Assembly: GCA_946557785.1 (NCBI GenBank)
Contig: CAMNTH010000011.1
Span: 1 to 64,000 of the forward strand
DNA: 64,000 nt
Direction: 5' to 3'
Source: an uncultured Blautia sp.
Lineage (GTDB): Bacteria; Bacillota; Clostridia; Lachnospirales; Lachnospiraceae
Both the position numbers and the translations under genes were made by a program. Shown here one piece after another: positions 1 through 64,000 of the stretch. How positions within the stretch are numbered: position 1 is the stretch's first letter; each line of letters opens with the position of its first letter. Under the pieces are notes generated by a model, which ran no database searches, had not been told where the DNA came from, and worked only from the letters and a program-made list of their open reading frames with translations.

Positions 1-30
1 ATGTATGTAGTTTTGAAGATACAGTATAGA

Positions 31-56
31 AAACAGCTGCGAGGCTGTTTTTTTTG
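31..56 (+). terminator. Rho-independent terminator of a gene left of the window
   Basis: A 7-bp stem (31-37 with 44-50) closes a 6-nt loop and runs straight into a run of T. It ends transcription entering from the left, so the ROK gene downstream starts its own transcript. Confidence 0.75.
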
Positions 57-100
57 CCTTGTAAGGCAGGACGGATTGGAATAGAAGTCAAGAAAAGTGA

Positions 101-129
101 TTGACCAAAATCAATGGGAATGTTATTCT
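101..129 (+). promoter_or_regulatory. Promoter for the ROK kinase gene
   Basis: TTGACC (101-106), a 17-bp spacer and TATTCT (124-129) make a sigma-A-like promoter about 40 bp ahead of the GTG start at 170. Read by eye. Confidence 0.5.
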
Positions 130-169
130 TTGGCTTACAAATAGAAAACGCAAGAAAAGGAGAACGGAT

Positions 170-1123
170 GTGAAGGTATTATTTGGGGTAGATATTGGAG
201 GAACACAGATTAAAATCGGGTGTTTTTCGGAAAAAGGAATATTATTGGACAAATGGGCAGTGGACACGGATCTTTCTGAAGGCGGAAGGCGGATCATTCC
301 TGCTGTTGCAGCGGAAATCAGAAGTTATGCGTCCGGGCATCAGATTTCTTTGAAGGAAGTTGCCGGAGTGGGAATGGGAATCCCGGGGCCTGTAGATGGT
401 GACGGATATGTAAAAGTCTGTGTGAATCTTCACTGGAGGGAATTCAATCCTGTTACAGAATTACAGAAAGAAATTCCCGGAATCTGTGCGGCAGCGGAGA
501 ATGACGCAAATTTGGCAGCCCTTGGGGAATACTACTGCGGAGCAGGCAAAGGCACTTCCAGTATGATGCTGGTGACTCTTGGAACCGGAGTTGGGGGAGG
601 AATCATAATCGGAGGAAATATTATCTCAGGAGCTCATGGGATTGCAGGTGAGATTGGACATATTACTACACACATTGAAGAGTATGAAAAGTGTAACTGC
701 GGAAACATAGGATGCGTTGATCAGTTTGCATCAGCCACAGGGATGGTTCGCATTATGAAAAAATTGCTTGGAAGCGGTGAGTTTGAATCGCCTTTGCTTG
801 CTAAGAATGATTTTTCAGCAAAGGATATTTCTGAATGTGCGGAAGATGGCGATCCGGCAGCAAAGAAATGTCTGGAAATCTGCATGGGTGCCCTGGGTGA
901 GGGACTTTCTGCATTTGCCCATGCTTTTGATCCGGAGCTTTATGTGATTGGCGGCGGGGTATCAAAGGCAGGCCGAATCATAATCGATGCCATAGAAAAG
1001 GAATATGAAAAACACTTTTTCCTGATTGAAAAAGGAGCAAAGATTACCCTTGCTGTACTTGGAAATGATGCAGGAATTATCGGAGGCAGTATCCTCGCTG
1101 CAAAGCAGGCAGGATTGGCTTAA
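170..1123 (+). CDS. ROK family sugar kinase
   Basis: Predicted cytoplasmic ATP-dependent sugar kinase of the ROK family (317 aa), which phosphorylates sugars such as glucose, GlcNAc or ManNAc at C6. The N-terminus carries the phosphate-binding motif DIGGT (D8-T12). GEIGH and the zinc motif CNCGNIGC lie near residues 160-185. The usual ROK pattern has Glu after GCx, whereas this protein has Asp (GCVDQ). A reading frame extends upstream to 101, but GTG at 170 is preferred: it has AAGGAG seven bases upstream and starts with the expected MKVLFGVDIGGT. The gene faces the AraC gene across a shared hairpin and is not in the transporter operon, but its position suggests it phosphorylates the sugar released by that locus. 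GlcNAc is a guess based on the NagB/glycosylasparaginase gene. Substrate cannot be read from sequence. Confidence 0.85.
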   Translation: MKVLFGVDIGGTQIKIGCFSEKGILLDKWAVDTDLSEGGRRIIPAVAAEIRSYASGHQISLKEVAGVGMGIPGPVDGDGYVKVCVNLHWREFNPVTELQKEIPGICAAAENDANLAALGEYYCGAGKGTSSMMLVTLGTGVGGGIIIGGNIISGAHGIAGEIGHITTHIEEYEKCNCGNIGCVDQFASATGMVRIMKKLLGSGEFESPLLAKNDFSAKDISECAEDGDPAAKKCLEICMGALGEGLSAFAHAFDPELYVIGGGVSKAGRIIIDAIEKEYEKHFFLIEKGAKITLAVLGNDAGIIGGSILAAKQAGLA

Positions 1124-1138
1124 TAGAAGTTAGATTGC

Positions 1139-1192
1139 AAAAAACACGGCCGGCTTATCCACAGATGGAATGATGTGGATAAGCCGGCCGTG
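1139..1192 (-). terminator. Terminator of the AraC gene (19-bp stem)
   Basis: A 19-bp perfect stem (1145-1163 with 1174-1192) is followed on the reverse strand by six T. It sits between the convergent ROK and AraC genes. Forward transcripts would also form the hairpin, but they lack a good U-run. Confidence 0.8.
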
Positions 1193-1203
1193 CTCTTGTA
1201 ATA

Positions 1204-2133
1204 TCATTTAGGGGGAAAAAGTGTAAAGGTCTGTCCTACCTGCGTATTGAGGTGATGTTTTTTATATTCTTTTGGAGTTAGACCTGTAATTTTCTTAAAT
1301 ACCCGATAAAAATGCTGAACATTATTAAAACCGGATTCCATACTGATTTCGATTATTGGCAGGTCTGTATTCAGTAAAAGCTGCTGTGCTTCCAGGATCC
1401 GCTTGCACTGCAGATAGTTAATAAGGGAAATTCCCATGGTTCTGTGGAAAATACGGCAGATATAGGATTTGTTCAAGTAAAATTCTTCTTCCAGGATTTC
1501 CAGGGTAATATTCTGATGATAATGTTCATTAATATACCGCAGAATCTGTGCCACAGGGTTAAGAGAGCGCTGCTCCTGGTTCACTCCAGGTCTCTTTTCT
1601 GAAATAAGATAAATCTCCTGGAGGATAATGGAAGCATAGAAGGAAATAAGCTCCCGGCTTTTATAGGACGGTTCCTGCCTGCACTCATGCATGTTTTGAA
1701 AAACCCGGTTTAAATGGATATATTCCTGGGCTGACAGAGAAAGCTGGTAGCAGCCGGAATTCTGGAAAAAATGAATTGCTTTCTTATAAAGAGCCGGGCC
1801 GAATGCATTTTCAATATGCTCATGTGTAAAGTAAAACACATAGCGGATATAATTGCATGGCTGCGGATAATTCAGCTTGTGAATTTTCCGGGGAGGAATC
1901 AGAAGTATATCGTGAGATTTCAGGCTATAGCTGGAATCGTCAAGATAAGCCTCCACATTGGCAGAAACATAAAACACGATTTCGTAACATTCATGATAAT
2001 GAATCAGTGAAGTGAGTTTCTCTGTGTTGGACGTAGTTTTGTAAAGTAAATTGAAATTTTCAACGCAATCGTGATAGGAATCATTGGAAGCCTGTAGGGA
2101 AGGCTGAATGTCTGGATTTATGTTTTTTCCCAT
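1204..2133 (-). CDS. AraC family transcriptional regulator
   Basis: DNA-binding regulator of 309 aa. Residues about 40-110 look like the cupin-type sugar-sensing domain of AraC proteins (HYHECYEIVFYV, then LIPPRKIHKL). The last 100 residues are the double helix-turn-helix, with INEHYHQNITLEILEE, SYICRIFH and the second-helix signature SGFNNVQHFYRVFKK. The ATG at 2133 has GGAG eight bases upstream. The gene diverges from the solute-binding protein gene across about 200 bp, the usual place for a regulator that activates the neighbouring uptake operon when its sugar is present. The ligand is unknown but is probably the transported oligosaccharide or a breakdown product. Confidence 0.9.
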   Translation of the reverse strand: MGKNINPDIQPSLQASNDSYHDCVENFNLLYKTTSNTEKLTSLIHYHECYEIVFYVSANVEAYLDDSSYSLKSHDILLIPPRKIHKLNYPQPCNYIRYVFYFTHEHIENAFGPALYKKAIHFFQNSGCYQLSLSAQEYIHLNRVFQNMHECRQEPSYKSRELISFYASIILQEIYLISEKRPGVNQEQRSLNPVAQILRYINEHYHQNITLEILEEEFYLNKSYICRIFHRTMGISLINYLQCKRILEAQQLLLNTDLPIIEISMESGFNNVQHFYRVFKKITGLTPKEYKKHHLNTQVGQTFTLFPPK

Positions 2134-2175
2134 TTTGAATTCTCCTCAAAAAATTTGATTGTCAGATATTCAATA

Positions 2176-2204
2176 ATTATCTAATAATTAATGCAATAAT
2201 ACAA
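2176..2204 (-). promoter_or_regulatory. Promoter of the AraC gene
   Basis: On the reverse strand TTGTAT (2199-2204), 17 bp and GATAAT (2176-2181) lie about 45 bp upstream of the start. The divergent operon has no comparable -35 box, which fits activation by the regulator. The AraC binding site itself could not be recognised in the A/T-rich gap. Confidence 0.4.
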
Positions 2205-2332
2205 TGGAAAAAGAAAATGGGGCAATATATGTTAGTTTAAAAGATTTCCAGCAAAATGCGTGAAGACGGGAATGGGAATAATGTTTATAATAAATATTGC
2301 AAAAACTTATAATATAGTAAGGAGGAAGAACT

Positions 2333-3997
2333 ATGAACAGACAGAAGAAATTAGCAGGAGTGATTGCTGGCTTGTGTACAATGAGTTTAATGGTGGGGAC
2401 CGTACAGGCTGCAGCAGTAAAACCTGAGCTTCCATTGGCGGAGCCGGGAACCGAAACTCTTACAGTTGCTACTATGGATAACTGGTTTGCAACAGCAAGT
2501 TATGCAGATAACCTGCCGATTTATCAGGAACTGGAGGAGATGACAGGGGTCAAGATTGAATGGGAAGTAATTCCGATTAATGATTATGACCAGGTAATGG
2601 GGACGAGACTGGCATCAGGACAGAATCTGCCGGACATTTTTATGATTCCATGGGAAGCAAATGCAGATCAGCTTGGATTTGACGGAATTGCCATGCCCCT
2701 TAACGATTTAATCGAGGAAAATGCATATTATCTGAATATGCTGATGGACAAATATCCGGTTATCCGTTCCGGTATTACAACATCAGATGGTAACATATAT
2801 TCTTATCCTGGATTTGGAGAAGGATATGTGAACAAAGCTGAAGAAATGGAAACAGGGGAACTTGTTGATCCGGGCGCAAACCTTTGTTTGAACGTGTCTA
2901 TGATTCGGAAAGACTGGCTGGATAAGCTGGGATTGGAAGTACCTGAGACATTGGATGACTGGTACAATGTATTAAAAGCATTTAAAACACAAGATCCGAA
3001 TGGAAACGGAAAAGCAGATGAGATTCCCATCACAAGTACTTTCAACATGAGAGATATCTACCGTTTCGGTGAAGCTTTCGGACTGTACCGTGCCGGTAAT
3101 GCAGAGTGCCGATGGGGCGTAGATGAAGAAGGAAAGATCTTCTTTAAAGATACAACAGAAGAATTCAGACAGACATTGGAATTTTTGAATAAGCTTTATG
3201 CAGAAGGCTTGCTGGATCCGGAATATGCAACTGCAGGATATGATAAAACAACAGAGAAGATTAACCGTGATCTTCTTGGCGCAGTAGCAAGTGACTGGAT
3301 GTCAAACATTGGTACTTATAATGCAAATTTGAAGACCGCCGGTGTTGAGGATGCAAATTGGGTTCCTGTAAAACCGATCTTAAATCCGGACGGTGAATCC
3401 AAGATCATGAACCGCTGGTCAGTATGGAAAACAGCAGCCATCTCCAAAGACTGCAAGAATCCGGAACTGGCTATGAAATGGCTGGATTTCCAATGCTTAT
3501 CTGCACAGGGTGTTGCATTGTCTAACTATGGAGTAGAAGGCGTCAGCTATACAAAAGGGGAGGACGGCATAATTGCTTTAACAGAAACAGCTACCAATAA
3601 TCCGGACGGAATCGGACCTCAGGAATATCTTCGCTCTTTAGGTGCGTGGGGTCAGCTTCCTTATCCTCAGGCAAAAGAAGGATACGAAGTACTTTGGGCA
3701 GACCAGTCTGGTATAGTAGAATTTGGACAGAGCTTTGCAGCAGACCAGGTACTGGATCCATTCCCGAATAATGGAACAAAGGCAAATCTGCCATTTACAG
3801 ATGAGGAAAACGACATCCGTTCTGAATTTGAAACAATCATTGAAACATACTGTGACGAGATGGCTATTAAGTTCATAGAAGGAAAAGAATCTTTAGATAA
3901 ATTTGATGAATATGTGGCAACTCTTGAGTCCTATGGTCTTGCAGAACTTTTGAAAATCCATCAGGCAGCATATGAAAGATTTTTAGGAGAATCATAA
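2333..3997 (+). CDS. Extracellular sugar-binding protein of an LplA-type ABC importer
   Basis: Secreted solute-binding protein of the large family-1 type (554 aa, typical of LplA/YtcQ proteins). The first 26 residues form a Sec signal peptide ending TVQA. The only nearby cysteine (GLC) is not a proper lipobox, so cleavage by signal peptidase I rather than lipidation is predicted, which is unusual for a Gram-positive binding protein. The start ATG follows TAAGGAGGAAGAACT. The body has family features such as the N-terminal strand TLTVATMDNW and DPNGNGKADEIPITS, which resembles a calcium loop. It delivers its ligand to the two permeases encoded next. The family binds complex plant or host oligosaccharides; the ligand here is unknown. 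Confidence 0.9.
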   Translation: MNRQKKLAGVIAGLCTMSLMVGTVQAAAVKPELPLAEPGTETLTVATMDNWFATASYADNLPIYQELEEMTGVKIEWEVIPINDYDQVMGTRLASGQNLPDIFMIPWEANADQLGFDGIAMPLNDLIEENAYYLNMLMDKYPVIRSGITTSDGNIYSYPGFGEGYVNKAEEMETGELVDPGANLCLNVSMIRKDWLDKLGLEVPETLDDWYNVLKAFKTQDPNGNGKADEIPITSTFNMRDIYRFGEAFGLYRAGNAECRWGVDEEGKIFFKDTTEEFRQTLEFLNKLYAEGLLDPEYATAGYDKTTEKINRDLLGAVASDWMSNIGTYNANLKTAGVEDANWVPVKPILNPDGESKIMNRWSVWKTAAISKDCKNPELAMKWLDFQCLSAQGVALSNYGVEGVSYTKGEDGIIALTETATNNPDGIGPQEYLRSLGAWGQLPYPQAKEGYEVLWADQSGIVEFGQSFAADQVLDPFPNNGTKANLPFTDEENDIRSEFETIIETYCDEMAIKFIEGKESLDKFDEYVATLESYGLAELLKIHQAAYERFLGES

Positions 3998-4017
3998 TCA
4001 ACAGCTTTGATTTTAAA

Positions 4018-4047
4018 CGGAAAGTATGGACAAATCCATACTTTCCG
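4018..4047 (+). other. Intercistronic hairpin between binding protein and permeases
   Basis: A perfect 13-bp stem (4018-4030 with 4035-4047) with loop CAAA lies 20 bp after the binding-protein stop. No clear U-run follows, so it is more likely an mRNA 3'-end stabiliser or weak attenuator than a full terminator. Confidence 0.7.
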
Positions 4048-4076
4048 GGTATTTTACAGAGAAAAGAGGAATGTAT

Positions 4077-5021
4077 ATGAAGAAAAAACAAAAATGTGCA
4101 TGCAGTATTCAAAAAACGCCTCTTCGAAAATTGATTTATAGGGACAGGCATCTGCTGGTTATGTGCATTCCCCTGATATTATTCTTTTTGATATTTGCAT
4201 ATTTACCAATGGCGGGTTTGTCTTTGGCTTTTGTAGATTATAAGCCTGTACTGGGAATTGGAGGATCTCCTTTTGTGGGATTGGAAAATTTCGAAAAGGT
4301 GTTCCGTAATCCATTTTTTCCAAGATTATTAAAAAATACATTTTTGATCGGAATGGAAACACTTGTGTGGAGCTTTCCAATACCTATTCTTTTTGCACTG
4401 GCTGTGAATGAAATCCGAAACAGAAAGTTCCAGAAAGTAATTCAGACCATCAGCTATATGCCATATTTTATCTCTATTGTGGTAATCGTGGGCTTGCTGT
4501 CCAACTTCCTTTCCCCTACGGTTGGCGTAATCAACCAGGTTTATTCTGCAATTACCGGAAATGATCCAATTAGCTTTATGACAGAACCGAAATATTTTCG
4601 AACGATATATGTTGTGAGCCATATCTGGCAGACCTTTGGCTGGAATTCTATTATCTATTTAGCTGCATTGGCAGGAGTGGATATTGCATTATATGAAAGT
4701 GCGAAGGTGGACGGTGCAAACCGATTGCAGCAGATGATCCACATCACACTTCCTTGTATCATGCCGACGATCATTATCATGCTGATCCTGAATATGGGAA
4801 ATATCATGAGCGTTGGATTTGAAAAAATTATTCTGATGTATTCACCGTCAACCTATGAGGTAGCGGATGTGATTTCAACATACACTTACAGACGCGGAAT
4901 CGTACAGTCGGATTATAGCTTTGGAACTGCGATCGGCCTTTTTAATTCCGCAATCAATATGATGTTTATTGTAGGTGCAAACTGGTTTAGCAAAAAATTC
5001 AGTGATACATCATTGTGGTAA
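4077..5021 (+). CDS. ABC sugar permease, LplB type
   Basis: Inner-membrane subunit (314 aa) of a carbohydrate importer (CUT1 class, LplB-like). Several hydrophobic segments are visible, starting at about residue 28 (MCIPLILFFLIFAYLP). The EAA loop that docks the ATPase is present as YESAKVDGANRLQQMI followed by HITLPCIMP. The frame is open from 4026, but ATG 4077 has AGAGG at the right distance, while ATG 4071 abuts the ribosome-binding site. It pairs with the next gene as a heterodimeric channel. No ATP-binding subunit is encoded anywhere in the locus, so a shared MsmX-type ATPase encoded elsewhere must power it, as known for LplABC-type systems. Confidence 0.9.
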   Translation: MKKKQKCACSIQKTPLRKLIYRDRHLLVMCIPLILFFLIFAYLPMAGLSLAFVDYKPVLGIGGSPFVGLENFEKVFRNPFFPRLLKNTFLIGMETLVWSFPIPILFALAVNEIRNRKFQKVIQTISYMPYFISIVVIVGLLSNFLSPTVGVINQVYSAITGNDPISFMTEPKYFRTIYVVSHIWQTFGWNSIIYLAALAGVDIALYESAKVDGANRLQQMIHITLPCIMPTIIIMLILNMGNIMSVGFEKIILMYSPSTYEVADVISTYTYRRGIVQSDYSFGTAIGLFNSAINMMFIVGANWFSKKFSDTSLW

Positions 5022-5032
5022 AGGAGGAAAAG

Positions 5033-5923
5033 ATGAAGAGAAAAACAAAGCAAAGCTTTAGTGACAGAATGTATATGATCATCGTATGTATCTTTGTGAT
5101 CATCTGTACCTTTATTGCACTGTATCCCATGGTTTATACCTTAAGCATGTCAATCAGCGGAGCGGAGCATGTGGCAAAAAATGATATATTCTTTTTCCCC
5201 AAGGGATTTTCTACTCAGGCATATGAACTTGTTTTTCAGGATAAAGAGATCTGGGGAGCATACATGAATACCATTTGGTACACAGTGGTGGGAACGGTTT
5301 TGAGCGTGGTGCTGACTATGATATCTGCATATCCCTTATCACGCAGGAGATTTTTCCTCAGAAGAAAGCTGATGTTATTCGTAATGTTTACCATGTATTT
5401 CAGCGGCGGACTGATCCCTATGTTTCTTCTGATAAATAAGATCGGCCTTTACAACAGCAGATGGTCATGTATTATGCCATATCTTATCAGTGCGTGGAAC
5501 CTGATCGTGTGCAAGAGTTTTCTGGAAAGCATTCCGGAGACATTGGAAGAGGCGGCGGCTATTGACGGAGCGTCTCCTTATACCACTTTTGCAAGGATTT
5601 TCCTGCCGTTGTCCAAACCGATTATTGCAGTTATGACGCTGTATTACGCTGTAGGACAATGGAATGGTTACTTTGCTGCAATGATGTATTTGCCTGATGC
5701 AGATAAACATCCTATTCAGATGTATTTAAGAAAGATTCTAATTCTGTCAAATACCCAGTCTTCCATGGGGGGATCTTCCATGGGAGGATTTGAGAGGAGT
5801 TTGGCTACACAGCAGTTAAAATATGCCGTGATCATTGTTACGATTCTTCCGATCCTTGCCATTTACCCCTTTGTACAGAAATATTTTGTAAAGGGTGTTA
5901 TGATAGGATCTATTAAGGAGTAG
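5033..5923 (+). CDS. ABC sugar permease, LplC/YtcP type
   Basis: Second membrane subunit of the importer (296 aa, MalG-like). It has an N-terminal membrane segment (MIIVCIFVIICTFIALYPM), the EAA loop LEEAAAIDGASPYTTFARIF followed by LPLSKPI, and the terminal KYFVKGVMIGSIKE typical of LplC/YtcP proteins. An in-frame TTG exists at 5015, but ATG 5033 follows AAAGGAGG and leaves an 11-bp gap to the previous stop, so it is preferred. It acts with the LplB-type partner and the secreted binding protein. Confidence 0.9.
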   Translation: MKRKTKQSFSDRMYMIIVCIFVIICTFIALYPMVYTLSMSISGAEHVAKNDIFFFPKGFSTQAYELVFQDKEIWGAYMNTIWYTVVGTVLSVVLTMISAYPLSRRRFFLRRKLMLFVMFTMYFSGGLIPMFLLINKIGLYNSRWSCIMPYLISAWNLIVCKSFLESIPETLEEAAAIDGASPYTTFARIFLPLSKPIIAVMTLYYAVGQWNGYFAAMMYLPDADKHPIQMYLRKILILSNTQSSMGGSSMGGFERSLATQQLKYAVIIVTILPILAIYPFVQKYFVKGVMIGSIKE

Positions 5924-5933
5924 GAGGCTGGAG

Positions 5934-7004
5934 ATGAGATACTATACTACACAGGAACATTTTGAACAAATTTTCGCAGATACCTTCCGAAGCCACGAAT
6001 TTCATGCTAAAACACAAGAAGAATATCATATTTGGAGCAGGGCTTTCAGAGAAAAGCTCCATGAGCTCTTGGGAACAAACCAGATGCACACCTGCCCTGC
6101 AGATCCAAAGATTCTGGAAAGCATCCAGTGTGACGGGTATGTTCGGAAAAAAATGCTGATCCACACGGAGAAGGATGTTATCATGCCATTTTACATGCTG
6201 ATCCCAAACGGACTGAGGGAAGGGGAAAAAAGAAGCGCGGTAATTGCCTGCCACGGGCATTCCAGCAACGGCAAAGAATCCGTAGCAGGTGTACGCAGGA
6301 TAAAAGCCATTTCCCAGACAATAGATCACTATGATTATAATTACGGGGAAGTTTTTGCTCAAAAAGGATATATCGTATTTGCTCCGGATGCCAGAGGCTT
6401 CGGAGAGCGAAGAGAACGATATGACCATGGAACAGAGTCTGAAAGGCTGCTTTCTTCTTCCTGTTCTTATCTCCATGTAATGGCAGTGTCTCTGGGACAG
6501 ACAGTTATGGGAATGTGGCTGTGGGATCTGATGCGCCTTGCAGATTTTGCATTATCCTGTGACTGCGTGAATGGTCATATTGGCTGTGCAGGGCTGTCCG
6601 GAGGGGGGATGCAGTCTCTGTGGCTTGCCGCTATGGATACAAGAATGGAATGCAGCATAGTCAGCGGTTATTTTTATGGTTATCTTCAGTCCCTGCTGAT
6701 CAATTATAATTGTCTGTGCAACTATGTTCCGGATCTTTGGAAGGTAGCGGATATCGGTGACATTGGAGCACTGATTTGTCCAAGACCGGTATTGATCGAA
6801 ACAGGAAACCAGGATGACCTGAATGGAAAAGACGGCCTTGACAATGTATATCCCCAGGTGGAAACCGTCAGAAAAGCCATGGGATTGTTTGATGCGCAGC
6901 AGAACCTGTATCATGATGTTTTTGAAGGCGAGCATAAGTGGAATGGAAAAAAGGCATTTGACTGGATGATATCTCATATGCCGCCTGTGGAGGAAAACAG
7001 ATGA
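5934..7004 (+). CDS. Cytoplasmic alpha/beta hydrolase, acetyl-esterase-like
   Basis: Predicted serine hydrolase of 356 aa without signal peptide. The oxyanion region is IACHGHSSNGKES and the nucleophile elbow is GLSGGGMQS with S222. D294 or D295 (GNQDDLNG) and H334 (EHKWNG) complete a plausible triad. Overall it resembles the esterase/dienelactone-hydrolase-like group that includes Abhydrolase_7 and acetyl-xylan-esterase relatives. It is in the operon, 10 bp after the permease stop, and its stop overlaps the next start (ATGA). A role in removing an acetyl or other ester group from the imported sugar is likely by context. A deacetylase acting on an N-acetyl group cannot be excluded but is not typical of the fold. 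Confidence 0.7.
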   Translation: MRYYTTQEHFEQIFADTFRSHEFHAKTQEEYHIWSRAFREKLHELLGTNQMHTCPADPKILESIQCDGYVRKKMLIHTEKDVIMPFYMLIPNGLREGEKRSAVIACHGHSSNGKESVAGVRRIKAISQTIDHYDYNYGEVFAQKGYIVFAPDARGFGERRERYDHGTESERLLSSSCSYLHVMAVSLGQTVMGMWLWDLMRLADFALSCDCVNGHIGCAGLSGGGMQSLWLAAMDTRMECSIVSGYFYGYLQSLLINYNCLCNYVPDLWKVADIGDIGALICPRPVLIETGNQDDLNGKDGLDNVYPQVETVRKAMGLFDAQQNLYHDVFEGEHKWNGKKAFDWMISHMPPVEENR

Positions 7005-8140
7005 CATCTAAGGAAAGAGTTTTAAAGATGATCCGGCATGAAGAGCCGGACCGTGTGCCTGTGGGAGAATGGGGCATTGACCATGACCATGTTTCAAAGA
7101 TCCTAGGCAAACATACTTACTGGAGAAACAGAAAAGATACTACCCTTGCCCTTTGGGATAATCGGCGGGATGAAGTTGTGGAAAGCATGAAAGAGGACTA
7201 CAGTGCCCTGATTGAAAAATTGGACTATGATATTGTAACCGTGGAGCTGGTGCCGCCTAAAAGCCATCATGTGGAAAAAAAGCCAAAAGAAATCGCACCA
7301 GGTGTATGGGAGGATGAAAAAGGTGGAATCTGGAAATATGCAGCCAGCAATGATTCCATTATGTATGTTTCCAAAAGAGAGGGAAAGGAAGAGCTTACAG
7401 ATGAGGACGTACAGCGTGCAATAGAAAAGTGGAGCAATATAGATGAATCCAGATTTGAGCTGATTGATTACTGCTGTGATAAATTCGGCAAAGACCGTGC
7501 GATTCTTTGCAGGGATGTAAATATTTATACGCCGCTGTTTGAAGCATTTGAAGGAGATTTTGATTCTGATCTTATGCGTACGCTGCTTTGTCCTGAGGAA
7601 ATAGAGAAGCTTCGCCCTGCCTGTTATGCATATAATCAAAAGCTGATTGAGCATTGCAAAAAAAAGGGCGTCACTATTATGATGCAGGGCCAGGATTTTG
7701 GGATGAGCACAGGCTGTATGTATAATCCTGAGAGTATCCGTGATATTTTTATGCCGGTTATGACCAAGGTAAATAAAGACATTACGGATGCAGGAATGAT
7801 ACCATTTTATCACTGCTGCGGAAGAATCTGGGATATTATGGATGACTTTGTTAAGGCAGGCTATAAAGGCTACCAGTCCATACAGGAAAGCGTAGGGATG
7901 GATAATAAGACCGTAAAAGAAAAATATGGAGATGTTTTAACCTTATGGACGGGTGTGCAGTGTGAAACTTTGGTGGAAGGAAGCCGTGAACAGGTGGAAA
8001 AAGAAGTACTGAGAAATTTGGAGCTTTTGATGCCGGGTGGGGGATACCTGTTCGGATCCACCAATTCCGTACAGTTTGGTGCAAAGACAGACAATTATCT
8101 TCGAGCACTGGAGCTGGTGAGAGAAAAAGGCGTTTATTAG
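7001..8140 (+). CDS. URO-D/MtaA-superfamily protein of a sugar operon
   Basis: A 379-aa protein of the uroporphyrinogen decarboxylase fold (N-terminal signature HEEPDRVPVGEW). This superfamily includes true HemE and the cobamide methyltransferases MtaA and CmuA. It is not HemE by context: no heme genes are near. H271-x-C273 (YHCCGR) matches the position of the His-x-Cys zinc site of MtaA-type enzymes, and C321 might be a third ligand, though it is closer than in MtaA. The start overlaps the preceding stop by four bases, so the two genes are coupled. URO-D-like genes recur in Clostridial carbohydrate operons without known function. Demethylation of a methylated sugar is one idea, but no corrinoid protein is encoded here. 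Confidence 0.7.
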   Translation: MTSKERVLKMIRHEEPDRVPVGEWGIDHDHVSKILGKHTYWRNRKDTTLALWDNRRDEVVESMKEDYSALIEKLDYDIVTVELVPPKSHHVEKKPKEIAPGVWEDEKGGIWKYAASNDSIMYVSKREGKEELTDEDVQRAIEKWSNIDESRFELIDYCCDKFGKDRAILCRDVNIYTPLFEAFEGDFDSDLMRTLLCPEEIEKLRPACYAYNQKLIEHCKKKGVTIMMQGQDFGMSTGCMYNPESIRDIFMPVMTKVNKDITDAGMIPFYHCCGRIWDIMDDFVKAGYKGYQSIQESVGMDNKTVKEKYGDVLTLWTGVQCETLVEGSREQVEKEVLRNLELLMPGGGYLFGSTNSVQFGAKTDNYLRALELVREKGVY

Positions 8141-8150
8141 GGAGGAGATT

Positions 8151-9539
8151 ATGAATATCTGGGATAACAAAGCAGAAGATGTACGAATTACATATATTGG
8201 AGGCGGATCCAGGGGATGGGCATGGAATTTAATGAGCGATTTGGCCATGGAAGACCAGATGAGCGGAGTTGTAACGCTTTATGATATTGACCTTGAGGCT
8301 GCAAAAAAGAATGTGGTTATTGGAAATGAGTATCAGAAGATAAGCAAAAGTCAGGGTTTTACCTACCGTGCCTGTACTGATTTAAGGGAAGCGCTTGTGG
8401 GTGCTGATTTCGTAGTGATTTCTATTTTGCCTGGGTCTTTTGATGAGATGGAGTCAGATGTGCATTGTCCGGAAAAATATGGAATTTACCAGTCTGTAGG
8501 TGATACAACAGGTCCAGGCGGAATTTTCCGTGCGCTTCGTACACTGCCTATGTATGTGGAGATTGCCGAAGCGATCCGTGATGTTGCTCCAAAGGCATGG
8601 GTTATTAATTACACCAATCCGATGGCAGCCTGTGTAAGGATTTTATATGAAGTATTCCCGGAAGTGAAAGCATTCGGATGCTGCCATGAGGTATTTGGAA
8701 CCCAGGATTTATTGGCAAGACTGGCAGAAAAGGAATTTGGCGTTGAAAAGATCCGGCGCAGTGAGATTAAGGTAAATGTACAGGGGCTGAACCATTTTAC
8801 CTGGTTGTCAGAAGCTGCATATGAGGGGCAGGATCTGTTTCCGTTATACGAAAAGGCAGCAGAACAGTATAAAGATGGGATTGAGCTTGACGCAGGAAAG
8901 AACTGGATGAACAATCATTTTGCCAGTGCAAACTGTGTGAAATTTGATCTGTTCCGCAGATACGGCGTGATCGCTGCAGCAGGAGACCGTCATCTGGCAG
9001 AATTCTGTCCGGGATGGTATCTGAAAACTCCTGAAACGGCGCACAGCTATAAATTTGCCCTGACGCCTGTAAGCTGGAGAAAAGAAAAACTGAATGAGCT
9101 TTTAGAAACCAGCAGAAGGCGTGTATCTGGTGAAGAACCTGTAAAGATTCAGCCCTCTGGTGAAGAAGGTGTAAAACAGATGAAAGCCATTCTGGGTCTG
9201 GGAGATTTTGTCACAAATGTAAATATGCCAAACAAAGGGCAGATCAGCAATGTTGAAAACGGCGTTGTGGTGGAGACAAACGCTGTATTTTCTAAGAACA
9301 GCGTAAAACCGGTTTTTTCCGGAGAAATGGATAAACATGTTCTGAACTTGACACAGCCCCATATTTACAGTCAGAATGCAGTCATCCAGTCATGTCTGAC
9401 AGGTAAGCTCAAACCTGCATTCCTGGCTTTTATACATGATCCCCAGGTAAATCTTTCAATAGAAGATGCGGGAAAACTGTTTGGAGAGATGGTGGAAAAC
9501 ACAAAAGATTACTTGAAAGGGTATGATCTGAATTGGTAG
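8151..9539 (+). CDS. GH4 glycosidase, LplD-like (alpha-galacturonidase subgroup?)
   Basis: NAD- and Mn-dependent glycoside hydrolase of family 4 (462 aa), cytoplasmic. The Rossmann motif is YIGGGSRGW (residues 15-23). SVGDTTGPGG (115-124), NYTNPM (153-158), GCCHEVFG with C178, and LNHFTW with H215 give the expected cofactor and metal sites (Cys and His as Mn ligands). GH4 enzymes oxidise C3 of the substrate and eliminate the aglycone. SILPGSFDEM and GIYQSVGDT look more like B. subtilis LplD, an alpha-galacturonidase also encoded in an lplABCD cluster, than like 6-phospho-glucosidases. That subgroup call rests on memory of the family. It lies 10 bp after the URO-D-like gene. Confidence 0.85.
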   Translation: MNIWDNKAEDVRITYIGGGSRGWAWNLMSDLAMEDQMSGVVTLYDIDLEAAKKNVVIGNEYQKISKSQGFTYRACTDLREALVGADFVVISILPGSFDEMESDVHCPEKYGIYQSVGDTTGPGGIFRALRTLPMYVEIAEAIRDVAPKAWVINYTNPMAACVRILYEVFPEVKAFGCCHEVFGTQDLLARLAEKEFGVEKIRRSEIKVNVQGLNHFTWLSEAAYEGQDLFPLYEKAAEQYKDGIELDAGKNWMNNHFASANCVKFDLFRRYGVIAAAGDRHLAEFCPGWYLKTPETAHSYKFALTPVSWRKEKLNELLETSRRRVSGEEPVKIQPSGEEGVKQMKAILGLGDFVTNVNMPNKGQISNVENGVVVETNAVFSKNSVKPVFSGEMDKHVLNLTQPHIYSQNAVIQSCLTGKLKPAFLAFIHDPQVNLSIEDAGKLFGEMVENTKDYLKGYDLNW

Positions 9540-9565
9540 ATTAAGGGGCACAGGGAGGATGGACA

Positions 9566-11227
9566 ATGAGAATTATTGAAACGGAAGATTACCAGGAAAT
9601 GTCACAGGTGCTTTTGCAGATTTTTGAAAAGCAGATTCAGGATAAGCCGGACAGCGTATTATCTTTTACTACAGGAAAAACGCCGGAAGCTTTTCTGTGC
9701 AGGCTTGCGGATGCGGTAAATGATGGCCTGGACATCAGCAGCAGCGTGTTTTTGAATCTGGATGAGTATGTGGGAAAAAGGGATATGCCCTATAGCGTAT
9801 ATTCTTTTATGAAAACCTGCTTATATGACAGGATCCAGATGAAGCCGCGGGTAGTTGAAATGATGAATGCTGAGGCACAGAATCAGGAAGAAGAATTGAA
9901 ACGGTACAGTGAAGTCCTGAAAAAATATCCCAGGGATATTCAGCTTCTGGGGCTTGGCACAAATGGCCATATTGGAGCGAATGAACCGGGAACGCCTTTT
10001 GATTCCACATTATTTGTTGCAGACAGCTTTGATTCTACCATTGAGGCGACCCAGAAGCTATTCCATTTAAATAAGGAAGAAACTCCTACGCAGATGTTTA
10101 CAATGGGCTTTCAGGAAATCATGGCGGCAGGACACGTGATCCTTGCTGCAGCCGGAAAAAGTAAGGCAAAAGCCGTGAAAGCCCTGGTGGAAGGTGAAAT
10201 TACCACGGATGTTCCAGCTTCCATCCTTAGAACACATGAAAATTGTACCCTGATTATTGATAAAGAGGCTGCTTCCCTTCTGCAGCAGGAAAGATGGAAT
10301 TTTCTGTCCACATGGAAAATGTCAGAAGGGGGAATCGAAGATGCCATCAAGGCATTTATGGAGACAAAAGACATTCATTGCGCAATTACCAAAGGGGTAA
10401 AAGCAGTAGAGGACAGGGAAGAATACCATTCTGTTGGATATGGGGGACTTCCCAATATTTATGGAGATGTAGAATTAGATGCAGCGTATATGAATGGGGA
10501 TACGCTGAAGGCCGGTGGAATCATGGCTGTACGCAATGTGAAAAACCCTATAGAGGTTGCCAAAAAACTTAGCACCTATGACCGAAATAATTTCCTTGCA
10601 GGAGAGGGGGCTATGAAGTTTGCTGCTTCAAAGGGATTTGCTTTTTCCAATATGCTTTCTGATACAGCGAAGAATCGCTTTGGGGAAGCAATGAAGGAGA
10701 AGGGCGGTTTTACGGCGCAGGAGGCTTATGACGGCCATGACACGGTATGTATGATCGGACGTGATCCGAAGGGATCCATGGGGTGTGGTGTTTCTACATC
10801 AGGGCTGTTTTTAAAGCATCCCGGCAGAGTAGGGGATAGCCCGGTAATCGGTTCCGGATTTTATGCGGACTCCCAGATTGGTGCTGCGGCAGCTACAGGT
10901 GTAGGAGAAGATATTATGAGAGGCTGTTTGTCTTTTGCTATTGTGGAGAAAATGGCAGAAGGCTATTCTGCACAAAAGGCATGTGAGGTGGTTCTGAAAA
11001 GGCATTTGGAACGCCTGCGTAAAAAAGATGGAAAATGCGGAAGCATGTCCGTGATTGCCATGGACAGAAATGGAGCCGTTGGGGCGGCTACCAGTCTTAC
11101 AGCCTTTCCATTTGTTGTGGGTAATACAAAAGGGGATATAAAGGTATTGGTTGTTCATCCTGAGGATGAAGGCATGTACTTATTTGAGCCGGATGAACAA
11201 TGGTGGAAGAAGTATCAGGGGGATTGA
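9566..11227 (+). CDS. Fusion: NagB-like sugar-phosphate deaminase + glycosylasparaginase
   Basis: Two-domain enzyme of 553 aa. Residues 1-245 are a glucosamine-6-phosphate deaminase/isomerase domain: phosphate-site TTGKTP (35-40), NLDEYVG (64-70), and GLGTNGHIGANEPG with H135 and E140. Residues 247-553 are an N-terminal-nucleophile hydrolase of the glycosylasparaginase type: STW with W250, autoprocessing site D392-T393 in GHDTVCMIG, GRVGDSP (R421, D424) and AAATGVGED (T444, G445). All residues known to bind the asparagine glycan in that family appear to be present. Known activities are GlcNAc-Asn to GlcNAc, ammonia and aspartate, and GlcN-6-P to Fru-6-P plus ammonia. If autoproteolysis occurs, the NagB part stays on the alpha chain. 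It is the last gene of the operon. Confidence 0.85.
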   Translation: MRIIETEDYQEMSQVLLQIFEKQIQDKPDSVLSFTTGKTPEAFLCRLADAVNDGLDISSSVFLNLDEYVGKRDMPYSVYSFMKTCLYDRIQMKPRVVEMMNAEAQNQEEELKRYSEVLKKYPRDIQLLGLGTNGHIGANEPGTPFDSTLFVADSFDSTIEATQKLFHLNKEETPTQMFTMGFQEIMAAGHVILAAAGKSKAKAVKALVEGEITTDVPASILRTHENCTLIIDKEAASLLQQERWNFLSTWKMSEGGIEDAIKAFMETKDIHCAITKGVKAVEDREEYHSVGYGGLPNIYGDVELDAAYMNGDTLKAGGIMAVRNVKNPIEVAKKLSTYDRNNFLAGEGAMKFAASKGFAFSNMLSDTAKNRFGEAMKEKGGFTAQEAYDGHDTVCMIGRDPKGSMGCGVSTSGLFLKHPGRVGDSPVIGSGFYADSQIGAAAATGVGEDIMRGCLSFAIVEKMAEGYSAQKACEVVLKRHLERLRKKDGKCGSMSVIAMDRNGAVGAATSLTAFPFVVGNTKGDIKVLVVHPEDEGMYLFEPDEQWWKKYQGD

Positions 11228-11248
11228 GATTATTCCCGCGTGAAAGAG

Positions 11249-11295
11249 GAGAGCTGCACAGCCTGTATGGAGGGGCGTGCAGTTCTTTTGCATTT
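11249..11295 (+). terminator. Probable terminator of the sugar operon
   Basis: An 11-bp stem with G-U pairs (11249-11259 with 11277-11287) is followed by a short T-rich tail. The stem includes some of the T residues, so strength is uncertain. Confidence 0.5.
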
Positions 11296-11414
11296 CGGAA
11301 TTATGAAACGGACATTTTTGCTAATTGTGTCTTCAACACACGGACGTTTGTGCATTGTCACAAGAAACAAAGGAGATAAACAAAGAAAAATTAGTAAAAG
11401 TATACAAAATATGG

Positions 11415-11443
11415 TTGCGCAATATTTAGAGTGATGGTATAAT
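11415..11443 (+). promoter_or_regulatory. Promoter of tdh-kbl
   Basis: TTGCGC (11415-11420), 17 bp, then an extended -10 TGGTATAAT ending at 11443. This gives a leader of about 50 nt with no riboswitch-like structure. Confidence 0.7.
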
Positions 11444-11503
11444 GCAGACATAAAAGACTGTTCCTTGTGAATATAAACGGAGAAATCTCAGGAGGAAAAA
11501 TAC

Positions 11504-12565
11504 GTGAGCGAAAAAAATGATGGATTAATGTGGGCTTTGGTGAAGGAGAAGCCAGAGGAAGGGTTATGGATGAAACGAGTTCCAATTCCCAAGGTAGGAC
11601 CAAATGATGTAAAGATCAAGATTCGTAAAACTGCAATCTGCGGAACAGATGTACATATTTATCAGTGGAATGATTGGGCACAGCATACCATTCCTGTAGG
11701 TTTGACTGCAGGACATGAATATGTAGGGGAAGTTGCTGAGGTTGGCGCAGGCGTACAGGGCTTTAAGGTGGGGGACCTTGTATCAGGAGAAGGCCATATT
11801 ACCTGCGGGAAATGCAGGAACTGTCTGGAAGGCCACAAGGAAAACTGTAAGGATGCCAAGGGAGTGGGCGTAAACAGAAATGGAGCTTTTGCAGAATACC
11901 TGGTAATTCCATCTTCCAATGTCTGGCCATGTAATCCGAACATACCAGAAGAAATGTATGCTATTTTTGATCCCTTTGGCAATGCAACCCATACAGCACT
12001 TTCTTATGATATGCTGGGTGAGGACGTTCTCATTGCAGGGGCAGGCCCTATTGGATGTATGGCGGCTGCCATTGCCAAATTTTCCGGAGCAAGACACGTG
12101 GTAGTTACAGATATGAATCCATACCGTCTGGATTTGGCCCAGAAGCTTGGGGCAACCAGAACGGTAAATCTGAAGGAGGAAAAGCTTCCGGAGGTTATGA
12201 GGAAGATCGGAATGACTGAGGGCTTTGACGTAGGTCTTGAAATGTCCGGTTCCCAGGCTGCACTTCATGAAATGATCCATAACATGAAGCACGGCGGAAA
12301 GATTGCTCTTCTGGGACTGCAGAGAACGGATGCGAAGGTGGATCTGGAGACAGTAATCTTTAACGGACTGAACCTGCGGGGGATTTATGGAAGAAAGGTG
12401 TGGGATACCTGGTACAAAATGTCTACCATGCTGCAGGCAGGACTGGATATTTCCCCGATCATTACACACCATTTTGATATCCGGGATTACGAGAAGGGAT
12501 TCGAAGCCATGATTTCCGGAATGTCAGGAAAGGTGATTCTGGATTGGTCCCATGTGAATGACTGA
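11504..12565 (+). CDS. tdh: L-threonine 3-dehydrogenase
   Basis: Zinc-dependent medium-chain dehydrogenase (353 aa) that oxidises threonine to 2-amino-3-ketobutyrate with NAD. Catalytic zinc region [11 protein letters not shown] and GHEYVGEV, structural zinc loop [15 protein letters not shown], and Rossmann motif [11 protein letters not shown] are all present. [13 protein letters not shown] near the C-terminus is typical of Tdh rather than of sorbitol dehydrogenases. Translation starts at GTG 11504 after CAGGAGG. The unstable product is handed to the 2-amino-3-ketobutyrate ligase encoded 34 bp downstream, so the pair forms the threonine-to-glycine pathway. Confidence 0.93.
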
Positions 12566-12599
12566 TTTTGTTTAGGAGAAGAAAGAGAGGATATGAAGA

Positions 12600-13793
12600 A
12601 TGGCTCGCAAAGATGATATTTTAAGCATTTATACAAAAGAAGTAGAAGGAATCAAAGAAGCCGGACTGTTTAAAGGAGAGGCGCCTTTTGTTTCTCCCCA
12701 GGGTGCAAGAGTAACCATGGAAGACGGAAGAGAGCTTCTTTGCATGTGTGCTAATAACTACCTGGGTCTAGGAGACAGCCCCCGCCTGATCGAGGCTGCA
12801 AAGAGAACTTACGATGAAAAGGGCTTTGGTGTGGCATCTGTTCGTTTTATCTGCGGAACACAGGACATTCATAAAAAACTGGAGAAAAAAATCTCAAGCT
12901 TTTTGGGAACAGACGATACGATTCTGTATTCCTCCTGTTTTGATGCAAACGGCGGATTATTTGAAACTATTTTGACAGCAGAGGATGCGGTAATAAGTGA
13001 TGAGCTGAACCATGCTTCCATTATTGACGGTGTGCGCCTTTGCAAGGCAAAACGCTTCCGCTACAAAAACAATAATATGGAAGACCTGGAGGCAAAACTG
13101 AAAGAAGCAGATGAAGCAGGGGCAAGAATTAAGCTGATCGCTACAGACGGCGTATTTTCTATGGACGGTATTATCTGCAACTTAAAGGGCGTTTGTGACC
13201 TGGCAGACAAATACAATGCGCTTGTAATGGTAGATGACAGCCATGCGGTAGGTTTTGTAGGAAAAACAGGACGGGGAACTGCAGAGCATTGCGGAGTACA
13301 GGGGCGTGTGGATATTATTACAGGAACACTTGGAAAAGCATTAGGTGGGGCATCCGGCGGATATACCTCCGGACGTAAAGAAATCATTGACCTTCTTCGT
13401 CAGAGAAGCCGTCCCTATCTGTTTTCCAATTCCCTCGCGCCGGCAATTGCAGGAGCAAGCATAGAGCTTTTCGATATGCTGGATGAAAGCACAGAACTTC
13501 GTGATCATCTGGAGGAAGTAACTGCATATTATAGAAAACAGCTTACAGATAATGGATTTGACATTATTGAGGGAACACATCCTTGTGTACCGGTTATGCT
13601 CTATGACGAAAAAACAGCGGCAGAATTTGCAAAGAGAATGATGGAAAAGGGTGTTTATGTTGTTGCGTTCTCTTATCCGGTAGTTCCCAAGGGCAAAGCC
13701 AGAATCCGTACCCAGGTATGCGCAAGCCATACAAAAGAGGATATTGATTTTATTGTGAAGTGCTTTAAAGAAGTAAGAGAAGAAATGAAGTAA
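12600..13793 (+). CDS. kbl: Glycine C-acetyltransferase (2-amino-3-ketobutyrate CoA ligase)
   Basis: PLP enzyme of the alpha-oxoamine synthase family (397 aa, normal length). It converts 2-amino-3-ketobutyrate and CoA to glycine and acetyl-CoA, or the reverse. The PLP lysine lies in [13 protein letters not shown], and [15 protein letters not shown] is the family's aspartate/histidine motif. [12 protein letters not shown] and the N-terminal [12 protein letters not shown] also fit. ATG 12600 has GAGAGG nine bases upstream; the ATG at 12593 is out of frame. It shares the tdh transcript. Confidence 0.93.
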
Positions 13794-13801
13794 AGCTTTT
13801 T

Positions 13802-13826
13802 GGGGATACCGATTCCAGGTATCCCC
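13802..13826 (+). other. Hairpin between kbl and the fumarase genes
   Basis: A 9-bp GC-rich stem (13802-13810 with 13818-13826) lies 8 bp after the kbl stop. No U-run follows, so it may be a weak terminator or a processing site separating threonine catabolism from fumarase expression. Confidence 0.55.
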
Positions 13827-13865
13827 TTGTGCCGTATGAATACTCAGGGAAAAGGAGAAAAGGGT

Positions 13866-14708
13866 ATGCGTGAAATTGAAGTGAGCCGGATCACAGATGT
13901 GATCGAAAGACTTTGTATGGAGGCTAATGAACATTTGCCGGAAGATATTAAGTGTGCGATCAAAGACTGCCGTGAAAAAGAGGATGGGGCGATCGCCTGT
14001 GGGATCCTTGATAATATTATTGAGAATTTTGAAATTGCAGATGCAGAAAACGTACCGATCTGCCAGGATACGGGAATGGCCTGCATATTTCTGGAGATTG
14101 GCCAGGACGTACATTTTGTAGGGGGAAGCCTTAGTGAAGCAGTGGACGAAGGGGTGCGCAGGGGTTATGAAAAGGGATATCTGCGCAAATCCGTTGTGAA
14201 GGATCCTGTGCTCAGGGGAAATACAGGAGACAATACGCCTGCAATGCTTTATACAGAGATCGTACCGGGAGAACAGGTAAAGATAACCGTAGGCCCTAAG
14301 GGATTTGGAAGCGAAAACATGAGCGCTATCCGTATGTTCAAGCCTTCCGCAGGACTTCAGGGAATCAAGGATTTTATTCTGGAAACAGTAGAGACAGCAG
14401 GTCCTAATCCCTGTCCGCCTATGGTAGTGGGTGTGGGAATCGGAGGAACTTTTGACAAAGCCGCCCTCTTGGCAAAAAAAGCATTGATGCGTCCAATTAA
14501 CGTGCCTAATGAAGATCCGTTTTATGCAGATCTGGAGGCAGAAATGCTGAATAAGATCAATTGTCTTGGGATTGGTCCACAGGGCTTCGGAGGCAGGACA
14601 ACGGCACTTGGCCTGAATATTGAAACTATGCCTACCCATATTGCAGGAATGCCCTGTGCTATTAATATCAGCTGCCATGTAACCAGACATAAAACGGAGG
14701 TGATCTAA
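13866..14708 (+). CDS. Class I fumarate hydratase, alpha subunit
   Basis: Iron-sulfur subunit (280 aa) of a two-subunit class I hydro-lyase converting fumarate to malate. [27 protein letters not shown] and [15 protein letters not shown] supply candidate cysteines for the [4Fe-4S] cluster. [14 protein letters not shown] and [11 protein letters not shown] are typical of the family. A longer frame opens at 13800, but ATG 13866 has AGGAG eight bases upstream and gives the normal N-terminus. The beta subunit starts directly after its stop. A tartrate dehydratase (TtdA) role is possible on sequence alone; fumarase is the usual job of these proteins in Clostridia. Confidence 0.85.
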
Positions 14709-15278
14709 ATGGAAAAGTATATTACACTGCCTTTAACAGAAGAGCTGGCTAAAACTCTCCACATGGGAGATCGGGTTTATCTTACAGGGACGATCTATAC
14801 CTCCCGTGATGCAGGACATAAAAGAATGTGCGAGGCTTTGGAGAGAGGAGAGAAGCTGCCTTTTGACCCTGCAGATACCACGATCTATTATGTAGGGCCT
14901 ACCCCTGCCAAACCAGGACAGGTGATAGGCTCCGCAGGGCCGACCACAAGCGGACGTATGGATGCCTATGCACCGATGATGATGTCCGTGGGCGCCAGAG
15001 GAATGATCGGAAAAGGAGCACGCCTTCCGGAAGTGGTAGAAGCAATGAAGAAATACAGCGGTGTTTATTTTGGTGCAATCGGAGGTGCAGGAGCCCTTTT
15101 GGCAAAGTGTATCAAAAAATGCGAGCTGATCGCTTACGAGGATCTTGGGTCTGAGGCACTTCGCAGGCTTTATGTGGAGGATATGCCCCTGGTAGTGATC
15201 ATTGACAGCGAAGGCCGTAATCTTTATGAAGAAGGAAGAGCGGATTATCAGAAAGAGCATCTCTCACATATGGAATAG
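14709..15278 (+). CDS. Class I fumarate hydratase, beta subunit
   Basis: Small subunit (189 aa, usual size) that completes the fumarase active site. It has the domain starter MGDRVYLTGTIYTSRDAGHKRM and the substrate-binding block GPTTSGRMDAYAPM followed by GKG. The start codon follows the alpha-subunit stop with no gap, and GGAGGTGATCT inside the alpha 3' end serves as ribosome-binding site, so the subunits are made together. The oxygen-sensitive cluster enzyme fits an anaerobe. Confidence 0.87.
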   Translation: MEKYITLPLTEELAKTLHMGDRVYLTGTIYTSRDAGHKRMCEALERGEKLPFDPADTTIYYVGPTPAKPGQVIGSAGPTTSGRMDAYAPMMMSVGARGMIGKGARLPEVVEAMKKYSGVYFGAIGGAGALLAKCIKKCELIAYEDLGSEALRRLYVEDMPLVVIIDSEGRNLYEEGRADYQKEHLSHME

Positions 15279-15316
15279 TCTGGCAATTGTTTTACATAAA
15301 ATGTGCGACGTTTTTA

Positions 15317-15346
15317 TTGACTAACTCATAAGATATATTGTATTAT
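15317..15346 (+). promoter_or_regulatory. Promoter of the cation efflux gene
   Basis: TTGACT (15317-15322), 18 bp and TATTAT (15341-15346), leaving a leader of about 108 nt. I see no metal-responsive operator in it. Confidence 0.55.
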
Positions 15347-15460
15347 ATAAAACCATTAGTAATAATAATGCTTGTGCCATAAAAGAAACAGATGTACTTG
15401 CGTAAATGCAGGCAGGTACAATGGATTCCGGAAATGCATTCAGGCAAGGGAGGTCTTATC

Positions 15461-16420
15461 ATGGGATGCACAAATCAGGAAAAGCAAAACGTTACAAAAA
15501 ATAATACAATAGGCAAAGATATGAGAAATGCTGAAGGAAACGGAGATCAGAAGATTGCTATGAGAGTATCCGGTATTAGCATTGCTGTCAATCTTCTTCT
15601 TTCTGTGGGGAAGCTGCTTGCAGGTATTATTGCACATTCGGGGGCGATGATCTCCGATGCCGTTCATTCTGCGTCTGATGTACTAAGCACCGTGATCGTA
15701 ATCATCGGCGTGCGTTTGTCAGGGAAAAAGTCTGATAAAGAGCACCAGTATGGACATGAACGCCTGGAATGCGTATCGTCCATCCTTCTGGCAGGCCTGC
15801 TGCTTCTGACTGGCGCAGGAATCGGGATGAGCGGCGTGGAGAAGATCATTGCAGGAAGGGCAGGGGAAAAGCTGGTAATTCCCGGGGCTCTTGCATTGGC
15901 TGCGGCAGTGGTTTCGATCATTGTAAAAGAGTGGATGTTTTGGTATACAAGAGCAGCAGCAAAGAAGATTAATTCCGGTGCATTGATGGCGGACGCCTGG
16001 CATCATAGGTCGGACTCTTTATCCTCTGTTGGCTCCTTTGCAGGCATTTTGGGCGCAAGGCTTGGCTATCCTATTCTGGATCCGCTGGCCAGCGTGGTCA
16101 TTTGCCTGTTTATCGCAAAGGCAGCAGTGGATATTTTCCGGGATGCCGTGGATAAAATGGTGGATCATTCCTGTGATGAGAAGACAGAGACAAGCATGAA
16201 GGAAGAGATCGAAACTGTTCCTGGCGTAGAACGGATCGATCTTTTGAAAACAAGGCTGTTCGGCTCTAAAATTTATGTAGATATTGAAATTGCTGCAGAT
16301 GAGAATCTGTCCCTGGAAGACGCCCATGCCATAGCAGAGCAGGTACATCATACAATGGAAGAGAAATTTCAAAATGTGAAGCACTGTATGGTTCATGTGA
16401 ATCCTGTAAGGGTAAGCTGA
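15461..16420 (+). CDS. Cation diffusion facilitator (divalent metal efflux)
   Basis: Membrane exporter of the CDF family (319 aa), which moves Zn, Fe, Mn or Co out of the cell by exchange with protons. Two HxxxD metal-site motifs are visible: DAVHSASD in the second membrane helix and DAWHHRSD in the fifth. About six hydrophobic segments are followed by a cytoplasmic dimerisation domain (from about residue 215, ending HCMVHVNPV). ATG 15461 follows GGGAGG by seven bases; the frame is open back to 15392 without a ribosome-binding site. The hydrophilic first 40 residues are longer than in FieF. The metal is not predictable with confidence. Confidence 0.9.
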   Translation: MGCTNQEKQNVTKNNTIGKDMRNAEGNGDQKIAMRVSGISIAVNLLLSVGKLLAGIIAHSGAMISDAVHSASDVLSTVIVIIGVRLSGKKSDKEHQYGHERLECVSSILLAGLLLLTGAGIGMSGVEKIIAGRAGEKLVIPGALALAAAVVSIIVKEWMFWYTRAAAKKINSGALMADAWHHRSDSLSSVGSFAGILGARLGYPILDPLASVVICLFIAKAAVDIFRDAVDKMVDHSCDEKTETSMKEEIETVPGVERIDLLKTRLFGSKIYVDIEIAADENLSLEDAHAIAEQVHHTMEEKFQNVKHCMVHVNPVRVS

Positions 16421-16437
16421 ATAAGAGGAAGTGAAAA

Positions 16438-16466
16438 GCCGGTTTTTACAAGCCGGCATTTTCTTT
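16438..16466 (+). terminator. Weak terminator after the cation efflux gene
   Basis: A 5-bp GC stem (16438-16442 with 16453-16457) is followed by ATTTTCTTT. Confidence 0.45.
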
Positions 16467-16471
16467 GGCAT

Positions 16472-16508
16472 AAAAAAACGAAAATGCTTAGTAACAAGCA
16501 TTTCCGTT
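16472..16508 (-). terminator. Terminator of the tRNA-Ser/tRNA-Trp transcript
   Basis: A 13-bp stem with one G-U or mismatch position (16477-16489 with 16496-16508) is followed on the reverse strand by five more T. It is placed directly behind tRNA-Trp. Confidence 0.8.
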
Positions 16509-16514
16509 TTACAG

Positions 16515-16585
16515 CAGGGGATGAGAGAATCGAACTCCCACCAAAGGTTTTGGAGACCCCTATCATACCATTTGACCAATCCCCT
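16515..16585 (-). tRNA. tRNA-Trp (CCA)
   Basis: Complete cloverleaf read on the reverse strand: acceptor AGGGGAT paired with ATCCCCT, anticodon loop CTCCAAA giving anticodon CCA, and T loop TTCGATT. 71 nt with discriminator G; the 3' CCA is not encoded. Confidence 0.93.
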
Positions 16586-16639
16586 ATTTTTCCATCTGAC
16601 GCAATTATACATGTAATTGATGTATTTGTCAAGCAAAAG

Positions 16640-16727
16640 CGGAGATGGAGAGATTTGAACTCTCGCGCCGGTTGCCCGACCTACCGCATTTCGAGTGCGG
16701 ACCCTTCAGCCACTTGGGTACATCTCC
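16640..16727 (-). tRNA. tRNA-Ser (CGA)
   Basis: 88-nt class II tRNA on the reverse strand. The acceptor starts GGAGATG, the anticodon loop is CTCGAAA (anticodon CGA), a long variable arm is present, and the discriminator is G. CCA is not encoded. Transcribed ahead of tRNA-Trp from the promoter at 16745-16773. Confidence 0.93.
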
Positions 16728-16744
16728 GGATAGATTCAATGATT

Positions 16745-16773
16745 ATTATAGCTTCTGGGTTGGAAAAGGTCAA
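16745..16773 (-). promoter_or_regulatory. Promoter of the tRNA-Ser/tRNA-Trp operon
   Basis: On the reverse strand TTGACC (16768-16773), 17 bp and TATAAT (16745-16750). It lies back to back with the cysE promoter. Confidence 0.75.
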
Positions 16774-16788
16774 TTCTTTTTTTGCATA

Positions 16789-16817
16789 TTGACGAAAAAA
16801 GAATCCTGTAATATGAT
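16789..16817 (+). promoter_or_regulatory. Promoter of the serine acetyltransferase gene
   Basis: TTGACG (16789-16794), 17 bp and TATGAT (16812-16817). The leader is too short for a T-box. Confidence 0.6.
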
Positions 16818-16852
16818 AAATAAATGGATTAGAGTTCGAAGAGGAGATTATT

Positions 16853-17785
16853 ATGAAAGAAAAGAAGACAGCGCTTTTGAAGGCAGTGGAGTCTTTGACG
16901 GAAAATTATCGTGCGGAAGAATTGCTTATGCTAAAGAATGGACGGAGCCTGCCCAATCGTTCCGTTGTGATTGATATTGTAAGAGAATTGAGGACCGTGG
17001 TATTTCCGGGATATTTTGGGGAGGATTCCAGTGCCAGGATGTTTCCGGAGTATTATGTGGGATTCAGGCTGAACGGTTTGTATGACCGATTGAAGGAGCA
17101 GATTGAAATTGCATTCCTTTATCAGAACCCTGAAGGGGATGCAGAAGAGATCAGCATTCATGCGGAGGAGGTTTGCGCAGGCTTCTTCGAACAGCTTCCC
17201 CGTGTGCAGAAGATGCTTTTGAAGGATGTGCAGGCGGGCTTTGACGGCGATCCTGCTGCGAAAGGGAAGGAAGAGATCATTGTATGTTATCCGGGGCTGT
17301 TTGCCATTTATGTATATCGTCTGGCACATTTGCTTTATGTGGAAAAAGTACCGCATATTCCAAGAATTATGACAGAGTATGCCCATGGCCGAACCGGCAT
17401 TGATATTAACCCCGGAGCTGTGATCGGAGAATATTTCTTTATTGACCATGGAACAGGCGTAGTAATTGGCGAGACAACGGAAATCGGCAACAATGTCAAG
17501 CTTTATCAGGGAGTAACCCTGGGAGCCCTTTCCACCAGACAGGGGCAGCAGCTTGCAGATGTGAAGCGCCATCCTACTATTGGAGATAATGTAACCATTT
17601 ATTCCAATTCCACAGTTCTTGGCGGGGAAACGGTGATTGGAGAGAATACCATTATTGGCGGTAATACTTTTATTACGGGATCTATTCCTGCAAATACTAA
17701 GGTCAGTGCCAAAAGTCCTGAGCTTGTGATCAAGAAGCCAAGATCTCAGGTGACAGCATCCAACGTATGGGACTGGGAGAACTGA
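16853..17785 (+). CDS. cysE: Serine O-acetyltransferase
   Basis: Makes O-acetylserine from serine and acetyl-CoA, the first step of cysteine synthesis. 310 aa: an alpha-helical N-terminal region of about 170 residues, then a left-handed beta-helix of hexapeptide repeats. The active-site stretch is [19 protein letters not shown] and the acetyl-CoA loop is [13 protein letters not shown]. The ending [11 protein letters not shown] belongs to the long EpsC-like SAT group of Clostridia. ATG 16853 has GAGGAG eight bases upstream. No cysK is adjacent; metY at 60.7-62.0 kb handles the homoserine branch. Confidence 0.9.
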
Positions 17786-17829
17786 TTTAAGAAAAACTAC
17801 TTATAGAAAGTGGCTGACGGAGGAAATGT

Positions 17830-18576
17830 ATGGCTGGATTTTGTATGGCGGCAGGGACAGTGTGTCTTTTGTATTATTTTGCACTGATTCTGTTTACAGG
17901 GATCACCACGCATTTTGCATGGATCTGGCTTGCAGCTTCGGTTGTATTGCTGGGCTTGGGAAACTTCATACGTTATGAAAGAGCTCATCCCGGGTTTATC
18001 CCGGGGTGGCTTTGCTATGCAGCATTCATTGGGCTTGCCGCAGGGCTTTTGCTGTTCCTTTCTATATTTTTGAAAGTGCTGGGAGGCATGTCCTGGAACG
18101 GAAGCGAAGGACTGGACTATGTAGTAGTCCTGGGCGCCCAGGTGAAAAAGGATGTTCCCTCCAGAGCTTTAAGGATGCGCCTTGAAAAAGCACTGGAGTA
18201 TGCCAATGCAAACAAAGATACTATTTTGATCCTGTCCGGGGGAATGGGCTCAGGAGAAGAGATCAGTGAGGCTGAATGCATGAAGCAGTATCTTATAGAG
18301 CACGGGATTTCACAGGAACGTCTTATCCTGGAAGACCAGTCCACGAATACCATGGAAAATCTGAAGTTTTCAAATGCCATGACAGACTGTGCAAATGCTG
18401 TGACCGGAATTATTTCTAATGATTTCCATGTCTACCGGGCTGTACGGCTTGCTAAGAAACAGGGATATGAGAACTGTGAGGGGATTGCAGCAAGGTCAGA
18501 TTTCTATATGGAGCCTCATTATGTGGTGAGGGAAGTATTTGCCCTGGTAAAAGAGAAACTATTGGGAAATATCTAA
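17830..18576 (+). CDS. YdcF/SanA-like DUF218 membrane protein
   Basis: 248-aa protein with three hydrophobic segments in the first 90 residues and a cytoplasmic or surface DUF218 domain behind them. The domain is marked by YVVVLGAQVKKDVPSRAL, ILSGGMGSGEEISEA and the acidic/asparagine block LEDQSTNTMENL. SNDFHVYRA and an ARSDFY element complete it. Family members (SanA, ElyC, YdcF) affect envelope integrity; a defined reaction is not known. The start follows GGAGG by six bases. It is probably co-transcribed with cysE (44-bp gap). Confidence 0.8.
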   Translation: MAGFCMAAGTVCLLYYFALILFTGITTHFAWIWLAASVVLLGLGNFIRYERAHPGFIPGWLCYAAFIGLAAGLLLFLSIFLKVLGGMSWNGSEGLDYVVVLGAQVKKDVPSRALRMRLEKALEYANANKDTILILSGGMGSGEEISEAECMKQYLIEHGISQERLILEDQSTNTMENLKFSNAMTDCANAVTGIISNDFHVYRAVRLAKKQGYENCEGIAARSDFYMEPHYVVREVFALVKEKLLGNI

Positions 18577-18595
18577 AAAAAATTTAAAAATACTG

Positions 18596-18624
18596 TTGAC
18601 AAATACAAAGAAATAGGATATACT
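18596..18624 (+). promoter_or_regulatory. Strong promoter of the tRNA-Gly pair
   Basis: TTGACA (18596-18601), 17 bp and TATACT (18619-18624); near-consensus, as expected for stable RNA. Confidence 0.8.
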
Positions 18625-18664
18625 AATTATCGTTGTAGGGAACAATACAGAAACGCAGCGATAT

Positions 18665-18735
18665 GCGGGTGTAGTTCAATGGTAGAACACCAGCCTTCCA
18701 AGCTGGATACGTGGGTTCGATTCCCATCACCCGCT
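18665..18735 (+). tRNA. tRNA-Gly (TCC)
   Basis: 71-nt cloverleaf with acceptor GCGGGTG paired to CACCCGC, anticodon loop CTTCCAA (anticodon TCC), T loop TTCGATT and discriminator T; no encoded CCA. Confidence 0.93.
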
Positions 18736-18739
18736 TTTT

Positions 18740-18812
18740 GCGATAGTGGCGTAGTTGGTAACGCGCGACCTTGCCAAGGTCGAGACCGCGGGTTCGAGCC
18801 CCGTCTATCGCT
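18740..18812 (+). tRNA. tRNA-Gly (GCC), copy 1
   Basis: 73-nt cloverleaf with acceptor GCGATAG paired to CTATCGC, anticodon loop TTGCCAA (anticodon GCC) and T loop TTCGAGC. It starts four bases after tRNA-Gly(TCC). An identical copy lies at 58503-58575 on the other strand. Confidence 0.93.
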
Positions 18813-18814
18813 CT

Positions 18815-18848
18815 AAAGGACTTCGAATGATCGAAGTCCTTTTTTGTT
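18815..18848 (+). terminator. Terminator of the tRNA-Gly operon
   Basis: 12-bp perfect stem (18815-18826 with 18831-18842), 4-nt loop, then a T-run. Confidence 0.9.
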
Positions 18849-18860
18849 TAACCATCCTAT

Positions 18861-19022
18861 TCAGTTGTTCATTTGGTAAGCTACCAGAGCGATATTCCAG
18901 AATCCTTCTTTATTTAATTCCAGCTCACAATCATGAATTTTTTTCAGGCAGGCTTCCGGAAGCTGGGCAACCTGTACGTTTACCCCAGGTTCGCCAAAGG
19001 TTTTTTCTGCAGAGTTTTCCAT
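18861..19022 (-). CDS. Small hypothetical protein, 53 aa, coupled to the DUF378 gene
   Basis: A 53-codon frame that starts one base after the stop of the DUF378 gene (TAATATG). The arrangement implies translational re-initiation; GAGAGG lies nine bases upstream inside the DUF378 end. The protein begins MENSAEKTFGEPGVNVQVAQ and ends AYQMNN. It has a Cys/Lys/Glu-rich middle (PEACLKKIHDCELEL) and no membrane segment or signal peptide. I recognise no family. The coding-like composition, ribosome-binding site and exact coupling support a real gene, but it may be a chance frame. Confidence 0.55.
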   Translation of the reverse strand: MENSAEKTFGEPGVNVQVAQLPEACLKKIHDCELELNKEGFWNIALVAYQMNN

Positions 19023-19023
19023 A

Positions 19024-19239
19024 TTAGATTGCCTCTCTTTCCTGGTCTACCAGACCGTAAAATGTAAAGAGATACAATCCGCAGATTCCTACCAGGCCAT
19101 AAATAATGCGGGAGATCCAGCTCATGCTGCCAAAGAGCAGAGATACCAGATTCAGGTTAAAGAACCCGATGAGCCCCCAGTTGATCGCCCCGATTAAGGC
19201 AATGGTCAATGCAGAGTAGCGTAAAAAATTATTTCCCAT
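19024..19239 (-). CDS. DUF378 small membrane protein (YuzA-like)
   Basis: 71-aa protein with two membrane helices. The family hallmark is LTIALIGAINWGLIGFFNLN, followed by VSLLFG and IIYGLVGICGLYLF. Function of DUF378 proteins is unknown. ATG 19239 is chosen over the in-frame start at 19272 because AAGGATGG lies just upstream and MGNNFLRYSAL is the normal beginning. The start codon is part of one arm of a 15-bp inverted repeat whose other arm is in the leader, so initiation may be structure-controlled. Confidence 0.85.
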   Translation of the reverse strand: MGNNFLRYSALTIALIGAINWGLIGFFNLNLVSLLFGSMSWISRIIYGLVGICGLYLFTFYGLVDQEREAI

Positions 19240-19309
19240 AAGACACCATCCTTTCTGAAAATAGTATTTCATAAAAATGCAAAAGCATGTATGATGTCTT
19301 ATGGGAAAT
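19231..19309 (-). repeat. 15-bp inverted repeat covering the DUF378 start codon
   Basis: Arms 19231-19245 and 19295-19309 are perfectly complementary. After one mismatch, three more pairs (19247-19249 with 19291-19293) extend the stem towards the ribosome-binding site. In the reverse-strand mRNA the upstream arm can pair with the ATG and the codons after it, across a loop of about 49 nt. Confidence 0.75.
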
Positions 19310-19320
19310 TTAGCCAGTTT

Positions 19321-20412
19321 TTATTTAACTTTTAAAATTTGGGAAGAAGTGTTTCCGCCCCCGAAGCTGAATGCTTCCCCTGCCTGGAGGGTAACATCGG
19401 TTTCGTCATTGAGTGAGAATGCCTGGCAGACAGTGACCGTGTGATTCGGCTGTATCTCAGACATGAAGTTGTCAATCGCTTTTTCTGTAGCTTCCGGAAT
19501 AGCAGCGCTTAAGGCTGCCCCATTTTGGTAGGCCATGAGATTTACGTCCACCATTGCACTGGAAGGAGAATCGCTGTTGTTTGTATAGTCATAGTAAACC
19601 ATGAGACAGGGCTCTCCGCTGAAATCATTGACTACGGTATGCTTGGTATAATGAATCGTAAATTTATCATTGGACATATCTATGGTATCGTCCTTGGCGG
19701 CAGCTGGCAGCTGGACATCCTGCCCTGCGCCGCCTTCTATAGCTGACAGTTCGTTGTTGATTTCATCCTGTACATTTTTAAAGTTAGCGGACATGATCTT
19801 TACCGTTTCGTTATCAAGAGACATGATCTTCCATCCATCATTAGTCTTTACCAGGGGATAGGTAATATCTGTTTCTGCAAACTTATCTTCAAGGGTTCCG
19901 GCTTTTTCCTGCAAGATACCTGCCAGCTTCGCCTGCGTTTCCTCTTCGGAAAGCTCTGCGCCGGAAAAGGCAGTGGAGACGATCTGGCGGAGAAATTCTG
20001 TAATTGTTTCTTTATAAATATCTGAACCGTCAATATATTTAATATGAACCGTAATGTTGGCAGTGCCGTTTTGGATATTAAATTTGTTTTTGGAAATTTT
20101 ATAAGTCATTTTCTGGTTGATGTCCCGGAAAAATGCGGTGTAGGAATCATTGCGGATGTCTGCATCATCCAGGGCGGACAGATCACTGCTCTGAAGCTGG
20201 GCGCTCATACCTTCAAAATTCATTTTTTTCATATTGGACAGAAATGTTTTTACTGCCTTCTCTGGCTGCTGGCGCGCCATAAAATAATAAACTCCTGTTC
20301 CTGCCGCTGCCAGAATTAGCACGAAAAGGAAGAGAATGAAACCAGCGGACCTCTTCTTTTTTTTCTTTGGGGAAGCTTTGGCTTCCTGCTGTTTTAATTC
20401 CTGTGTATCCAT
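19321..20412 (-). CDS. Membrane-anchored protein with C-terminal DUF5067-like domain
   Basis: 363-aa protein of unknown function. A lysine-rich cytoplasmic start (ASPKKKKKRSAG) precedes one membrane helix at residues 25-45 (GFILFLFVLILAAAGTGVYY), so most of it is outside. Residues about 50-215 look like an NTF2-like DUF4878/DUF5105-type domain (PEKAVKTFLSNMKKMNFEGM). Residues 250-360 resemble the immunoglobulin-like DUF5067 domain (KFTIHYTKHTVV, MVYYDYTNNSD). Both domain names are from memory of similar Firmicute proteins. Its own promoter shares DNA with the divergent RND promoter. The DUF378 gene follows after about 80 bp. Confidence 0.65.
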   Translation of the reverse strand: MDTQELKQQEAKASPKKKKKRSAGFILFLFVLILAAAGTGVYYFMARQQPEKAVKTFLSNMKKMNFEGMSAQLQSSDLSALDDADIRNDSYTAFFRDINQKMTYKISKNKFNIQNGTANITVHIKYIDGSDIYKETITEFLRQIVSTAFSGAELSEEETQAKLAGILQEKAGTLEDKFAETDITYPLVKTNDGWKIMSLDNETVKIMSANFKNVQDEINNELSAIEGGAGQDVQLPAAAKDDTIDMSNDKFTIHYTKHTVVNDFSGEPCLMVYYDYTNNSDSPSSAMVDVNLMAYQNGAALSAAIPEATEKAIDNFMSEIQPNHTVTVCQAFSLNDETDVTLQAGEAFSFGGGNTSSQILKVK

Positions 20413-20500
20413 AAATCCTCCTGACTTATACCAACCTGCTGATAATGCAGGCGTATATGAATTTGTAGAAAAGCAATGGCTGTATTCATTAGGTGCTCAC

Positions 20501-20530
20501 ATTATAGCATAGAATAGATTTTGTTGACAA
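20501..20530 (-). promoter_or_regulatory. Divergent promoter of the membrane-anchored protein gene
   Basis: On the reverse strand TTGTCA (20525-20530), 18 bp and TATAAT (20501-20506). Its -35 box overlaps that of the RND promoter. Confidence 0.65.
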
Positions 20531-20552
20531 TGGCAATCTGCAGACATATAAT
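20524..20552 (+). promoter_or_regulatory. Consensus promoter of the RND exporter-tetR operon
   Basis: TTGACA (20524-20529), 17 bp and TATAAT (20547-20552): a perfect sigma-A consensus, so strong regulation is expected. Confidence 0.85.
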
Positions 20553-20563
20553 AGGAATATGAC

Positions 20564-20577
20564 TGACCAGCCGGTCA
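20564..20577. promoter_or_regulatory. Candidate TetR operator
   Basis: TGACC-AGCC-GGTCA, an inverted repeat with 5-bp arms, starts about 11 bp after the -10 box, close to the expected transcription start. A bound repressor would block the RND promoter. The regulator encoded at the end of the same operon is the obvious ligand-sensing protein. Confidence 0.6.
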
Positions 20578-20616
20578 TTTTGGAGGCTGAAAATGGGACA
20601 GGAGGAATAATATGAT

Positions 20617-23600
20617 ATGATTTCGCGATACAGTGTAAAAAAACCGTATACAGTCGTGGTTGCCATTGTGCTGATCCTGATTTTGGGGGCGGTTTCCGTT
20701 GGGAAGATGAATACAGATCTTCTGCCCAGCATGAATCTTCCTTATGCGATCGTCATGACGACTTATGCAGGAGCCAGCCCGGAGCCAGTGGAGACGGTCG
20801 TGACCAGGCCTATTGAACAGTCTATGGCTACTGTTACGGATATTGAGAACGTAAGCTCCCAGTCAAGGGAAAATGTTTCTATGGTGGTTCTGGAATTCCA
20901 GGAATCTACGGATATGGATTCCGCATCCATTGAGATCAGAGAGAAACTGGATCAGATCAGCGGCTACTGGGATGATTCTGTGGGCAAGCCTATGATCATG
21001 AAGCTGAATCCGGATATGATGCCCATCATGATCGCGGCAGTGGAGGTGGACGGTCTGAAGCCTACGGAAGTTACGGATTATGTAGAGCGGAATATTCAGG
21101 CGGAAATGGAGAGTATTGCCGGAGTAGCCAGCGTTTCCACCACCGGAAATGTGACGGAGAGCGTGGATGTTCTCATCCGGGAGGAAAAGTTACATAAGGC
21201 TAATGAAAAAGTCATGAAAGCCCTGGATAAACAGTTTAATGAAAAAGAGGATGAGTTAAAAGACGCCCAGAGAGAACTGAACGACGGCAAAAAGAAGCTT
21301 CAGGAAGGGAAAGATGAGCTTTCAAAGGGCAAAGAACAGCTAAAGAGCGGTAAGGATGAACTTGTAGCAGGGCTTGCAAAGGGACAGCAGCAGATGGCGG
21401 CAGCAGAGAGCAAGCTTACTGCAGGCGAGACGGAAATTCGGGAGAAAGAGAAGCTTTTGGAAGAGAAACAGGCGGAACTGGATGAAGGACGTACCAAGCT
21501 TCTGGAAGGGAGAACCCAGGCAGAACAGGCTCTGGAACAGATTGGAACTGCACAGACAGGAATGCAGAATCTTATGCAGGCCGTTGATGCAATTGCCCGG
21601 CAGGAGTCTGTGCTGGAGGAGAACCTAAATTCTGTATCAGAAGGGATCAGCGGTGTTGATGCAGCCCTTAGCCAACTGGAGCAATTCCAGGAAGCCCTGG
21701 ATTATGAGCAGCAGAAGGCTGCACTTCTTGCACAGAGAGCTGCCCTGGAGCAGAGTATAACGGAGCTCCACAATGCAATGGCTGAGATCTCCGGAAAAAA
21801 GGCAGAGCTTCAAGGACAGCTGGATCAGATTGTCCAGAGCCTTGGAAAAAGTTCTGCAGATGAGGCATTAGCCTATACGGCAGACCAGGCTTCTGCCCTT
21901 TGGATGACATTAGAAGAGCTTGCTTCCAAGGAAGGAGCACTTGATGACGCTCAGAATCAGCTGAATGCCGGAAGGGAACAGCTGAATGCTGCGAAGGCAC
22001 AGATTACCTCAGGGAAGAAACAGCTTTCCTCCGGGAAAGTAGAAATGGATACACAGAAGCTTCTGGCGTCTATAGATATGAGTGTGGCAGAATCCAAGAT
22101 GGAATCTGGAACTTCTAAGCTTGAGGATAATGAAACGAAGCTTGAGGAGGCCCAGGCCCAGATTGAGTCTGGAAAGGAACAGCTAAAGGACGCAAAGGAA
22201 GCAGCCATGGATCAGACGAACCTGGAAAACCTGATCACATCAGAGCTTGTGAAGGGAATCCTTACAGGGGAGAATTTCTCCATGCCTGCAGGTTATATCA
22301 ATGAGGGAAAGGATGAATATCTGGTCCGTGTAGGAGATAAACTCTCTAATGTGAAGAGTTTGGAAGAACTGGTTCTTCTGGATCTGGGGCTGGATGGACT
22401 AGAGCCTGTCCGTCTGAAGGACGTTGCAGATATTACAGTACAGGATGATAGTGATGAAGTATATGCCCGCCTGAACGGCAATCCGGGTGTTATGCTGACC
22501 ATTGAAAAGCAGACGGGCTATTCTACAGGAGAAGTGACAGACAGGCTTTTGGAGCGGATCGCAGAAATTGAGAAGGAGCATGAGGCCGTTCATTTTTCCG
22601 TACTGATGGATCAGGGCGTATATATTGACCTGGTAGTGGACTCGGTAATTCAGAATATGCTTTCCGGTGCGGTTTTGGCAGTATTGATCCTTTTGGTGTT
22701 CCTGAAGGATATAAAACCCACCGTTGTGATCGCATTTTCCATCCCTATCAGCGTAGTAACTGCGTTTGTGCTGATGTATTTCAGCGGGATTACCTTAAAT
22801 GTAATATCACTCTCCGGACTTGCCCTTGGAATTGGCATGCTAGTGGATAATTCTATTGTAGTAATTGAAAATATTCAACGGCTGCGGCAGGAGGGAATGC
22901 CAGCCAGGAAGGCTGCCATTGAGGGAGCCAGGCAGGTGGCAGGGGCTATTGCCGCATCTACACTGACAACGATCTGTGTATTTGCCCCAATTGTTTTTAC
23001 AGAAGGAATAACAAGGCAGTTGTTTGTGGATATGGGGCTGACCATTGCCTATTCCCTGATCGCCAGCCTTGTAGTGGCACTGACGCTGGTTCCTATGATG
23101 TCGGCGGGCCTCCTCAAAAAGTCCGGAACAAAAAGATCCCGCCTTTTGGATGCAGTCCGGAATATTTACGGCAGAATGCTTGGCTGTGCACTTCGGGTAA
23201 AATTTCTGGTGCTGCTTTTGGCAGTGGGGCTTTTTGTGGGAAGCGCCTTTGCAGCCATTAAAAATGGAACTTCCTTTATGCCGGAGATGGAGAGTACTCA
23301 GGTCTCCATGACAGTTACAACAGAAAATGGAACGCCTCTTACGGAGACTGCAGCCTGCGCAGATCAGGTGATTGCAAGTATCGAAGACATTGAGGATATT
23401 GAGAGTATCGGCGCCATGGCAGGCGGCAGCAGCATGATGGGAATGGGCGGCTCCGGAAATACGAATTCTGTCAGCATGTATCTCCTTTTGAAGGAAGAGA
23501 AGAAGCTTTCCGGTGAAGAACTGGAACAGGAGATTTTAAGAAGAACCAGGGATTTACCCTGTGAAGTGGCAGTATCTACCCAGTCCATGGATATGAGTGC

Positions 23601-24741
23601 CCTTGGAGGCAGCGGCATAGAAGTACGCATCAAAGGAAAGGAGCTGGATGAGCTTTCCGCTATTGCGAAAGATGTGGCTAAGATCGTAGAAGAGACAGAG
23701 GGAACGCAAAATGTTTCTGATGGACAGGAGGAATCGGATGCGGAATTCCGAATAGCAGTGAACAAGACAAAAGCTATGGAATATAAGCTGACTGTAGCAC
23801 AGGTTTATCAGGCTATCCAGAAGCGGCTGGCAGAGGCGGCCTCTGCAACTGCTCTTTCCACAGCGCTTAAGGATTACGATGTATTTGTACGGGATGAGAA
23901 GGATGAAAAGCTTACCAGGGAGGCACTGAAGGAGCTGACCATTGAGGTGACCAATCAGGAAGGGCAAGCAGAAGAGATTAGGCTTTCACAGATTGCTGAT
24001 TTTACAAATGCTGTAGGACCGCAGACCATCCTTCGGGACGCCCAGTCCCGTTATATGACCGTAAGTGCGGAAATTGCAAGGGGGTGCAATATCGGTATCG
24101 TTGGCAATGCCCTTGAGAAGAAGCTGGCAGACCTTGAAGTGCCTTCGGGTTATACTGTTGAAATGACGGGAGAGGATGAGACCATCAATGACGCTATGGG
24201 GCAGCTGATGCTGATGCTTGTTCTGGCGATGGCCTTTATGTATTTGATTATGGTAGCCCAGTTCCAGTCCCTGATGTCGCCTTTTATCATTATGTTTACC
24301 ATTCCGCTGGCTTTCACAGGCGGATTCTTCGGGCTTGTGACCGCAGATATGGATGTGAGCGTCATTGCCGTGATCGGATTTATCATGCTTTCAGGTGTTA
24401 TTGTAAATAATGGTATCGTGCTGGTGGATTATACGAACCAACTCCGTATGGAAGGCATGGGAAAGCGGGAAGCGCTGATACAGGCAGGGAAGGATCGCTT
24501 CCGTCCGATCATCATGACTGCCCTGACTACGATCCTGGGATTGTCCACCATGGCAGCCGGAACGGGAATGGGTGGAGACATGGTTCGGCCAATGGCTGTA
24601 GTGACCATCGGAGGTCTGATTTACGGAACGATTCTGACGCTGTTTGTGGTACCATGTATATATGATCTTCTAAATAGGAAAAACTATAAAAAGGATGAAC
24701 TGAGACTGGAGGATGCAGGGGATGGAGCAGGAGAAGAATGA
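20617..24741 (+). CDS. RND family efflux transporter with coiled-coil insertion
   Basis: Large proton-driven exporter (1374 aa; usual RND pumps are about 1000-1050). First membrane helix at residues 10-28, then the porter domain begins (SMNLPYAIVMTTYAGASPEPVE). Residues about 190-530 are an inserted, highly charged coiled coil rich in repeats such as KDELSKGKEQLKSGK. The remaining porter part and helices follow. The relay aspartate is present in GIGMLVDNSIVVIENI, with Asn where AcrB has a second Asp. The second half repeats the layout (MVAQFQSLMSPFIIMFTIPL, GVIVNNGIVLVDYTN). There is no separate adaptor or outer-membrane gene; the insertion may replace an adaptor by spanning the wall. Likely exports amphiphilic compounds. 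Confidence 0.88.
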   Translation: MISRYSVKKPYTVVVAIVLILILGAVSVGKMNTDLLPSMNLPYAIVMTTYAGASPEPVETVVTRPIEQSMATVTDIENVSSQSRENVSMVVLEFQESTDMDSASIEIREKLDQISGYWDDSVGKPMIMKLNPDMMPIMIAAVEVDGLKPTEVTDYVERNIQAEMESIAGVASVSTTGNVTESVDVLIREEKLHKANEKVMKALDKQFNEKEDELKDAQRELNDGKKKLQEGKDELSKGKEQLKSGKDELVAGLAKGQQQMAAAESKLTAGETEIREKEKLLEEKQAELDEGRTKLLEGRTQAEQALEQIGTAQTGMQNLMQAVDAIARQESVLEENLNSVSEGISGVDAALSQLEQFQEALDYEQQKAALLAQRAALEQSITELHNAMAEISGKKAELQGQLDQIVQSLGKSSADEALAYTADQASALWMTLEELASKEGALDDAQNQLNAGREQLNAAKAQITSGKKQLSSGKVEMDTQKLLASIDMSVAESKMESGTSKLEDNETKLEEAQAQIESGKEQLKDAKEAAMDQTNLENLITSELVKGILTGENFSMPAGYINEGKDEYLVRVGDKLSNVKSLEELVLLDLGLDGLEPVRLKDVADITVQDDSDEVYARLNGNPGVMLTIEKQTGYSTGEVTDRLLERIAEIEKEHEAVHFSVLMDQGVYIDLVVDSVIQNMLSGAVLAVLILLVFLKDIKPTVVIAFSIPISVVTAFVLMYFSGITLNVISLSGLALGIGMLVDNSIVVIENIQRLRQEGMPARKAAIEGARQVAGAIAASTLTTICVFAPIVFTEGITRQLFVDMGLTIAYSLIASLVVALTLVPMMSAGLLKKSGTKRSRLLDAVRNIYGRMLGCALRVKFLVLLLAVGLFVGSAFAAIKNGTSFMPEMESTQVSMTVTTENGTPLTETAACADQVIASIEDIEDIESIGAMAGGSSMMGMGGSGNTNSVSMYLLLKEEKKLSGEELEQEILRRTRDLPCEVAVSTQSMDMSALGGSGIEVRIKGKELDELSAIAKDVAKIVEETEGTQNVSDGQEESDAEFRIAVNKTKAMEYKLTVAQVYQAIQKRLAEAASATALSTALKDYDVFVRDEKDEKLTREALKELTIEVTNQEGQAEEIRLSQIADFTNAVGPQTILRDAQSRYMTVSAEIARGCNIGIVGNALEKKLADLEVPSGYTVEMTGEDETINDAMGQLMLMLVLAMAFMYLIMVAQFQSLMSPFIIMFTIPLAFTGGFFGLVTADMDVSVIAVIGFIMLSGVIVNNGIVLVDYTNQLRMEGMGKREALIQAGKDRFRPIIMTALTTILGLSTMAAGTGMGGDMVRPMAVVTIGGLIYGTILTLFVVPCIYDLLNRKNYKKDELRLEDAGDGAGEE

Positions 24742-25330
24742 AAAAGTACTTGCCATGTACCATGCTGTGTGGCATTTGCTGGAGGATGGAAAAGATGTAA
24801 CCAAGATTAAGGTTTCTGACATTACAGAATGCGCCGGAATCGGCAAAGGAACTGCATACGAATATTTCCGCAGCAAGGAAGAACTGGTGGGAAAGGCGCT
24901 GCAGTTTAATACGTCACTTCAGGTTCAGATGCTTTCCCGGGCGGTTAAGGAGCAGGACAGCTTCATGGGCGGACTTGAAGCCTGTTTTGACTGGCTGTTA
25001 AAAACACGGGATAAGCGTTTGCTTGTAATTCAGTTTATGAGGCGAACAGACGGTTTTCTTCAGATACCGGACTGCTTTTCCAGGGAGAATGAGGAGCAGA
25101 AGAAATCATTTATGATGGTGGGAGGGGAAATCTTAAGGGAGCTTGTTTTGCTTGGCAGGAAGGAAGGCGCTGTGCGCAGGGAGATACCGGATGACCTGGC
25201 CGCATTGCAGATACTTTCACAGCTTCTGGGTTTTTTTGTCCGCCAGGAATTTGCGGATTTTTCAGATGAAGCAGGTCTCATAAAGACAAAAGAATTTTTA
25301 TGTGATAATATAATAAAAAGTCTTAGTTAA
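24722..25330 (+). CDS. TetR family transcriptional regulator
   Basis: 202-aa repressor with an N-terminal three-helix DNA-binding domain (VSDITECAGIGKGTAYEYFRSKEEL, residues about 35-60) and a variable ligand-binding C-terminus. The start at 24722 lies inside the RND gene's 3' end (20-bp overlap) and has GGAGG nine bases upstream. An ATG at 24713 abuts the ribosome-binding site and is less likely. Being last in the operon and matched by an operator-like palindrome at the operon promoter, it most likely represses its own operon until an exported substrate binds. Confidence 0.88.
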   Translation: MEQEKNEKVLAMYHAVWHLLEDGKDVTKIKVSDITECAGIGKGTAYEYFRSKEELVGKALQFNTSLQVQMLSRAVKEQDSFMGGLEACFDWLLKTRDKRLLVIQFMRRTDGFLQIPDCFSRENEEQKKSFMMVGGEILRELVLLGRKEGAVRREIPDDLAALQILSQLLGFFVRQEFADFSDEAGLIKTKEFLCDNIIKSLS

Positions 25331-25357
25331 AATAAAAGAATGGGGAGGTAGGCAAAG

Positions 25358-26287
25358 ATGTATAAAAAATTAGAAAGCTATTTTGTATCTGAAGCAGACG
25401 GCCTGGAGATTTCCGTTATGGCTGTGATGCCAAAGGAGAAGCCGTACAGGGCAGTTGTGCAGCTTGTTCACGGAATGAGTGAACATAAAGAGCGCTATCT
25501 GCCCTTTATGGAATACCTGGCTTTGAAGGGCTATGTAACAGTGATACATGATCATAGAGGACATGGGAAAAGTGTGAAAAACAGCCAGGATTTGGGATAT
25601 ATGTATGGCGGCGGCGCAGAGGCCATGCTAAAAGACATTGGTACTGTGAACAGGAAGGCACGGGAAATTTTTCCGGAGCTTCCCCTGATCCTCATGGGAC
25701 ACAGTATGGGTTCTCTGGCAGTCCGCGCGTTTGCGGGAAGGCATGATGACTGTATGGATATGCTCATTGTCTGCGGTTCTCCAAGTAAGAACCCGGCCAG
25801 GGGGCTGGGAGAGACAATCGCTAAGATCGAAAAGAAGATGTTGGGTCCCCGCCATAAAAGCATCCTTCTGGAAACACTTTCTTTTGGCGGTTATTTAAAG
25901 GGATTCGTGGGTGAAAAAAATAAGAATGCCTGGGTCTGCTCCAAAAAAGAGGTTTATGAGGAATATTCCAAATCAGAGCTTTGCGGTTTTACTTTTACGG
26001 ATGACGGATATCTGGCTTTGTTTGACCTTATGAAGCAGGCGTATGATGTGAAGAACTGGAAATGTACGAAGCCCAATATGCCCGTATTGTTCGTGGGAGG
26101 GGCAGATGATCCCTGCATTGGAGGCGTGAGGAAATTTGCAGGTGCAGTCCGTGCCATGAGGACAGCAGGATATCGTGACGTCAAAGGAAAGCTGTACCCT
26201 GGAATGCGGCATGAGATCCTAAACGAGACGGAGAAAGATAAGGTTTACAGGGATATTGCAGTTTATCTGAAGAAAAAAGGATTTTAA
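25358..26287 (+). CDS. Alpha/beta hydrolase, monoacylglycerol-lipase/S33-like
   Basis: Cytoplasmic serine hydrolase of 309 aa with no signal peptide. VHGMSEHKERY forms the oxyanion loop, HDHRGHGKS follows, and the nucleophile elbow is GHSMGS with Ser near residue 116. The acid lies in VGGADDPCIGG near residue 250 and the histidine in GMRHEILNE near residue 287. It resembles the Hydrolase_4 group of lysophospholipases and monoglyceride lipases. It follows tetR by 27 bp and may belong to the exporter operon, which would fit handling of lipid-like compounds; that link is inference. Confidence 0.85.
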   Translation: MYKKLESYFVSEADGLEISVMAVMPKEKPYRAVVQLVHGMSEHKERYLPFMEYLALKGYVTVIHDHRGHGKSVKNSQDLGYMYGGGAEAMLKDIGTVNRKAREIFPELPLILMGHSMGSLAVRAFAGRHDDCMDMLIVCGSPSKNPARGLGETIAKIEKKMLGPRHKSILLETLSFGGYLKGFVGEKNKNAWVCSKKEVYEEYSKSELCGFTFTDDGYLALFDLMKQAYDVKNWKCTKPNMPVLFVGGADDPCIGGVRKFAGAVRAMRTAGYRDVKGKLYPGMRHEILNETEKDKVYRDIAVYLKKKGF

Positions 26288-26375
26288 ACTACGGCTTTCC
26301 AGTGAATAAACCCGGCCTTTTTGCTGTATACTACTATCAGGGATTCCGGAAAGTCCCGAAAAAGGAGTGGATCGT

Positions 26376-26549
26376 ATGCAGAAAAACGGTGTGATTTTGC
26401 TGCTGATTCTTCTATGCGTGGCATTTCTGGTAAGCTGCGGTAAGAAAGAGACAGCAGAACAAGAACAGGGTGAACTGGTAAGAATAGAGACTGAGGGATT
26501 GCTCCCTCAGTCTTTTGTACCTTATGGGGGTATATCATGTATCTTTTGA
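26376..26549 (+). CDS. Tiny lipoprotein ORF overrun by a terminator
   Basis: 57-codon frame starting at ATG 26376, eight bases after AAAGGAG. It encodes a clear lipoprotein signal peptide (GVILLLILLCVAFLVSC, lipobox LVSC with C21) and a short acidic linker. Codons 38-47 are the two arms of a rho-independent terminator, and the stop codon lies some 30 bp beyond it. Most transcripts should therefore end before the stop codon. This is either the 5' remnant of a lost lipoprotein gene or a small lipoprotein made from non-stop mRNA. No folded domain is present. Confidence 0.5.
   Translation: MQKNGVILLLILLCVAFLVSCGKKETAEQEQGELVRIETEGLLPQSFVPYGGISCIF
26488..26517 (+). terminator. Terminator inside the small lipoprotein ORF
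   Basis: 11-bp perfect stem (26488-26498 with 26503-26513), TTGC loop, then TTTG. It also separates the hydrolase gene from malQ. Confidence 0.8.
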
Positions 26550-26574
26550 GAGTGTCCTTTTTCGGCGGAAAACG

Positions 26575-26603
26575 TTGACCTATGGGGAATGGATTGGTAT
26601 AAT
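26575..26603 (+). promoter_or_regulatory. Promoter of malQ
   Basis: TTGACC (26575-26580), 17 bp and TATAAT (26598-26603). No CcpA-type cre site was recognised nearby. Confidence 0.8.
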
Positions 26604-26657
26604 AAAAAATATGCTGTTACATAGGAGATATTTGAGACACAAAAAGGAGAGAGAACG

Positions 26658-28247
26658 ATGAGAGCCAGCGGTATTTTATTGCCCATTTCCAGTATTCCCT
26701 CAGAATACGGAATAGGTTGTTTTTCAAAGGAAGCTTACGAGTTTGCAGATCAATTGGCAGAGGCAGGGCAGAGGTATTGGCAGATACTTCCACTGGGGCC
26801 AACCGGATATGGAGATTCCCCATACCAATCCTTTTCTACATTTGCAGGAAATCCCTATTTTATTGATCTGAAGGCATTTATTGAGAAAGGGCTTCTTACT
26901 GAACATGAATGCCGCGGGTGTGACTGGGGCGGAAGCGAGAGCTATGTAGATTATGCAAAAATGTATGAGTCCAGATTTATGCTTCTGCGAAAAGCCTTTG
27001 AGCGTTGGGACGCAAAAGCGGAAGAGGGATTTGAGGATTTTATAGAAGAAAATAAGAGCTGGCTGGAAGATTACTGCATGTATATGGCTATTAAGAATGA
27101 CCTTGGGGGCAAGGGCTGGATGGAATGGCCTAAGGAACTGAAAAACCGTGAGCCTAAGGCATTAAAAGAGGCAGCAGAACGTCTTGATGAGGAAATCCTG
27201 TTTTATGGTTTCCAGCAGTTTTGGTTTGATGCCCAGTGGGAAAAACTGAAAACCTATGTGAATAAAAAAGGAATCAAGATCATTGGAGATGTGCCTATTT
27301 ATGTAGCTTTTGACAGTGCGGACGCCTGGGCGGATCCGGAGCTGTTCCAGTTTGATGAAGAGCACAATCCGATTGCGGTAGCCGGGTGCCCTCCAGATGC
27401 TTTTTCTGCCACAGGGCAGCTTTGGGGAAATCCTCTTTATAATTGGAAATATCATAAGCGCACAGGGTATGCATGGTGGAGCCGGCGCATGGAACATTCC
27501 ATGAAACGCTACAATGTGGCGCGTATTGATCATTTCCGTGGATTTGATGAGTATTATGCCATTCCTTACGGTGACAAAACTGCCGAGAACGGGGAATGGA
27601 AAAAAGGACCTGGAATGGAGCTTTTCTATGCTCTGAAGAAAAAGGTAAAGAATCTTGAAGTGATTGCAGAGGATCTGGGCACCCTGACGGACAGCGTTAT
27701 AGAACTTCTTGAGGAAAGCGGATTTCCGGGGATGAAGGTGCTGCAGTTTGCCTTTGACCACACAGAAAACAGTTCTTATCTGCCTCATAAATATGACAGG
27801 AATTGTGTGGTTTATACAGGAACCCACGATAATGAGACAACGAAGGGCTGGCTTGAAAATCTTCAAGGACATGATATTCAGTTTGTCCGGGAATATACCA
27901 ACAGCTATGATAAGCCCTTAAATGATTGTGTGTGGAGCCTGATCCGTACTGCCATGTCCAGTGTGGCGGATCTTGCAGTGATTCCTATGCAGGATTATCT
28001 TTGCCTTGGAAACGAAGCCAGACTGAATGCCCCTTCTACACTTGGAGACAACTGGAAATGGAGACTGACCAAGGGGCAGATTTCAGAAATTACCCTTTAT
28101 CATATCAGGGAGCTGACCAGAATCTATGGAAGAAATCCTCTTGTGCCAAAAGAGGAAGCCGAACAGGTTTTGGAAGCTGAAGAAGTTTTGGAAAGCAAAG
28201 CAGGGGAGAAGACGAAACCCGCCAGCAAGGAAGAAAAGAGGGGCTGA
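26658..28247 (+). CDS. malQ: 4-alpha-glucanotransferase (amylomaltase)
   Basis: GH77 enzyme (529 aa) that transfers maltooligosaccharide segments between chains in glycogen, starch and maltodextrin use. It starts RASGILLPISSIPSEYGIG and has WQILPLGPTGYGDSPYQSFS. The catalytic nucleophile is in ARIDHFRGFDEYY, the acid/base in VIAEDLGTLT, and the third acid in GTHDNETTKGW. A lysine/glutamate-rich tail of about 30 residues extends past the usual end. RBS AAAGGAGAGAG precedes the ATG. The next membrane-protein gene starts two bases after its stop. Confidence 0.95.
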   Translation: MRASGILLPISSIPSEYGIGCFSKEAYEFADQLAEAGQRYWQILPLGPTGYGDSPYQSFSTFAGNPYFIDLKAFIEKGLLTEHECRGCDWGGSESYVDYAKMYESRFMLLRKAFERWDAKAEEGFEDFIEENKSWLEDYCMYMAIKNDLGGKGWMEWPKELKNREPKALKEAAERLDEEILFYGFQQFWFDAQWEKLKTYVNKKGIKIIGDVPIYVAFDSADAWADPELFQFDEEHNPIAVAGCPPDAFSATGQLWGNPLYNWKYHKRTGYAWWSRRMEHSMKRYNVARIDHFRGFDEYYAIPYGDKTAENGEWKKGPGMELFYALKKKVKNLEVIAEDLGTLTDSVIELLEESGFPGMKVLQFAFDHTENSSYLPHKYDRNCVVYTGTHDNETTKGWLENLQGHDIQFVREYTNSYDKPLNDCVWSLIRTAMSSVADLAVIPMQDYLCLGNEARLNAPSTLGDNWKWRLTKGQISEITLYHIRELTRIYGRNPLVPKEEAEQVLEAEEVLESKAGEKTKPASKEEKRG

Positions 28248-28249
28248 GA

Positions 28250-28588
28250 ATGGGAATGGATGAGCAGAAGAATGGGCAGGAACTGCCGGAAGAACCGGAA
28301 AAAAAAGAAAAACAGCAGGAAATACCAACAAGAAGCATGATGTTAATGATTGTTGCTGGTGCTTACCTTCTTTATACAGGATATACCCTTTGCAAAAACG
28401 TACTGGCGGGACAGGACGGAGCAAGCTGGGGATTTTTTGCGGCAGGTGCGGCTTTTATCGTCATTGGCGCTGGTATGCTGTTTTATGGAATAAAATGCTA
28501 TAACGACAGATCAAAGGCGAAACGGCTGGCAGAGGAAGCTGAGGAAGCAGCTGCTGCGGAAATGCCTGAGGAAGAAACAGAAGAATAA
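28250..28588 (+). CDS. Hypothetical two-helix membrane protein
   Basis: 112-aa protein not recognised as a family. A charged N-terminus (residues 1-28) is followed by two membrane helices (LMIVAGAYLLYTGYTL, then GFFAAGAAFIVIGAGMLFYG) and a highly acidic tail ending EEETEE. It follows malQ by two bases with GAGGGG upstream, so it is translated from the malQ transcript. An alternative ATG lies two codons in. No function can be inferred. Confidence 0.7.
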   Translation: MGMDEQKNGQELPEEPEKKEKQQEIPTRSMMLMIVAGAYLLYTGYTLCKNVLAGQDGASWGFFAAGAAFIVIGAGMLFYGIKCYNDRSKAKRLAEEAEEAAAAEMPEEETEE

Positions 28589-28603
28589 AGATATATAAAG
28601 AAA

Positions 28604-28637
28604 GGTGCTGCAGAATATTTCTGACAGCACCCTTTTT
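28604..28637. terminator. Bidirectional terminator between malQ operon and vanZ
   Basis: Stem 28604-28614 with 28620-28631 (one bulge) followed by CTTTTT on the forward strand; the reverse strand shows a weaker CTTTCTTT tail. Confidence 0.75.
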
Positions 28638-28660
28638 AGCATCTGCTTTGGCGATATCTG

Positions 28661-29185
28661 TTATTTTTTCTTTCGTTTCTTTTCAGGACTATGCAGTGTG
28701 GACCAGCAAAAAGCCTGCACCAGGAGAATTCCTACAAAAGCGCCGATGCTGTCAATACCTACGTCCTTTGTGGAGGGACCGCGGTTGGCAACAAAGGACT
28801 GGTGATATTCATCCAGGCCGGCGAAGCCGATGCAGACGATACCGGCCAGAAGCATGAGCCAGATTCCCCGTACTTTGTATACATAGAGCGGGAAGGAGAT
28901 AGCAATGGCCAGAAGAAAATATTCCGTCATATGGGCGGCTTTTCTCACATAATACTCAATGCTGTGTGCTTCTGCATTTAACTGTTCGTAACTATGTCCA
29001 AGGCCTAAAACCTCGTTTTTTGTTTCCACGATCTGATAGCTGACTTGATAGCTTAAATTTCCGGACACCTCCCCGGTCTGGGCCGAAAAATAATAAATCA
29101 GGCACATCATCAGAATCGCCGGAAGAAAAGACAGAGGCTTTAAAAGGTGTATTAATATTTTCATTTTAGGTTTATTTTTTTTCAT
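28661..29185 (-). CDS. VanZ-like membrane protein
   Basis: 174-aa protein with about four membrane helices. The VanZ-family signature lies in the middle: RKAAHMTEYFLLAIAISFPLY, then GFAGLDEYHQSFVANRGPSTKDVGIDSIGAFVG. Teicoplanin-resistance VanZ is the founder, but the role of most homologues is unknown. The frame begins inside the folA end (14-base overlap), suggesting translational coupling; no Shine-Dalgarno is evident for that ATG or for the alternative at 29164. Last gene of the thyA-folA-vanZ operon. Confidence 0.85.
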   Translation of the reverse strand: MKKNKPKMKILIHLLKPLSFLPAILMMCLIYYFSAQTGEVSGNLSYQVSYQIVETKNEVLGLGHSYEQLNAEAHSIEYYVRKAAHMTEYFLLAIAISFPLYVYKVRGIWLMLLAGIVCIGFAGLDEYHQSFVANRGPSTKDVGIDSIGAFVGILLVQAFCWSTLHSPEKKRKKK

Positions 29186-29660
29186 ATTTTACGAATTGAT
29201 ATTCCAGATCAAAGTAGGTCTGCTCTTCGCTTACAGCAGTTACTTTCCACTCCGGCATTTCATCCAGGTTTGGAAAATAACGATCTGCTTCGTATGCAAA
29301 ATCAATCTTGGTGATATGGGCTGTATCACAGTGGGGAAGGAGCTGCTTATAAACACTGTCGCCGCCGATGCAGTACACATCCTCGGAAGGATACTTCTCG
29401 ATTTCTTCCAAAAGCTCATCTACGGTATGAACAACAATGGCGTCCTTCACCTGGAAATCCTTATTTCCTGTGAGTACGATATTGGTTCTTTTTTTCAGGG
29501 GAAGACCGCCCGGAAAGCTTTCCAGGGTTTTGCGGCCCATGACAACTACCTTGCCCGTGGTTTCCTCACGGAACATTTTCATATCGGCAGGGATGCTTAC
29601 CAGAAGCTGGTTGTTCTTCCCGATTGCCCAGTTTTTATCAACTGCTACAATAATATTCAT
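29172..29660 (-). CDS. folA: Dihydrofolate reductase
   Basis: NADPH-dependent reductase (162 aa) regenerating tetrahydrofolate after thymidylate synthesis. Recognisable blocks are MNIIVAVDKNWAIGKNNQLL, PADMKMFREETTGKVVVMGRKTLESFP, and VYCIGGDSVYKQLLP near residue 100. It follows thyA by 16 bp, the standard functional pairing, because ThyA consumes methylene-tetrahydrofolate and releases dihydrofolate. Confidence 0.94.
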   Translation of the reverse strand: MNIIVAVDKNWAIGKNNQLLVSIPADMKMFREETTGKVVVMGRKTLESFPGGLPLKKRTNIVLTGNKDFQVKDAIVVHTVDELLEEIEKYPSEDVYCIGGDSVYKQLLPHCDTAHITKIDFAYEADRYFPNLDEMPEWKVTAVSEEQTYFDLEYQFVKYEKK

Positions 29661-29676
29661 GCTTTTATCTCCTTAT

Positions 29677-30525
29677 TTAAATTGCAATGGGGATATCTTT
29701 GATCTGCGGCCAGGTCTGGTAATTCTCTACGATCAGGTCATTTGTGGTAAAATCATAGAAATCGGTGATTTCCGGATTAAGCTTCACTATGGGAGCAGGA
29801 TAAGGCGTCCTGGAAATCAGTTCCTGGATCACCGGAATATGCCGGTCATAAATATGGCAGTCCGAAATCACATGCATAAGTTCTCCTGCTTCCATGCCGC
29901 AGGACTGGGCAAACATCATAAGAAGGATGGAGTACTGGCAGACATTCCAATTATTGGCAGCTAGAATATCCTGAGAACGCTGGTTCAAAATAGCATTCAG
30001 CGTCAGCTTATCCTTTCCTTGTTCTTTCGTTACGTTAAAAGTCATAGAATAGGCGCATGGATAAAGATTCATCTCATGGAGATCCTGGTGCACATAAATG
30101 TTGGTCATGATACGGCGGCTGTAGGGGTTGTTCTTCAGATCATAAAGAACCCTGTCTACCTGATCCATCATGCCTTCTTTATACTGATGCTTCACACTCA
30201 TCTGATAACCGTAGGCCTTACCGATGGAGCCGTTCTCATCTGCCCAGCTGTCCCAGATATGGCTGTGAAGGTCGTGGATATTATTGGACTTCTGCTGCCA
30301 GATCCAGAGGATTTCGTCCATAGCACTTTTTAAAGCAGTTCTGCGCAAAGTAAGTGCGGGAAATTCCTTCCTGAGATCATAGCGGTTTACCACACCGAAT
30401 TTTTTGATGGTGTAAGCAGGCGTGCCGTCTTCCCATACAGGACGGACCTTTTCACCTTCTGTACTGGTGCCGTTGGCAATCACGTCCTGGCACATTTGGA
30501 TAAAGATATTGTCTGCGTAGCTCAT
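29677..30525 (-). CDS. thyA: Thymidylate synthase, ThyA type
   Basis: Converts dUMP and methylene-tetrahydrofolate to dTMP and dihydrofolate. 282 aa. The catalytic cysteine is C157 in LYPCAYSM. The common motif has His after PC; here Ala follows, as I recall for a divergent Firmicute/phage ThyA branch. The dUMP-binding region reads NQRSQDILAANNWNVCQYS and HIYDRHIPVIQELI is the C-terminal substrate motif. The start follows AAGGAGG by six bases. First gene of the operon with folA and vanZ; it is 48 bp after ilvE with no terminator seen. Confidence 0.9.
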   Translation of the reverse strand: MSYADNIFIQMCQDVIANGTSTEGEKVRPVWEDGTPAYTIKKFGVVNRYDLRKEFPALTLRRTALKSAMDEILWIWQQKSNNIHDLHSHIWDSWADENGSIGKAYGYQMSVKHQYKEGMMDQVDRVLYDLKNNPYSRRIMTNIYVHQDLHEMNLYPCAYSMTFNVTKEQGKDKLTLNAILNQRSQDILAANNWNVCQYSILLMMFAQSCGMEAGELMHVISDCHIYDRHIPVIQELISRTPYPAPIVKLNPEITDFYDFTTNDLIVENYQTWPQIKDIPIAI

Positions 30526-30573
30526 GAATTCCTCCTTAGATAAAATGTCAGGTGCTGTTAAAAGAGCTGTGAA

Positions 30574-31599
30574 TTATTCAATCACTCTAAGCCATCCTTC
30601 AGGAGCTTCAATGCGTCCCATCTGGATTCCAGTGAGAGTATCATAAAGCTTTTTGGTAATCGGTCCCATTTCAGTCATGCCGCTTGGGAAACAGATTTCC
30701 TTACCATGGTCAACGATCTTGCCTACAGGAGAGATAACAGCGGCAGTTCCGCAAAGACCGCACTCTGCAAAATCCTTTACTTCTTCAAGGGTGATTTCTC
30801 TTTCCTCTGCTTCCAGTCCAAGATAGTGCTGTGCCACATAGATAAGTGAGCGTCTGGTAATGGAAGGAAGGATGGTACTGGATTTTGGCGTAACTACTTT
30901 GTTGTCCTTTGTGACGAACAGGAAGTTGGCACCGCCGGTTTCTTCTACCTTTGTATGGGTAGCGGCATCAAGATACATATTTTCATCGTAACCCTGCTTA
31001 TGGGCATCTGTAATGGCATATAAGCTCATAGCATAATTAAGTCCTGCTTTAATATGACCGGTTCCATGAGGCGCTGCACGGTCAAAATCACAGACACGAA
31101 TGGTGATGGGCTTTACGCCGCCTTTGAAGTAAGGCCCTACCGGGGTAGTAAATACACGGAACTGATATTCATCTGCCGGCTTTACGCCAATGACCGGATT
31201 GGAGCCGAACATATATGGGCGGATATATAAAGTTGCACCGGAACCGAATGGGGGTACATAGGCTGTATTTGCTTTTACGGTCTGGATAACCGCATCTACA
31301 AAACGATCCTGAGGGAATACAGGCATTTCCAGTCTTTTTGCAGAGCTTTCCATACGCTCTGCATTTAGGTCAGGGCGGAAAGTGACAATACGTCCGTCCT
31401 CTGTGGTGTATGCTTTCATGCCTTCAAAAACAGTCTGTGCATACTGCAGGACACCGGCACACTCGTTGATGACTACAGTTTCATCGGTGGTGAGAACGCC
31501 GTCATCCCATGCGCCGTCTTTAAAATTGGATACATAGCGATAATCTGTTTTCAGATAACCAAAGCCAAGGCTGCCCCAGTCAATGTTCTTTTTTTCCAT
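30574..31599 (-). CDS. ilvE: Branched-chain amino acid aminotransferase
   Basis: PLP aminotransferase of fold type IV (341 aa), the last step of valine, leucine and isoleucine synthesis. It contains QYAQTVFEGMKAYTTEDG, RPDLNAERM, the PLP lysine in GHIKAGLNYAMSLYA, and EETGGANFLFV followed by ILPSITRRS. The frame is open to 31638, but ATG 31599 has GGAGG nine bases upstream and gives the normal N-terminus. The leader from the promoter at 31663-31691 is only about 60 nt, so there is no T-box. CodY, encoded at 48.8 kb, is a plausible regulator, but no clear CodY box was found here. Confidence 0.93.
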   Translation of the reverse strand: MEKKNIDWGSLGFGYLKTDYRYVSNFKDGAWDDGVLTTDETVVINECAGVLQYAQTVFEGMKAYTTEDGRIVTFRPDLNAERMESSAKRLEMPVFPQDRFVDAVIQTVKANTAYVPPFGSGATLYIRPYMFGSNPVIGVKPADEYQFRVFTTPVGPYFKGGVKPITIRVCDFDRAAPHGTGHIKAGLNYAMSLYAITDAHKQGYDENMYLDAATHTKVEETGGANFLFVTKDNKVVTPKSSTILPSITRRSLIYVAQHYLGLEAEEREITLEEVKDFAECGLCGTAAVISPVGKIVDHGKEICFPSGMTEMGPITKKLYDTLTGIQMGRIEAPEGWLRVIE

Positions 31600-31662
31600 A
31601 ATAAATTTCCTCCAATCGCAATTGATCATTTGTAACACTACTGCCGTTACCAGCTTTTCCTT

Positions 31663-31691
31663 ATTTTAAAACTTTTGCTATGCAACTGCAA
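31663..31691 (-). promoter_or_regulatory. Promoter of ilvE
   Basis: On the reverse strand TTGCAG (31686-31691), 17 bp and TAAAAT (31663-31668). Confidence 0.55.
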
Positions 31692-31755
31692 TGAAAACTT
31701 ACTCTTTTTGAGAAAAAAATATACTATTTGTTTAGAAACTACCTTATCCCATCTC

Positions 31756-31784
31756 TTGTATTTTTTTTCTGCCTCCGTTATAAT
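31756..31784 (+). promoter_or_regulatory. Promoter of xpaC-telA
   Basis: TTGTAT (31756-31761), 17 bp and TATAAT (31779-31784), about 30 bp before the start codon. Confidence 0.7.
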
Positions 31785-31813
31785 AAAAGAAATTGGGAAA
31801 ATGGAGGAGAGCA

Positions 31814-32962
31814 ATGGACGATTGGAGCAGCCTGGATGACCTGGAGAAAATCGGGGATAGGATCCAGGATATTATAGAAGCAGCAATTGATACTAAGAAC
31901 TATCAGAAACTAAACCAGACCATAACCCAGGCGGTAAACAATACCATCAACCAATATCAGGCGTCCAGAAAAGAGAAGGAAGTCAGAAGCAGCAGCCAGG
32001 TTCTGGAACCCTGGGAGTCCAGACCGGAGCTGTACCGCAGCCTGAACGCCCCTAAAGTAAAAAATATTCTTTACACAGTATTCGGCGGTATCCTCACTGG
32101 AGGAATGGCTGTAGGCTTTTTGACATTGACGGTATTTCAGCTTCTGGTTGGAAGCAGCAATCTCATACCATCAGCGGTCATGCTTGTGGGCGCAGGAGCC
32201 GGCGGCTGCATGCTGGGGGCAGGATGTAAAGGCCTTGCCAGGATCGGCAGATTCCGTAAATATGTAAAAGCACTTGGTACGAATACCTACTGCAATTTTG
32301 ACCGGATGTCCAAGATTATAGGAAAACCTGTAAAATATATCCGCAAGGACATAAAAGGCATGATCCAAAAGGGCTGGTTTCTGGAAGGGCATGTAGATAA
32401 GCAGGGAACCTGTCTCATTACATCTGATGAAACCTTCCGGCTTTATGAAGAATCCCAGAAGCAGCTGGAAATGAAAAAAGCGATGGAAGAAGAAAAGAAG
32501 ACAGAACAGAGCAGACGGGAACCCCGGGTACAGGAAGTTCTTGAGAAAGGAAACGGTTATCTGGAAAAGATCCGTTCCAGTAATGCTGCCATTCCCGGAG
32601 CAGAGATTTCAGCAAAAATATCCAGGATGGAGCAGATCATTGAGCGGATATTTGAACGAGCAGAGGATCATCCAGAGATCATACCGGATCTGAAACGCCT
32701 GATGGACTATTACCTGCCAATGACCGTGAAGCTTTTGGATGCTTATGAGGAAATGGACTGTATGCCTGTGCAGGGAGAGAACATCCGAAATTCCAAGGCA
32801 GAAATAGAGAAAACCTTGGATACGCTTAACGATGCGTTTGCCAAGCTTTTGGATTCCATTTTCCAGGATACGGCCTGGGATGTATCCAGCGATATTTCGG
32901 TACTACATACCATGCTTGCCCAGGAAGGACTGACGGGAAGCGATTTTGACTTAAAGAGCTGA
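31814..32962 (+). CDS. XpaC-like protein
   Basis: 382-aa protein of the XpaC family (often labelled 5-bromo-4-chloroindolyl phosphate hydrolysis protein, though no phosphatase motif is visible). It has an N-terminal helical region, two membrane helices around residues 80-135 (ILYTVFGGILTGGMAVGFLTL and a glycine-rich second), then a long helical cytoplasmic part with coiled-coil character from residue 210. FRKYVKALGTNTYCNFDRMS is the conserved core. ATG 31814 follows GGAGGAG; the frame opens earlier at 31793 without support. It pairs with telA, as xpaC-yaaN do in Bacillus. Confidence 0.8.
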   Translation: MDDWSSLDDLEKIGDRIQDIIEAAIDTKNYQKLNQTITQAVNNTINQYQASRKEKEVRSSSQVLEPWESRPELYRSLNAPKVKNILYTVFGGILTGGMAVGFLTLTVFQLLVGSSNLIPSAVMLVGAGAGGCMLGAGCKGLARIGRFRKYVKALGTNTYCNFDRMSKIIGKPVKYIRKDIKGMIQKGWFLEGHVDKQGTCLITSDETFRLYEESQKQLEMKKAMEEEKKTEQSRREPRVQEVLEKGNGYLEKIRSSNAAIPGAEISAKISRMEQIIERIFERAEDHPEIIPDLKRLMDYYLPMTVKLLDAYEEMDCMPVQGENIRNSKAEIEKTLDTLNDAFAKLLDSIFQDTAWDVSSDISVLHTMLAQEGLTGSDFDLKS

Positions 32963-33008
32963 GAGATAAGTCCCCAAAAGGACGGAAGCAAAAAGAAGGA
33001 GAGAAATT

Positions 33009-34166
33009 ATGACAGAAGAATTTAAGGATTTTGAAGCAGCCCCTGTTTTAACCTTGGAACCGGAGCTTAATGAGCCGAAGGAGGAGCCGGTACCTGTGAT
33101 GGCGGAGGAGCCGGAAATGGATCCCATCCAGAAAGAAATGTCGCAGATGGTGCTCACGCCAAAGGAACAGCAGATGGTCAATGATTTTGCAGGAAAGATC
33201 GACATTGAGAATACCAATCAGATTCTCCAGTATGGGGCAGGAACCCAGAAAAAAATGGCGGACTTTTCAGACGAAGCCCTAAACAGTGTACGTTCCCAGG
33301 ATCTTGGTGAGGTTGGCGACCTGATTACCAATGTTGTGGTGGAGCTTAAAGGGTTTGATGTGGAAGAAGAGAAGGGGCTGTTCGGTTTCTTTAAGAAGCA
33401 GTCCAATAAGATCGAAGCCATGAAGCTTCGCTATGACAAAGCTGAGTCCAATGTGGAAAAAATCACGGATTCCCTGCAGAAGCATCAGGTTCGCCTGATG
33501 AAGGATTCTGCCATGATGGACAGAATGTATCAGCAAAACCTGAACTATTTTAAAGAACTTTCTATGTATATCCTGGCAGGAAAAAAGAAACTCCATGAAG
33601 TCCGGACCGGGAAGCTTACGGAACTGGAGAGCCGTGCAAGAACCAGCGGACTTCCTGAAGATGCCCAGGCAGCCAAGGACCTGGATGAAAAATGCAACCG
33701 CTTTGAGAAGAAGATCCATGACCTGGAATTGACCAGAATGATTTCCCTTCAGACAGCGCCGCAGATTCGTCTTGTACAGAACAATGATACCATGATGGTG
33801 GAAAAAATCCAGACCACAATTGTAAATACCATTCCGCTGTGGAAAAGCCAGATGGTACTGGCACTTGGAATCGCCCATTCAACAGAAGCTGCCCAGGCAC
33901 AAAGACAGGTAACGGATGTTACCAATGAGCTTTTGCGCAAGAATGCAGAAGCCCTTCATATGGCTTCTGTAGAAACAGCTAAAGAGTCTGAGCGGGGGAT
34001 CGTTGATATGGATACCCTGAAAAAGACAAATGCAGACTTGATCGCAACCTTGGATGATGTACTGAAGATTCAAAGGGAGGGCAGGCAGAAACGCCAGGCG
34101 GCTGAGGCTGAAATGGCACGGATGGAAAATGACCTTAAGAACAAACTGCTGGAAATCCGGCACTGA
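33009..34166 (+). CDS. TelA family protein
   Basis: 385-aa soluble, almost entirely helical protein of the TelA/YaaN family, first linked to tellurite and other toxic-anion resistance. The conserved part starts around residue 45 (LTPKEQQMVNDFAGKIDIENTNQILQYG) and continues GEVGDLITNVVVELKGF, QVRLMKDSAMMDRMYQQNLN and TTIVNTIPLWKSQMVLALG. The acidic, proline-rich first 40 residues look disordered. RBS AAGGAGAGAAATT. It is co-transcribed with the XpaC-like gene (46-bp gap). Its molecular activity is not known; general envelope or phage stress roles have been proposed for such pairs. Confidence 0.88.
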   Translation: MTEEFKDFEAAPVLTLEPELNEPKEEPVPVMAEEPEMDPIQKEMSQMVLTPKEQQMVNDFAGKIDIENTNQILQYGAGTQKKMADFSDEALNSVRSQDLGEVGDLITNVVVELKGFDVEEEKGLFGFFKKQSNKIEAMKLRYDKAESNVEKITDSLQKHQVRLMKDSAMMDRMYQQNLNYFKELSMYILAGKKKLHEVRTGKLTELESRARTSGLPEDAQAAKDLDEKCNRFEKKIHDLELTRMISLQTAPQIRLVQNNDTMMVEKIQTTIVNTIPLWKSQMVLALGIAHSTEAAQAQRQVTDVTNELLRKNAEALHMASVETAKESERGIVDMDTLKKTNADLIATLDDVLKIQREGRQKRQAAEAEMARMENDLKNKLLEIRH

Positions 34167-34180
34167 TATATGGAGATTAC

Positions 34181-34212
34181 ACGGGGCTGTGAAAAAACAA
34201 GCCCCGTTTTTA
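34181..34212 (+). terminator. Terminator between telA and ispG
   Basis: 8-bp GC-rich stem (34181-34188 with 34200-34207) followed by TTTTAA. No distinct ispG promoter was seen behind it, so ispG may depend on read-through. Confidence 0.75.
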
Positions 34213-34238
34213 ACAGATTCAAGTCAAGGAGGGATAGA

Positions 34239-35294
34239 ATGTACAGAGACCATACAAAAGTAATTCAGATCGGAGACCGGAAGATCGGCGGCGGAAACCC
34301 CATTTTGATCCAGTCCATGACCAATACAAAAACCGAAGATGTGCAGGCAACCGTAGAGCAGATCCTGGCTTTGGAGCATGCAGGCTGTGAGATCATCCGC
34401 TGCGCAGTTCCAACCATGGAGGCTGCAGACGCATTGGGGGAAATTAAGAAACGAATTCATATTCCCCTGGTTGCAGACATTCATTTTGACTACCGCCTTG
34501 CCATTGCAGCAATGGAAAACGGCGCAGATAAAATAAGGATCAACCCGGGAAATATCGGAAGCCATGAGCGGATCAAGGCGGTGGTAGACGTGGCGAAGGA
34601 GCGGAACATTCCCATTCGGGTAGGGGTCAACAGCGGTTCTTTGGAGAAGGAACTGGTGGAAAAATACCATGGTGTTACTGCAGAAGGGATTGTAGAAAGC
34701 GCCCTAGACAAAGTGAAGATCATTGAAGATTTAGGCTATGATAATCTGGTGATCAGCATCAAATCCTCAGATGTTCTCATGTGCGCCAGGGCTCATGAGC
34801 TTATTTCCGAAAAAACATTCTACCCTCTTCATGTGGGAATCACAGAGGCGGGAACTTTGTATTCCGGCAATATCAAATCAGCCATCGGGCTTGGTATCAT
34901 ATTGAATCAGGGAATCGGGGATACCATTAGGGTGTCCTTGACAGGTGCGCCTTTGGAGGAAATTAAATCAGCAAAAAGAATCTTAAAAACCCTTGGGCTT
35001 CGAAAAGGCGGTATCGAAGTGGTTTCCTGCCCTACCTGCGGACGTACGCAGATTGACCTTATCGGGCTTGCAAATAAAGTAGAAGATATGGTGCAGGATA
35101 TCCCCCTGGATATAAAGGTTGCAGTAATGGGCTGCGTTGTCAACGGCCCCGGAGAAGCCAGGGAAGCAGATATGGGAATTGCCGGAGGCGTTGGCGTTGG
35201 CCTTTTGATCAAAGGCGGAGAGATTGTAAAAAAGGTGCCGGAGGAAGCGCTTTTGGATACCCTTAGAGAGGAACTTCTTCACTGGGAGAACTAA
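34239..35294 (+). CDS. ispG: 4-hydroxy-3-methylbut-2-en-1-yl diphosphate synthase
   Basis: Iron-sulfur enzyme of the MEP isoprenoid pathway (351 aa). It starts with VIQIGDRKIGGGNPILIQSMTNTKT, the TIM-barrel substrate region. Cluster cysteines lie in SCPTCGRTQIDL and GCVVNGPGEAREAD. ATG 34239 follows AAGGAGG by six bases; the frame is open upstream to 34170 but overlaps the terminator. It is directly followed by polC with one base between, an arrangement common in Clostridia. Confidence 0.94.
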   Translation: MYRDHTKVIQIGDRKIGGGNPILIQSMTNTKTEDVQATVEQILALEHAGCEIIRCAVPTMEAADALGEIKKRIHIPLVADIHFDYRLAIAAMENGADKIRINPGNIGSHERIKAVVDVAKERNIPIRVGVNSGSLEKELVEKYHGVTAEGIVESALDKVKIIEDLGYDNLVISIKSSDVLMCARAHELISEKTFYPLHVGITEAGTLYSGNIKSAIGLGIILNQGIGDTIRVSLTGAPLEEIKSAKRILKTLGLRKGGIEVVSCPTCGRTQIDLIGLANKVEDMVQDIPLDIKVAVMGCVVNGPGEAREADMGIAGGVGVGLLIKGGEIVKKVPEEALLDTLREELLHWEN

Positions 35295-35295
35295 A

Positions 35296-38200
35296 ATGGA
35301 GAAAGAATTTTTTGATGTATTTCCAAATGTAAAAGTGAAAACCGAGCTTTCCGAACTGCTGGATATGGTACAGGTGACCAGAGTTTCCTGCAATCCTGCC
35401 AAAACCAGGATCTGGGTATATATCAAAAGTGACCGCTGGATACACAAAAAGCATATTTTTGCCTTGGAGGATCAGATCGAGCGTCAGTGCTTTCCAGGGC
35501 TGAATGTGGGCGTGACGGTGATTGAACGTTTCTATCTTTCCAAACAGTACACACCTGAGAATTTTCTGGATATTTACCGCTCCAGTATGGAAGCAGAACT
35601 GCGCAATTACAATATGCTGGAATATAATCTGTTTAAGCGTGCCAGGATTTCCTTTCCGGGTGAAGACGTTATGACTCTGGTGCTTCCTGATTCTGTGATC
35701 GCCAGGGAAAAAAGCGGGACTCTGGTGGAATATTTCCAGAAGGTATTCTGCCAGCGCTGCGGAATGGATCTGAGGATAGACCTGCAGTTTGTGGAGACGG
35801 AGGAGAGCCAGTACCGCAAAAATGCAGCGCTTCAGATTCGCCAGGAGGTTGCAAATGTTCTAAAACATGCAAAGGCGGGTACTGGAGGAGAAGAACAGGC
35901 ACAGACACAGCCGCCGGATGGGCCAAAGGATGGCAAAAAGCAGGCTGGGGCTGCTGCGCGGACAGAGAAAAAGGCGGGTCAGAAGCAGGAGGCGAAAAAG
36001 GATCAGAAGCCATTTGAGAAAAAAGGGCAAAGAGGAGAATACCGGGGCTACCATAAAGATCCCAATCCTGATGTGATTTATGGAAGGGACTTTGAAGGAG
36101 ATTCTATTCCATTGGAATCGATCACAGGAGAAATGGGCGAGGTGATCATCCGCTGCCAGGTAATGGATGTGGAGGCAAGAGAGATCAGGAATGAAAAGAC
36201 GATTTTGATCTTTCCGATCACGGATTTTACAGACAGCATTACCGTAAAAATGTTCCTGCGCAACGAACAGGTTCCAGAAATAAAGGAGCATATCAAAAAG
36301 GGCGCATTCCTGAAGCTGAAGGGCGTTACCACCATAGACCGTTTTGACAGTGAGCTGACCATTGGTTCTATAAGCGGAATCAAAAAAATAGCAAGCTTTT
36401 TAAGTACCAGGACAGATACCAGCCCTCAGAAGAGGGTAGAGCTTCACTGCCATACGAAAATGAGCGACATGGATGGAGTGACAGATGCCAAAGCACTGGT
36501 GAAGCGTGCTTATGAATGGGGGCATAAGGCCATTGCCATTACGGATCATGGAGTTGTGCAGTCCTTCCCTGAAGCGAATCACTGCTTTGATGCCTGGGGG
36601 GGATGTGTTCCCAAGGAATCGGATTTTAAGGTGCTCTATGGGATGGAGGCCTATCTGGTGGATGATTTAAAGGGCATGGTGACCAACAGTAAGGGACAGC
36701 GCCTGGATGGAAGCTTTGTGGTATTTGATATTGAAACCACAGGTTTTTCCCCGCTGACCTGTAAAATTATAGAAATAGGGGCCGTGCGTGTGGAGAACGG
36801 AACCATTACAGACCGTTTTTCCACTTTCGTGAATCCCCAGGTTCCTATTCCGTTTCGCATTGAGCAGCTGACCAGTATAAATGATGGCATGGTGATGGAT
36901 GCCCCGCCCATTGAGGAGGTTCTGCCGGAGTTTTTAAAATTCTGCCAGGGTGCTGTAATGGTGGCTCATAATGCGGATTTTGATATGAGCTTTATTATCG
37001 AAAATTGCAATAGGCTTCAGATTCCCAATGATTTTACCTATGTTGATACGGTGGGTATGGCAAGATTCCTTCTGCCTGCGCTGAACCGTTTTAAGCTGGA
37101 TACCGTGGCTAAAGCTGTAGGCGTGGGACTGCGTCATCATCACAGGGCTGTGGACGATGCAGAATGTACGGCGGATATTTTTATAAAATTTGTGGTGATG
37201 CTTGCAGAGAGAGAGATTGCGGATGTGGATGAACTGAACAGCCAGGGAGCCGTATCTGTAAATACTATTAAGAAGCTTCCCACCTATCACGCCATTATAC
37301 TTGTAAAAAATGAAACAGGACGTATCAATCTTTATAAGCTTGTGAGCCAGTCCCATCTGACATATTATCACAGAAGACCCCGTTTGCCAAAAAGCCTGTA
37401 TGAAAAATATAAGGACGGGCTGATTATCGGAAGTGCCTGTGAGGCAGGGGAGCTTTATCAGGCGCTGCTTCGCAATGCGCCGGAAACAGAAATCGCAAGG
37501 CTGGTAAATTTTTATGATTATCTGGAAATCCAGCCTCTTGGCAACAATCACTTTATGATAGCAGATGAAAAAAACGATATGGTCAACTCAGAGGAAGACC
37601 TGATCGCACTGAATAAACGTATTGTGAAGCTGGGAGAGCAGTTTAAAAAGCCAGTGGTTGCTACCTGCGACGTCCATTTCATGGATCCTCAGGATGAGGT
37701 CTACAGACGCATTATCATGGCCGGAAATGGTTTTTCAGATGCAGATAATCAGGCGCCCCTTTACTTGCGTACAACTGAGGAAATGCTGGAGGAATTTTCC
37801 TACCTTGGAAGCGAGAAAGCGGAAGAAGTGGTAATCACAAATACCAATAAGATTGCGGATATGATAGAAAAAATATCACCCATCCACCCGGATAAGTTTC
37901 CGCCTATCATTGAAAATTCCGATCAGGATCTGAAGGATATCTGTTTTCGGAAAGCCCATGAGATGTATGGGGATGTCCTTCCGAAAATTGTAGAGGAACG
38001 TCTTGAGAAAGAGCTGCATTCCATCATTTCCAACGGATATGCCGTTATGTACATTATAGCCCAGAAGCTGGTATGGAAATCCAACGATGACGGCTACCTG
38101 GTAGGAAGCCGTGGTTCCGTAGGGTCTTCCCTTGCGGCTACCATGTCCGGTATTACGGAGGTAAATCCGCTGCCTCCTCACTATATTTGCGATCATTGCA

Positions 38201-39792
38201 AATACAGCGACTTTGATTCGCCGGAAGTGAAGAAATACAGCGGAATGGCTGGCTGTGATATGCCGGATGCCCTGTGTCCAAAATGCGGCACGAAGATGAC
38301 GAAGGCGGGATTTGACATTCCTTTTGAAACCTTTTTGGGATTTAAGGGAGATAAGGAGCCTGATATTGACCTGAACTTTTCCGGTGAATATCAGGCAAAT
38401 GCCCATAAGTATACGGAGGTTATTTTTGGAAAGGGTCAGACCTTTAAGGCCGGTACCATCGGTACGCTGGCAGAGAAAACTGCTTTCGGATATGTGAAAA
38501 ACTATTACGAGGAGCGGGGACAGCATAAGCGCTACTGTGAGATCAACAGGATTGTATCCGGATGTACAGGTGTGCGCAGGACTACAGGGCAGCATCCCGG
38601 AGGAATCATCGTACTTCCCAAAGGAGAAGAAATTGAGAAATTTACCCCTGTGCAGCATCCTGCAAACGATGAAACAAGCGATATTACCACCACTCATTTT
38701 GATTATCATTCCATTGACGGAAACCTTCTGAAGCTGGACATTCTGGGACACGATGATCCTACCATGATCCGTATGCTGGAGGACTTAACAGGGCTGGATG
38801 CCAAGGAGGTACCGCTGGACCAGAAGGATGTGATGTCTCTTTTTGCCAGTACGGATGCCCTTGGAATCAAGCCGGAGGATATTGGAGGATGCAGGCTTGG
38901 GTGCCTTGGCGTACCGGAATTTGGAACGGATTTCGCTATGCAGATGCTTATTGATACCAAGCCTAAGTATTTTTCAGATCTGGTTCGTATTGCAGGACTT
39001 GCCCATGGTACGGATGTATGGCTTGGCAATGCCCAGACCCTGATTCAGGAAGGAAAGGCCACCATTTCCACTGCTATTTGTACGCGAGATGATATTATGA
39101 TCTATCTGATCCATATGGGGGTGGAGAGCAGCCTTGCGTTTACCATTATGGAAAGTGTGCGTAAGGGAAAAGGCCTCCGTCCTGAATGGGAGGCCACCAT
39201 GGCGGAGCACAATGTTCCGGACTGGTATATCTGGTCCTGTAAAAAAATTAAATACATGTTTCCTAAGGCTCATGCTGCTGCTTACGTTATGATGGCCTAC
39301 CGTATTGCATGGTTTAAGGTGTTTAAGCCCCTTGCTTATTATGCGGCGTTTTTCAGCATACGTGCCACGGCATTTTCTTATGAAACCATGTGCATGGGAA
39401 AGGAACGTCTGGAATTCTATCTGGCAGAGATCAGGAAAAAGGGAGATTCTGCCACAAAAAAGGAGCAGGACTCTATCCGTGACATGCGTATCGTGCAGGA
39501 AATGTATGCCAGGGGGCTTGAGTTTATGCCCATTGATCTTTATAAGGCAAAGGCTCACCGTTTCCAGATTATTGACGGAAAGCTGATGCCATCCCTTGAC
39601 AGTATTGAAGGCCTGGGAGAAAAAGCGGCAGATGCCGTTGTGGAAGCTGCCGCAAAGGGAAAGTTTCTGTCCAAGGATGATTTCCGGGACAGAACCAAGG
39701 TAAGTAAAACGGTGATCGACCTGATGGATGATCTGAAGCTCTTCGGGGATATTCCCCAGTCAAATCAGATGTCTTTGTTTGATTTTACATAA
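35296..39792 (+). CDS. polC: DNA polymerase III alpha subunit, PolC type
   Basis: Replicative polymerase of low-GC Gram-positives (1498 aa), combining synthesis and proofreading. Domains in order: N-terminal region to about residue 240, with a lysine/glutamine-rich linker at 195-245; OB-fold region (about 265-370); first part of the PHP domain (ELHCHTKMSDMDGVTDA); DEDD exonuclease inserted at about 475-645 (FVVFDIETTGFSP, VAHNADFDMSFI, HHRAVDDAECT); rest of PHP; palm with GSRGSVGSSLAAT and the catalytic PDIDLNFSGEYQ; the PolC zinc-like CDHCKYSDF...CPKCG; and fingers and helix-hairpin-helix near the end (SLDSIEGLGEKAAD). The end NQMSLFDFT resembles a clamp-binding motif. Confidence 0.97.
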   Translation: MEKEFFDVFPNVKVKTELSELLDMVQVTRVSCNPAKTRIWVYIKSDRWIHKKHIFALEDQIERQCFPGLNVGVTVIERFYLSKQYTPENFLDIYRSSMEAELRNYNMLEYNLFKRARISFPGEDVMTLVLPDSVIAREKSGTLVEYFQKVFCQRCGMDLRIDLQFVETEESQYRKNAALQIRQEVANVLKHAKAGTGGEEQAQTQPPDGPKDGKKQAGAAARTEKKAGQKQEAKKDQKPFEKKGQRGEYRGYHKDPNPDVIYGRDFEGDSIPLESITGEMGEVIIRCQVMDVEAREIRNEKTILIFPITDFTDSITVKMFLRNEQVPEIKEHIKKGAFLKLKGVTTIDRFDSELTIGSISGIKKIASFLSTRTDTSPQKRVELHCHTKMSDMDGVTDAKALVKRAYEWGHKAIAITDHGVVQSFPEANHCFDAWGGCVPKESDFKVLYGMEAYLVDDLKGMVTNSKGQRLDGSFVVFDIETTGFSPLTCKIIEIGAVRVENGTITDRFSTFVNPQVPIPFRIEQLTSINDGMVMDAPPIEEVLPEFLKFCQGAVMVAHNADFDMSFIIENCNRLQIPNDFTYVDTVGMARFLLPALNRFKLDTVAKAVGVGLRHHHRAVDDAECTADIFIKFVVMLAEREIADVDELNSQGAVSVNTIKKLPTYHAIILVKNETGRINLYKLVSQSHLTYYHRRPRLPKSLYEKYKDGLIIGSACEAGELYQALLRNAPETEIARLVNFYDYLEIQPLGNNHFMIADEKNDMVNSEEDLIALNKRIVKLGEQFKKPVVATCDVHFMDPQDEVYRRIIMAGNGFSDADNQAPLYLRTTEEMLEEFSYLGSEKAEEVVITNTNKIADMIEKISPIHPDKFPPIIENSDQDLKDICFRKAHEMYGDVLPKIVEERLEKELHSIISNGYAVMYIIAQKLVWKSNDDGYLVGSRGSVGSSLAATMSGITEVNPLPPHYICDHCKYSDFDSPEVKKYSGMAGCDMPDALCPKCGTKMTKAGFDIPFETFLGFKGDKEPDIDLNFSGEYQANAHKYTEVIFGKGQTFKAGTIGTLAEKTAFGYVKNYYEERGQHKRYCEINRIVSGCTGVRRTTGQHPGGIIVLPKGEEIEKFTPVQHPANDETSDITTTHFDYHSIDGNLLKLDILGHDDPTMIRMLEDLTGLDAKEVPLDQKDVMSLFASTDALGIKPEDIGGCRLGCLGVPEFGTDFAMQMLIDTKPKYFSDLVRIAGLAHGTDVWLGNAQTLIQEGKATISTAICTRDDIMIYLIHMGVESSLAFTIMESVRKGKGLRPEWEATMAEHNVPDWYIWSCKKIKYMFPKAHAAAYVMMAYRIAWFKVFKPLAYYAAFFSIRATAFSYETMCMGKERLEFYLAEIRKKGDSATKKEQDSIRDMRIVQEMYARGLEFMPIDLYKAKAHRFQIIDGKLMPSLDSIEGLGEKAADAVVEAAAKGKFLSKDDFRDRTKVSKTVIDLMDDLKLFGDIPQSNQMSLFDFT

Positions 39793-39850
39793 AATCGGGC
39801 AAAAATATGTTATTATATATAGAAAGAATTTTAAGTGGAGGGGGAAATAA

Positions 39851-41806
39851 ATGAAAAAAGAAGATCTGCGGTATTTACAGCGTTTGGCAGAATTGTATCC
39901 AACCATTGGAAAGGCGTCAACGGAGATTATTAACCTCCAGTCCATTTTGAACCTGCCAAAAGGAACAGAGCATTTTATGTCTGACCTTCACGGAGAATAT
40001 GAGGCGTTTTCCCATGTCCTGCGCAATGGATCCGGGGCAGTGAGGAAAAAGATTGATGATGTGTTCGGTCATACCTTAAGCAACAATGATAAGCGTTCAC
40101 TTGCCACTTTGATTTATTATCCCCGTGAAAAAACAGAGCTGGTAAAGAAGACAGAAGAGGATATGGAAAATTGGTATAAGATTACCTTGTACCGTTTGAT
40201 CGAAGTGTGCAAGACCACTGCCTCCAAATATACAAGGTCCAAGGTCCGAAAGGCCCTGCCTGCAGATTATGCCTATGTGATAGAAGAACTGATCACAGAA
40301 AAGGCGGAGGTTTTGGATAAGGAAGCCTACTATGATGCCATTGTAAATACCATCATTGAAATCGGAAGGGCAGAGAATTTTATCATTGCCCTTGCGGAAT
40401 TGATACAGAGACTGGTTGTGGATCATCTTCACATTTTGGGAGACATTTATGACAGAGGACCCGGCCCTCATTTTATTATGGATCGCCTGATGGAATATCA
40501 TTCTCTGGATATCCAGTGGGGAAATCATGATGTTGTGTGGATGGGTGCGGCAGCAGGGCAGCTTGCCTGTATTGCCACAGTGATCAGAAACAGCATCCGC
40601 TATGATAACCTGGACATTCTGGAGGATGGATACGGCATTAATATGCTTCCGTTGGCCACATTTGCCATGGAAGCATATAAGAATGATCCCTGCAAGGTTT
40701 TTGAGCAGAAAGGGGCTGCTTATTATAATGTAATGGAAGAGGAGCTTGGGCGAAAAATGCACAAGGCCATTACCGTGATCCAGTTTAAGCTGGAAGGGGC
40801 TCTTCTTTTAAAGCATGAGGAATTTCAGCTAAAGGACCGCTGTCTTCTCCACAGGATCGATCCGGAAAAAGGAACCATAACCCTTCCCGACGGCAGAGAA
40901 TATCCTCTTTTGGATCATAACTTCCCTACCATTGACTGGAAAGAACCATATGAGCTGACAGAAGGAGAGAGGGATGTAATGGAACGGTTGTCTTCCGCAT
41001 TCCGAAACTGCGAAAAACTTCAGAACCATATGCGGCTTTTGTTGGATAAGGGAGGGCTTTATAAGACTTATAACGGGAATCTTCTGTTTCATGGAAGCAT
41101 TCCGTTAAATGAAGACGGAAGCTTCAAGGAAGTGCGGATCTACGGGGAAACCTATAAAGGGAAAGCGCTTTATGACGCCCTGGAGGCTTATGTCCGCCGT
41201 GCCTTTTATGCAGTTAGCCTTGAGGAGCTGGAAAAAGGCAGGGATATTCTCTGGTATATCTGGGCAGGGCCAAATTCGCCTTTGTTTGGAAAAGACAAGA
41301 TGACCACTTTTGAGCGGTATTTCATAGAAGATAAAGAAACCCATAAGGAAAAGAAAAATGCCTATTATCAGCTTCTGGAAAAGGAAGAGGTGGTAAACTC
41401 CATGCTTTTGGAGTTTGGGCTTGACCCGAAGGAGGGGCATATTATCAACGGACATGTGCCTGTGCATCAAAGTGATGGGGAGAGTCCGGTAAAATGCAAT
41501 GGAAAGGTACTTGTCATTGATGGCGGCTTTTCAAAGGCTTACCGTAAGGTAACCGGTATTGCAGGCTATACCCTGATCTATAATTCATATGGCCTTATTT
41601 TGTCTGCCCACCAGCCATTTACCTCAGCGGAAGCTGCCGTGTCCCAAGAAACGGATATTGTGTCAAACCGCGTTGCAGTGCGTTATACGCTTAAGCGGCG
41701 TCTGGTGGGGGATACGGATAATGGCAGGGCTTTAAAGGAGCGGATAGGAGAGCTGCGCCAGCTTCTTGACGCATACCGCAAAGGCGCCATCAAAGAGAAA
41801 AAATAA
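39851..41806 (+). CDS. fbp: Fructose-1,6-bisphosphatase, class III
   Basis: Gluconeogenic phosphatase of the Firmicute-type class III (651 aa, normal length), related to calcineurin-like metallophosphatases. Metal-site blocks: FMSDLHGEYEAFSHVLRNG, GDIYDRGPGPHFIMD and WGNHDVVWMGAAAG, with a later histidine in INGHVPVHQ. The end VRYTLKRRLVGDTDNG is typical. RBS GTGGAGGGG precedes the ATG. The 58-bp gap from polC contains an A/T-rich stretch but no promoter I would commit to. Confidence 0.93.
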   Translation: MKKEDLRYLQRLAELYPTIGKASTEIINLQSILNLPKGTEHFMSDLHGEYEAFSHVLRNGSGAVRKKIDDVFGHTLSNNDKRSLATLIYYPREKTELVKKTEEDMENWYKITLYRLIEVCKTTASKYTRSKVRKALPADYAYVIEELITEKAEVLDKEAYYDAIVNTIIEIGRAENFIIALAELIQRLVVDHLHILGDIYDRGPGPHFIMDRLMEYHSLDIQWGNHDVVWMGAAAGQLACIATVIRNSIRYDNLDILEDGYGINMLPLATFAMEAYKNDPCKVFEQKGAAYYNVMEEELGRKMHKAITVIQFKLEGALLLKHEEFQLKDRCLLHRIDPEKGTITLPDGREYPLLDHNFPTIDWKEPYELTEGERDVMERLSSAFRNCEKLQNHMRLLLDKGGLYKTYNGNLLFHGSIPLNEDGSFKEVRIYGETYKGKALYDALEAYVRRAFYAVSLEELEKGRDILWYIWAGPNSPLFGKDKMTTFERYFIEDKETHKEKKNAYYQLLEKEEVVNSMLLEFGLDPKEGHIINGHVPVHQSDGESPVKCNGKVLVIDGGFSKAYRKVTGIAGYTLIYNSYGLILSAHQPFTSAEAAVSQETDIVSNRVAVRYTLKRRLVGDTDNGRALKERIGELRQLLDAYRKGAIKEKK

Positions 41807-41813
41807 AAAAACC

Positions 41814-41842
41814 TTTACAGACTATTAGGGGTTATATATAAT
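41814..41842 (+). promoter_or_regulatory. Promoter of the PurF-like gene
   Basis: TTTACA (41814-41819), 17 bp and TATAAT (41837-41842), ending about 48 bp before the chosen start. Confidence 0.6.
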
Positions 41843-41889
41843 GGGTGCGTACCATAAACACTTTTAGGAATGACAAGGAGACGAAGGAT

Positions 41890-43305
41890 ATGGGTGGAAT
41901 TTTTGGAGTAGCATCAAAGTCCAGTTGTGTTTTGGACCTTTTTTTCGGGATTGATTATCATTCCCATTTAGGAACACGCAGGGGCGGCATGGCTGTATAT
42001 GATAAGGATAAGGGCTTTGACCGTGCTATTCATAATATTGAAAATTCGCCGTTTCGGACGAAATTTGACAGGGATGTTGCAGAGCTTGAGGGGAGCCTGG
42101 GAATTGGCTGCATTTCGGATAATGAACCGCAGCCTCTTCTGGTGCGGTCCCATTTGGGGAATTTTGCAATTACAACAGTTGGAAAAATAAATAATATGGA
42201 CGATCTTATTGAACGATCCTTTAAAAACGGATGTACACATTTTCTGGAGATGAGCGGCGGCAGCGTGAATCCCACAGAAATGGTAGCGTCTTTGATCAAT
42301 CAGAAAGAAAACATGGTGGAAGGGATCCGGTATGCCCAGGAGCTGATCAACGGTTCTATATCCATGCTTATTCTGACTCCCAAAGGGATTTTTGCAGCCC
42401 GTGACCGTCTGGGCAGAACTCCTTTGATCGTAGGGAAAAAAGAGGATGCCTGCTGTATTTCTTTTGAAAGCCATGCATATATCAACCTTGGATACGAGGA
42501 TTATAAAATGCTGGGTCCTGGGGAAATCATGTTTGTGACTCCGGAGGGAGCGGAAACCATCCAAAAGCCAGGAGAAGAAATGCGTATTTGTTCTTTTCTG
42601 TGGGTATACTATGGATATCCCACGTCCACATATGAAGGTGTGAATGTTGAGGAAATGCGCTATAAATGCGGAGACATGCTGGCTGAAAGAGATTTTGGAG
42701 AAGTTAAGCCGGATATTGTGGCAGGTGTTCCGGATTCAGGAATTGCCCACGCTATTGGTTATGCCAATCGTTCCGGCGTTCCTTTTGCAAGGCCGTTTAT
42801 TAAATATACTCCTACCTGGCCCCGTTCTTTTATGCCAACACAGCAGAGCCAGCGTAATCTTATCGCCAGAATGAAGTTGATTCCTGTGCATAAACTGATC
42901 AAGGATAAGAGCCTGCTGATGATTGATGACTCTATTGTGAGGGGAACACAGCTGCGGGAGACGACGGAATTTCTTTACGGGAATGGCGCAAGAGAGGTCC
43001 ATATCCGTCCGGCATGTCCGCCGCTTTTGTTTGGCTGCAAATACTTGAATTTCTCCCGCTCCAAATCAGAAATGGATCTGATTACCAGACGGGTGATTGC
43101 CAAGAGAGAAGGAGAGCAGGTATCCGATGAGGTGCTTGCAGATTATGCAAATCCGGATTCTTCAAATTACAAAGAAATGCTGGAGGAAATCCGAAAGGAA
43201 TTGAATTTTACTACTTTAAAATACCATCGTCTGGATGACCTGACAGCATCCATTGGCATCAAGCCGTGTAAGCTTTGCACCTACTGCTGGAACGGAAAAG
43301 AGTAA
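41890..43305 (+). CDS. PurF-like amidophosphoribosyltransferase lacking the glutaminase Cys
   Basis: 471-aa homologue of glutamine PRPP amidotransferase, the first enzyme of purine synthesis. The PRPP loop LLMIDDSIVRGTQLRE (about 341-356) and the iron-sulfur cysteines (CSFLWV, ACPP, CKLCTYC) are kept. The N-terminus reads MGGIFGVASKSS: position 2, normally the nucleophilic Cys exposed after Met removal, is Gly. The RBS AGGAG places the start here, and no cysteine-first alternative exists upstream. The protein therefore cannot use glutamine in the usual way. It may use free ammonia, partner with another amidotransferase, or have changed function. I recall similar MGG-starting paralogues in other Clostridia, so the change looks inherited rather than a sequencing error. 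Confidence 0.8.
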   Translation: MGGIFGVASKSSCVLDLFFGIDYHSHLGTRRGGMAVYDKDKGFDRAIHNIENSPFRTKFDRDVAELEGSLGIGCISDNEPQPLLVRSHLGNFAITTVGKINNMDDLIERSFKNGCTHFLEMSGGSVNPTEMVASLINQKENMVEGIRYAQELINGSISMLILTPKGIFAARDRLGRTPLIVGKKEDACCISFESHAYINLGYEDYKMLGPGEIMFVTPEGAETIQKPGEEMRICSFLWVYYGYPTSTYEGVNVEEMRYKCGDMLAERDFGEVKPDIVAGVPDSGIAHAIGYANRSGVPFARPFIKYTPTWPRSFMPTQQSQRNLIARMKLIPVHKLIKDKSLLMIDDSIVRGTQLRETTEFLYGNGAREVHIRPACPPLLFGCKYLNFSRSKSEMDLITRRVIAKREGEQVSDEVLADYANPDSSNYKEMLEEIRKELNFTTLKYHRLDDLTASIGIKPCKLCTYCWNGKE

Positions 43306-43430
43306 GGGTGAGCTGCTAAAGCGGAAGCAGACTCCTACGGCAATGCCAGATTCTGTGGCTGTATCTTCGCCAACGCCGGTTCCAGCGCTTGTCACATCCT
43401 TTTTGCCGGAGGAGTATATGGGAGTTTGGC

Positions 43431-43464
43431 ATAAAGGCGGCCCTGGAGGGCTGCCTTTATTTGA
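43431..43464. terminator. Terminator between the convergent PurF-like and XRE genes
   Basis: 12-bp stem with one mismatch (43431-43443 with 43448-43460), 4-nt loop and T/A-rich ends on both strands. The 125 bp before it, after the PurF-like stop, hold nothing I recognise. Confidence 0.65.
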
Positions 43465-43672
43465 GCATTTCTTTATGATCAGTCCTGCCAAGAAGATAAT
43501 CCACACTGATCTGATAATAATCTGCAATGCGGATCAGCATTTCTGCAGGAATACCTCTGGATCCTGTTTCATAGTGAGAATAGGAGCGCTGGCTGATGTG
43601 GAGAACCTCGCTGATTTCACGCTGAGACAGATCAGAATCTACACGCAGATCCTGAATTCTTTGAAATTTCAT
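43457..43672 (-). CDS. Small XRE-type helix-turn-helix regulator
   Basis: 71-aa DNA-binding protein consisting only of an HTH_3 domain: LRVDSDLSQREISEVLHISQRSYSHYETGSRGIPAEMLIRIADYYQISVDYLLG. This is the full five-helix lambda-Cro-like fold with no sensor domain. RBS AGGAAAGG precedes the ATG. It stands alone between two forward-strand genes. It may regulate itself or the divergent comM-dprA genes, but no operator was identified. Confidence 0.88.
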   Translation of the reverse strand: MKFQRIQDLRVDSDLSQREISEVLHISQRSYSHYETGSRGIPAEMLIRIADYYQISVDYLLGRTDHKEMLK

Positions 43673-43731
43673 AATTTTCTACCTTTCCTTCTGAATTTTT
43701 CAAAAAGTATAGGTCAGACGTAAATCTGCTA

Positions 43732-43760
43732 TTGAAAACTGGAGCATAATGGACTATACT
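43732..43760 (+). promoter_or_regulatory. Promoter of comM-dprA-topA
   Basis: TTGAAA (43732-43737), 17 bp and TATACT (43755-43760), leaving a leader of about 155 nt in which I see no known riboswitch. Confidence 0.6.
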
Positions 43761-43920
43761 GGTAAGAGAGTGCTTTTGATCTGAAGTGTATGATAATTTC
43801 TATGATTTCTAGTTACTTGCAGGAGATTCCCTGTGTTTCCCTTTAGAAACGATATAAATTTTATAAGAAGACAGAATGCCGGATGATCGGGGAATGGCAT
43901 TTTTGCAGAAAGGAGCAGAG

Positions 43921-45441
43921 ATGTTTGCAAGTGTATTGACTGCGGCCATTCAAGGCATTAATGTATGTCCTATTCAGGTGGAAGCAGATGTAAGCGATGG
44001 GCTTCCTTCTTTTACTATGGTGGGATTTCCGTCAGCCCAGGTGAAGGAAGCGCAGGACAGGGTGAGAACCGCATTGAAAAATAATGGTATTGCACTTTTG
44101 CCAAAACGGATCACTATAAATTTTGTCCCTGCGGATATAAAAAAGGAAGGTGCAGGATTTGATATGCCCGTTGCCGCAGCGCTTTTGGCTGCAGGAGGGA
44201 TTCTGCGGCCGGAGCTTCTGAAGGGAGTGATGATGGCAGGGGAAATCAGCCTGAACGGAGAAATATATCCCATATCAGGTATTCTTCCTATGGTAATCAA
44301 AGCCAGGGAGGAAGGATGCAGGTTCTGTATGGTTCCTTTTCGAAATTTAAAAGAAGGACGGCTTGTGAAGGATATTTCCGTGATTGGTGTAAAAAATCTC
44401 AAAGAGATGATAGCTTATCTGGAAAATCCCCAGAGTTTTCAGGATCCCTGTGAAGCGGAAGCTGTGGAGGAAGAGGGACAGGACGTGGATTTTGGGGATA
44501 TCCGGGGACAGGAAGGGGTACGCAGAGCTGTGGAGATTGGGGTAAGCGGTTTTCATAATATTCTGCTGATCGGGCCTCCCGGAGCGGGAAAGACCATGAT
44601 TTCCAGGAGGATCCCAACGATCATGCCAAGGCTGGATTTTGAAGAAGGACTGGAATTAACAAAGATCTACAGCATTGCGGGACTCCTTCCGCCGGATCAT
44701 CCCTTTATCAGCAAACGGCCTTTTCGGAACCCTCATCATACCTCTTCGCCCCAGGCTCTGGCAGGAGGGGGAAAGAACCCGAAGCCCGGAGAGGTAACCC
44801 TTGCTCACAGAGGCGTTCTGTTTCTGGATGAATTGCCGGAATTTTCAAGACGGAGTCTGGAAACCTTAAGACAGCCTTTGGAGGACAATTTTATTCAGAT
44901 ATCCAGGGTTTCCGGAACTTATCATTTTCCCGCCAATTTTATTTTATGTGCCGCTATGAATCCCTGTCCCTGCGGACATTATCCGGATATGAATCTTTGC
45001 CATTGCACAGTGGGGGAGGTTTCCCACTATCTGGGAAAGATCAGCCAGCCACTTCTGGATCGGATTGATTTATGTGCAGATGTGCCAAAGGTCAGCTTTT
45101 CCAGCCTTTGCAGCCAGGAACAGGGGGAAAAGTCTGCAGATATACGAAAACGTGTGGAAAGAGTCCATGAGATTCAGAGACATCGTTATCATAAGGAAGG
45201 AATCCGGTTTAACGGAGAAATGAAAAACAGCCAGATCGAGCGCTTTTGCAAAATGGATGAAGGAGGTAAGAGACTTCTGGAAACAGCCTTTCAGAAAATT
45301 TCCCTAAGTGCCAGGGCATATCACAGGATTTTGAAGGTGGCAAGAACCATAGCTGATATGGAGGAAGCTGAAATAATAGGAAGCCGACATATTGGAGAGG
45401 CACTGACATACCGCCCGTTTGATAAAAAATATTGGAGTTAG
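43921..45441 (+). CDS. comM: ComM/YifB family AAA+ ATPase
   Basis: 506-aa protein with an N-terminal S5/Lon-like fold (ASVLTAAIQGINVCPIQVEADVSDGLPSFTMVGFP), a central magnesium-chelatase-type AAA+ domain and a C-terminal Mg_chelatase_C helical domain. Walker A LLIGPPGAGKT, Walker B GVLFLDELPEF and NPCPCGHYPD are visible. In Gram-negatives ComM is a hexameric helicase promoting branch migration during transformation. ATG 43921 follows AAAGGAG; the frame is open 15 codons upstream. Next to dprA, the context supports a role in handling incoming DNA or recombination. Confidence 0.9.
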   Translation: MFASVLTAAIQGINVCPIQVEADVSDGLPSFTMVGFPSAQVKEAQDRVRTALKNNGIALLPKRITINFVPADIKKEGAGFDMPVAAALLAAGGILRPELLKGVMMAGEISLNGEIYPISGILPMVIKAREEGCRFCMVPFRNLKEGRLVKDISVIGVKNLKEMIAYLENPQSFQDPCEAEAVEEEGQDVDFGDIRGQEGVRRAVEIGVSGFHNILLIGPPGAGKTMISRRIPTIMPRLDFEEGLELTKIYSIAGLLPPDHPFISKRPFRNPHHTSSPQALAGGGKNPKPGEVTLAHRGVLFLDELPEFSRRSLETLRQPLEDNFIQISRVSGTYHFPANFILCAAMNPCPCGHYPDMNLCHCTVGEVSHYLGKISQPLLDRIDLCADVPKVSFSSLCSQEQGEKSADIRKRVERVHEIQRHRYHKEGIRFNGEMKNSQIERFCKMDEGGKRLLETAFQKISLSARAYHRILKVARTIADMEEAEIIGSRHIGEALTYRPFDKKYWS

Positions 45442-45481
45442 GACATCAGGTTATAAAATTGGGGGTTAGGAGGTATTTTAT

Positions 45482-46378
45482 ATGGAAGGAACAGAAGGAA
45501 GTGAGATTCGCTGTATTGAAAAAAACAGCCCGGAATATCCTGAAAAGCTGCGGGATATTCCGGAAATGCCAAAGAAACTGTATGTAAAAGGGCAGTTTCC
45601 TGATGGGAAAAAGCCTGCAGTTGCCATTGTAGGGGCGAGAATGTGCAGTATATATGGAAGAATACAGGCGTTTCGTTTTGCAAGGGAGCTAAGCTGTGCA
45701 GGCGTACAGGTGATAAGCGGGCTTGCCCTTGGAATTGACTCAGAGGGGCATAAAGGCGCACTGGAAGGAGGAATGCCTACTTATGCAGTACTTGGAAGCG
45801 GAGCGGATATCTGTTATCCTGCAGGAAATCGTTCCCTGTATCAGAGGATCCTGCGGGAAAAGGGAGGGATCATCAGCGAGTATCCTCCTGGAACTAAGCC
45901 CAGAAATTATTTTTTCCCTGCCAGAAACAGGATCATCAGCGCCCTTTCGGATGTAATTCTGGTGGTGGAAGCAAAAGAAAAAAGCGGCTCTCTCATTACA
46001 GCCCGTTTTGGGTTGGAGCAGGGAAAAGCAGTTTATGCATTGCCAGGTCCGGTAACAGAAAGTTTAAGCAAGGGATGCCATATGCTGATTTATGACGGAG
46101 CAGGAATTGCCTATTCCCCGGATGTTTTGCTGGCTGAGTGGGGAATTTTACCGGGGAAACAAAAGAAAACAGGTGAAAAAGGAAAGTTAGGACTTGCAAG
46201 CGACCTGGATTTGGTGTATAGTTGTCTGGATTTACGACCGAAAATCCCGGAGGAGTTTATTCGGGAGACAGGGTTTCCTCTGGAAAAAGTGAATCATCTT
46301 TTACTGGAGCTGGAGCTTATGGGGCTTGCCAGAGAAGTTGGCAGGCATCATTATGTAAGGCAGGATTGTACACAGTGA
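45482..46378 (+). CDS. dprA: DNA processing protein DprA
   Basis: 298-aa protein that binds incoming single-stranded DNA and loads RecA. The Rossmann-like core is seen in AVAIVGARMCSIYGR, QVISGLALGIDSEGHKGAL, TYAVLGSGADICYPAGNR, GGIISEYPPGTKPRNYFFPARNRIIS and VVEAKEKSGSLITARFGLEQG. A short winged-helix tail (about 235-298) ends the protein. It lies 40 bp after comM and 76 bp before topA. DprA is also found in non-transformable Clostridia, so competence is not proven. Confidence 0.93.
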   Translation: MEGTEGSEIRCIEKNSPEYPEKLRDIPEMPKKLYVKGQFPDGKKPAVAIVGARMCSIYGRIQAFRFARELSCAGVQVISGLALGIDSEGHKGALEGGMPTYAVLGSGADICYPAGNRSLYQRILREKGGIISEYPPGTKPRNYFFPARNRIISALSDVILVVEAKEKSGSLITARFGLEQGKAVYALPGPVTESLSKGCHMLIYDGAGIAYSPDVLLAEWGILPGKQKKTGEKGKLGLASDLDLVYSCLDLRPKIPEEFIRETGFPLEKVNHLLLELELMGLAREVGRHHYVRQDCTQ

Positions 46379-46454
46379 AGTAACGAAGCAGATGCTGCCT
46401 GTGTAAGGGAAACAAGGGCTGCCTGTATATGACTTAAAAACTGGGAGTGGCAAC

Positions 46455-48524
46455 ATGGCAAAATATTTGGTAATCGTGGAATCACCCGCGAAAGTAAAAA
46501 CAATTAAAAAGTTTCTGGGTTCCAATTATGACGTGCAGGCATCCAACGGACACGTCAGGGATTTTCCAAAAAGCCAGTTTGGAATTGATGTGGAAAATGA
46601 TTTTGAACCCAAATATATTACGATTCGTGGAAAAGGAGAATTGCTTGCAGGACTTCGTAAGGCTGCAAAAAAAGCGGATAAGATCTATCTTGCAACGGAC
46701 CCTGACCGTGAGGGAGAGGCAATTTCCTGGCATTTAATGCAGGCGCTTAAAGAACCTGCAGAGAAAATGCACAGAATTACCTTTAATGAAATTACGAAGA
46801 CCGCAGTAAAGGATTCCATTAAGCAGGCTAGAGGCCTGAACATGGATCTGGTGGATGCACAGCAGGCCAGAAGAATGCTGGACCGTATGGTTGGCTACAG
46901 CATCAGCCCCCTTCTTTGGGCAAAGGTAAAACGCGGCTTAAGTGCAGGCCGTGTACAGTCTGTAGCACTTCGTATCATCTGCGACAGAGAGGAAGAAATC
47001 AATTCCTTTATTCCGGAAGAATACTGGAGCCTGGAAGGGGAGTTTAAAGCAGAAAGGGAAAAAAAGCCCATTCAGGCGAAATTCTTCGGAACCGATAAAA
47101 AGCTTCCTATTCATAATAAAGCTGAAATGGATGAAATTCTAAAAGCCCTGGAAAACCAGGAATATGAAGTGACAGAAGTGAAAAAAGGAGAGCGGATCAA
47201 AAATGCGCCCCTGCCTTTTACTACCAGTACGCTGCAGCAGGAAGCTGCCAAGACGCTGAACTTTTCTACACAGAAAACCATGCGTCTGGCACAGCAGCTT
47301 TATGAAGGAATTGACATTAAAGGAAATGGCACCGTGGGTGTAATCACCTATCTTAGAACAGACTCCACCAGGATCTCTGAGGAAGCAGACCAGGCTGCAA
47401 GAGAATACATTGCAGATAATTATGGTGATGCCTATATTTCCACAATGGAAAAAGCAGCAAGGAAAAGCCAGAAGATTCAGGATGCCCATGAGGCGATTCG
47501 TCCTACAGATATCCGCAGATCACCGGCCATGCTCAAGGATTCCCTGTCAAGGGATCAGTTCCGCCTTTATCAGCTGATCTGGAAGCGCTTTACTGCAAGC
47601 CGCATGTCACCGGCGCGTTATGAGACAACTTCTGTGAAGATCAGCGCAGGAGAATATATATTTACGGTTGCAGCATCCAAGGTTGTATTTGAGGGGTTCA
47701 TGTCTGTGTATACACAGGAGGAAGATACGAAAAAGGGTAATGTTTTAAGTCAAAGTCTGGAAAAGGGGATGAAGCTGTCCCTGCTGTCCCTGAAGCCGGA
47801 GCAGCATTTTACACAGCCGCCGGCTCACTATACGGAAGCATCCCTTGTTAAGGCGCTGGAGGAGCAGGGAATCGGACGTCCCAGTACCTATGCACCTACC
47901 ATTACCACGATTATCAGCAGGCGTTATGTTTCCAAGGAGCAGAAAAATCTCTATGTAACAGAGCTTGGGGAAGTGGTGAACCACATTATGAAGCAGGCTT
48001 TCCCAAGCATTGTGGACGTGAATTTTACAGCTATGATGGAGGGGCTCCTGGACTGTGTGGAAGCCGGTACAGTACAGTGGAAAACAGTAGTGCGCAATTT
48101 CTATCCGGACCTGAAAAAAGATGTGGATGCAGCAGAGGAAGAACTGGAAAAGGTAGATATCCAGGATGAGGTTACGGATGTGATCTGCGATGTCTGCGGA
48201 CGGAATATGGTGATAAAGTACGGTCCTCATGGAAGATTCCTTGCATGTCCCGGATTTCCGGAATGCCGCAATACCAAGCCTTATTATGAAAAGATCAACG
48301 TTGCCTGTCCGAAATGCGGCGCTGATGTGGTGCTTAAGAAAACCCAAAAGGGGCGGAAATATTTTGGATGTGAGAATAATCCGGACTGTGATTTTATGTC
48401 TTGGCAGAAGCCTTCTGAAAAGAAGTGCCCGGTATGCGGAAACTATATGGTTGAAAAGGGCAGCAAGCTGGTATGCAGCCAGGCTACCTGCGGCTATGTA
48501 GAACAAAAGGCAAAACAGGACTAA
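46455..48524 (+). CDS. topA: DNA topoisomerase I
   Basis: Type IA topoisomerase (689 aa) relaxing negative supercoils. The TOPRIM domain opens the protein (KYLVIVESPAKVKTIKKFLG, LATDPDREGEAISWHL). The catalytic tyrosine is near residue 299 in VITYLRTDSTRIS. Three C-terminal zinc ribbons follow: CDVCGRNM with CPGFPEC, CPKCGADV with CENNPDC, and CPVCGNYM with CSQATC. Downstream of dprA, as in many Firmicutes. Confidence 0.97.
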   Translation: MAKYLVIVESPAKVKTIKKFLGSNYDVQASNGHVRDFPKSQFGIDVENDFEPKYITIRGKGELLAGLRKAAKKADKIYLATDPDREGEAISWHLMQALKEPAEKMHRITFNEITKTAVKDSIKQARGLNMDLVDAQQARRMLDRMVGYSISPLLWAKVKRGLSAGRVQSVALRIICDREEEINSFIPEEYWSLEGEFKAEREKKPIQAKFFGTDKKLPIHNKAEMDEILKALENQEYEVTEVKKGERIKNAPLPFTTSTLQQEAAKTLNFSTQKTMRLAQQLYEGIDIKGNGTVGVITYLRTDSTRISEEADQAAREYIADNYGDAYISTMEKAARKSQKIQDAHEAIRPTDIRRSPAMLKDSLSRDQFRLYQLIWKRFTASRMSPARYETTSVKISAGEYIFTVAASKVVFEGFMSVYTQEEDTKKGNVLSQSLEKGMKLSLLSLKPEQHFTQPPAHYTEASLVKALEEQGIGRPSTYAPTITTIISRRYVSKEQKNLYVTELGEVVNHIMKQAFPSIVDVNFTAMMEGLLDCVEAGTVQWKTVVRNFYPDLKKDVDAAEEELEKVDIQDEVTDVICDVCGRNMVIKYGPHGRFLACPGFPECRNTKPYYEKINVACPKCGADVVLKKTQKGRKYFGCENNPDCDFMSWQKPSEKKCPVCGNYMVEKGSKLVCSQATCGYVEQKAKQD

Positions 48525-48549
48525 AATCGGATAATTTCCTGAAAAGACT

Positions 48550-48597
48550 AAAAACACAGGATAATTAGAGCAAAAATCGCTAATTTTGTGTTTTTAT
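48550..48597 (+). terminator. Terminator after topA
   Basis: Interrupted stem: 48551-48558 pairs with the T/G-rich stretch at 48586-48594, and 48563-48568 with 48580-48585, ending in a T-run. Separates topA from codY. Confidence 0.7.
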
Positions 48598-48652
48598 ATG
48601 CTCTTTGAGTATTTAGAAAAATTAAGATAACAGTAAAATTGGCAAAAATGTC

Positions 48653-48681
48653 TTGAAATTCCTATATAAAACATGTAGTAT
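48653..48681 (+). promoter_or_regulatory. Promoter of codY
   Basis: TTGAAA (48653-48658), 17 bp and TAGTAT (48676-48681). A stretch at 48609-48623 matches only 9 of 15 CodY-box positions, too weak to call. Confidence 0.55.
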
Positions 48682-48764
48682 TAGTTTATAAAACTATATG
48701 CAGGAATGCAGTAGTTGGTTTTGATTGTCATAAGAATCTTTAACAAAGGCGAAAGGAGGACAAA

Positions 48765-49550
48765 ATGAGCGTTCAGTTGCTAGACAAAACAAGAAAGATT
48801 AACAAGCTTTTACACAACAGCAGTTCCAGCAAGGTCGTGTTCAATGACATCTGTCAGGTGTTAATGGAAACACTAAGTTCCAATATTTTGGTTTTGAGTA
48901 AAAAAGGTAAAGTTTTGGGCGTGAGTTTATGTCCCGGTGTAGAAGAAATCACAGAGCTGATCGAAGATAGGGTCGGTGGTTTTGTGGATGCGTTGCTGAA
49001 CGAGAGGTTTCTTGGTGTTCTGTCAACTAAAGAAAATGTGAATCTTCAGACACTTGGATTTGAACATGTGGCTGCGAATTATCAGGGTATCATCAATCCC
49101 ATTGATATTGCAGGCGAACGGCTTGGAACTGTATTTATGTACCGTAAGGATAAGCCGTATGATATTGAAGATATCATTGTCAGCGAATATGGTACTACTG
49201 TTGTAGGTCTTGAGATGATGCGTGCCGTACATGAGGAGAACGCGGAAGAAGACAGGAAGCAGCAGGTTGTGAGGTCTGCATTTAATACGTTGTCTTTTTC
49301 AGAGTTGGAAGCAATTATTCACATATTTGACGAACTGGATGGTGAAGAAGGAATTTTGGTTGCAAGTAAAATTGCAGACAGAGTGGGAATTACCCGTTCC
49401 GTTATTGTCAATGCACTCCGCAAATTTGAGAGTGCGGGTGTCATCGAGTCCCGTTCTTCCGGAATGAAGGGAACCTACATTAAGGTTCTGAATGAAGTGA
49501 TCTTTGACGAGCTGGAGGAAATTAAGGCTCAGAGGAATAAAAAGGCATAA
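48765..49550 (+). CDS. codY: GTP- and branched-chain-amino-acid-sensing regulator CodY
   Basis: Global nutritional repressor (261 aa, standard length). The N-terminal GAF domain starts LLDKTRKINKLLHNSSSSKVVFNDICQVL and contains KGKVLGVSL. The winged helix at about 195-245 holds the recognition segment ASKIADRVGITRSVIVNALRKFESAGVIESRSSGMKGTYIKVLN. In other Firmicutes it represses amino-acid synthesis, transport and often competence genes when isoleucine and GTP are high; ilvE and guaB in this window are plausible links. RBS AAAGGAGG. Confidence 0.96.
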   Translation: MSVQLLDKTRKINKLLHNSSSSKVVFNDICQVLMETLSSNILVLSKKGKVLGVSLCPGVEEITELIEDRVGGFVDALLNERFLGVLSTKENVNLQTLGFEHVAANYQGIINPIDIAGERLGTVFMYRKDKPYDIEDIIVSEYGTTVVGLEMMRAVHEENAEEDRKQQVVRSAFNTLSFSELEAIIHIFDELDGEEGILVASKIADRVGITRSVIVNALRKFESAGVIESRSSGMKGTYIKVLNEVIFDELEEIKAQRNKKA

Positions 49551-49561
49551 ATGTGAAATAG

Positions 49562-49602
49562 ACTGTCTTCTGTGGGAAATCCTGCAGGAGGCAGTTTTTT
49601 TT
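49562..49602 (+). terminator. Terminator of codY
   Basis: About 15-bp stem with G-U pairs (49562-49576 with 49581-49595) followed by eight T. Confidence 0.9.
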
Positions 49603-49684
49603 GTGAAAATGAGAAAAATAAAGAAAATAAAAGAATAAATTAGAAAATAAAAGAATATAATTTAATTGACATCCATCTGAAGGG

Positions 49685-49713
49685 TTGCAGAAAACAGATT
49701 AATTCAATAATAT
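49685..49713 (+). promoter_or_regulatory. Promoter of groES-groEL
   Basis: TTGCAG (49685-49690), 17 bp and TAATAT (49708-49713); the CIRCE element begins about 12 bp downstream of the -10 box. A TTGACA at 49667 has no -10 at the right distance. Confidence 0.65.
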
Positions 49714-49724
49714 AAGGACAGTGA

Positions 49725-49751
49725 TTAGCACTCAATTAAAAAGAGTGCTAG
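49725..49751. promoter_or_regulatory. CIRCE element (HrcA operator)
   Basis: TTAGCACTC, a 9-bp spacer and GAGTGCTAG: only the last base departs from the consensus inverted repeat. It places groESL under HrcA heat-shock repression. hrcA itself is not in the window. Confidence 0.95.
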
Positions 49752-49788
49752 TAATACAAAAGAAACAGAATTATAAAGGAGGAAATAG

Positions 49789-50076
<288 letters not shown>

Positions 50077-50105
50077 TGCAGCAGCTACGAAAACTTTTTA
50101 AATAG

Positions 50106-51755
<1,650 letters not shown>

Positions 51756-51809
51756 AACACTCCTGAAAATTTGCCGGAATGGGAAGTGCCGGTAAGATTT
51801 CACAAAATA

Positions 51810-51846
51810 ACGGAATCTGTGTCATAGACGCAGGTTCCGTTTTGTG
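51810..51846 (+). terminator. Terminator of groESL
   Basis: 14-bp stem with two G-U pairs (51810-51823 with 51827-51840), 3-nt loop and TTTG; outer CACAAA/TTTGTG pairing makes it stable on both strands. Confidence 0.85.
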
Positions 51847-51895
51847 ATATAATTTTGTTCAGTAAACGAAATTTAACTTATGAGGAGAAGAAACA

Positions 51896-52399
51896 ATGAG
51901 TGACTTGTATTATGAATTGCTGGTGAAAAAAGAAACCACAGCCAAAGACAGGATTACCAAATTCGGCCTGATCGCCCTTACGGCGCTGAGCGTATTTGCG
52001 GGCCTGTTTATAACCCCGCTGCTGCTGATCGCAGCTATTGCCCTGGGTGTTGCATGCTATTTTGTGATTCCCAAGACAGATCTGGAGTTCGAATATCTGT
52101 ATGTAAACGGGGAACTGGACATTGACATGGTAATGTCTAAATCCAAGAGAAAGAAAGCGAAAAGCATAGACCTTTCCCAGGCAGATATCATTGCCCCTGT
52201 CAATTCCCACAGAATGGATTACTATAATGGAAACCAGAAAATGAAAACATTGGATTATTCATCAGGCAATCCTGATCACAAACGCTATGCCGTGATTACA
52301 AGGATTGGGAATGAATCCTGCAGAGTTATTATTGAACCGGATGAAAAAATGGCACAATCCATAAAAAATTGTGCTCCCGGCAAGGTATTTTTGGATTGA
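51896..52399 (+). CDS. Hypothetical membrane protein, DUF6106-like
   Basis: 167-aa protein of unknown function. A short charged start (MSDLYYELLVKKETTAKDR) precedes a hydrophobic hairpin at about residues 23-55 (GLIALTALSVFAGLFITPLLLIAAIALGVACYFVI). A cytoplasmic domain follows with FEYLYVNGELDIDMVMSKSKRKKAKSIDL, reminiscent of PH-like DUF6106 proteins of Lachnospiraceae. That name is from memory. RBS GAGGAGAAG. Its stop codon lies within the -35 box of the guaB promoter. Confidence 0.7.
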   Translation: MSDLYYELLVKKETTAKDRITKFGLIALTALSVFAGLFITPLLLIAAIALGVACYFVIPKTDLEFEYLYVNGELDIDMVMSKSKRKKAKSIDLSQADIIAPVNSHRMDYYNGNQKMKTLDYSSGNPDHKRYAVITRIGNESCRVIIEPDEKMAQSIKNCAPGKVFLD

Positions 52400-52424
52400 C
52401 ACTCCTGCTGATTTTTGTTACACT
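52396..52424 (+). promoter_or_regulatory. Promoter of guaB
   Basis: TTGACA (52396-52401) overlapping the stop codon of the previous gene, 17 bp, then TACACT (52419-52424). Confidence 0.7.
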
Positions 52425-52458
52425 AGGGAACAAAATCAAAATAAAAAATCACATATAG

Positions 52459-53931
<1,473 letters not shown>

Positions 53932-53975
53932 CAGAAACCACAAAGCTCTGTCAGGGCAGAAAATAAGTGATAAAA

Positions 53976-54812
53976 ATGGCACAGAAGAAAACCAGTAATA
54001 GAGTAAAATCAGCAAGACCTGCCAATACGCGCAGGTCTTCTGCCGTTTCTAAACAAACGGCAAGGAAATCCGGCAGTTTAGCCGGAAAAAAGAAAAGACT
54101 TATGCGAAGACAGAGGCGAAATCGGAATGTTTTGATTTTTGTAATCTGTATTGCTGCTTTATTTGCTATGATCTATGCAGGAAGATCAGCCCTAAAGTAT
54201 GCCAGAGAGGAAGAAAACGCCCGGAGGGAAGCACTGATCATGGAAGAACAAAGTAACAGCGGTAGCGGCCCGGTAAGATGGGAATTGGAGGGCGCTCCTT
54301 ATATAGATGTACAGCTTCTGACTCCAAACGAGTATTCCAGACCTCAGATTCCTATAGAGGATGTGAATTATATAGCGATCCATTATACTGCGAACCCGGG
54401 GGCAACAGCCCAGGCAAACAGGAACTATTTCGAAAACCTGGCACAAACACAGGAAACCAAGGTGAGCAGTCATTTTGTGGTGGGGCTTGAGGGAGAGGTG
54501 ATCCAGTGCATTCCCACTTTAGAAATGTCTTACGCCACCAATTCCAGAAATGTGGATACCGTTTCCATAGAATGCTGCCATATGGACGAAACAGGGACTT
54601 TTGAGACGGCCACGTATCAATCTGTGGTAAAGCTCACAGCCTGGCTTTGTACCCGTTTTGGACTGACACAGGAGAATGTTATCCGGCATTATGATGTAAC
54701 AGGGAAAAGCTGCCCAAAGTATTATGTGGATCATCCGGAAGCGTGGGAACAGATGAAGGCAGATATTGCAGCCCGGATACAGGAGGATTATATCCTGCAG
54801 GAGAATCTTTGA
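53976..54812 (+). CDS. Membrane-anchored N-acetylmuramoyl-L-alanine amidase (Amidase_2)
   Basis: Zinc amidase cleaving peptidoglycan between MurNAc and L-Ala. 278 aa: a very basic cytoplasmic tail (residues 1-50), one membrane helix (NVLIFVICIAALFAMIYAG), then an extracellular PGRP-fold domain from about 120. Zinc ligands are the His in YIAIHYTANP, the His in VIRHYDVTG and the Cys in GKSCPKYY; SSHFVVGLEGEVIQCIP lines the groove. A GTG in frame at 53967 is possible, but ATG 53976 is preferred; neither has a strong Shine-Dalgarno. Unlike many Firmicute amidases it carries no wall-binding repeats. Confidence 0.85.
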   Translation: MAQKKTSNRVKSARPANTRRSSAVSKQTARKSGSLAGKKKRLMRRQRRNRNVLIFVICIAALFAMIYAGRSALKYAREEENARREALIMEEQSNSGSGPVRWELEGAPYIDVQLLTPNEYSRPQIPIEDVNYIAIHYTANPGATAQANRNYFENLAQTQETKVSSHFVVGLEGEVIQCIPTLEMSYATNSRNVDTVSIECCHMDETGTFETATYQSVVKLTAWLCTRFGLTQENVIRHYDVTGKSCPKYYVDHPEAWEQMKADIAARIQEDYILQENL

Positions 54813-54832
54813 ATTTTTTATTTTATACCCCC

Positions 54833-54861
54833 TTGCAAGTTTGAGGAAAGTATTGTACTAT
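54833..54861 (+). promoter_or_regulatory. Promoter of the purine operon behind the ZTP riboswitch
   Basis: TTGCAA (54833-54838), 17 bp and TACTAT (54856-54861), positioned so that transcription starts at the aptamer edge. Confidence 0.65.
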
Positions 54862-54867
54862 AAACAC

Positions 54868-54967
54868 AGCAGCTGCATGACTGGCGGAAGTAGGAGTACC
54901 TACAGGGAGTGCAGTGAAGTATTGTGCCGACCGCCTGGGCAGCCTGAGCGGGCTGTCCAGTTTTTTG
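54868..54967 (+). ncRNA. ZTP (pfl) riboswitch with terminator
   Basis: The aptamer shows the pfl-motif hallmarks: TGACTGGCGGAAGT at the start, CAGGGAGT in the middle, and GCCGACCGCCTGGGCA (54926-54941) forming the conserved 3' half of the pseudoknot. The last bases of the aptamer (54937-54944) are also the left arm of an 8-bp terminator stem (with 54951-54958) followed by six T. Ligand binding should therefore prevent termination. ZTP/ZMP accumulates when 10-formyl-tetrahydrofolate is short, and the genes downstream consume ZMP, which confirms the assignment. Confidence 0.93.
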
Positions 54968-55042
54968 TTTTAATGTGCAAAAGAAATTATAGCGGCAAGC
55001 CCTGCAGCATGAATGACTAATATGTGAAAAGGAGAGCAGATT

Positions 55043-55756
55043 ATGGAGATGTTATCACTGGAAAATGAATTAAAATCAAATTCTTATCCTGGCAGAGGTA
55101 TCGTGATTGGACGGTCTGCTGACGGAACCAAAGCCGTGACAGCTTATTTCATTATGGGCAGAAGTGAAAACAGCAGAAATCGTGTATTTGTGGAAGATGG
55201 TGAGGGAATCCGTACCCAGGCCTTTGATCCGTCCAAGCTGACGGATCCAAGTCTTATTATTTATGCGCCGGTACGAGTGCTTGGAAATAAAACCATTGTA
55301 ACTAACGGTGACCAGACCGATACGATTTATGAGGGAATGGACAAACAGCTTACTTTTGAACAGTCCTTAAGATGCAGGGAGTTTGAGCCGGATGCACCGA
55401 ATTATACGCCTCGTATTTCAGGTATCATGCATGTGGTTGACGGCACATACAGCTATGCAATGTCAATCTTAAAGAGCAATAACGGAAATCCGGATTCCTG
55501 CAACCGCTATACCTTTGCATATGGAAATGCAGCAGCAGGAGAGGGGCATTTTATCCATACCTATAAATGCGATGGAGATCCACTTCCAAGCTTTGAGGGA
55601 GAGCCGAAGCTTGTAGCGATCCCGGATGATATGGACGAGTTCACCGAAATGCTGTGGAACAGCCTGAATGAAGATAATAAAGTTTCCCTGTTTGTAAGAT
55701 ATATTGATATCGCAGCAGGAACCTACGAAACCAGAATTGTGAATAAAAATCACTGA
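55043..55756 (+). CDS. IMP cyclohydrolase, PurO-like
   Basis: 237-aa enzyme of the archaeal-type IMP cyclohydrolase family (NTN-like fold), closing FAICAR to IMP. It carries SYPGRGIVIGRSADGTKAVTAYFIMGRSENSRNRVF, which forms the start of the domain, and DAPNYTPRISGIMHVV and YAMSILKSNNGNPDSCNRYTF further on. RBS AAGGAG before ATG 55043. It replaces the cyclohydrolase half of bacterial PurH, which is absent from the next gene. Controlled by the ZTP riboswitch. The MEMLSLENEL start is slightly longer than archaeal PurO. Confidence 0.87.
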   Translation: MEMLSLENELKSNSYPGRGIVIGRSADGTKAVTAYFIMGRSENSRNRVFVEDGEGIRTQAFDPSKLTDPSLIIYAPVRVLGNKTIVTNGDQTDTIYEGMDKQLTFEQSLRCREFEPDAPNYTPRISGIMHVVDGTYSYAMSILKSNNGNPDSCNRYTFAYGNAAAGEGHFIHTYKCDGDPLPSFEGEPKLVAIPDDMDEFTEMLWNSLNEDNKVSLFVRYIDIAAGTYETRIVNKNH

Positions 55757-55772
55757 TCAGGAGGAACTTATT

Positions 55773-56957
55773 ATGAAAGAATTAGAATTAAAATATGGCT
55801 GCAACCCTAACCAGAAACCATCCAAAATTTATCTTGCAGACGGAAATGAACTGCCTATTAAGGTTTTAAGCGGCAGACCCGGATATATTAACTTTCTGGA
55901 TGCATTTAACGGCTGGCAGCTTGTACGTGACCTGAAGAAAGCAACCGGACTTCCTGCAGCAACTTCTTTTAAGCATGTTTCCCCTGCAGGTGCTGCAGTG
56001 GGCCTTCCGATGACAGAGACCCTGGCAAAGATCTACTGGGTTGATGATATGGACTGGAAGAATTTTTCACCTATTGCCTGCGCTTATGCAAGGGCAAGAG
56101 GTGCTGACAGAATGTCCTCTTTTGGTGATTTCATTTCTTTATCTGATGTTTGTGACAAAGATACAGCCCTTTTGATCAAAAGAGAAGTATCTGACGGTGT
56201 GATCGCACCTGGATATACAGAAGAAGCTCTGGAAATCCTGAAGGAGAAGAGAAAAGGCGGCTATAATGTAATTGAGATCGACCCGGATTATGTTCCTGCT
56301 CCGCTGGAACACAAGGAAGTGTTTGGTGTAACCTTTGAACAGGGGCGTCAGGAGCTTTTGATCGATGATGCATTGATCTCCAATATCGTAACAGAAAATA
56401 AGGATCTTTCTGAGGAAGCAAAACGTGACCTGAAGGTATCCCTGATCATACTGAAATATACCCAGTCGAATTCTGTATGCTTTGTAAAAGACGGACAGGC
56501 TATCGGCGTAGGCGCAGGACAGCAGTCCCGTGTACACTGCACCAGACTTGCAGGACAGAAGGCAGACAACTGGTTTTTGCGTCAGTGCCCTAAGGTAATG
56601 AACCTGCCTTTCAAAGAAAGCATCAGCCGTGCAGAGCGTGACAATGCCATTGATGTTTATATCGGTGAGGAATATATGGATGTTCTGGCAGATGGGACAT
56701 GGGAAAATATCTTTACAGAAAAACCGGAGGTATTTACCAGGGAAGAAAAACGTGCATGGATTGACCAGCTTACAGGTGTTACCCTAGGCTCTGACGCATT
56801 TTTCCCATTCAGCGACAATATTGAGCGTGCGCACAAGAGCGGCGTAAACTACATTGCTCAGCCGGGAGGATCTGTAAGAGACGATGCAGTGATTGAAACC
56901 TGCAATAAATACGGAATGGTGATGGCATTTACGGGAATCCGTCTTTTCCATCATTGA
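55773..56957 (+). CDS. purH: AICAR transformylase (single-domain PurH)
   Basis: 394-aa enzyme transferring the formyl group from 10-formyl-tetrahydrofolate to AICAR. Only the AICARFT module is present: ELKYGCNPNQKPSKIY, the catalytic KH in ATSFKHVSPAGAAVG, SNSVCFVKDGQAIGVGAGQQSRVHC and AQPGGSVRDDAVIETCNKYGMVMAFTGIRLFHH. The N-terminal MGS-like cyclohydrolase domain of standard PurH (about 520 aa) is missing and supplied by the preceding gene. RBS CAGGAGG; 16-bp gap. Confidence 0.94.
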   Translation: MKELELKYGCNPNQKPSKIYLADGNELPIKVLSGRPGYINFLDAFNGWQLVRDLKKATGLPAATSFKHVSPAGAAVGLPMTETLAKIYWVDDMDWKNFSPIACAYARARGADRMSSFGDFISLSDVCDKDTALLIKREVSDGVIAPGYTEEALEILKEKRKGGYNVIEIDPDYVPAPLEHKEVFGVTFEQGRQELLIDDALISNIVTENKDLSEEAKRDLKVSLIILKYTQSNSVCFVKDGQAIGVGAGQQSRVHCTRLAGQKADNWFLRQCPKVMNLPFKESISRAERDNAIDVYIGEEYMDVLADGTWENIFTEKPEVFTREEKRAWIDQLTGVTLGSDAFFPFSDNIERAHKSGVNYIAQPGGSVRDDAVIETCNKYGMVMAFTGIRLFHH

Positions 56958-56984
56958 TCATAGGAAGTTACAGGAGTATCGGTT

Positions 56985-58466
56985 ATGCCAGTTTTTGATT
57001 TTCGAAATATGCCGGAGGAAAAAAAACAGAGTCAGTGTACTTATACTGCATTTTGGTCAAATGAACAGGAGGCTTCGCCGGAAAAGCCGATCTTAGTCCT
57101 GTCCAATAATGAGCGGGAGTGGAAACACCACTCCTGCGGTGTTTTTGCCAACCAGAATCAGCGGACTGCATTTGAATTTGAAGAAGAGGATGGGACGGTC
57201 AGTGCAGATATATGGAAGGTGGACGTGCGTTTTATAAGCCTTCTTAAATGGCTTGGAGAGAACCGCATTCATGTGCGGCTGTCAGGGGAGAACCGGGAGG
57301 ATGGCTATGCGGTTTACAGGATACGCGAGATTGCTTTTGGAGGCGGTACGAAGCTGTCTGCAGAGGATGGTTTTCTGCAGTATATGATAGAACGGCTTTT
57401 TTCCAGCAGTGCTCCTGCACAAGAGCCTGAGGATGAGGAGCAGGATGAAACAGGGGATCATATGAAGCTTACCAGCCTGCAGAGCATTACGGACTTTCTG
57501 ACCTGTGCAGGAAGGACTCTGCCGGATAATATTCGTCTGTGGGCAAGAAGAAACCTTGCGGTAGCACGTTCCCATGAAGTGACAGCGGAAGAGAGGCACC
57601 ATGCCCAGAGAGCGCTTTCTATTATGATGAATGTACAGTGGAAAAACAATTATTTTGAATCCATTGATCCTGTGGAAGCGCGCAGAATCCTGGATGAGGA
57701 GCTGTACGGCATGGAACGTGTAAAACAGCGGATAATGGAGACCATCATACAAATCAACCGCACCCATACTCTTCCAGCCTATGGAATACTGTTGGCAGGT
57801 CCTGCAGGAACAGGAAAGTCCCAGATTGCCTATGCGGTGGCCAGGATTTTAAAACTGCCCTGGACTACACTGGATATGAGTTCCATTCATGATCCGGAAC
57901 AGCTTACAGGCAGCTCCCGTATTTATGCAAATGCAAAGCCCGGTATTATTATGGAAGCCTTTTCTATGGCAGGTGAGTCCAATCTTGTCTTTATTATCAA
58001 TGAGCTGGATAAGGCATCTTCCGGAAAGGGAAACGGCAATCCGGCAGATGTGCTTTTAACGCTTTTGGATAATCTTGGATTTACGGACAATTACATAGAA
58101 TGTATGATTCCTACCGTTGGCGTTTATCCCATTGCGACTGCCAATGATAAGGAGCAGATCAGCGCACCTCTTATGTCCCGTTTTGCAGTGATTGATATTC
58201 CGGATTATACGCCGGAGGAAAAGAAGATCATCTTTTCAGAATTTGTGCTTCCCAAGGTACTAAAGCGCATCAGTCTCTGTAAGGAGGAATGCATTGTAAC
58301 GCCGGAGGCTTTGGATGCTGTGATTGAAAAATATGCGGATACTACGGGAATCCGTGACCTTGAGCAGGCGGCAGAGCATATGGTAGCCAATGCGCTGTAC
58401 CAGATTGAGGTAGAACATAGGAAACGGGTGGTGTTTGATGCAGATATGGTAAGAAATCTTTTATAA
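56985..58466 (+). CDS. Lon-like AAA+ ATPase without protease domain
   Basis: 493-aa protein. Residues 1-225 are an unrecognised N-terminal region with an acidic linker (149-159). From about 235 it follows Lon closely: LDEELYGMERVKQRIMETI, Walker A GPAGTGKS (272-279), sensor 1 ATAN (N387) and arginine finger R399, and the small domain with TGIRDLEQAAEHM. It ends where Lon's Ser-Lys protease would start. Walker B is IINE (337-340): the Mg-coordinating Asp of the usual DE pair is Asn, while the catalytic Glu remains. It may be an unfoldase or remodeler with slow or altered ATPase. It starts 27 bp after purH and is probably in the same transcript, though a functional link is unclear. Confidence 0.75.
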   Translation: MPVFDFRNMPEEKKQSQCTYTAFWSNEQEASPEKPILVLSNNEREWKHHSCGVFANQNQRTAFEFEEEDGTVSADIWKVDVRFISLLKWLGENRIHVRLSGENREDGYAVYRIREIAFGGGTKLSAEDGFLQYMIERLFSSSAPAQEPEDEEQDETGDHMKLTSLQSITDFLTCAGRTLPDNIRLWARRNLAVARSHEVTAEERHHAQRALSIMMNVQWKNNYFESIDPVEARRILDEELYGMERVKQRIMETIIQINRTHTLPAYGILLAGPAGTGKSQIAYAVARILKLPWTTLDMSSIHDPEQLTGSSRIYANAKPGIIMEAFSMAGESNLVFIINELDKASSGKGNGNPADVLLTLLDNLGFTDNYIECMIPTVGVYPIATANDKEQISAPLMSRFAVIDIPDYTPEEKKIIFSEFVLPKVLKRISLCKEECIVTPEALDAVIEKYADTTGIRDLEQAAEHMVANALYQIEVEHRKRVVFDADMVRNLL

Positions 58467-58469
58467 CAT

Positions 58470-58498
58470 AAAAAACTCCCTTGATTTATCAAGGGAGT
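58470..58498 (-). terminator. Terminator of tRNA-Gly copy 2
   Basis: 10-bp perfect stem (58475-58484 with 58489-58498), 4-nt loop and a T-run on the reverse strand. Forward transcripts of the AAA gene can form the stem but lack the T-run. Confidence 0.85.
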
Positions 58499-58502
58499 AA
58501 AG

Positions 58503-58575
58503 AGCGATAGACGGGGCTCGAACCCGCGGTCTCGACCTTGGCAAGGTCGCGCGTTACCAACTACGCCACTATCGC
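58503..58575 (-). tRNA. tRNA-Gly (GCC), copy 2
   Basis: 73-nt tRNA on the reverse strand, identical in every base to 18740-18812. Single-gene unit with its own promoter and terminator. Confidence 0.93.
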
Positions 58576-58617
58576 ATTTCTTATCGCTTAAATATATGTA
58601 TCTCAGCGACAAGATAT

Positions 58618-58646
58618 ATAATACTACAAGCAGATTGGTTTGTCAA
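58618..58646 (-). promoter_or_regulatory. Promoter of tRNA-Gly copy 2
   Basis: On the reverse strand TTGACA (58641-58646), 17 bp and TATTAT (58618-58623). Confidence 0.75.
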
Positions 58647-58683
58647 ATACTTTTTTTGTTTTTTTACATATTTTTACAGTTTT

Positions 58684-59364
58684 TTATTCAGGATGATAGT
58701 AGCGCAGGACATGTTCCGGATACCGCTGGTCACCGTAGTCCCAGGGTCCTGCTGTATTCCGGAAGGGATTGTCTTGTGCCCGTTCCCTGCCGCTGCTGGC
58801 CATCTTGGCAAAAGCCTCCGCACTTTCCTGGGTCCAGACAGTCTCATGATGCTCCTCCATATAAGAAAGATAGCTGTCTGCACCAAAATTGTATGCCTGG
58901 AGAGCAATGGATATACGATCCACATCAAGGGGATCCTGTACATTGGCTTTTTCCAGGGCATATTTTAACTCCTGGACTCCGCATTCCAGGGAATACTCCA
59001 CATCCGTAATTCCGTTAGGCTCCTGGGGATATATGGTATTGAAGGCACCTTCTGAGGACTGCATTACATCAGGACCCTTTCCGGAGCTTTCCTGCATCAT
59101 CAATGCAAGCAGAAGATCCACATAATCAGACATTCCGTAATTTGCAGCAATCCGCTCCATATCCGCTCTGTAGGATTCACAGGAAGAATTGATCCTGTGA
59201 ATTGTGTTTTTATCATTTCCCGGCAGATTCAGGAGAATCAGGGTCATAGCGGCAGCAAGGATAAAGAATGCGATAAAAAGTTTCTGCCTTTTCACCTGCG
59301 CAGCCCGGATGGCTTTCTTTTGTTCTTTTGTGTATTTTTTGTAAGGCTCTTTTGTCTTTTTCAT
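58684..59364 (-). CDS. Membrane-anchored lysozyme-like protein (CwlT N-domain type)
   Basis: 226-aa predicted peptidoglycan glycan-strand cleaving enzyme. A basic start of 27 residues and a membrane helix (LFIAFFILAAAMTLILLNLP) precede a lysozyme-like domain. The catalytic Glu is in LLALMMQESSGKGPDVMQSSEG. ITDVEYSLECGVQELKYAL and ALQAYNFGADSYLSYM match the muramidase domain of CwlT and its relatives. It lacks the NlpC/P60 peptidase half of CwlT. Transcribed away from the 3D-domain gene. It is one of three cell-wall enzymes within about 7 kb. Confidence 0.82.
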   Translation of the reverse strand: MKKTKEPYKKYTKEQKKAIRAAQVKRQKLFIAFFILAAAMTLILLNLPGNDKNTIHRINSSCESYRADMERIAANYGMSDYVDLLLALMMQESSGKGPDVMQSSEGAFNTIYPQEPNGITDVEYSLECGVQELKYALEKANVQDPLDVDRISIALQAYNFGADSYLSYMEEHHETVWTQESAEAFAKMASSGRERAQDNPFRNTAGPWDYGDQRYPEHVLRYYHPE

Positions 59365-59449
59365 AGCTCTATTGTAATGGAAAAATAATGGTTTGAAAAG
59401 TGATTTTTGAAAAGGTTTTCTTAAAAAAGAATAAACAAAGCGCGTAAAA

Positions 59450-59478
59450 TTGCAAATTGGAGATCTATATGTTATGAT
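59450..59478 (+). promoter_or_regulatory. Promoter of the 3D-domain protein gene
   Basis: TTGCAA (59450-59455), 17 bp and TATGAT (59473-59478). Confidence 0.6.
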
Positions 59479-59529
59479 GGGAAAAACGTATAGGTGAATT
59501 AATTTTACGCAAAGGCAGAAAGGAATTAC

Positions 59530-60642
59530 ATGATAATAAAGATTAGGAAAAGACTTTGCTGTGCAGCCATTGGATGTACGGCATTTATTTTAGCGCCGGT
59601 ACGGGTTCATGCAGAGGTGCTTGACTATGCAGGGGCGGAGGCTTTTTATCAGGAAGCGGGGGATGCACCGGAATATTATGAAATCGGAAACGGAACAGGG
59701 GAAGCAGTGAGGGTGCTGGATTATGAGGATGTTCTCTATGTAACAACCAGGGAAGCCGAAATCCGCATGGTTCCCGAAACATCCGGAAAGCTCCTTCGTA
59801 CAGTCCTTTTGGGGACAAAGCTTACCCAGACCTCCATCTGCAGCAACGGCTTTAGTAAGGTGGTATATCAGGACGAGAAGGGAGAGGCGGTGATCGGATA
59901 TATTGAGACAGAAATGCTCAGCGACCGTTCTCTTATGACAAAGATGGATGATAAGGTGGTAGTGGATCATGACACGGATATATTAGATTATCCGGGAAAA
60001 AAAGATGGGGAAATCATAGGAGAAGCGCTGGAGTATGATGAATATGCAAGAACGGCTACGGTAAACGGTGTGTGGAGCAGAATTGTCTATGAAGACGAAA
60101 ATGGCACAGAGCAGACCGGATACCTTCCAACCAGTGCCCTTAAAGGACAGGACGAAGAGATTACCGTTGTGTCCATGGCAGATGAAAAAGGGAAAGACGG
60201 GAATGCAGGAACTCTTTCCGAAAGCGAAGGGGAAGGGGTTTTTGCAGAGGCAGTGGAGCGTGTGAAGGAGGTTTCGGATGAAGAAGCAACGGTTGCTGCT
60301 GTTGGAGTAAGGATTGGAGAACCGGTATCCGTATCCTCCGAGGCAACCCTGAAATCCCTTGGGTATTTCCGTATTACCCATTATTGTCCCTGCAGCCTTT
60401 GCTGCGGACCGTGGGCAGACGGCATTACATCCACAGGCACGACTGCAGTGACAAACCATACCATTGCAGTAGACCCCGCCCAGATTCCATACGGTTCCCA
60501 GGTGGTCATCAATGGACAGGTATATGTAGCAGAAGACTGCGGAGGTGCGATAAAAAAGGATTGTATCGATGTTTATGTTGCCAGTCATGCGGAAGGAGAA
60601 GCAAAGGGCGTGTATTACACGGAAGTTTATCTGATCCAATAA
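59530..60642 (+). CDS. Secreted SH3-like/3D domain cell-wall protein
   Basis: 370-aa secreted protein. The signal peptide spans residues 1-28 (ending RVHA). Two SH3-like regions follow (about 55-125 and 135-200; VLYVTTREAEIRMVPETSGKLLRTV opens the first), then a low-complexity acidic linker. The C-terminal 3D domain (about 276-370) is of the double-psi barrel type in YocH, YabE and MltA-like lytic transglycosylases. Its aspartates are in GPWADGITSTGT, TIAVDPAQIPYGSQV and the DCIDVYV segment. The doublet CPCSLCCG before the 3D core is cysteine-rich and may form disulfides. Predicted to remodel peptidoglycan. RBS AAAGGA. Confidence 0.83.
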   Translation: MIIKIRKRLCCAAIGCTAFILAPVRVHAEVLDYAGAEAFYQEAGDAPEYYEIGNGTGEAVRVLDYEDVLYVTTREAEIRMVPETSGKLLRTVLLGTKLTQTSICSNGFSKVVYQDEKGEAVIGYIETEMLSDRSLMTKMDDKVVVDHDTDILDYPGKKDGEIIGEALEYDEYARTATVNGVWSRIVYEDENGTEQTGYLPTSALKGQDEEITVVSMADEKGKDGNAGTLSESEGEGVFAEAVERVKEVSDEEATVAAVGVRIGEPVSVSSEATLKSLGYFRITHYCPCSLCCGPWADGITSTGTTAVTNHTIAVDPAQIPYGSQVVINGQVYVAEDCGGAIKKDCIDVYVASHAEGEAKGVYYTEVYLIQ

Positions 60643-60648
60643 AGAAAG

Positions 60649-60690
60649 AGAGCCAATGACCTGTAAAAGTCACTGGCTCTCCGTTGTTTT
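60649..60690. terminator. Terminator between the 3D-domain gene and metY
   Basis: 12-bp stem with one A-C mismatch (60649-60660 with 60669-60680). Forward tail TTGTTTT and reverse tail CTTTCTTT suggest use from both sides. Confidence 0.65.
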
Positions 60691-60710
60691 AGAAGAAGCA
60701 CATTTGTGTT

Positions 60711-61991
60711 CTATGCGTTTTCAAGAGCTTTGGAAAGATCTGCAATAATATCATCCACATGTTCAATCCCTACAGAGAGACGGATCATACCCGGGGAAAC
60801 ACCTGCTTCTGCAAGCTGTTCGTCATTCATCTGGCGGTGGGTGTGGCTGGCAGGGTGAAGCACCATGGTCTTGGATGCTGCTACGTGGGTGCAGATATTG
60901 GCCATTTCCAGGCTGTCCATGAAACGGACTGCAGTGTCACGGCCGCCTTTTAATTCAAAGGAGATTACTCCGCAGGTGCCGCCTGGCAGGTATTTTTGTG
61001 CAAGGGAGTGGTATTTGTCCCCAGGAAGTCCTGCGTAGTTTACGGAAGCAACCTTTTCATGGGAATGAAGGAATTCTGCGACCTTTTGTGCATTGTAACA
61101 ATGGCGTTCCACACGAAGGGGAAGGGTTTCCAATCCCACATTCAGCAGGAAACAGTTCATGGGAGACGGAATGGAGCCAAGGTCACGCATAAGCTGGGAA
61201 GTAGCTTTCATGATATAAGCCTTTTTGCCGAATTGCCTGGTATAAACAACGCCGTGGTAGGACTCATCAGGCTCTGTAAGGCCGTGGTACTTATACCCGT
61301 AGGCTTCCCAGTCAAAATTGCCGCTGTCAATGATCGCACCACCTACCTGAAGTCCATGGCCGTCCATATATTTTGTAGTAGAATGGGTTACAATATCAGC
61401 ACCCCATTCAATAGGGCGGCAGTTCACCGGAGTTGCGAAGGTGTTGTCAACGATCAGGGGAACTGCGTGGTCATGGGCGGCTTTGGCAAATTTCTCAATA
61501 TCCAGGACAACCAGTGCAGGATTGGCAATGGTTTCCGCAAAAAGGACCTTGGTATTGGGACGGAAAGCCCCGGCAATTTCTTCGGCTGTGGCATCCGTAT
61601 CTACGAAGGTGCAGTCAATGCCCAGTTTCTTCAAAGTAACGCCTAAAAGGTTAAAGGTTCCGCCGTAAATGGTGGAAGCCGCAACTACATGATCGCCTGC
61701 TTCGCAGATATTAAATACAGCGTAGAAGTTGGCTGCCTGACCGGAAGAGGTCAGGATTGCGGCAACTCCTCCCTCCAGAGCAGCAATTTTGGCAGCAACG
61801 GCATCATTGGTAGGATTCTGCAGGCGGGAATAGAAGTAGCCCTCTGCTTTCAGATCAAAAAGCTGTCCCATTTCGTCAGTGGTGTCATATTTGAATGTGG
61901 TACTTTGATAAATGGGAAGCGCACAGGGTTCTCCCTTTGAGGGGGTATATCCTGCATGAAGACAATTAGTTTCTAATTTAAAGTCACTCAT
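60711..61991 (-). CDS. metY: O-acetylhomoserine sulfhydrylase
   Basis: PLP enzyme of the Cys/Met metabolism family (426 aa) making homocysteine from O-acetylhomoserine and sulfide. Landmarks: FKLETNCLHAGYTPSKG, YSRLQNPTNDAVAAKIAALEGG, the PLP lysine near residue 205 in VTHSTTKYMDGHG, and MVLHPASHTHRQMNDEQLAEAGVSPGMIRLSVG. Length and the long insertion around 210-250 fit MetY rather than MetB/MetC (about 380 aa). The leader from the promoter is only about 30 nt, so no SAM riboswitch or T-box controls it directly. Confidence 0.93.
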   Translation of the reverse strand: MSDFKLETNCLHAGYTPSKGEPCALPIYQSTTFKYDTTDEMGQLFDLKAEGYFYSRLQNPTNDAVAAKIAALEGGVAAILTSSGQAANFYAVFNICEAGDHVVAASTIYGGTFNLLGVTLKKLGIDCTFVDTDATAEEIAGAFRPNTKVLFAETIANPALVVLDIEKFAKAAHDHAVPLIVDNTFATPVNCRPIEWGADIVTHSTTKYMDGHGLQVGGAIIDSGNFDWEAYGYKYHGLTEPDESYHGVVYTRQFGKKAYIMKATSQLMRDLGSIPSPMNCFLLNVGLETLPLRVERHCYNAQKVAEFLHSHEKVASVNYAGLPGDKYHSLAQKYLPGGTCGVISFELKGGRDTAVRFMDSLEMANICTHVAASKTMVLHPASHTHRQMNDEQLAEAGVSPGMIRLSVGIEHVDDIIADLSKALENA

Positions 61992-62026
61992 TTCTTTTGT
62001 GTCCTTTCTGAAAGATATGATATAGA

Positions 62027-62055
62027 ATCATACCACAAAAGTTCTGCTGAAACAA
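62027..62055 (-). promoter_or_regulatory. Promoter of metY
   Basis: On the reverse strand TTGTTT (62050-62055), 17 bp and TATGAT (62027-62032). Confidence 0.55.
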
Positions 62056-62116
62056 TGCGCTTATGCAGATGCAAAAGAGTTTCTATAGTGTTTTTATAGT
62101 TTATTGTGAAAACGGA

Positions 62117-62145
62117 TTGCAAATTTTGTACGCTTTTAGTATAAT
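62117..62145 (+). promoter_or_regulatory. Promoter of the DUF969-DUF979-pcp operon
   Basis: TTGCAA (62117-62122), 17 bp and TATAAT (62140-62145), about 57 bp before the start. Confidence 0.75.
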
Positions 62146-62202
62146 AATTTAGAAATGGTGTAAATTATTGTGCATATTTTACATCGGGAAAGGAGAGATG
62201 AT

Positions 62203-62877
62203 ATGGAATATATCAAATTAATAGGTATCCTCATTATCGTGCTGGGTTTTGCACTGAAACTGGATGTCCTGGCAACAGTGCTGGTGGCAGGCATTGTAAC
62301 CGGACTGGTATCAGGATTGGACTTTGTGCATATTTTGGAGATCATTGGTTCATCCTTTGTAAATAACAGGCTAATGTCTATTTTCCTGATTATGTTTCCG
62401 GTAATTGCCATTATTGAGAGATATGGGATGAAGGAACGGGCAGCTTATCTTATCGGGAAAATTAAGAACGCTTCAGCCGGGAAGGTGCTGTCAATCTGGA
62501 TCGTGATCCGCTCCATTGCCTCTGCACTGAACATTCGAATCGGAGGACATGTACAGTTTATCCGCCCTTTGATCCTGCCTATGACTTCTGCAGCTGCTGA
62601 GAAATCCAAAGGGAGTGCGCTGACGGAGAAAGAAGAAGAGAAAGTAAAAGGCCTTTCAGCTGCAACAGAGAACTATGGGAATTTCTTTGCACAAAATTGT
62701 TTCCCTGCATCTGCCAGCGTTGTACTGATTCAGTCCGGTCTTGCACTTGCAGGATATGAGGTTTCGTTATCTGATATCGCGTCCTCAGCAATTTATGTGA
62801 TGGTGATATCCATCGTCCTGACGATCCTGCAGGTTCTTCTGTTTGACAGAAAGGTGAAGGGAGGAAAGAAGAAATGA
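62203..62877 (+). CDS. DUF969 family membrane protein
   Basis: 224-aa integral membrane protein. Hydrophobic segments cover most of the chain; YGMKERAAYLIGKIKNASAGKVL and NIRIGGHVQFIRPLILPMTSAAAEK are conserved-looking family elements. ATG 62203 follows AAAGGAG by seven bases; a frame opens 11 codons earlier without a ribosome-binding site. DUF969 and DUF979 proteins occur together and resemble the two halves of an anion or dicarboxylate-type transporter. The substrate is unknown; the neighbouring pyroglutamyl peptidase hints at pyroglutamyl peptides or 5-oxoproline. Confidence 0.85.
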   Translation: MEYIKLIGILIIVLGFALKLDVLATVLVAGIVTGLVSGLDFVHILEIIGSSFVNNRLMSIFLIMFPVIAIIERYGMKERAAYLIGKIKNASAGKVLSIWIVIRSIASALNIRIGGHVQFIRPLILPMTSAAAEKSKGSALTEKEEEKVKGLSAATENYGNFFAQNCFPASASVVLIQSGLALAGYEVSLSDIASSAIYVMVISIVLTILQVLLFDRKVKGGKKK

Positions 62878-63833
62878 CAGATTTTTTAAGCATTTATTTT
62901 CCTGAGTTTTTTTATGTACTTTGCGGTCTTGTATGTTTTGACACTGCTTTTCGGGCAAGGAAGAATGCACAGGCAAAGACAGGGACCATTTTGTTTTGGA
63001 CTCTGACTGGTCTGATCTTTATGCTTGGCAAGGTACTGCCGCCTGTTATGGTAGGCGCTATGCTTGTGATCATGGGATGCCTGACTGCGGCTAAGCAGGT
63101 AAGGATGGGCAAATTCACGGAGTCTACACAGGAATCCAGACAGGCTGCAAGCGAAAGGATCGGAACCAGGATCTTTGTTCCGGCAGTTACCGTAGGCGTT
63201 ATTGCCCTGGCATTATCTTTTGTAAAATACAATGTAGAAAAAGACGGGGTAATTACCGCAACTGCTTTAAACGGCGCCATTATGACCGGAGTAGCCTGTG
63301 TGGTAGCCCTTGTTCTGGCTTTTATCATCTGCAAACCCAAGGTATCTGAAACGAGGGAGGATACGTCACGTCTTTTGATGCAGGTAGGCGCCGCATGTCT
63401 GCTTCCGCAGCTTCTTGGAGCACTGGGCAGCGTGTTTTCTGAAGCAGGCGTGGGGGAAGTGATCTCCGGCATGATTTCCTCTGTAGTGCCCAAGGGAAAT
63501 ACTGTGATCGGCGTTGTCATCTATGTATTGGGTATGGTGGTCTTTACAATGATCATGGGAAATGCATTTGCTGCATTTACGGTGATTACTGCCGGAATTG
63601 GCGTTCCTTTTGTTATTATGCAGGGCGGCAACCCGGCTATTATCGGCGCCTTGGGCATGACTGCAGGCTACTGCGGAACCTTAATGACCCCAATGGCTGC
63701 GAATTTCAATATCGTGCCCTGTGCAGTCCTGGAAACAAAGGATAGCAAATGGGCAGTGATCAGAGCGCAGCTTCCCATGGCGCTTACCATGATCGTGGTG
63801 CATATTATCCTGATGCTTGTACTTGGCTTTTGA
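62874..63833 (+). CDS. DUF979 family membrane protein
   Basis: 319-aa membrane protein with about nine hydrophobic stretches and no signal peptide. Its start overlaps the DUF969 stop by four bases (ATGA), so the two are translated as a pair and probably form one complex. [54 protein letters not shown] has the re-entrant-loop feel of ion-coupled transporters (NCA-, PxM-rich turns). Biochemical function unknown. Confidence 0.87.
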
Positions 63834-63849
63834 TAAAGGAGAAGAAAAC

Positions 63850-64000
63850 ATGAAGATTTTAGTAACCGGTTTCGATCCTTTTGGAGGCGAACCTATTAAC
63901 CCTGCCATTGAAACAGTAAAACGGCTTCCGGATGTGATCGCAGGAGCAGAGATCGTGAAGCTGGAGATTCCAACAATATGTCATAAATCTCTGCAGGTGA
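63850..64000 (+). CDS. pcp: Pyroglutamyl-peptidase I, 5' part (cut by window end)
   Basis: The first 50 codons are present; the rest lies outside the window. [19 protein letters not shown] is the diagnostic N-terminus of the C15 cysteine peptidase that removes pyroglutamate from peptide N-termini. The Glu-Cys-His triad is not yet reached. RBS AAAGGAGAAG; 16 bp after DUF979, same operon. Confidence 0.92.

Follow-up and report, generated by a model that had tools for sequence, protein, structure and literature searches.

Why should a gut bacterium join a NagB-fold domain to a glycosylasparaginase (AGA) in one gene, and what might the first half do for the second? The question is raised by the window, the whole 64,000-nucleotide stretch of an uncultured Blautia sp. 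genome analysed here, in which a single intact frame (9566-11227) encodes 553 residues combining both domains (Table 1). The two folds were recovered by profiles and by a predicted structure, in which the orientation of one domain to the other is uncertain (pTM 0.68). The AGA half depends on the start of the fused gene, since no in-frame ATG, GTG or TTG is present in the window sequence from residue 228 to residue 250 (W250); the fused genes of two relatives, L031 and L032, have one in-frame start codon each in that stretch (TTG and GTG, respectively). No signal peptide was seen on the fused protein by eye, and the protein is probably cytoplasmic.

Table 1. Features of the fused gene and its operon in the window (NagB2 is our own label; L037 and L033 are loci carrying the two domains as separate genes).
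Feature	Coordinates	Strand	Remarks
AraC-family regulator	1204..2133	-	divergent to operon
ABC transporter solute-binding protein	2333..3997	+	PF01547; L037 copy 82% identical
ABC permease, which we take to be LplB-like	4026..5021	+	PF00528; L037 copy 82%
ABC permease, presumably YtcP-like	5015..5923	+	PF00528; L037 copy 86%
Abhydrolase_7 protein	5934..7004	+	PF12715; L037 copy 73%
URO-D/MtaA-like protein	7001..8140	+	PF01208; L037 copy 78%, L033 fragment 84%
GH4 glycosidase	8151..9539	+	PF02056, PF11975; L037 copy 72%
NagB-like domain (NagB2), residues 1-242	9566..10291	+	
Junction RWNF, residues 243-246	10292..10303	+	without linker
Glycosylasparaginase domain, residues 247-553, and stop codon	10304..11227	+	
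D392-T393 codons, predicted autoproteolysis site and nucleophile	10739..10744	+	aligned with glycosylasparaginase D-T site
Terminator-like stem and T-rich tail, 3' of fused gene	11263..11282	+	consensus match only

By its sequence, the C-terminal half is a complete glycosylasparaginase with its catalytic set intact. It has the D-T autoproteolysis site and the Ntn-hydrolase fold that define membership of EC 3.5.1.26, and the equivalent of D392-T393 is kept in 83 of 83 relatives. W250, R421, D424, T444 and G445, presumably the substrate-binding residues of glycosylasparaginase, are likewise all present, in the window and throughout the 83 rows. The preliminary description of this DNA had claimed an intact N-terminal-nucleophile glycosylasparaginase, which is borne out by the retention of every catalytic residue checked, and an alpha chain containing NagB, which is upheld as a prediction, the AGA half being expected to undergo autoproteolysis. 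Among known enzymes, the glycosylasparaginase of Elizabethkingia (Flavobacterium) meningoseptica (1p4k) is 32% identical over the structural alignment and has no NagB domain. AsnA2 of the alf-2 cluster of Lactobacillus casei BL23 has been purified, runs as two chains and hydrolyses GlcNAc-Asn with a specific activity of 20.9 umol per mg per min, the subsequent conversion of 1-amino-GlcNAc to GlcNAc and ammonium being treated in the available text of that study as non-enzymatic; the same text states that AGA requires a free alpha-amino group on Asn (PMC6960285). AsnA2 is an intracellular AGA, as the window AGA would be, and has an identical cleavage-site Thr; three Lacticaseibacillus relatives (L076, L083 and L088) are 44-45% identical to the window AGA half; kinship to this characterised enzyme suggests GlcNAc-Asn or a close relative as the substrate. 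In contrast with the fused protein, AsnA2 stands alone at ~36 kDa, within a cluster described as comprising an MFS permease, a fucosidase, an M20 peptidase and a ROK kinase, and the string 'nagb' is absent from the main text of the paper (PMC6960285).

The distribution of the fusion was assessed by surveying genome contigs for AGA relatives with a five-relative alignment and taking the best 80 of 502, so that the numbers of pairs and fusions given here are lower bounds. At 10 of these best 80 of 502 loci, NagB2 immediately precedes AGA. The two are fused in three genomes including the window, the others being L031 (Blautia sp. S10_Bin4, identical with record G024) and L032 (Limivivens), and the fusion in these two other species shows 69% identity. 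A stop codon separates NagB2 from AGA at eight loci among the best 80 of 502 (L033, L034, L035, L037, L040, L042, L058 and L085), of which L058 (Citrobacter) and L085 (Atlantibacter) are Enterobacteriaceae, and L034 and L040 are nearly identical sequences. In these unfused pairs, 24-59 nt lie between the NagB2 stop and the nearest AGA start codon, with an overlap in both enterobacteria. Outside the ten counted, L038 has the tail of a separate NagB2 at a contig end, and in L039 (4255-4419) an intact AGA is immediately preceded by a NagB2-like C-terminal remnant, a sign that NagB2 was lost in that lineage.

The cross-genome search for the two-domain architecture that had been proposed beforehand thus found the in-frame fusion in L031 and L032, and the architecture itself is confirmed by one intact frame, two folds and the same fusion in two other species. 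An artefact of assembly or annotation, through a frameshift or a chimera, could be imagined for a window drawn from a 47-contig assembly when unfused pairs exist; the recurrence of the identical in-frame fusion in L031 and L032, together with the lack of an alternative AGA start in the window, makes this almost certainly wrong.

NagB2 is uncommon and tends to accompany AGA. Within the genus, the fusion is found in 2 of 64 genomes, including the window's own. A NagB2 profile search not conditioned on AGA, run at E 1e-75 (a threshold set to exclude canonical NagB, at which remoter members would be missed), detected NagB2 in 3 of 397 family genomes, in all three beside or fused to AGA, and in 1 of 391 genomes of the class sample, the window's own; AGA at E 1e-60 is present in 11 of the 397 family genomes. 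The one exception met to this linkage is a NagB2-clade protein of Listeria monocytogenes (L113:6001-6732, NZ_LR134400.1; WP_009925505.1), annotated as glucosamine-6-phosphate deaminase, which shares the diagnostic residues described below at 43.8% identity; its neighbour is a Cof-type HAD hydrolase, not an AGA, none being found among the genes within 6 kb, and its role could reveal what NagB2 does outside AGA loci. NagB2 is also missing beside several close AGA relatives (L036/G629, L041, L043, L045 and L046); AGA can therefore do without NagB2, which counts against a bifunctional model. E. coli genomes gave no nucleotide match to the PTS-NagB2-AGA stretch of Citrobacter, no plasmid record covers 80% of the fusion, and phage records gave matches to the NagB-like part only, all below 60% identity. 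Literature searches, covering few subscription papers, found no description of such a NagB-AGA fusion or of the Listeria gene, in agreement with the earlier remark that no characterised protein of such design is known.

The phylogeny of AGA (84 rows) places the NagB2-linked rows within one clade of 30 (100/95) and groups the three fused rows with two others (98/94 for the five), L036 and G629, which are one AGA sequence present twice, without NagB2 yet retaining the 'RWN' letters of the junction. In the NagB phylogeny (36 rows, the fragment L018 being left out), the fused three form one clade (99/96). The pairing of L033 with L037 as sisters is common to the two trees. Three further rows had been dropped: L125 (identical to L037), L117 (from L037's genome; failed the AGA row filter) and L003 (failed the NagB motif filter), the last being the window genome's NagB-like protein at 28%. 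Both topologies are consistent with one fusion of an adjacent gene pair, and the simplest history would involve an old NagB2-AGA pair from which the fusion descended once in the Lachnospiraceae, along with several losses of NagB2. Within the fused trio the trees conflict, as AGA pairs L031 with L032 (99/88) and NagB2 pairs the window with L031 (98/85), a disagreement that is counted against a single fusion.

The N-terminal domain had been taken for NagB proper, an assignment that is not supported. NagB2 of the window reaches 178.9 bits, short of the 236.9 set as the curated nagB cut-off (NCBIfam TIGR00502 equivalog), and the same profile gives 152.6-185.5 bits for the 11 NagB2 rows recovered by the genome search; nor is the domain assigned to galactosamine-6-phosphate isomerase AgaI (PRK09762; 115.7 bits, cut-off 271) or to 6-phosphogluconolactonase (TIGR01198; 69 bits, cut-off 124.45). 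When each of 12 NagB2 sequences is scored with a profile of the set that omits it, the result is 305-424 bits, as against at most 216 for 20 canonical rows (one of them a fragment, and 18 chosen by a motif filter permitting F or A at 133), and the NagB2 clade is separate (100/99, branch 1.27). Catalytic D66, N133, H135 and E140 and phosphate-contact K200 are kept in all 12 NagB2, with T or S at 39 (D62, N128, H130, E135, K194 and T38 in Streptococcus mutans numbering), whereas three further residues, R159, F133 and N157 (S. mutans numbering), are lacking from all 12: the lid Arg is replaced by K, N, D, E or M, Phe133 by Ala and Asn157 by Thr (K164, A138 and T162 in the window). These three are retained in 20 of 20 canonical rows and in two enterobacterial NagB. 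According to the available text on simulations of S. mutans NagB, K194, T38 and S37 contact the phosphate and R159 acts as a gatekeeper within the lid (PMC8369159). The best solved relatives of the domain are GlcN6P deaminases, and the NagB of Bacillus subtilis (2bkv; monomeric GlcN6P deaminase) and of S. mutans (2ri0/2ri1) differ from it in being unfused and in keeping the active-site Phe and both lid residues, Arg and Asn. A missing lid Arg does not by itself distinguish NagB2, as the divergent NagB paralogues L130, L133 and L134 also lack it; the combination of Ala133 and Thr157 is seen in NagB2 only and is absent from those three. Two of these paralogues lie, by eye, beside glycosidase-like genes, GH4-like in L130 (4655-6703, Citrobacter) and GH1-like in L134 (98-2220, Murimonas genome), and their position together with the missing lid Arg suggests that specialisation of a NagB-like protein to a single glycoside operon may be frequent.

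A vestigial NagB domain is not favoured, pN being low and the catalytic residues conserved; no dN/dS ratio is relied on because synonymous sites are at or near saturation. Retention of the catalytic residues alongside the changes in pocket and lid argues that the chemistry is probably kept, and that the substrate is probably different or differently bound.

Canonical enzymes are present in the same genomes. Wherever NagB2 is linked to AGA (11 genomes), NagA over its cut-off is present too, and all but one of these genomes (10 of 11) also have a NagB over the cut-off, so that a plain deaminase would be redundant; in the window genome, canonical nagB and nagA lie at other sites. Over the best 80 of 502 AGA loci (52 of at least 20 kb and 28 shorter), tblastn searches for NagA, canonical NagB and ROK (E 1e-10; two NagA, three NagB and one divergent ROK as seeds) matched only at the ten NagB2 positions, which serve as a positive control for the NagB seeds, the NagA and ROK seeds having none. 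A whole GlcNAc pathway in one locus was sought and not seen across these 80. The preliminary description had placed the first and last steps of stub breakdown on one protein, a claim that skips the kinase and NagA steps, neither of which is in the protein, and that fits poorly with the lack of a NagA match at the 80 loci and with a genome whose canonical nagB and nagA lie elsewhere. Redundancy and the lack of a NagA match beside NagB2, where one might be expected for a GlcN6P deaminase, constitute the strongest, if indirect, argument for a pathway-specific role.

The fused gene is the last of an apparent operon with gaps of -7 to 28 nt in the ORF tables; the genes scanned on either side (101-12565) encode ROK, AraC, ABC, Abhydrolase_7, URO-D, GH4 and Tdh proteins. 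No promoter is claimed because promoter matches are near the shuffled expectation (27 vs 23.4). Between the genes of the solute-binding protein and the first permease lies an inverted repeat of 13 pairs with a 4-nt loop (4018-4047), possibly a stem tempering downstream expression, and the URO-D/MtaA-like gene sits inside what is otherwise an operon for sugar uptake; the gene is also present in L037 and, as a fragment, in L033. In Murimonas (L037), the ABC-GH4 operon is conserved at 72-86% identity gene by gene, with NagB2 and AGA unfused. An AraC relative heads the operon in L037 and is a neighbour of the fusion in L031 and L032, where the transporter and remaining operon genes are missing, which counts against a bifunctional unit. 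Five of the eight unfused loci (L034, L035, L040, L058 and L085) have a MalX-like PTS IIBC upstream; the three such PTS scanned fall below the curated cut-offs of whole-length PTS families.

A different arrangement is found at other AGA loci. The enterococcal glycosylasparaginase (ega) locus of Combret et al. 2024, tied to GlcNAc-Asn use by the paper's title, comprises a lactose/cellobiose-type PTS, a dipeptidase and an oxidoreductase-like gene, with NagB not mentioned in the available part of the text (PMC11160706). The window locus resembles it, as far as that text describes it, in combining AGA with a dedicated sugar transporter and differs in having an ABC transporter, GH4 and NagB2 instead of that PTS (PMC11160706); with neither that PTS nor an M20-type dipeptidase among the genes scanned (101-12565), it is not of the ega type. 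Among the best 80 of 502 AGA loci, an M20-type dipeptidase occurs at 32, a lactose/cellobiose-type EIIC at 28 and a GrdB-like gene at 22, a locus type that resembles ega as partially described (PMC11160706) and has an annotated example in E. raffinosus. None of the ten NagB2 loci has an M20 or GrdB-like gene, and only L035 has a lactose/cellobiose-type EIIC, ~4 kb away. L029 (6275-9874) illustrates this type, with a standalone AGA, a lactose/cellobiose-type PTS, an M20 peptidase and a 173-aa GrdB-like protein (PF07355) without evident role in GlcNAc-Asn use, often together with YitT and MupG; similar stretches occur in L077, L086, L089, L095-L097, L099, L101, L106 and L108-L110. In L036 (10025-17633), AGA without NagB2 is followed by genes resembling, by eye, an oligopeptide ABC transporter, which suggests import of glycosylated peptides or amino acids.

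What, then, does NagB2 do for AGA? Computation directly shows the fusion, the occurrence of its two domains as a gene pair, an AGA with its catalytic set intact and a distinct NagB2 clade with conserved catalytic residues. The reading preferred for them, somewhat more likely than not, is a cytoplasmic bifunctional enzyme that would have arisen by fusing adjacent genes of one catabolic unit and in which a specialised NagB2 would act on the sugar part of the AGA substrate. The substrate would enter through the ABC transporter of the window operon; the C-terminal AGA would cleave itself at D392|T393, leaving NagB2 on the alpha chain, and Thr393 would hydrolyse GlcNAc-Asn, or a closely related compound, at its amide bond to aspartate and a 1-amino sugar (glycosylamine), which would yield sugar and ammonia. 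NagB2, whose pocket is predicted to be unlike that of GlcN6P deaminase, would then handle the sugar half, most likely as a pathway-specific deaminase/isomerase of a 2-amino sugar or its 6-phosphate. Such an altered-specificity 2-amino-sugar (phosphate) deaminase/isomerase is our first choice, ahead of ordinary GlcN6P deamination and, in third place, glycosylamine handling.

That AGA-released GlcNAc is phosphorylated, deacetylated by a NagA encoded elsewhere and deaminated by an ordinary GlcN6P deaminase in the N-terminal domain is a possible though distinctly less probable account: the NagB fold, the catalytic Asp, Asn, His and Glu, the phosphate Lys and Thr, the nature of the best solved relatives and the presence of NagA in the genome speak for it, and are set against a score well under the nagB cut-off, a separate clade, the loss of lid Arg, Phe133 and Asn157 in 12 of 12, a canonical NagB in 10 of 11 genomes and the lack of a NagA match in the best 80 of 502 loci. 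Rather unlikely is an action on the direct product of AGA, in which NagB2 would ring-open the 1-amino sugar (or its 6-phosphate) and hydrolyse it to sugar and ammonia; on this boldest reading, a reaction assumed to be spontaneous would have an enzyme of its own, first paired and later fused with the AGA that supplies its substrate. The catalytic Asp of NagB serves the C2 proton, and its retention in 12 of 12, as in an isomerase, argues otherwise; no precedent was found, and glycosylamine hydrolysis may proceed without an enzyme.

For the C-terminal half, an identity as plain asparaginase or isoaspartyl peptidase in place of glycosylasparaginase is improbable, though encouraged by the shared Ntn-hydrolase superfamily and by isoaspartyl peptidase matches. 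More improbable still is a NagB2 deglycase that would release the amino acid from a 2-N-linked glucosamine-6-phosphate adduct, with AGA acting on the amino-acid side: the chemistry would parallel that of NagB, and PTS import at five of the eight unfused loci would provide the 6-phosphate, but such adducts are without the free alpha-amino group that AGA requires on Asn in the available account (PMC6960285).

The bifunctional reading remains the preferred one, and what makes the locus interesting is less the fusion by itself than the recurrence of the gene pair and the uncommon NagB subfamily. Together they point to a further type of bacterial locus for the use of glycosyl-asparagine, besides alf-2 and ega, in gut Lachnospiraceae and two Enterobacteriaceae, of which the literature searched held no description, and they bring to light a seldom-met group of NagB paralogues with a function that the AGA partner allows one to guess. 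The pairing hints at a dedicated route for consuming what is left of the sugars on digested glycoproteins, their stubs. Should NagB2 handle the glycosylamine, the breakdown of glycosylasparagine would have a missing enzyme for a step deemed spontaneous; if it is instead a deaminase with another substrate, the asparagine-linked sugar may not be plain GlcNAc.
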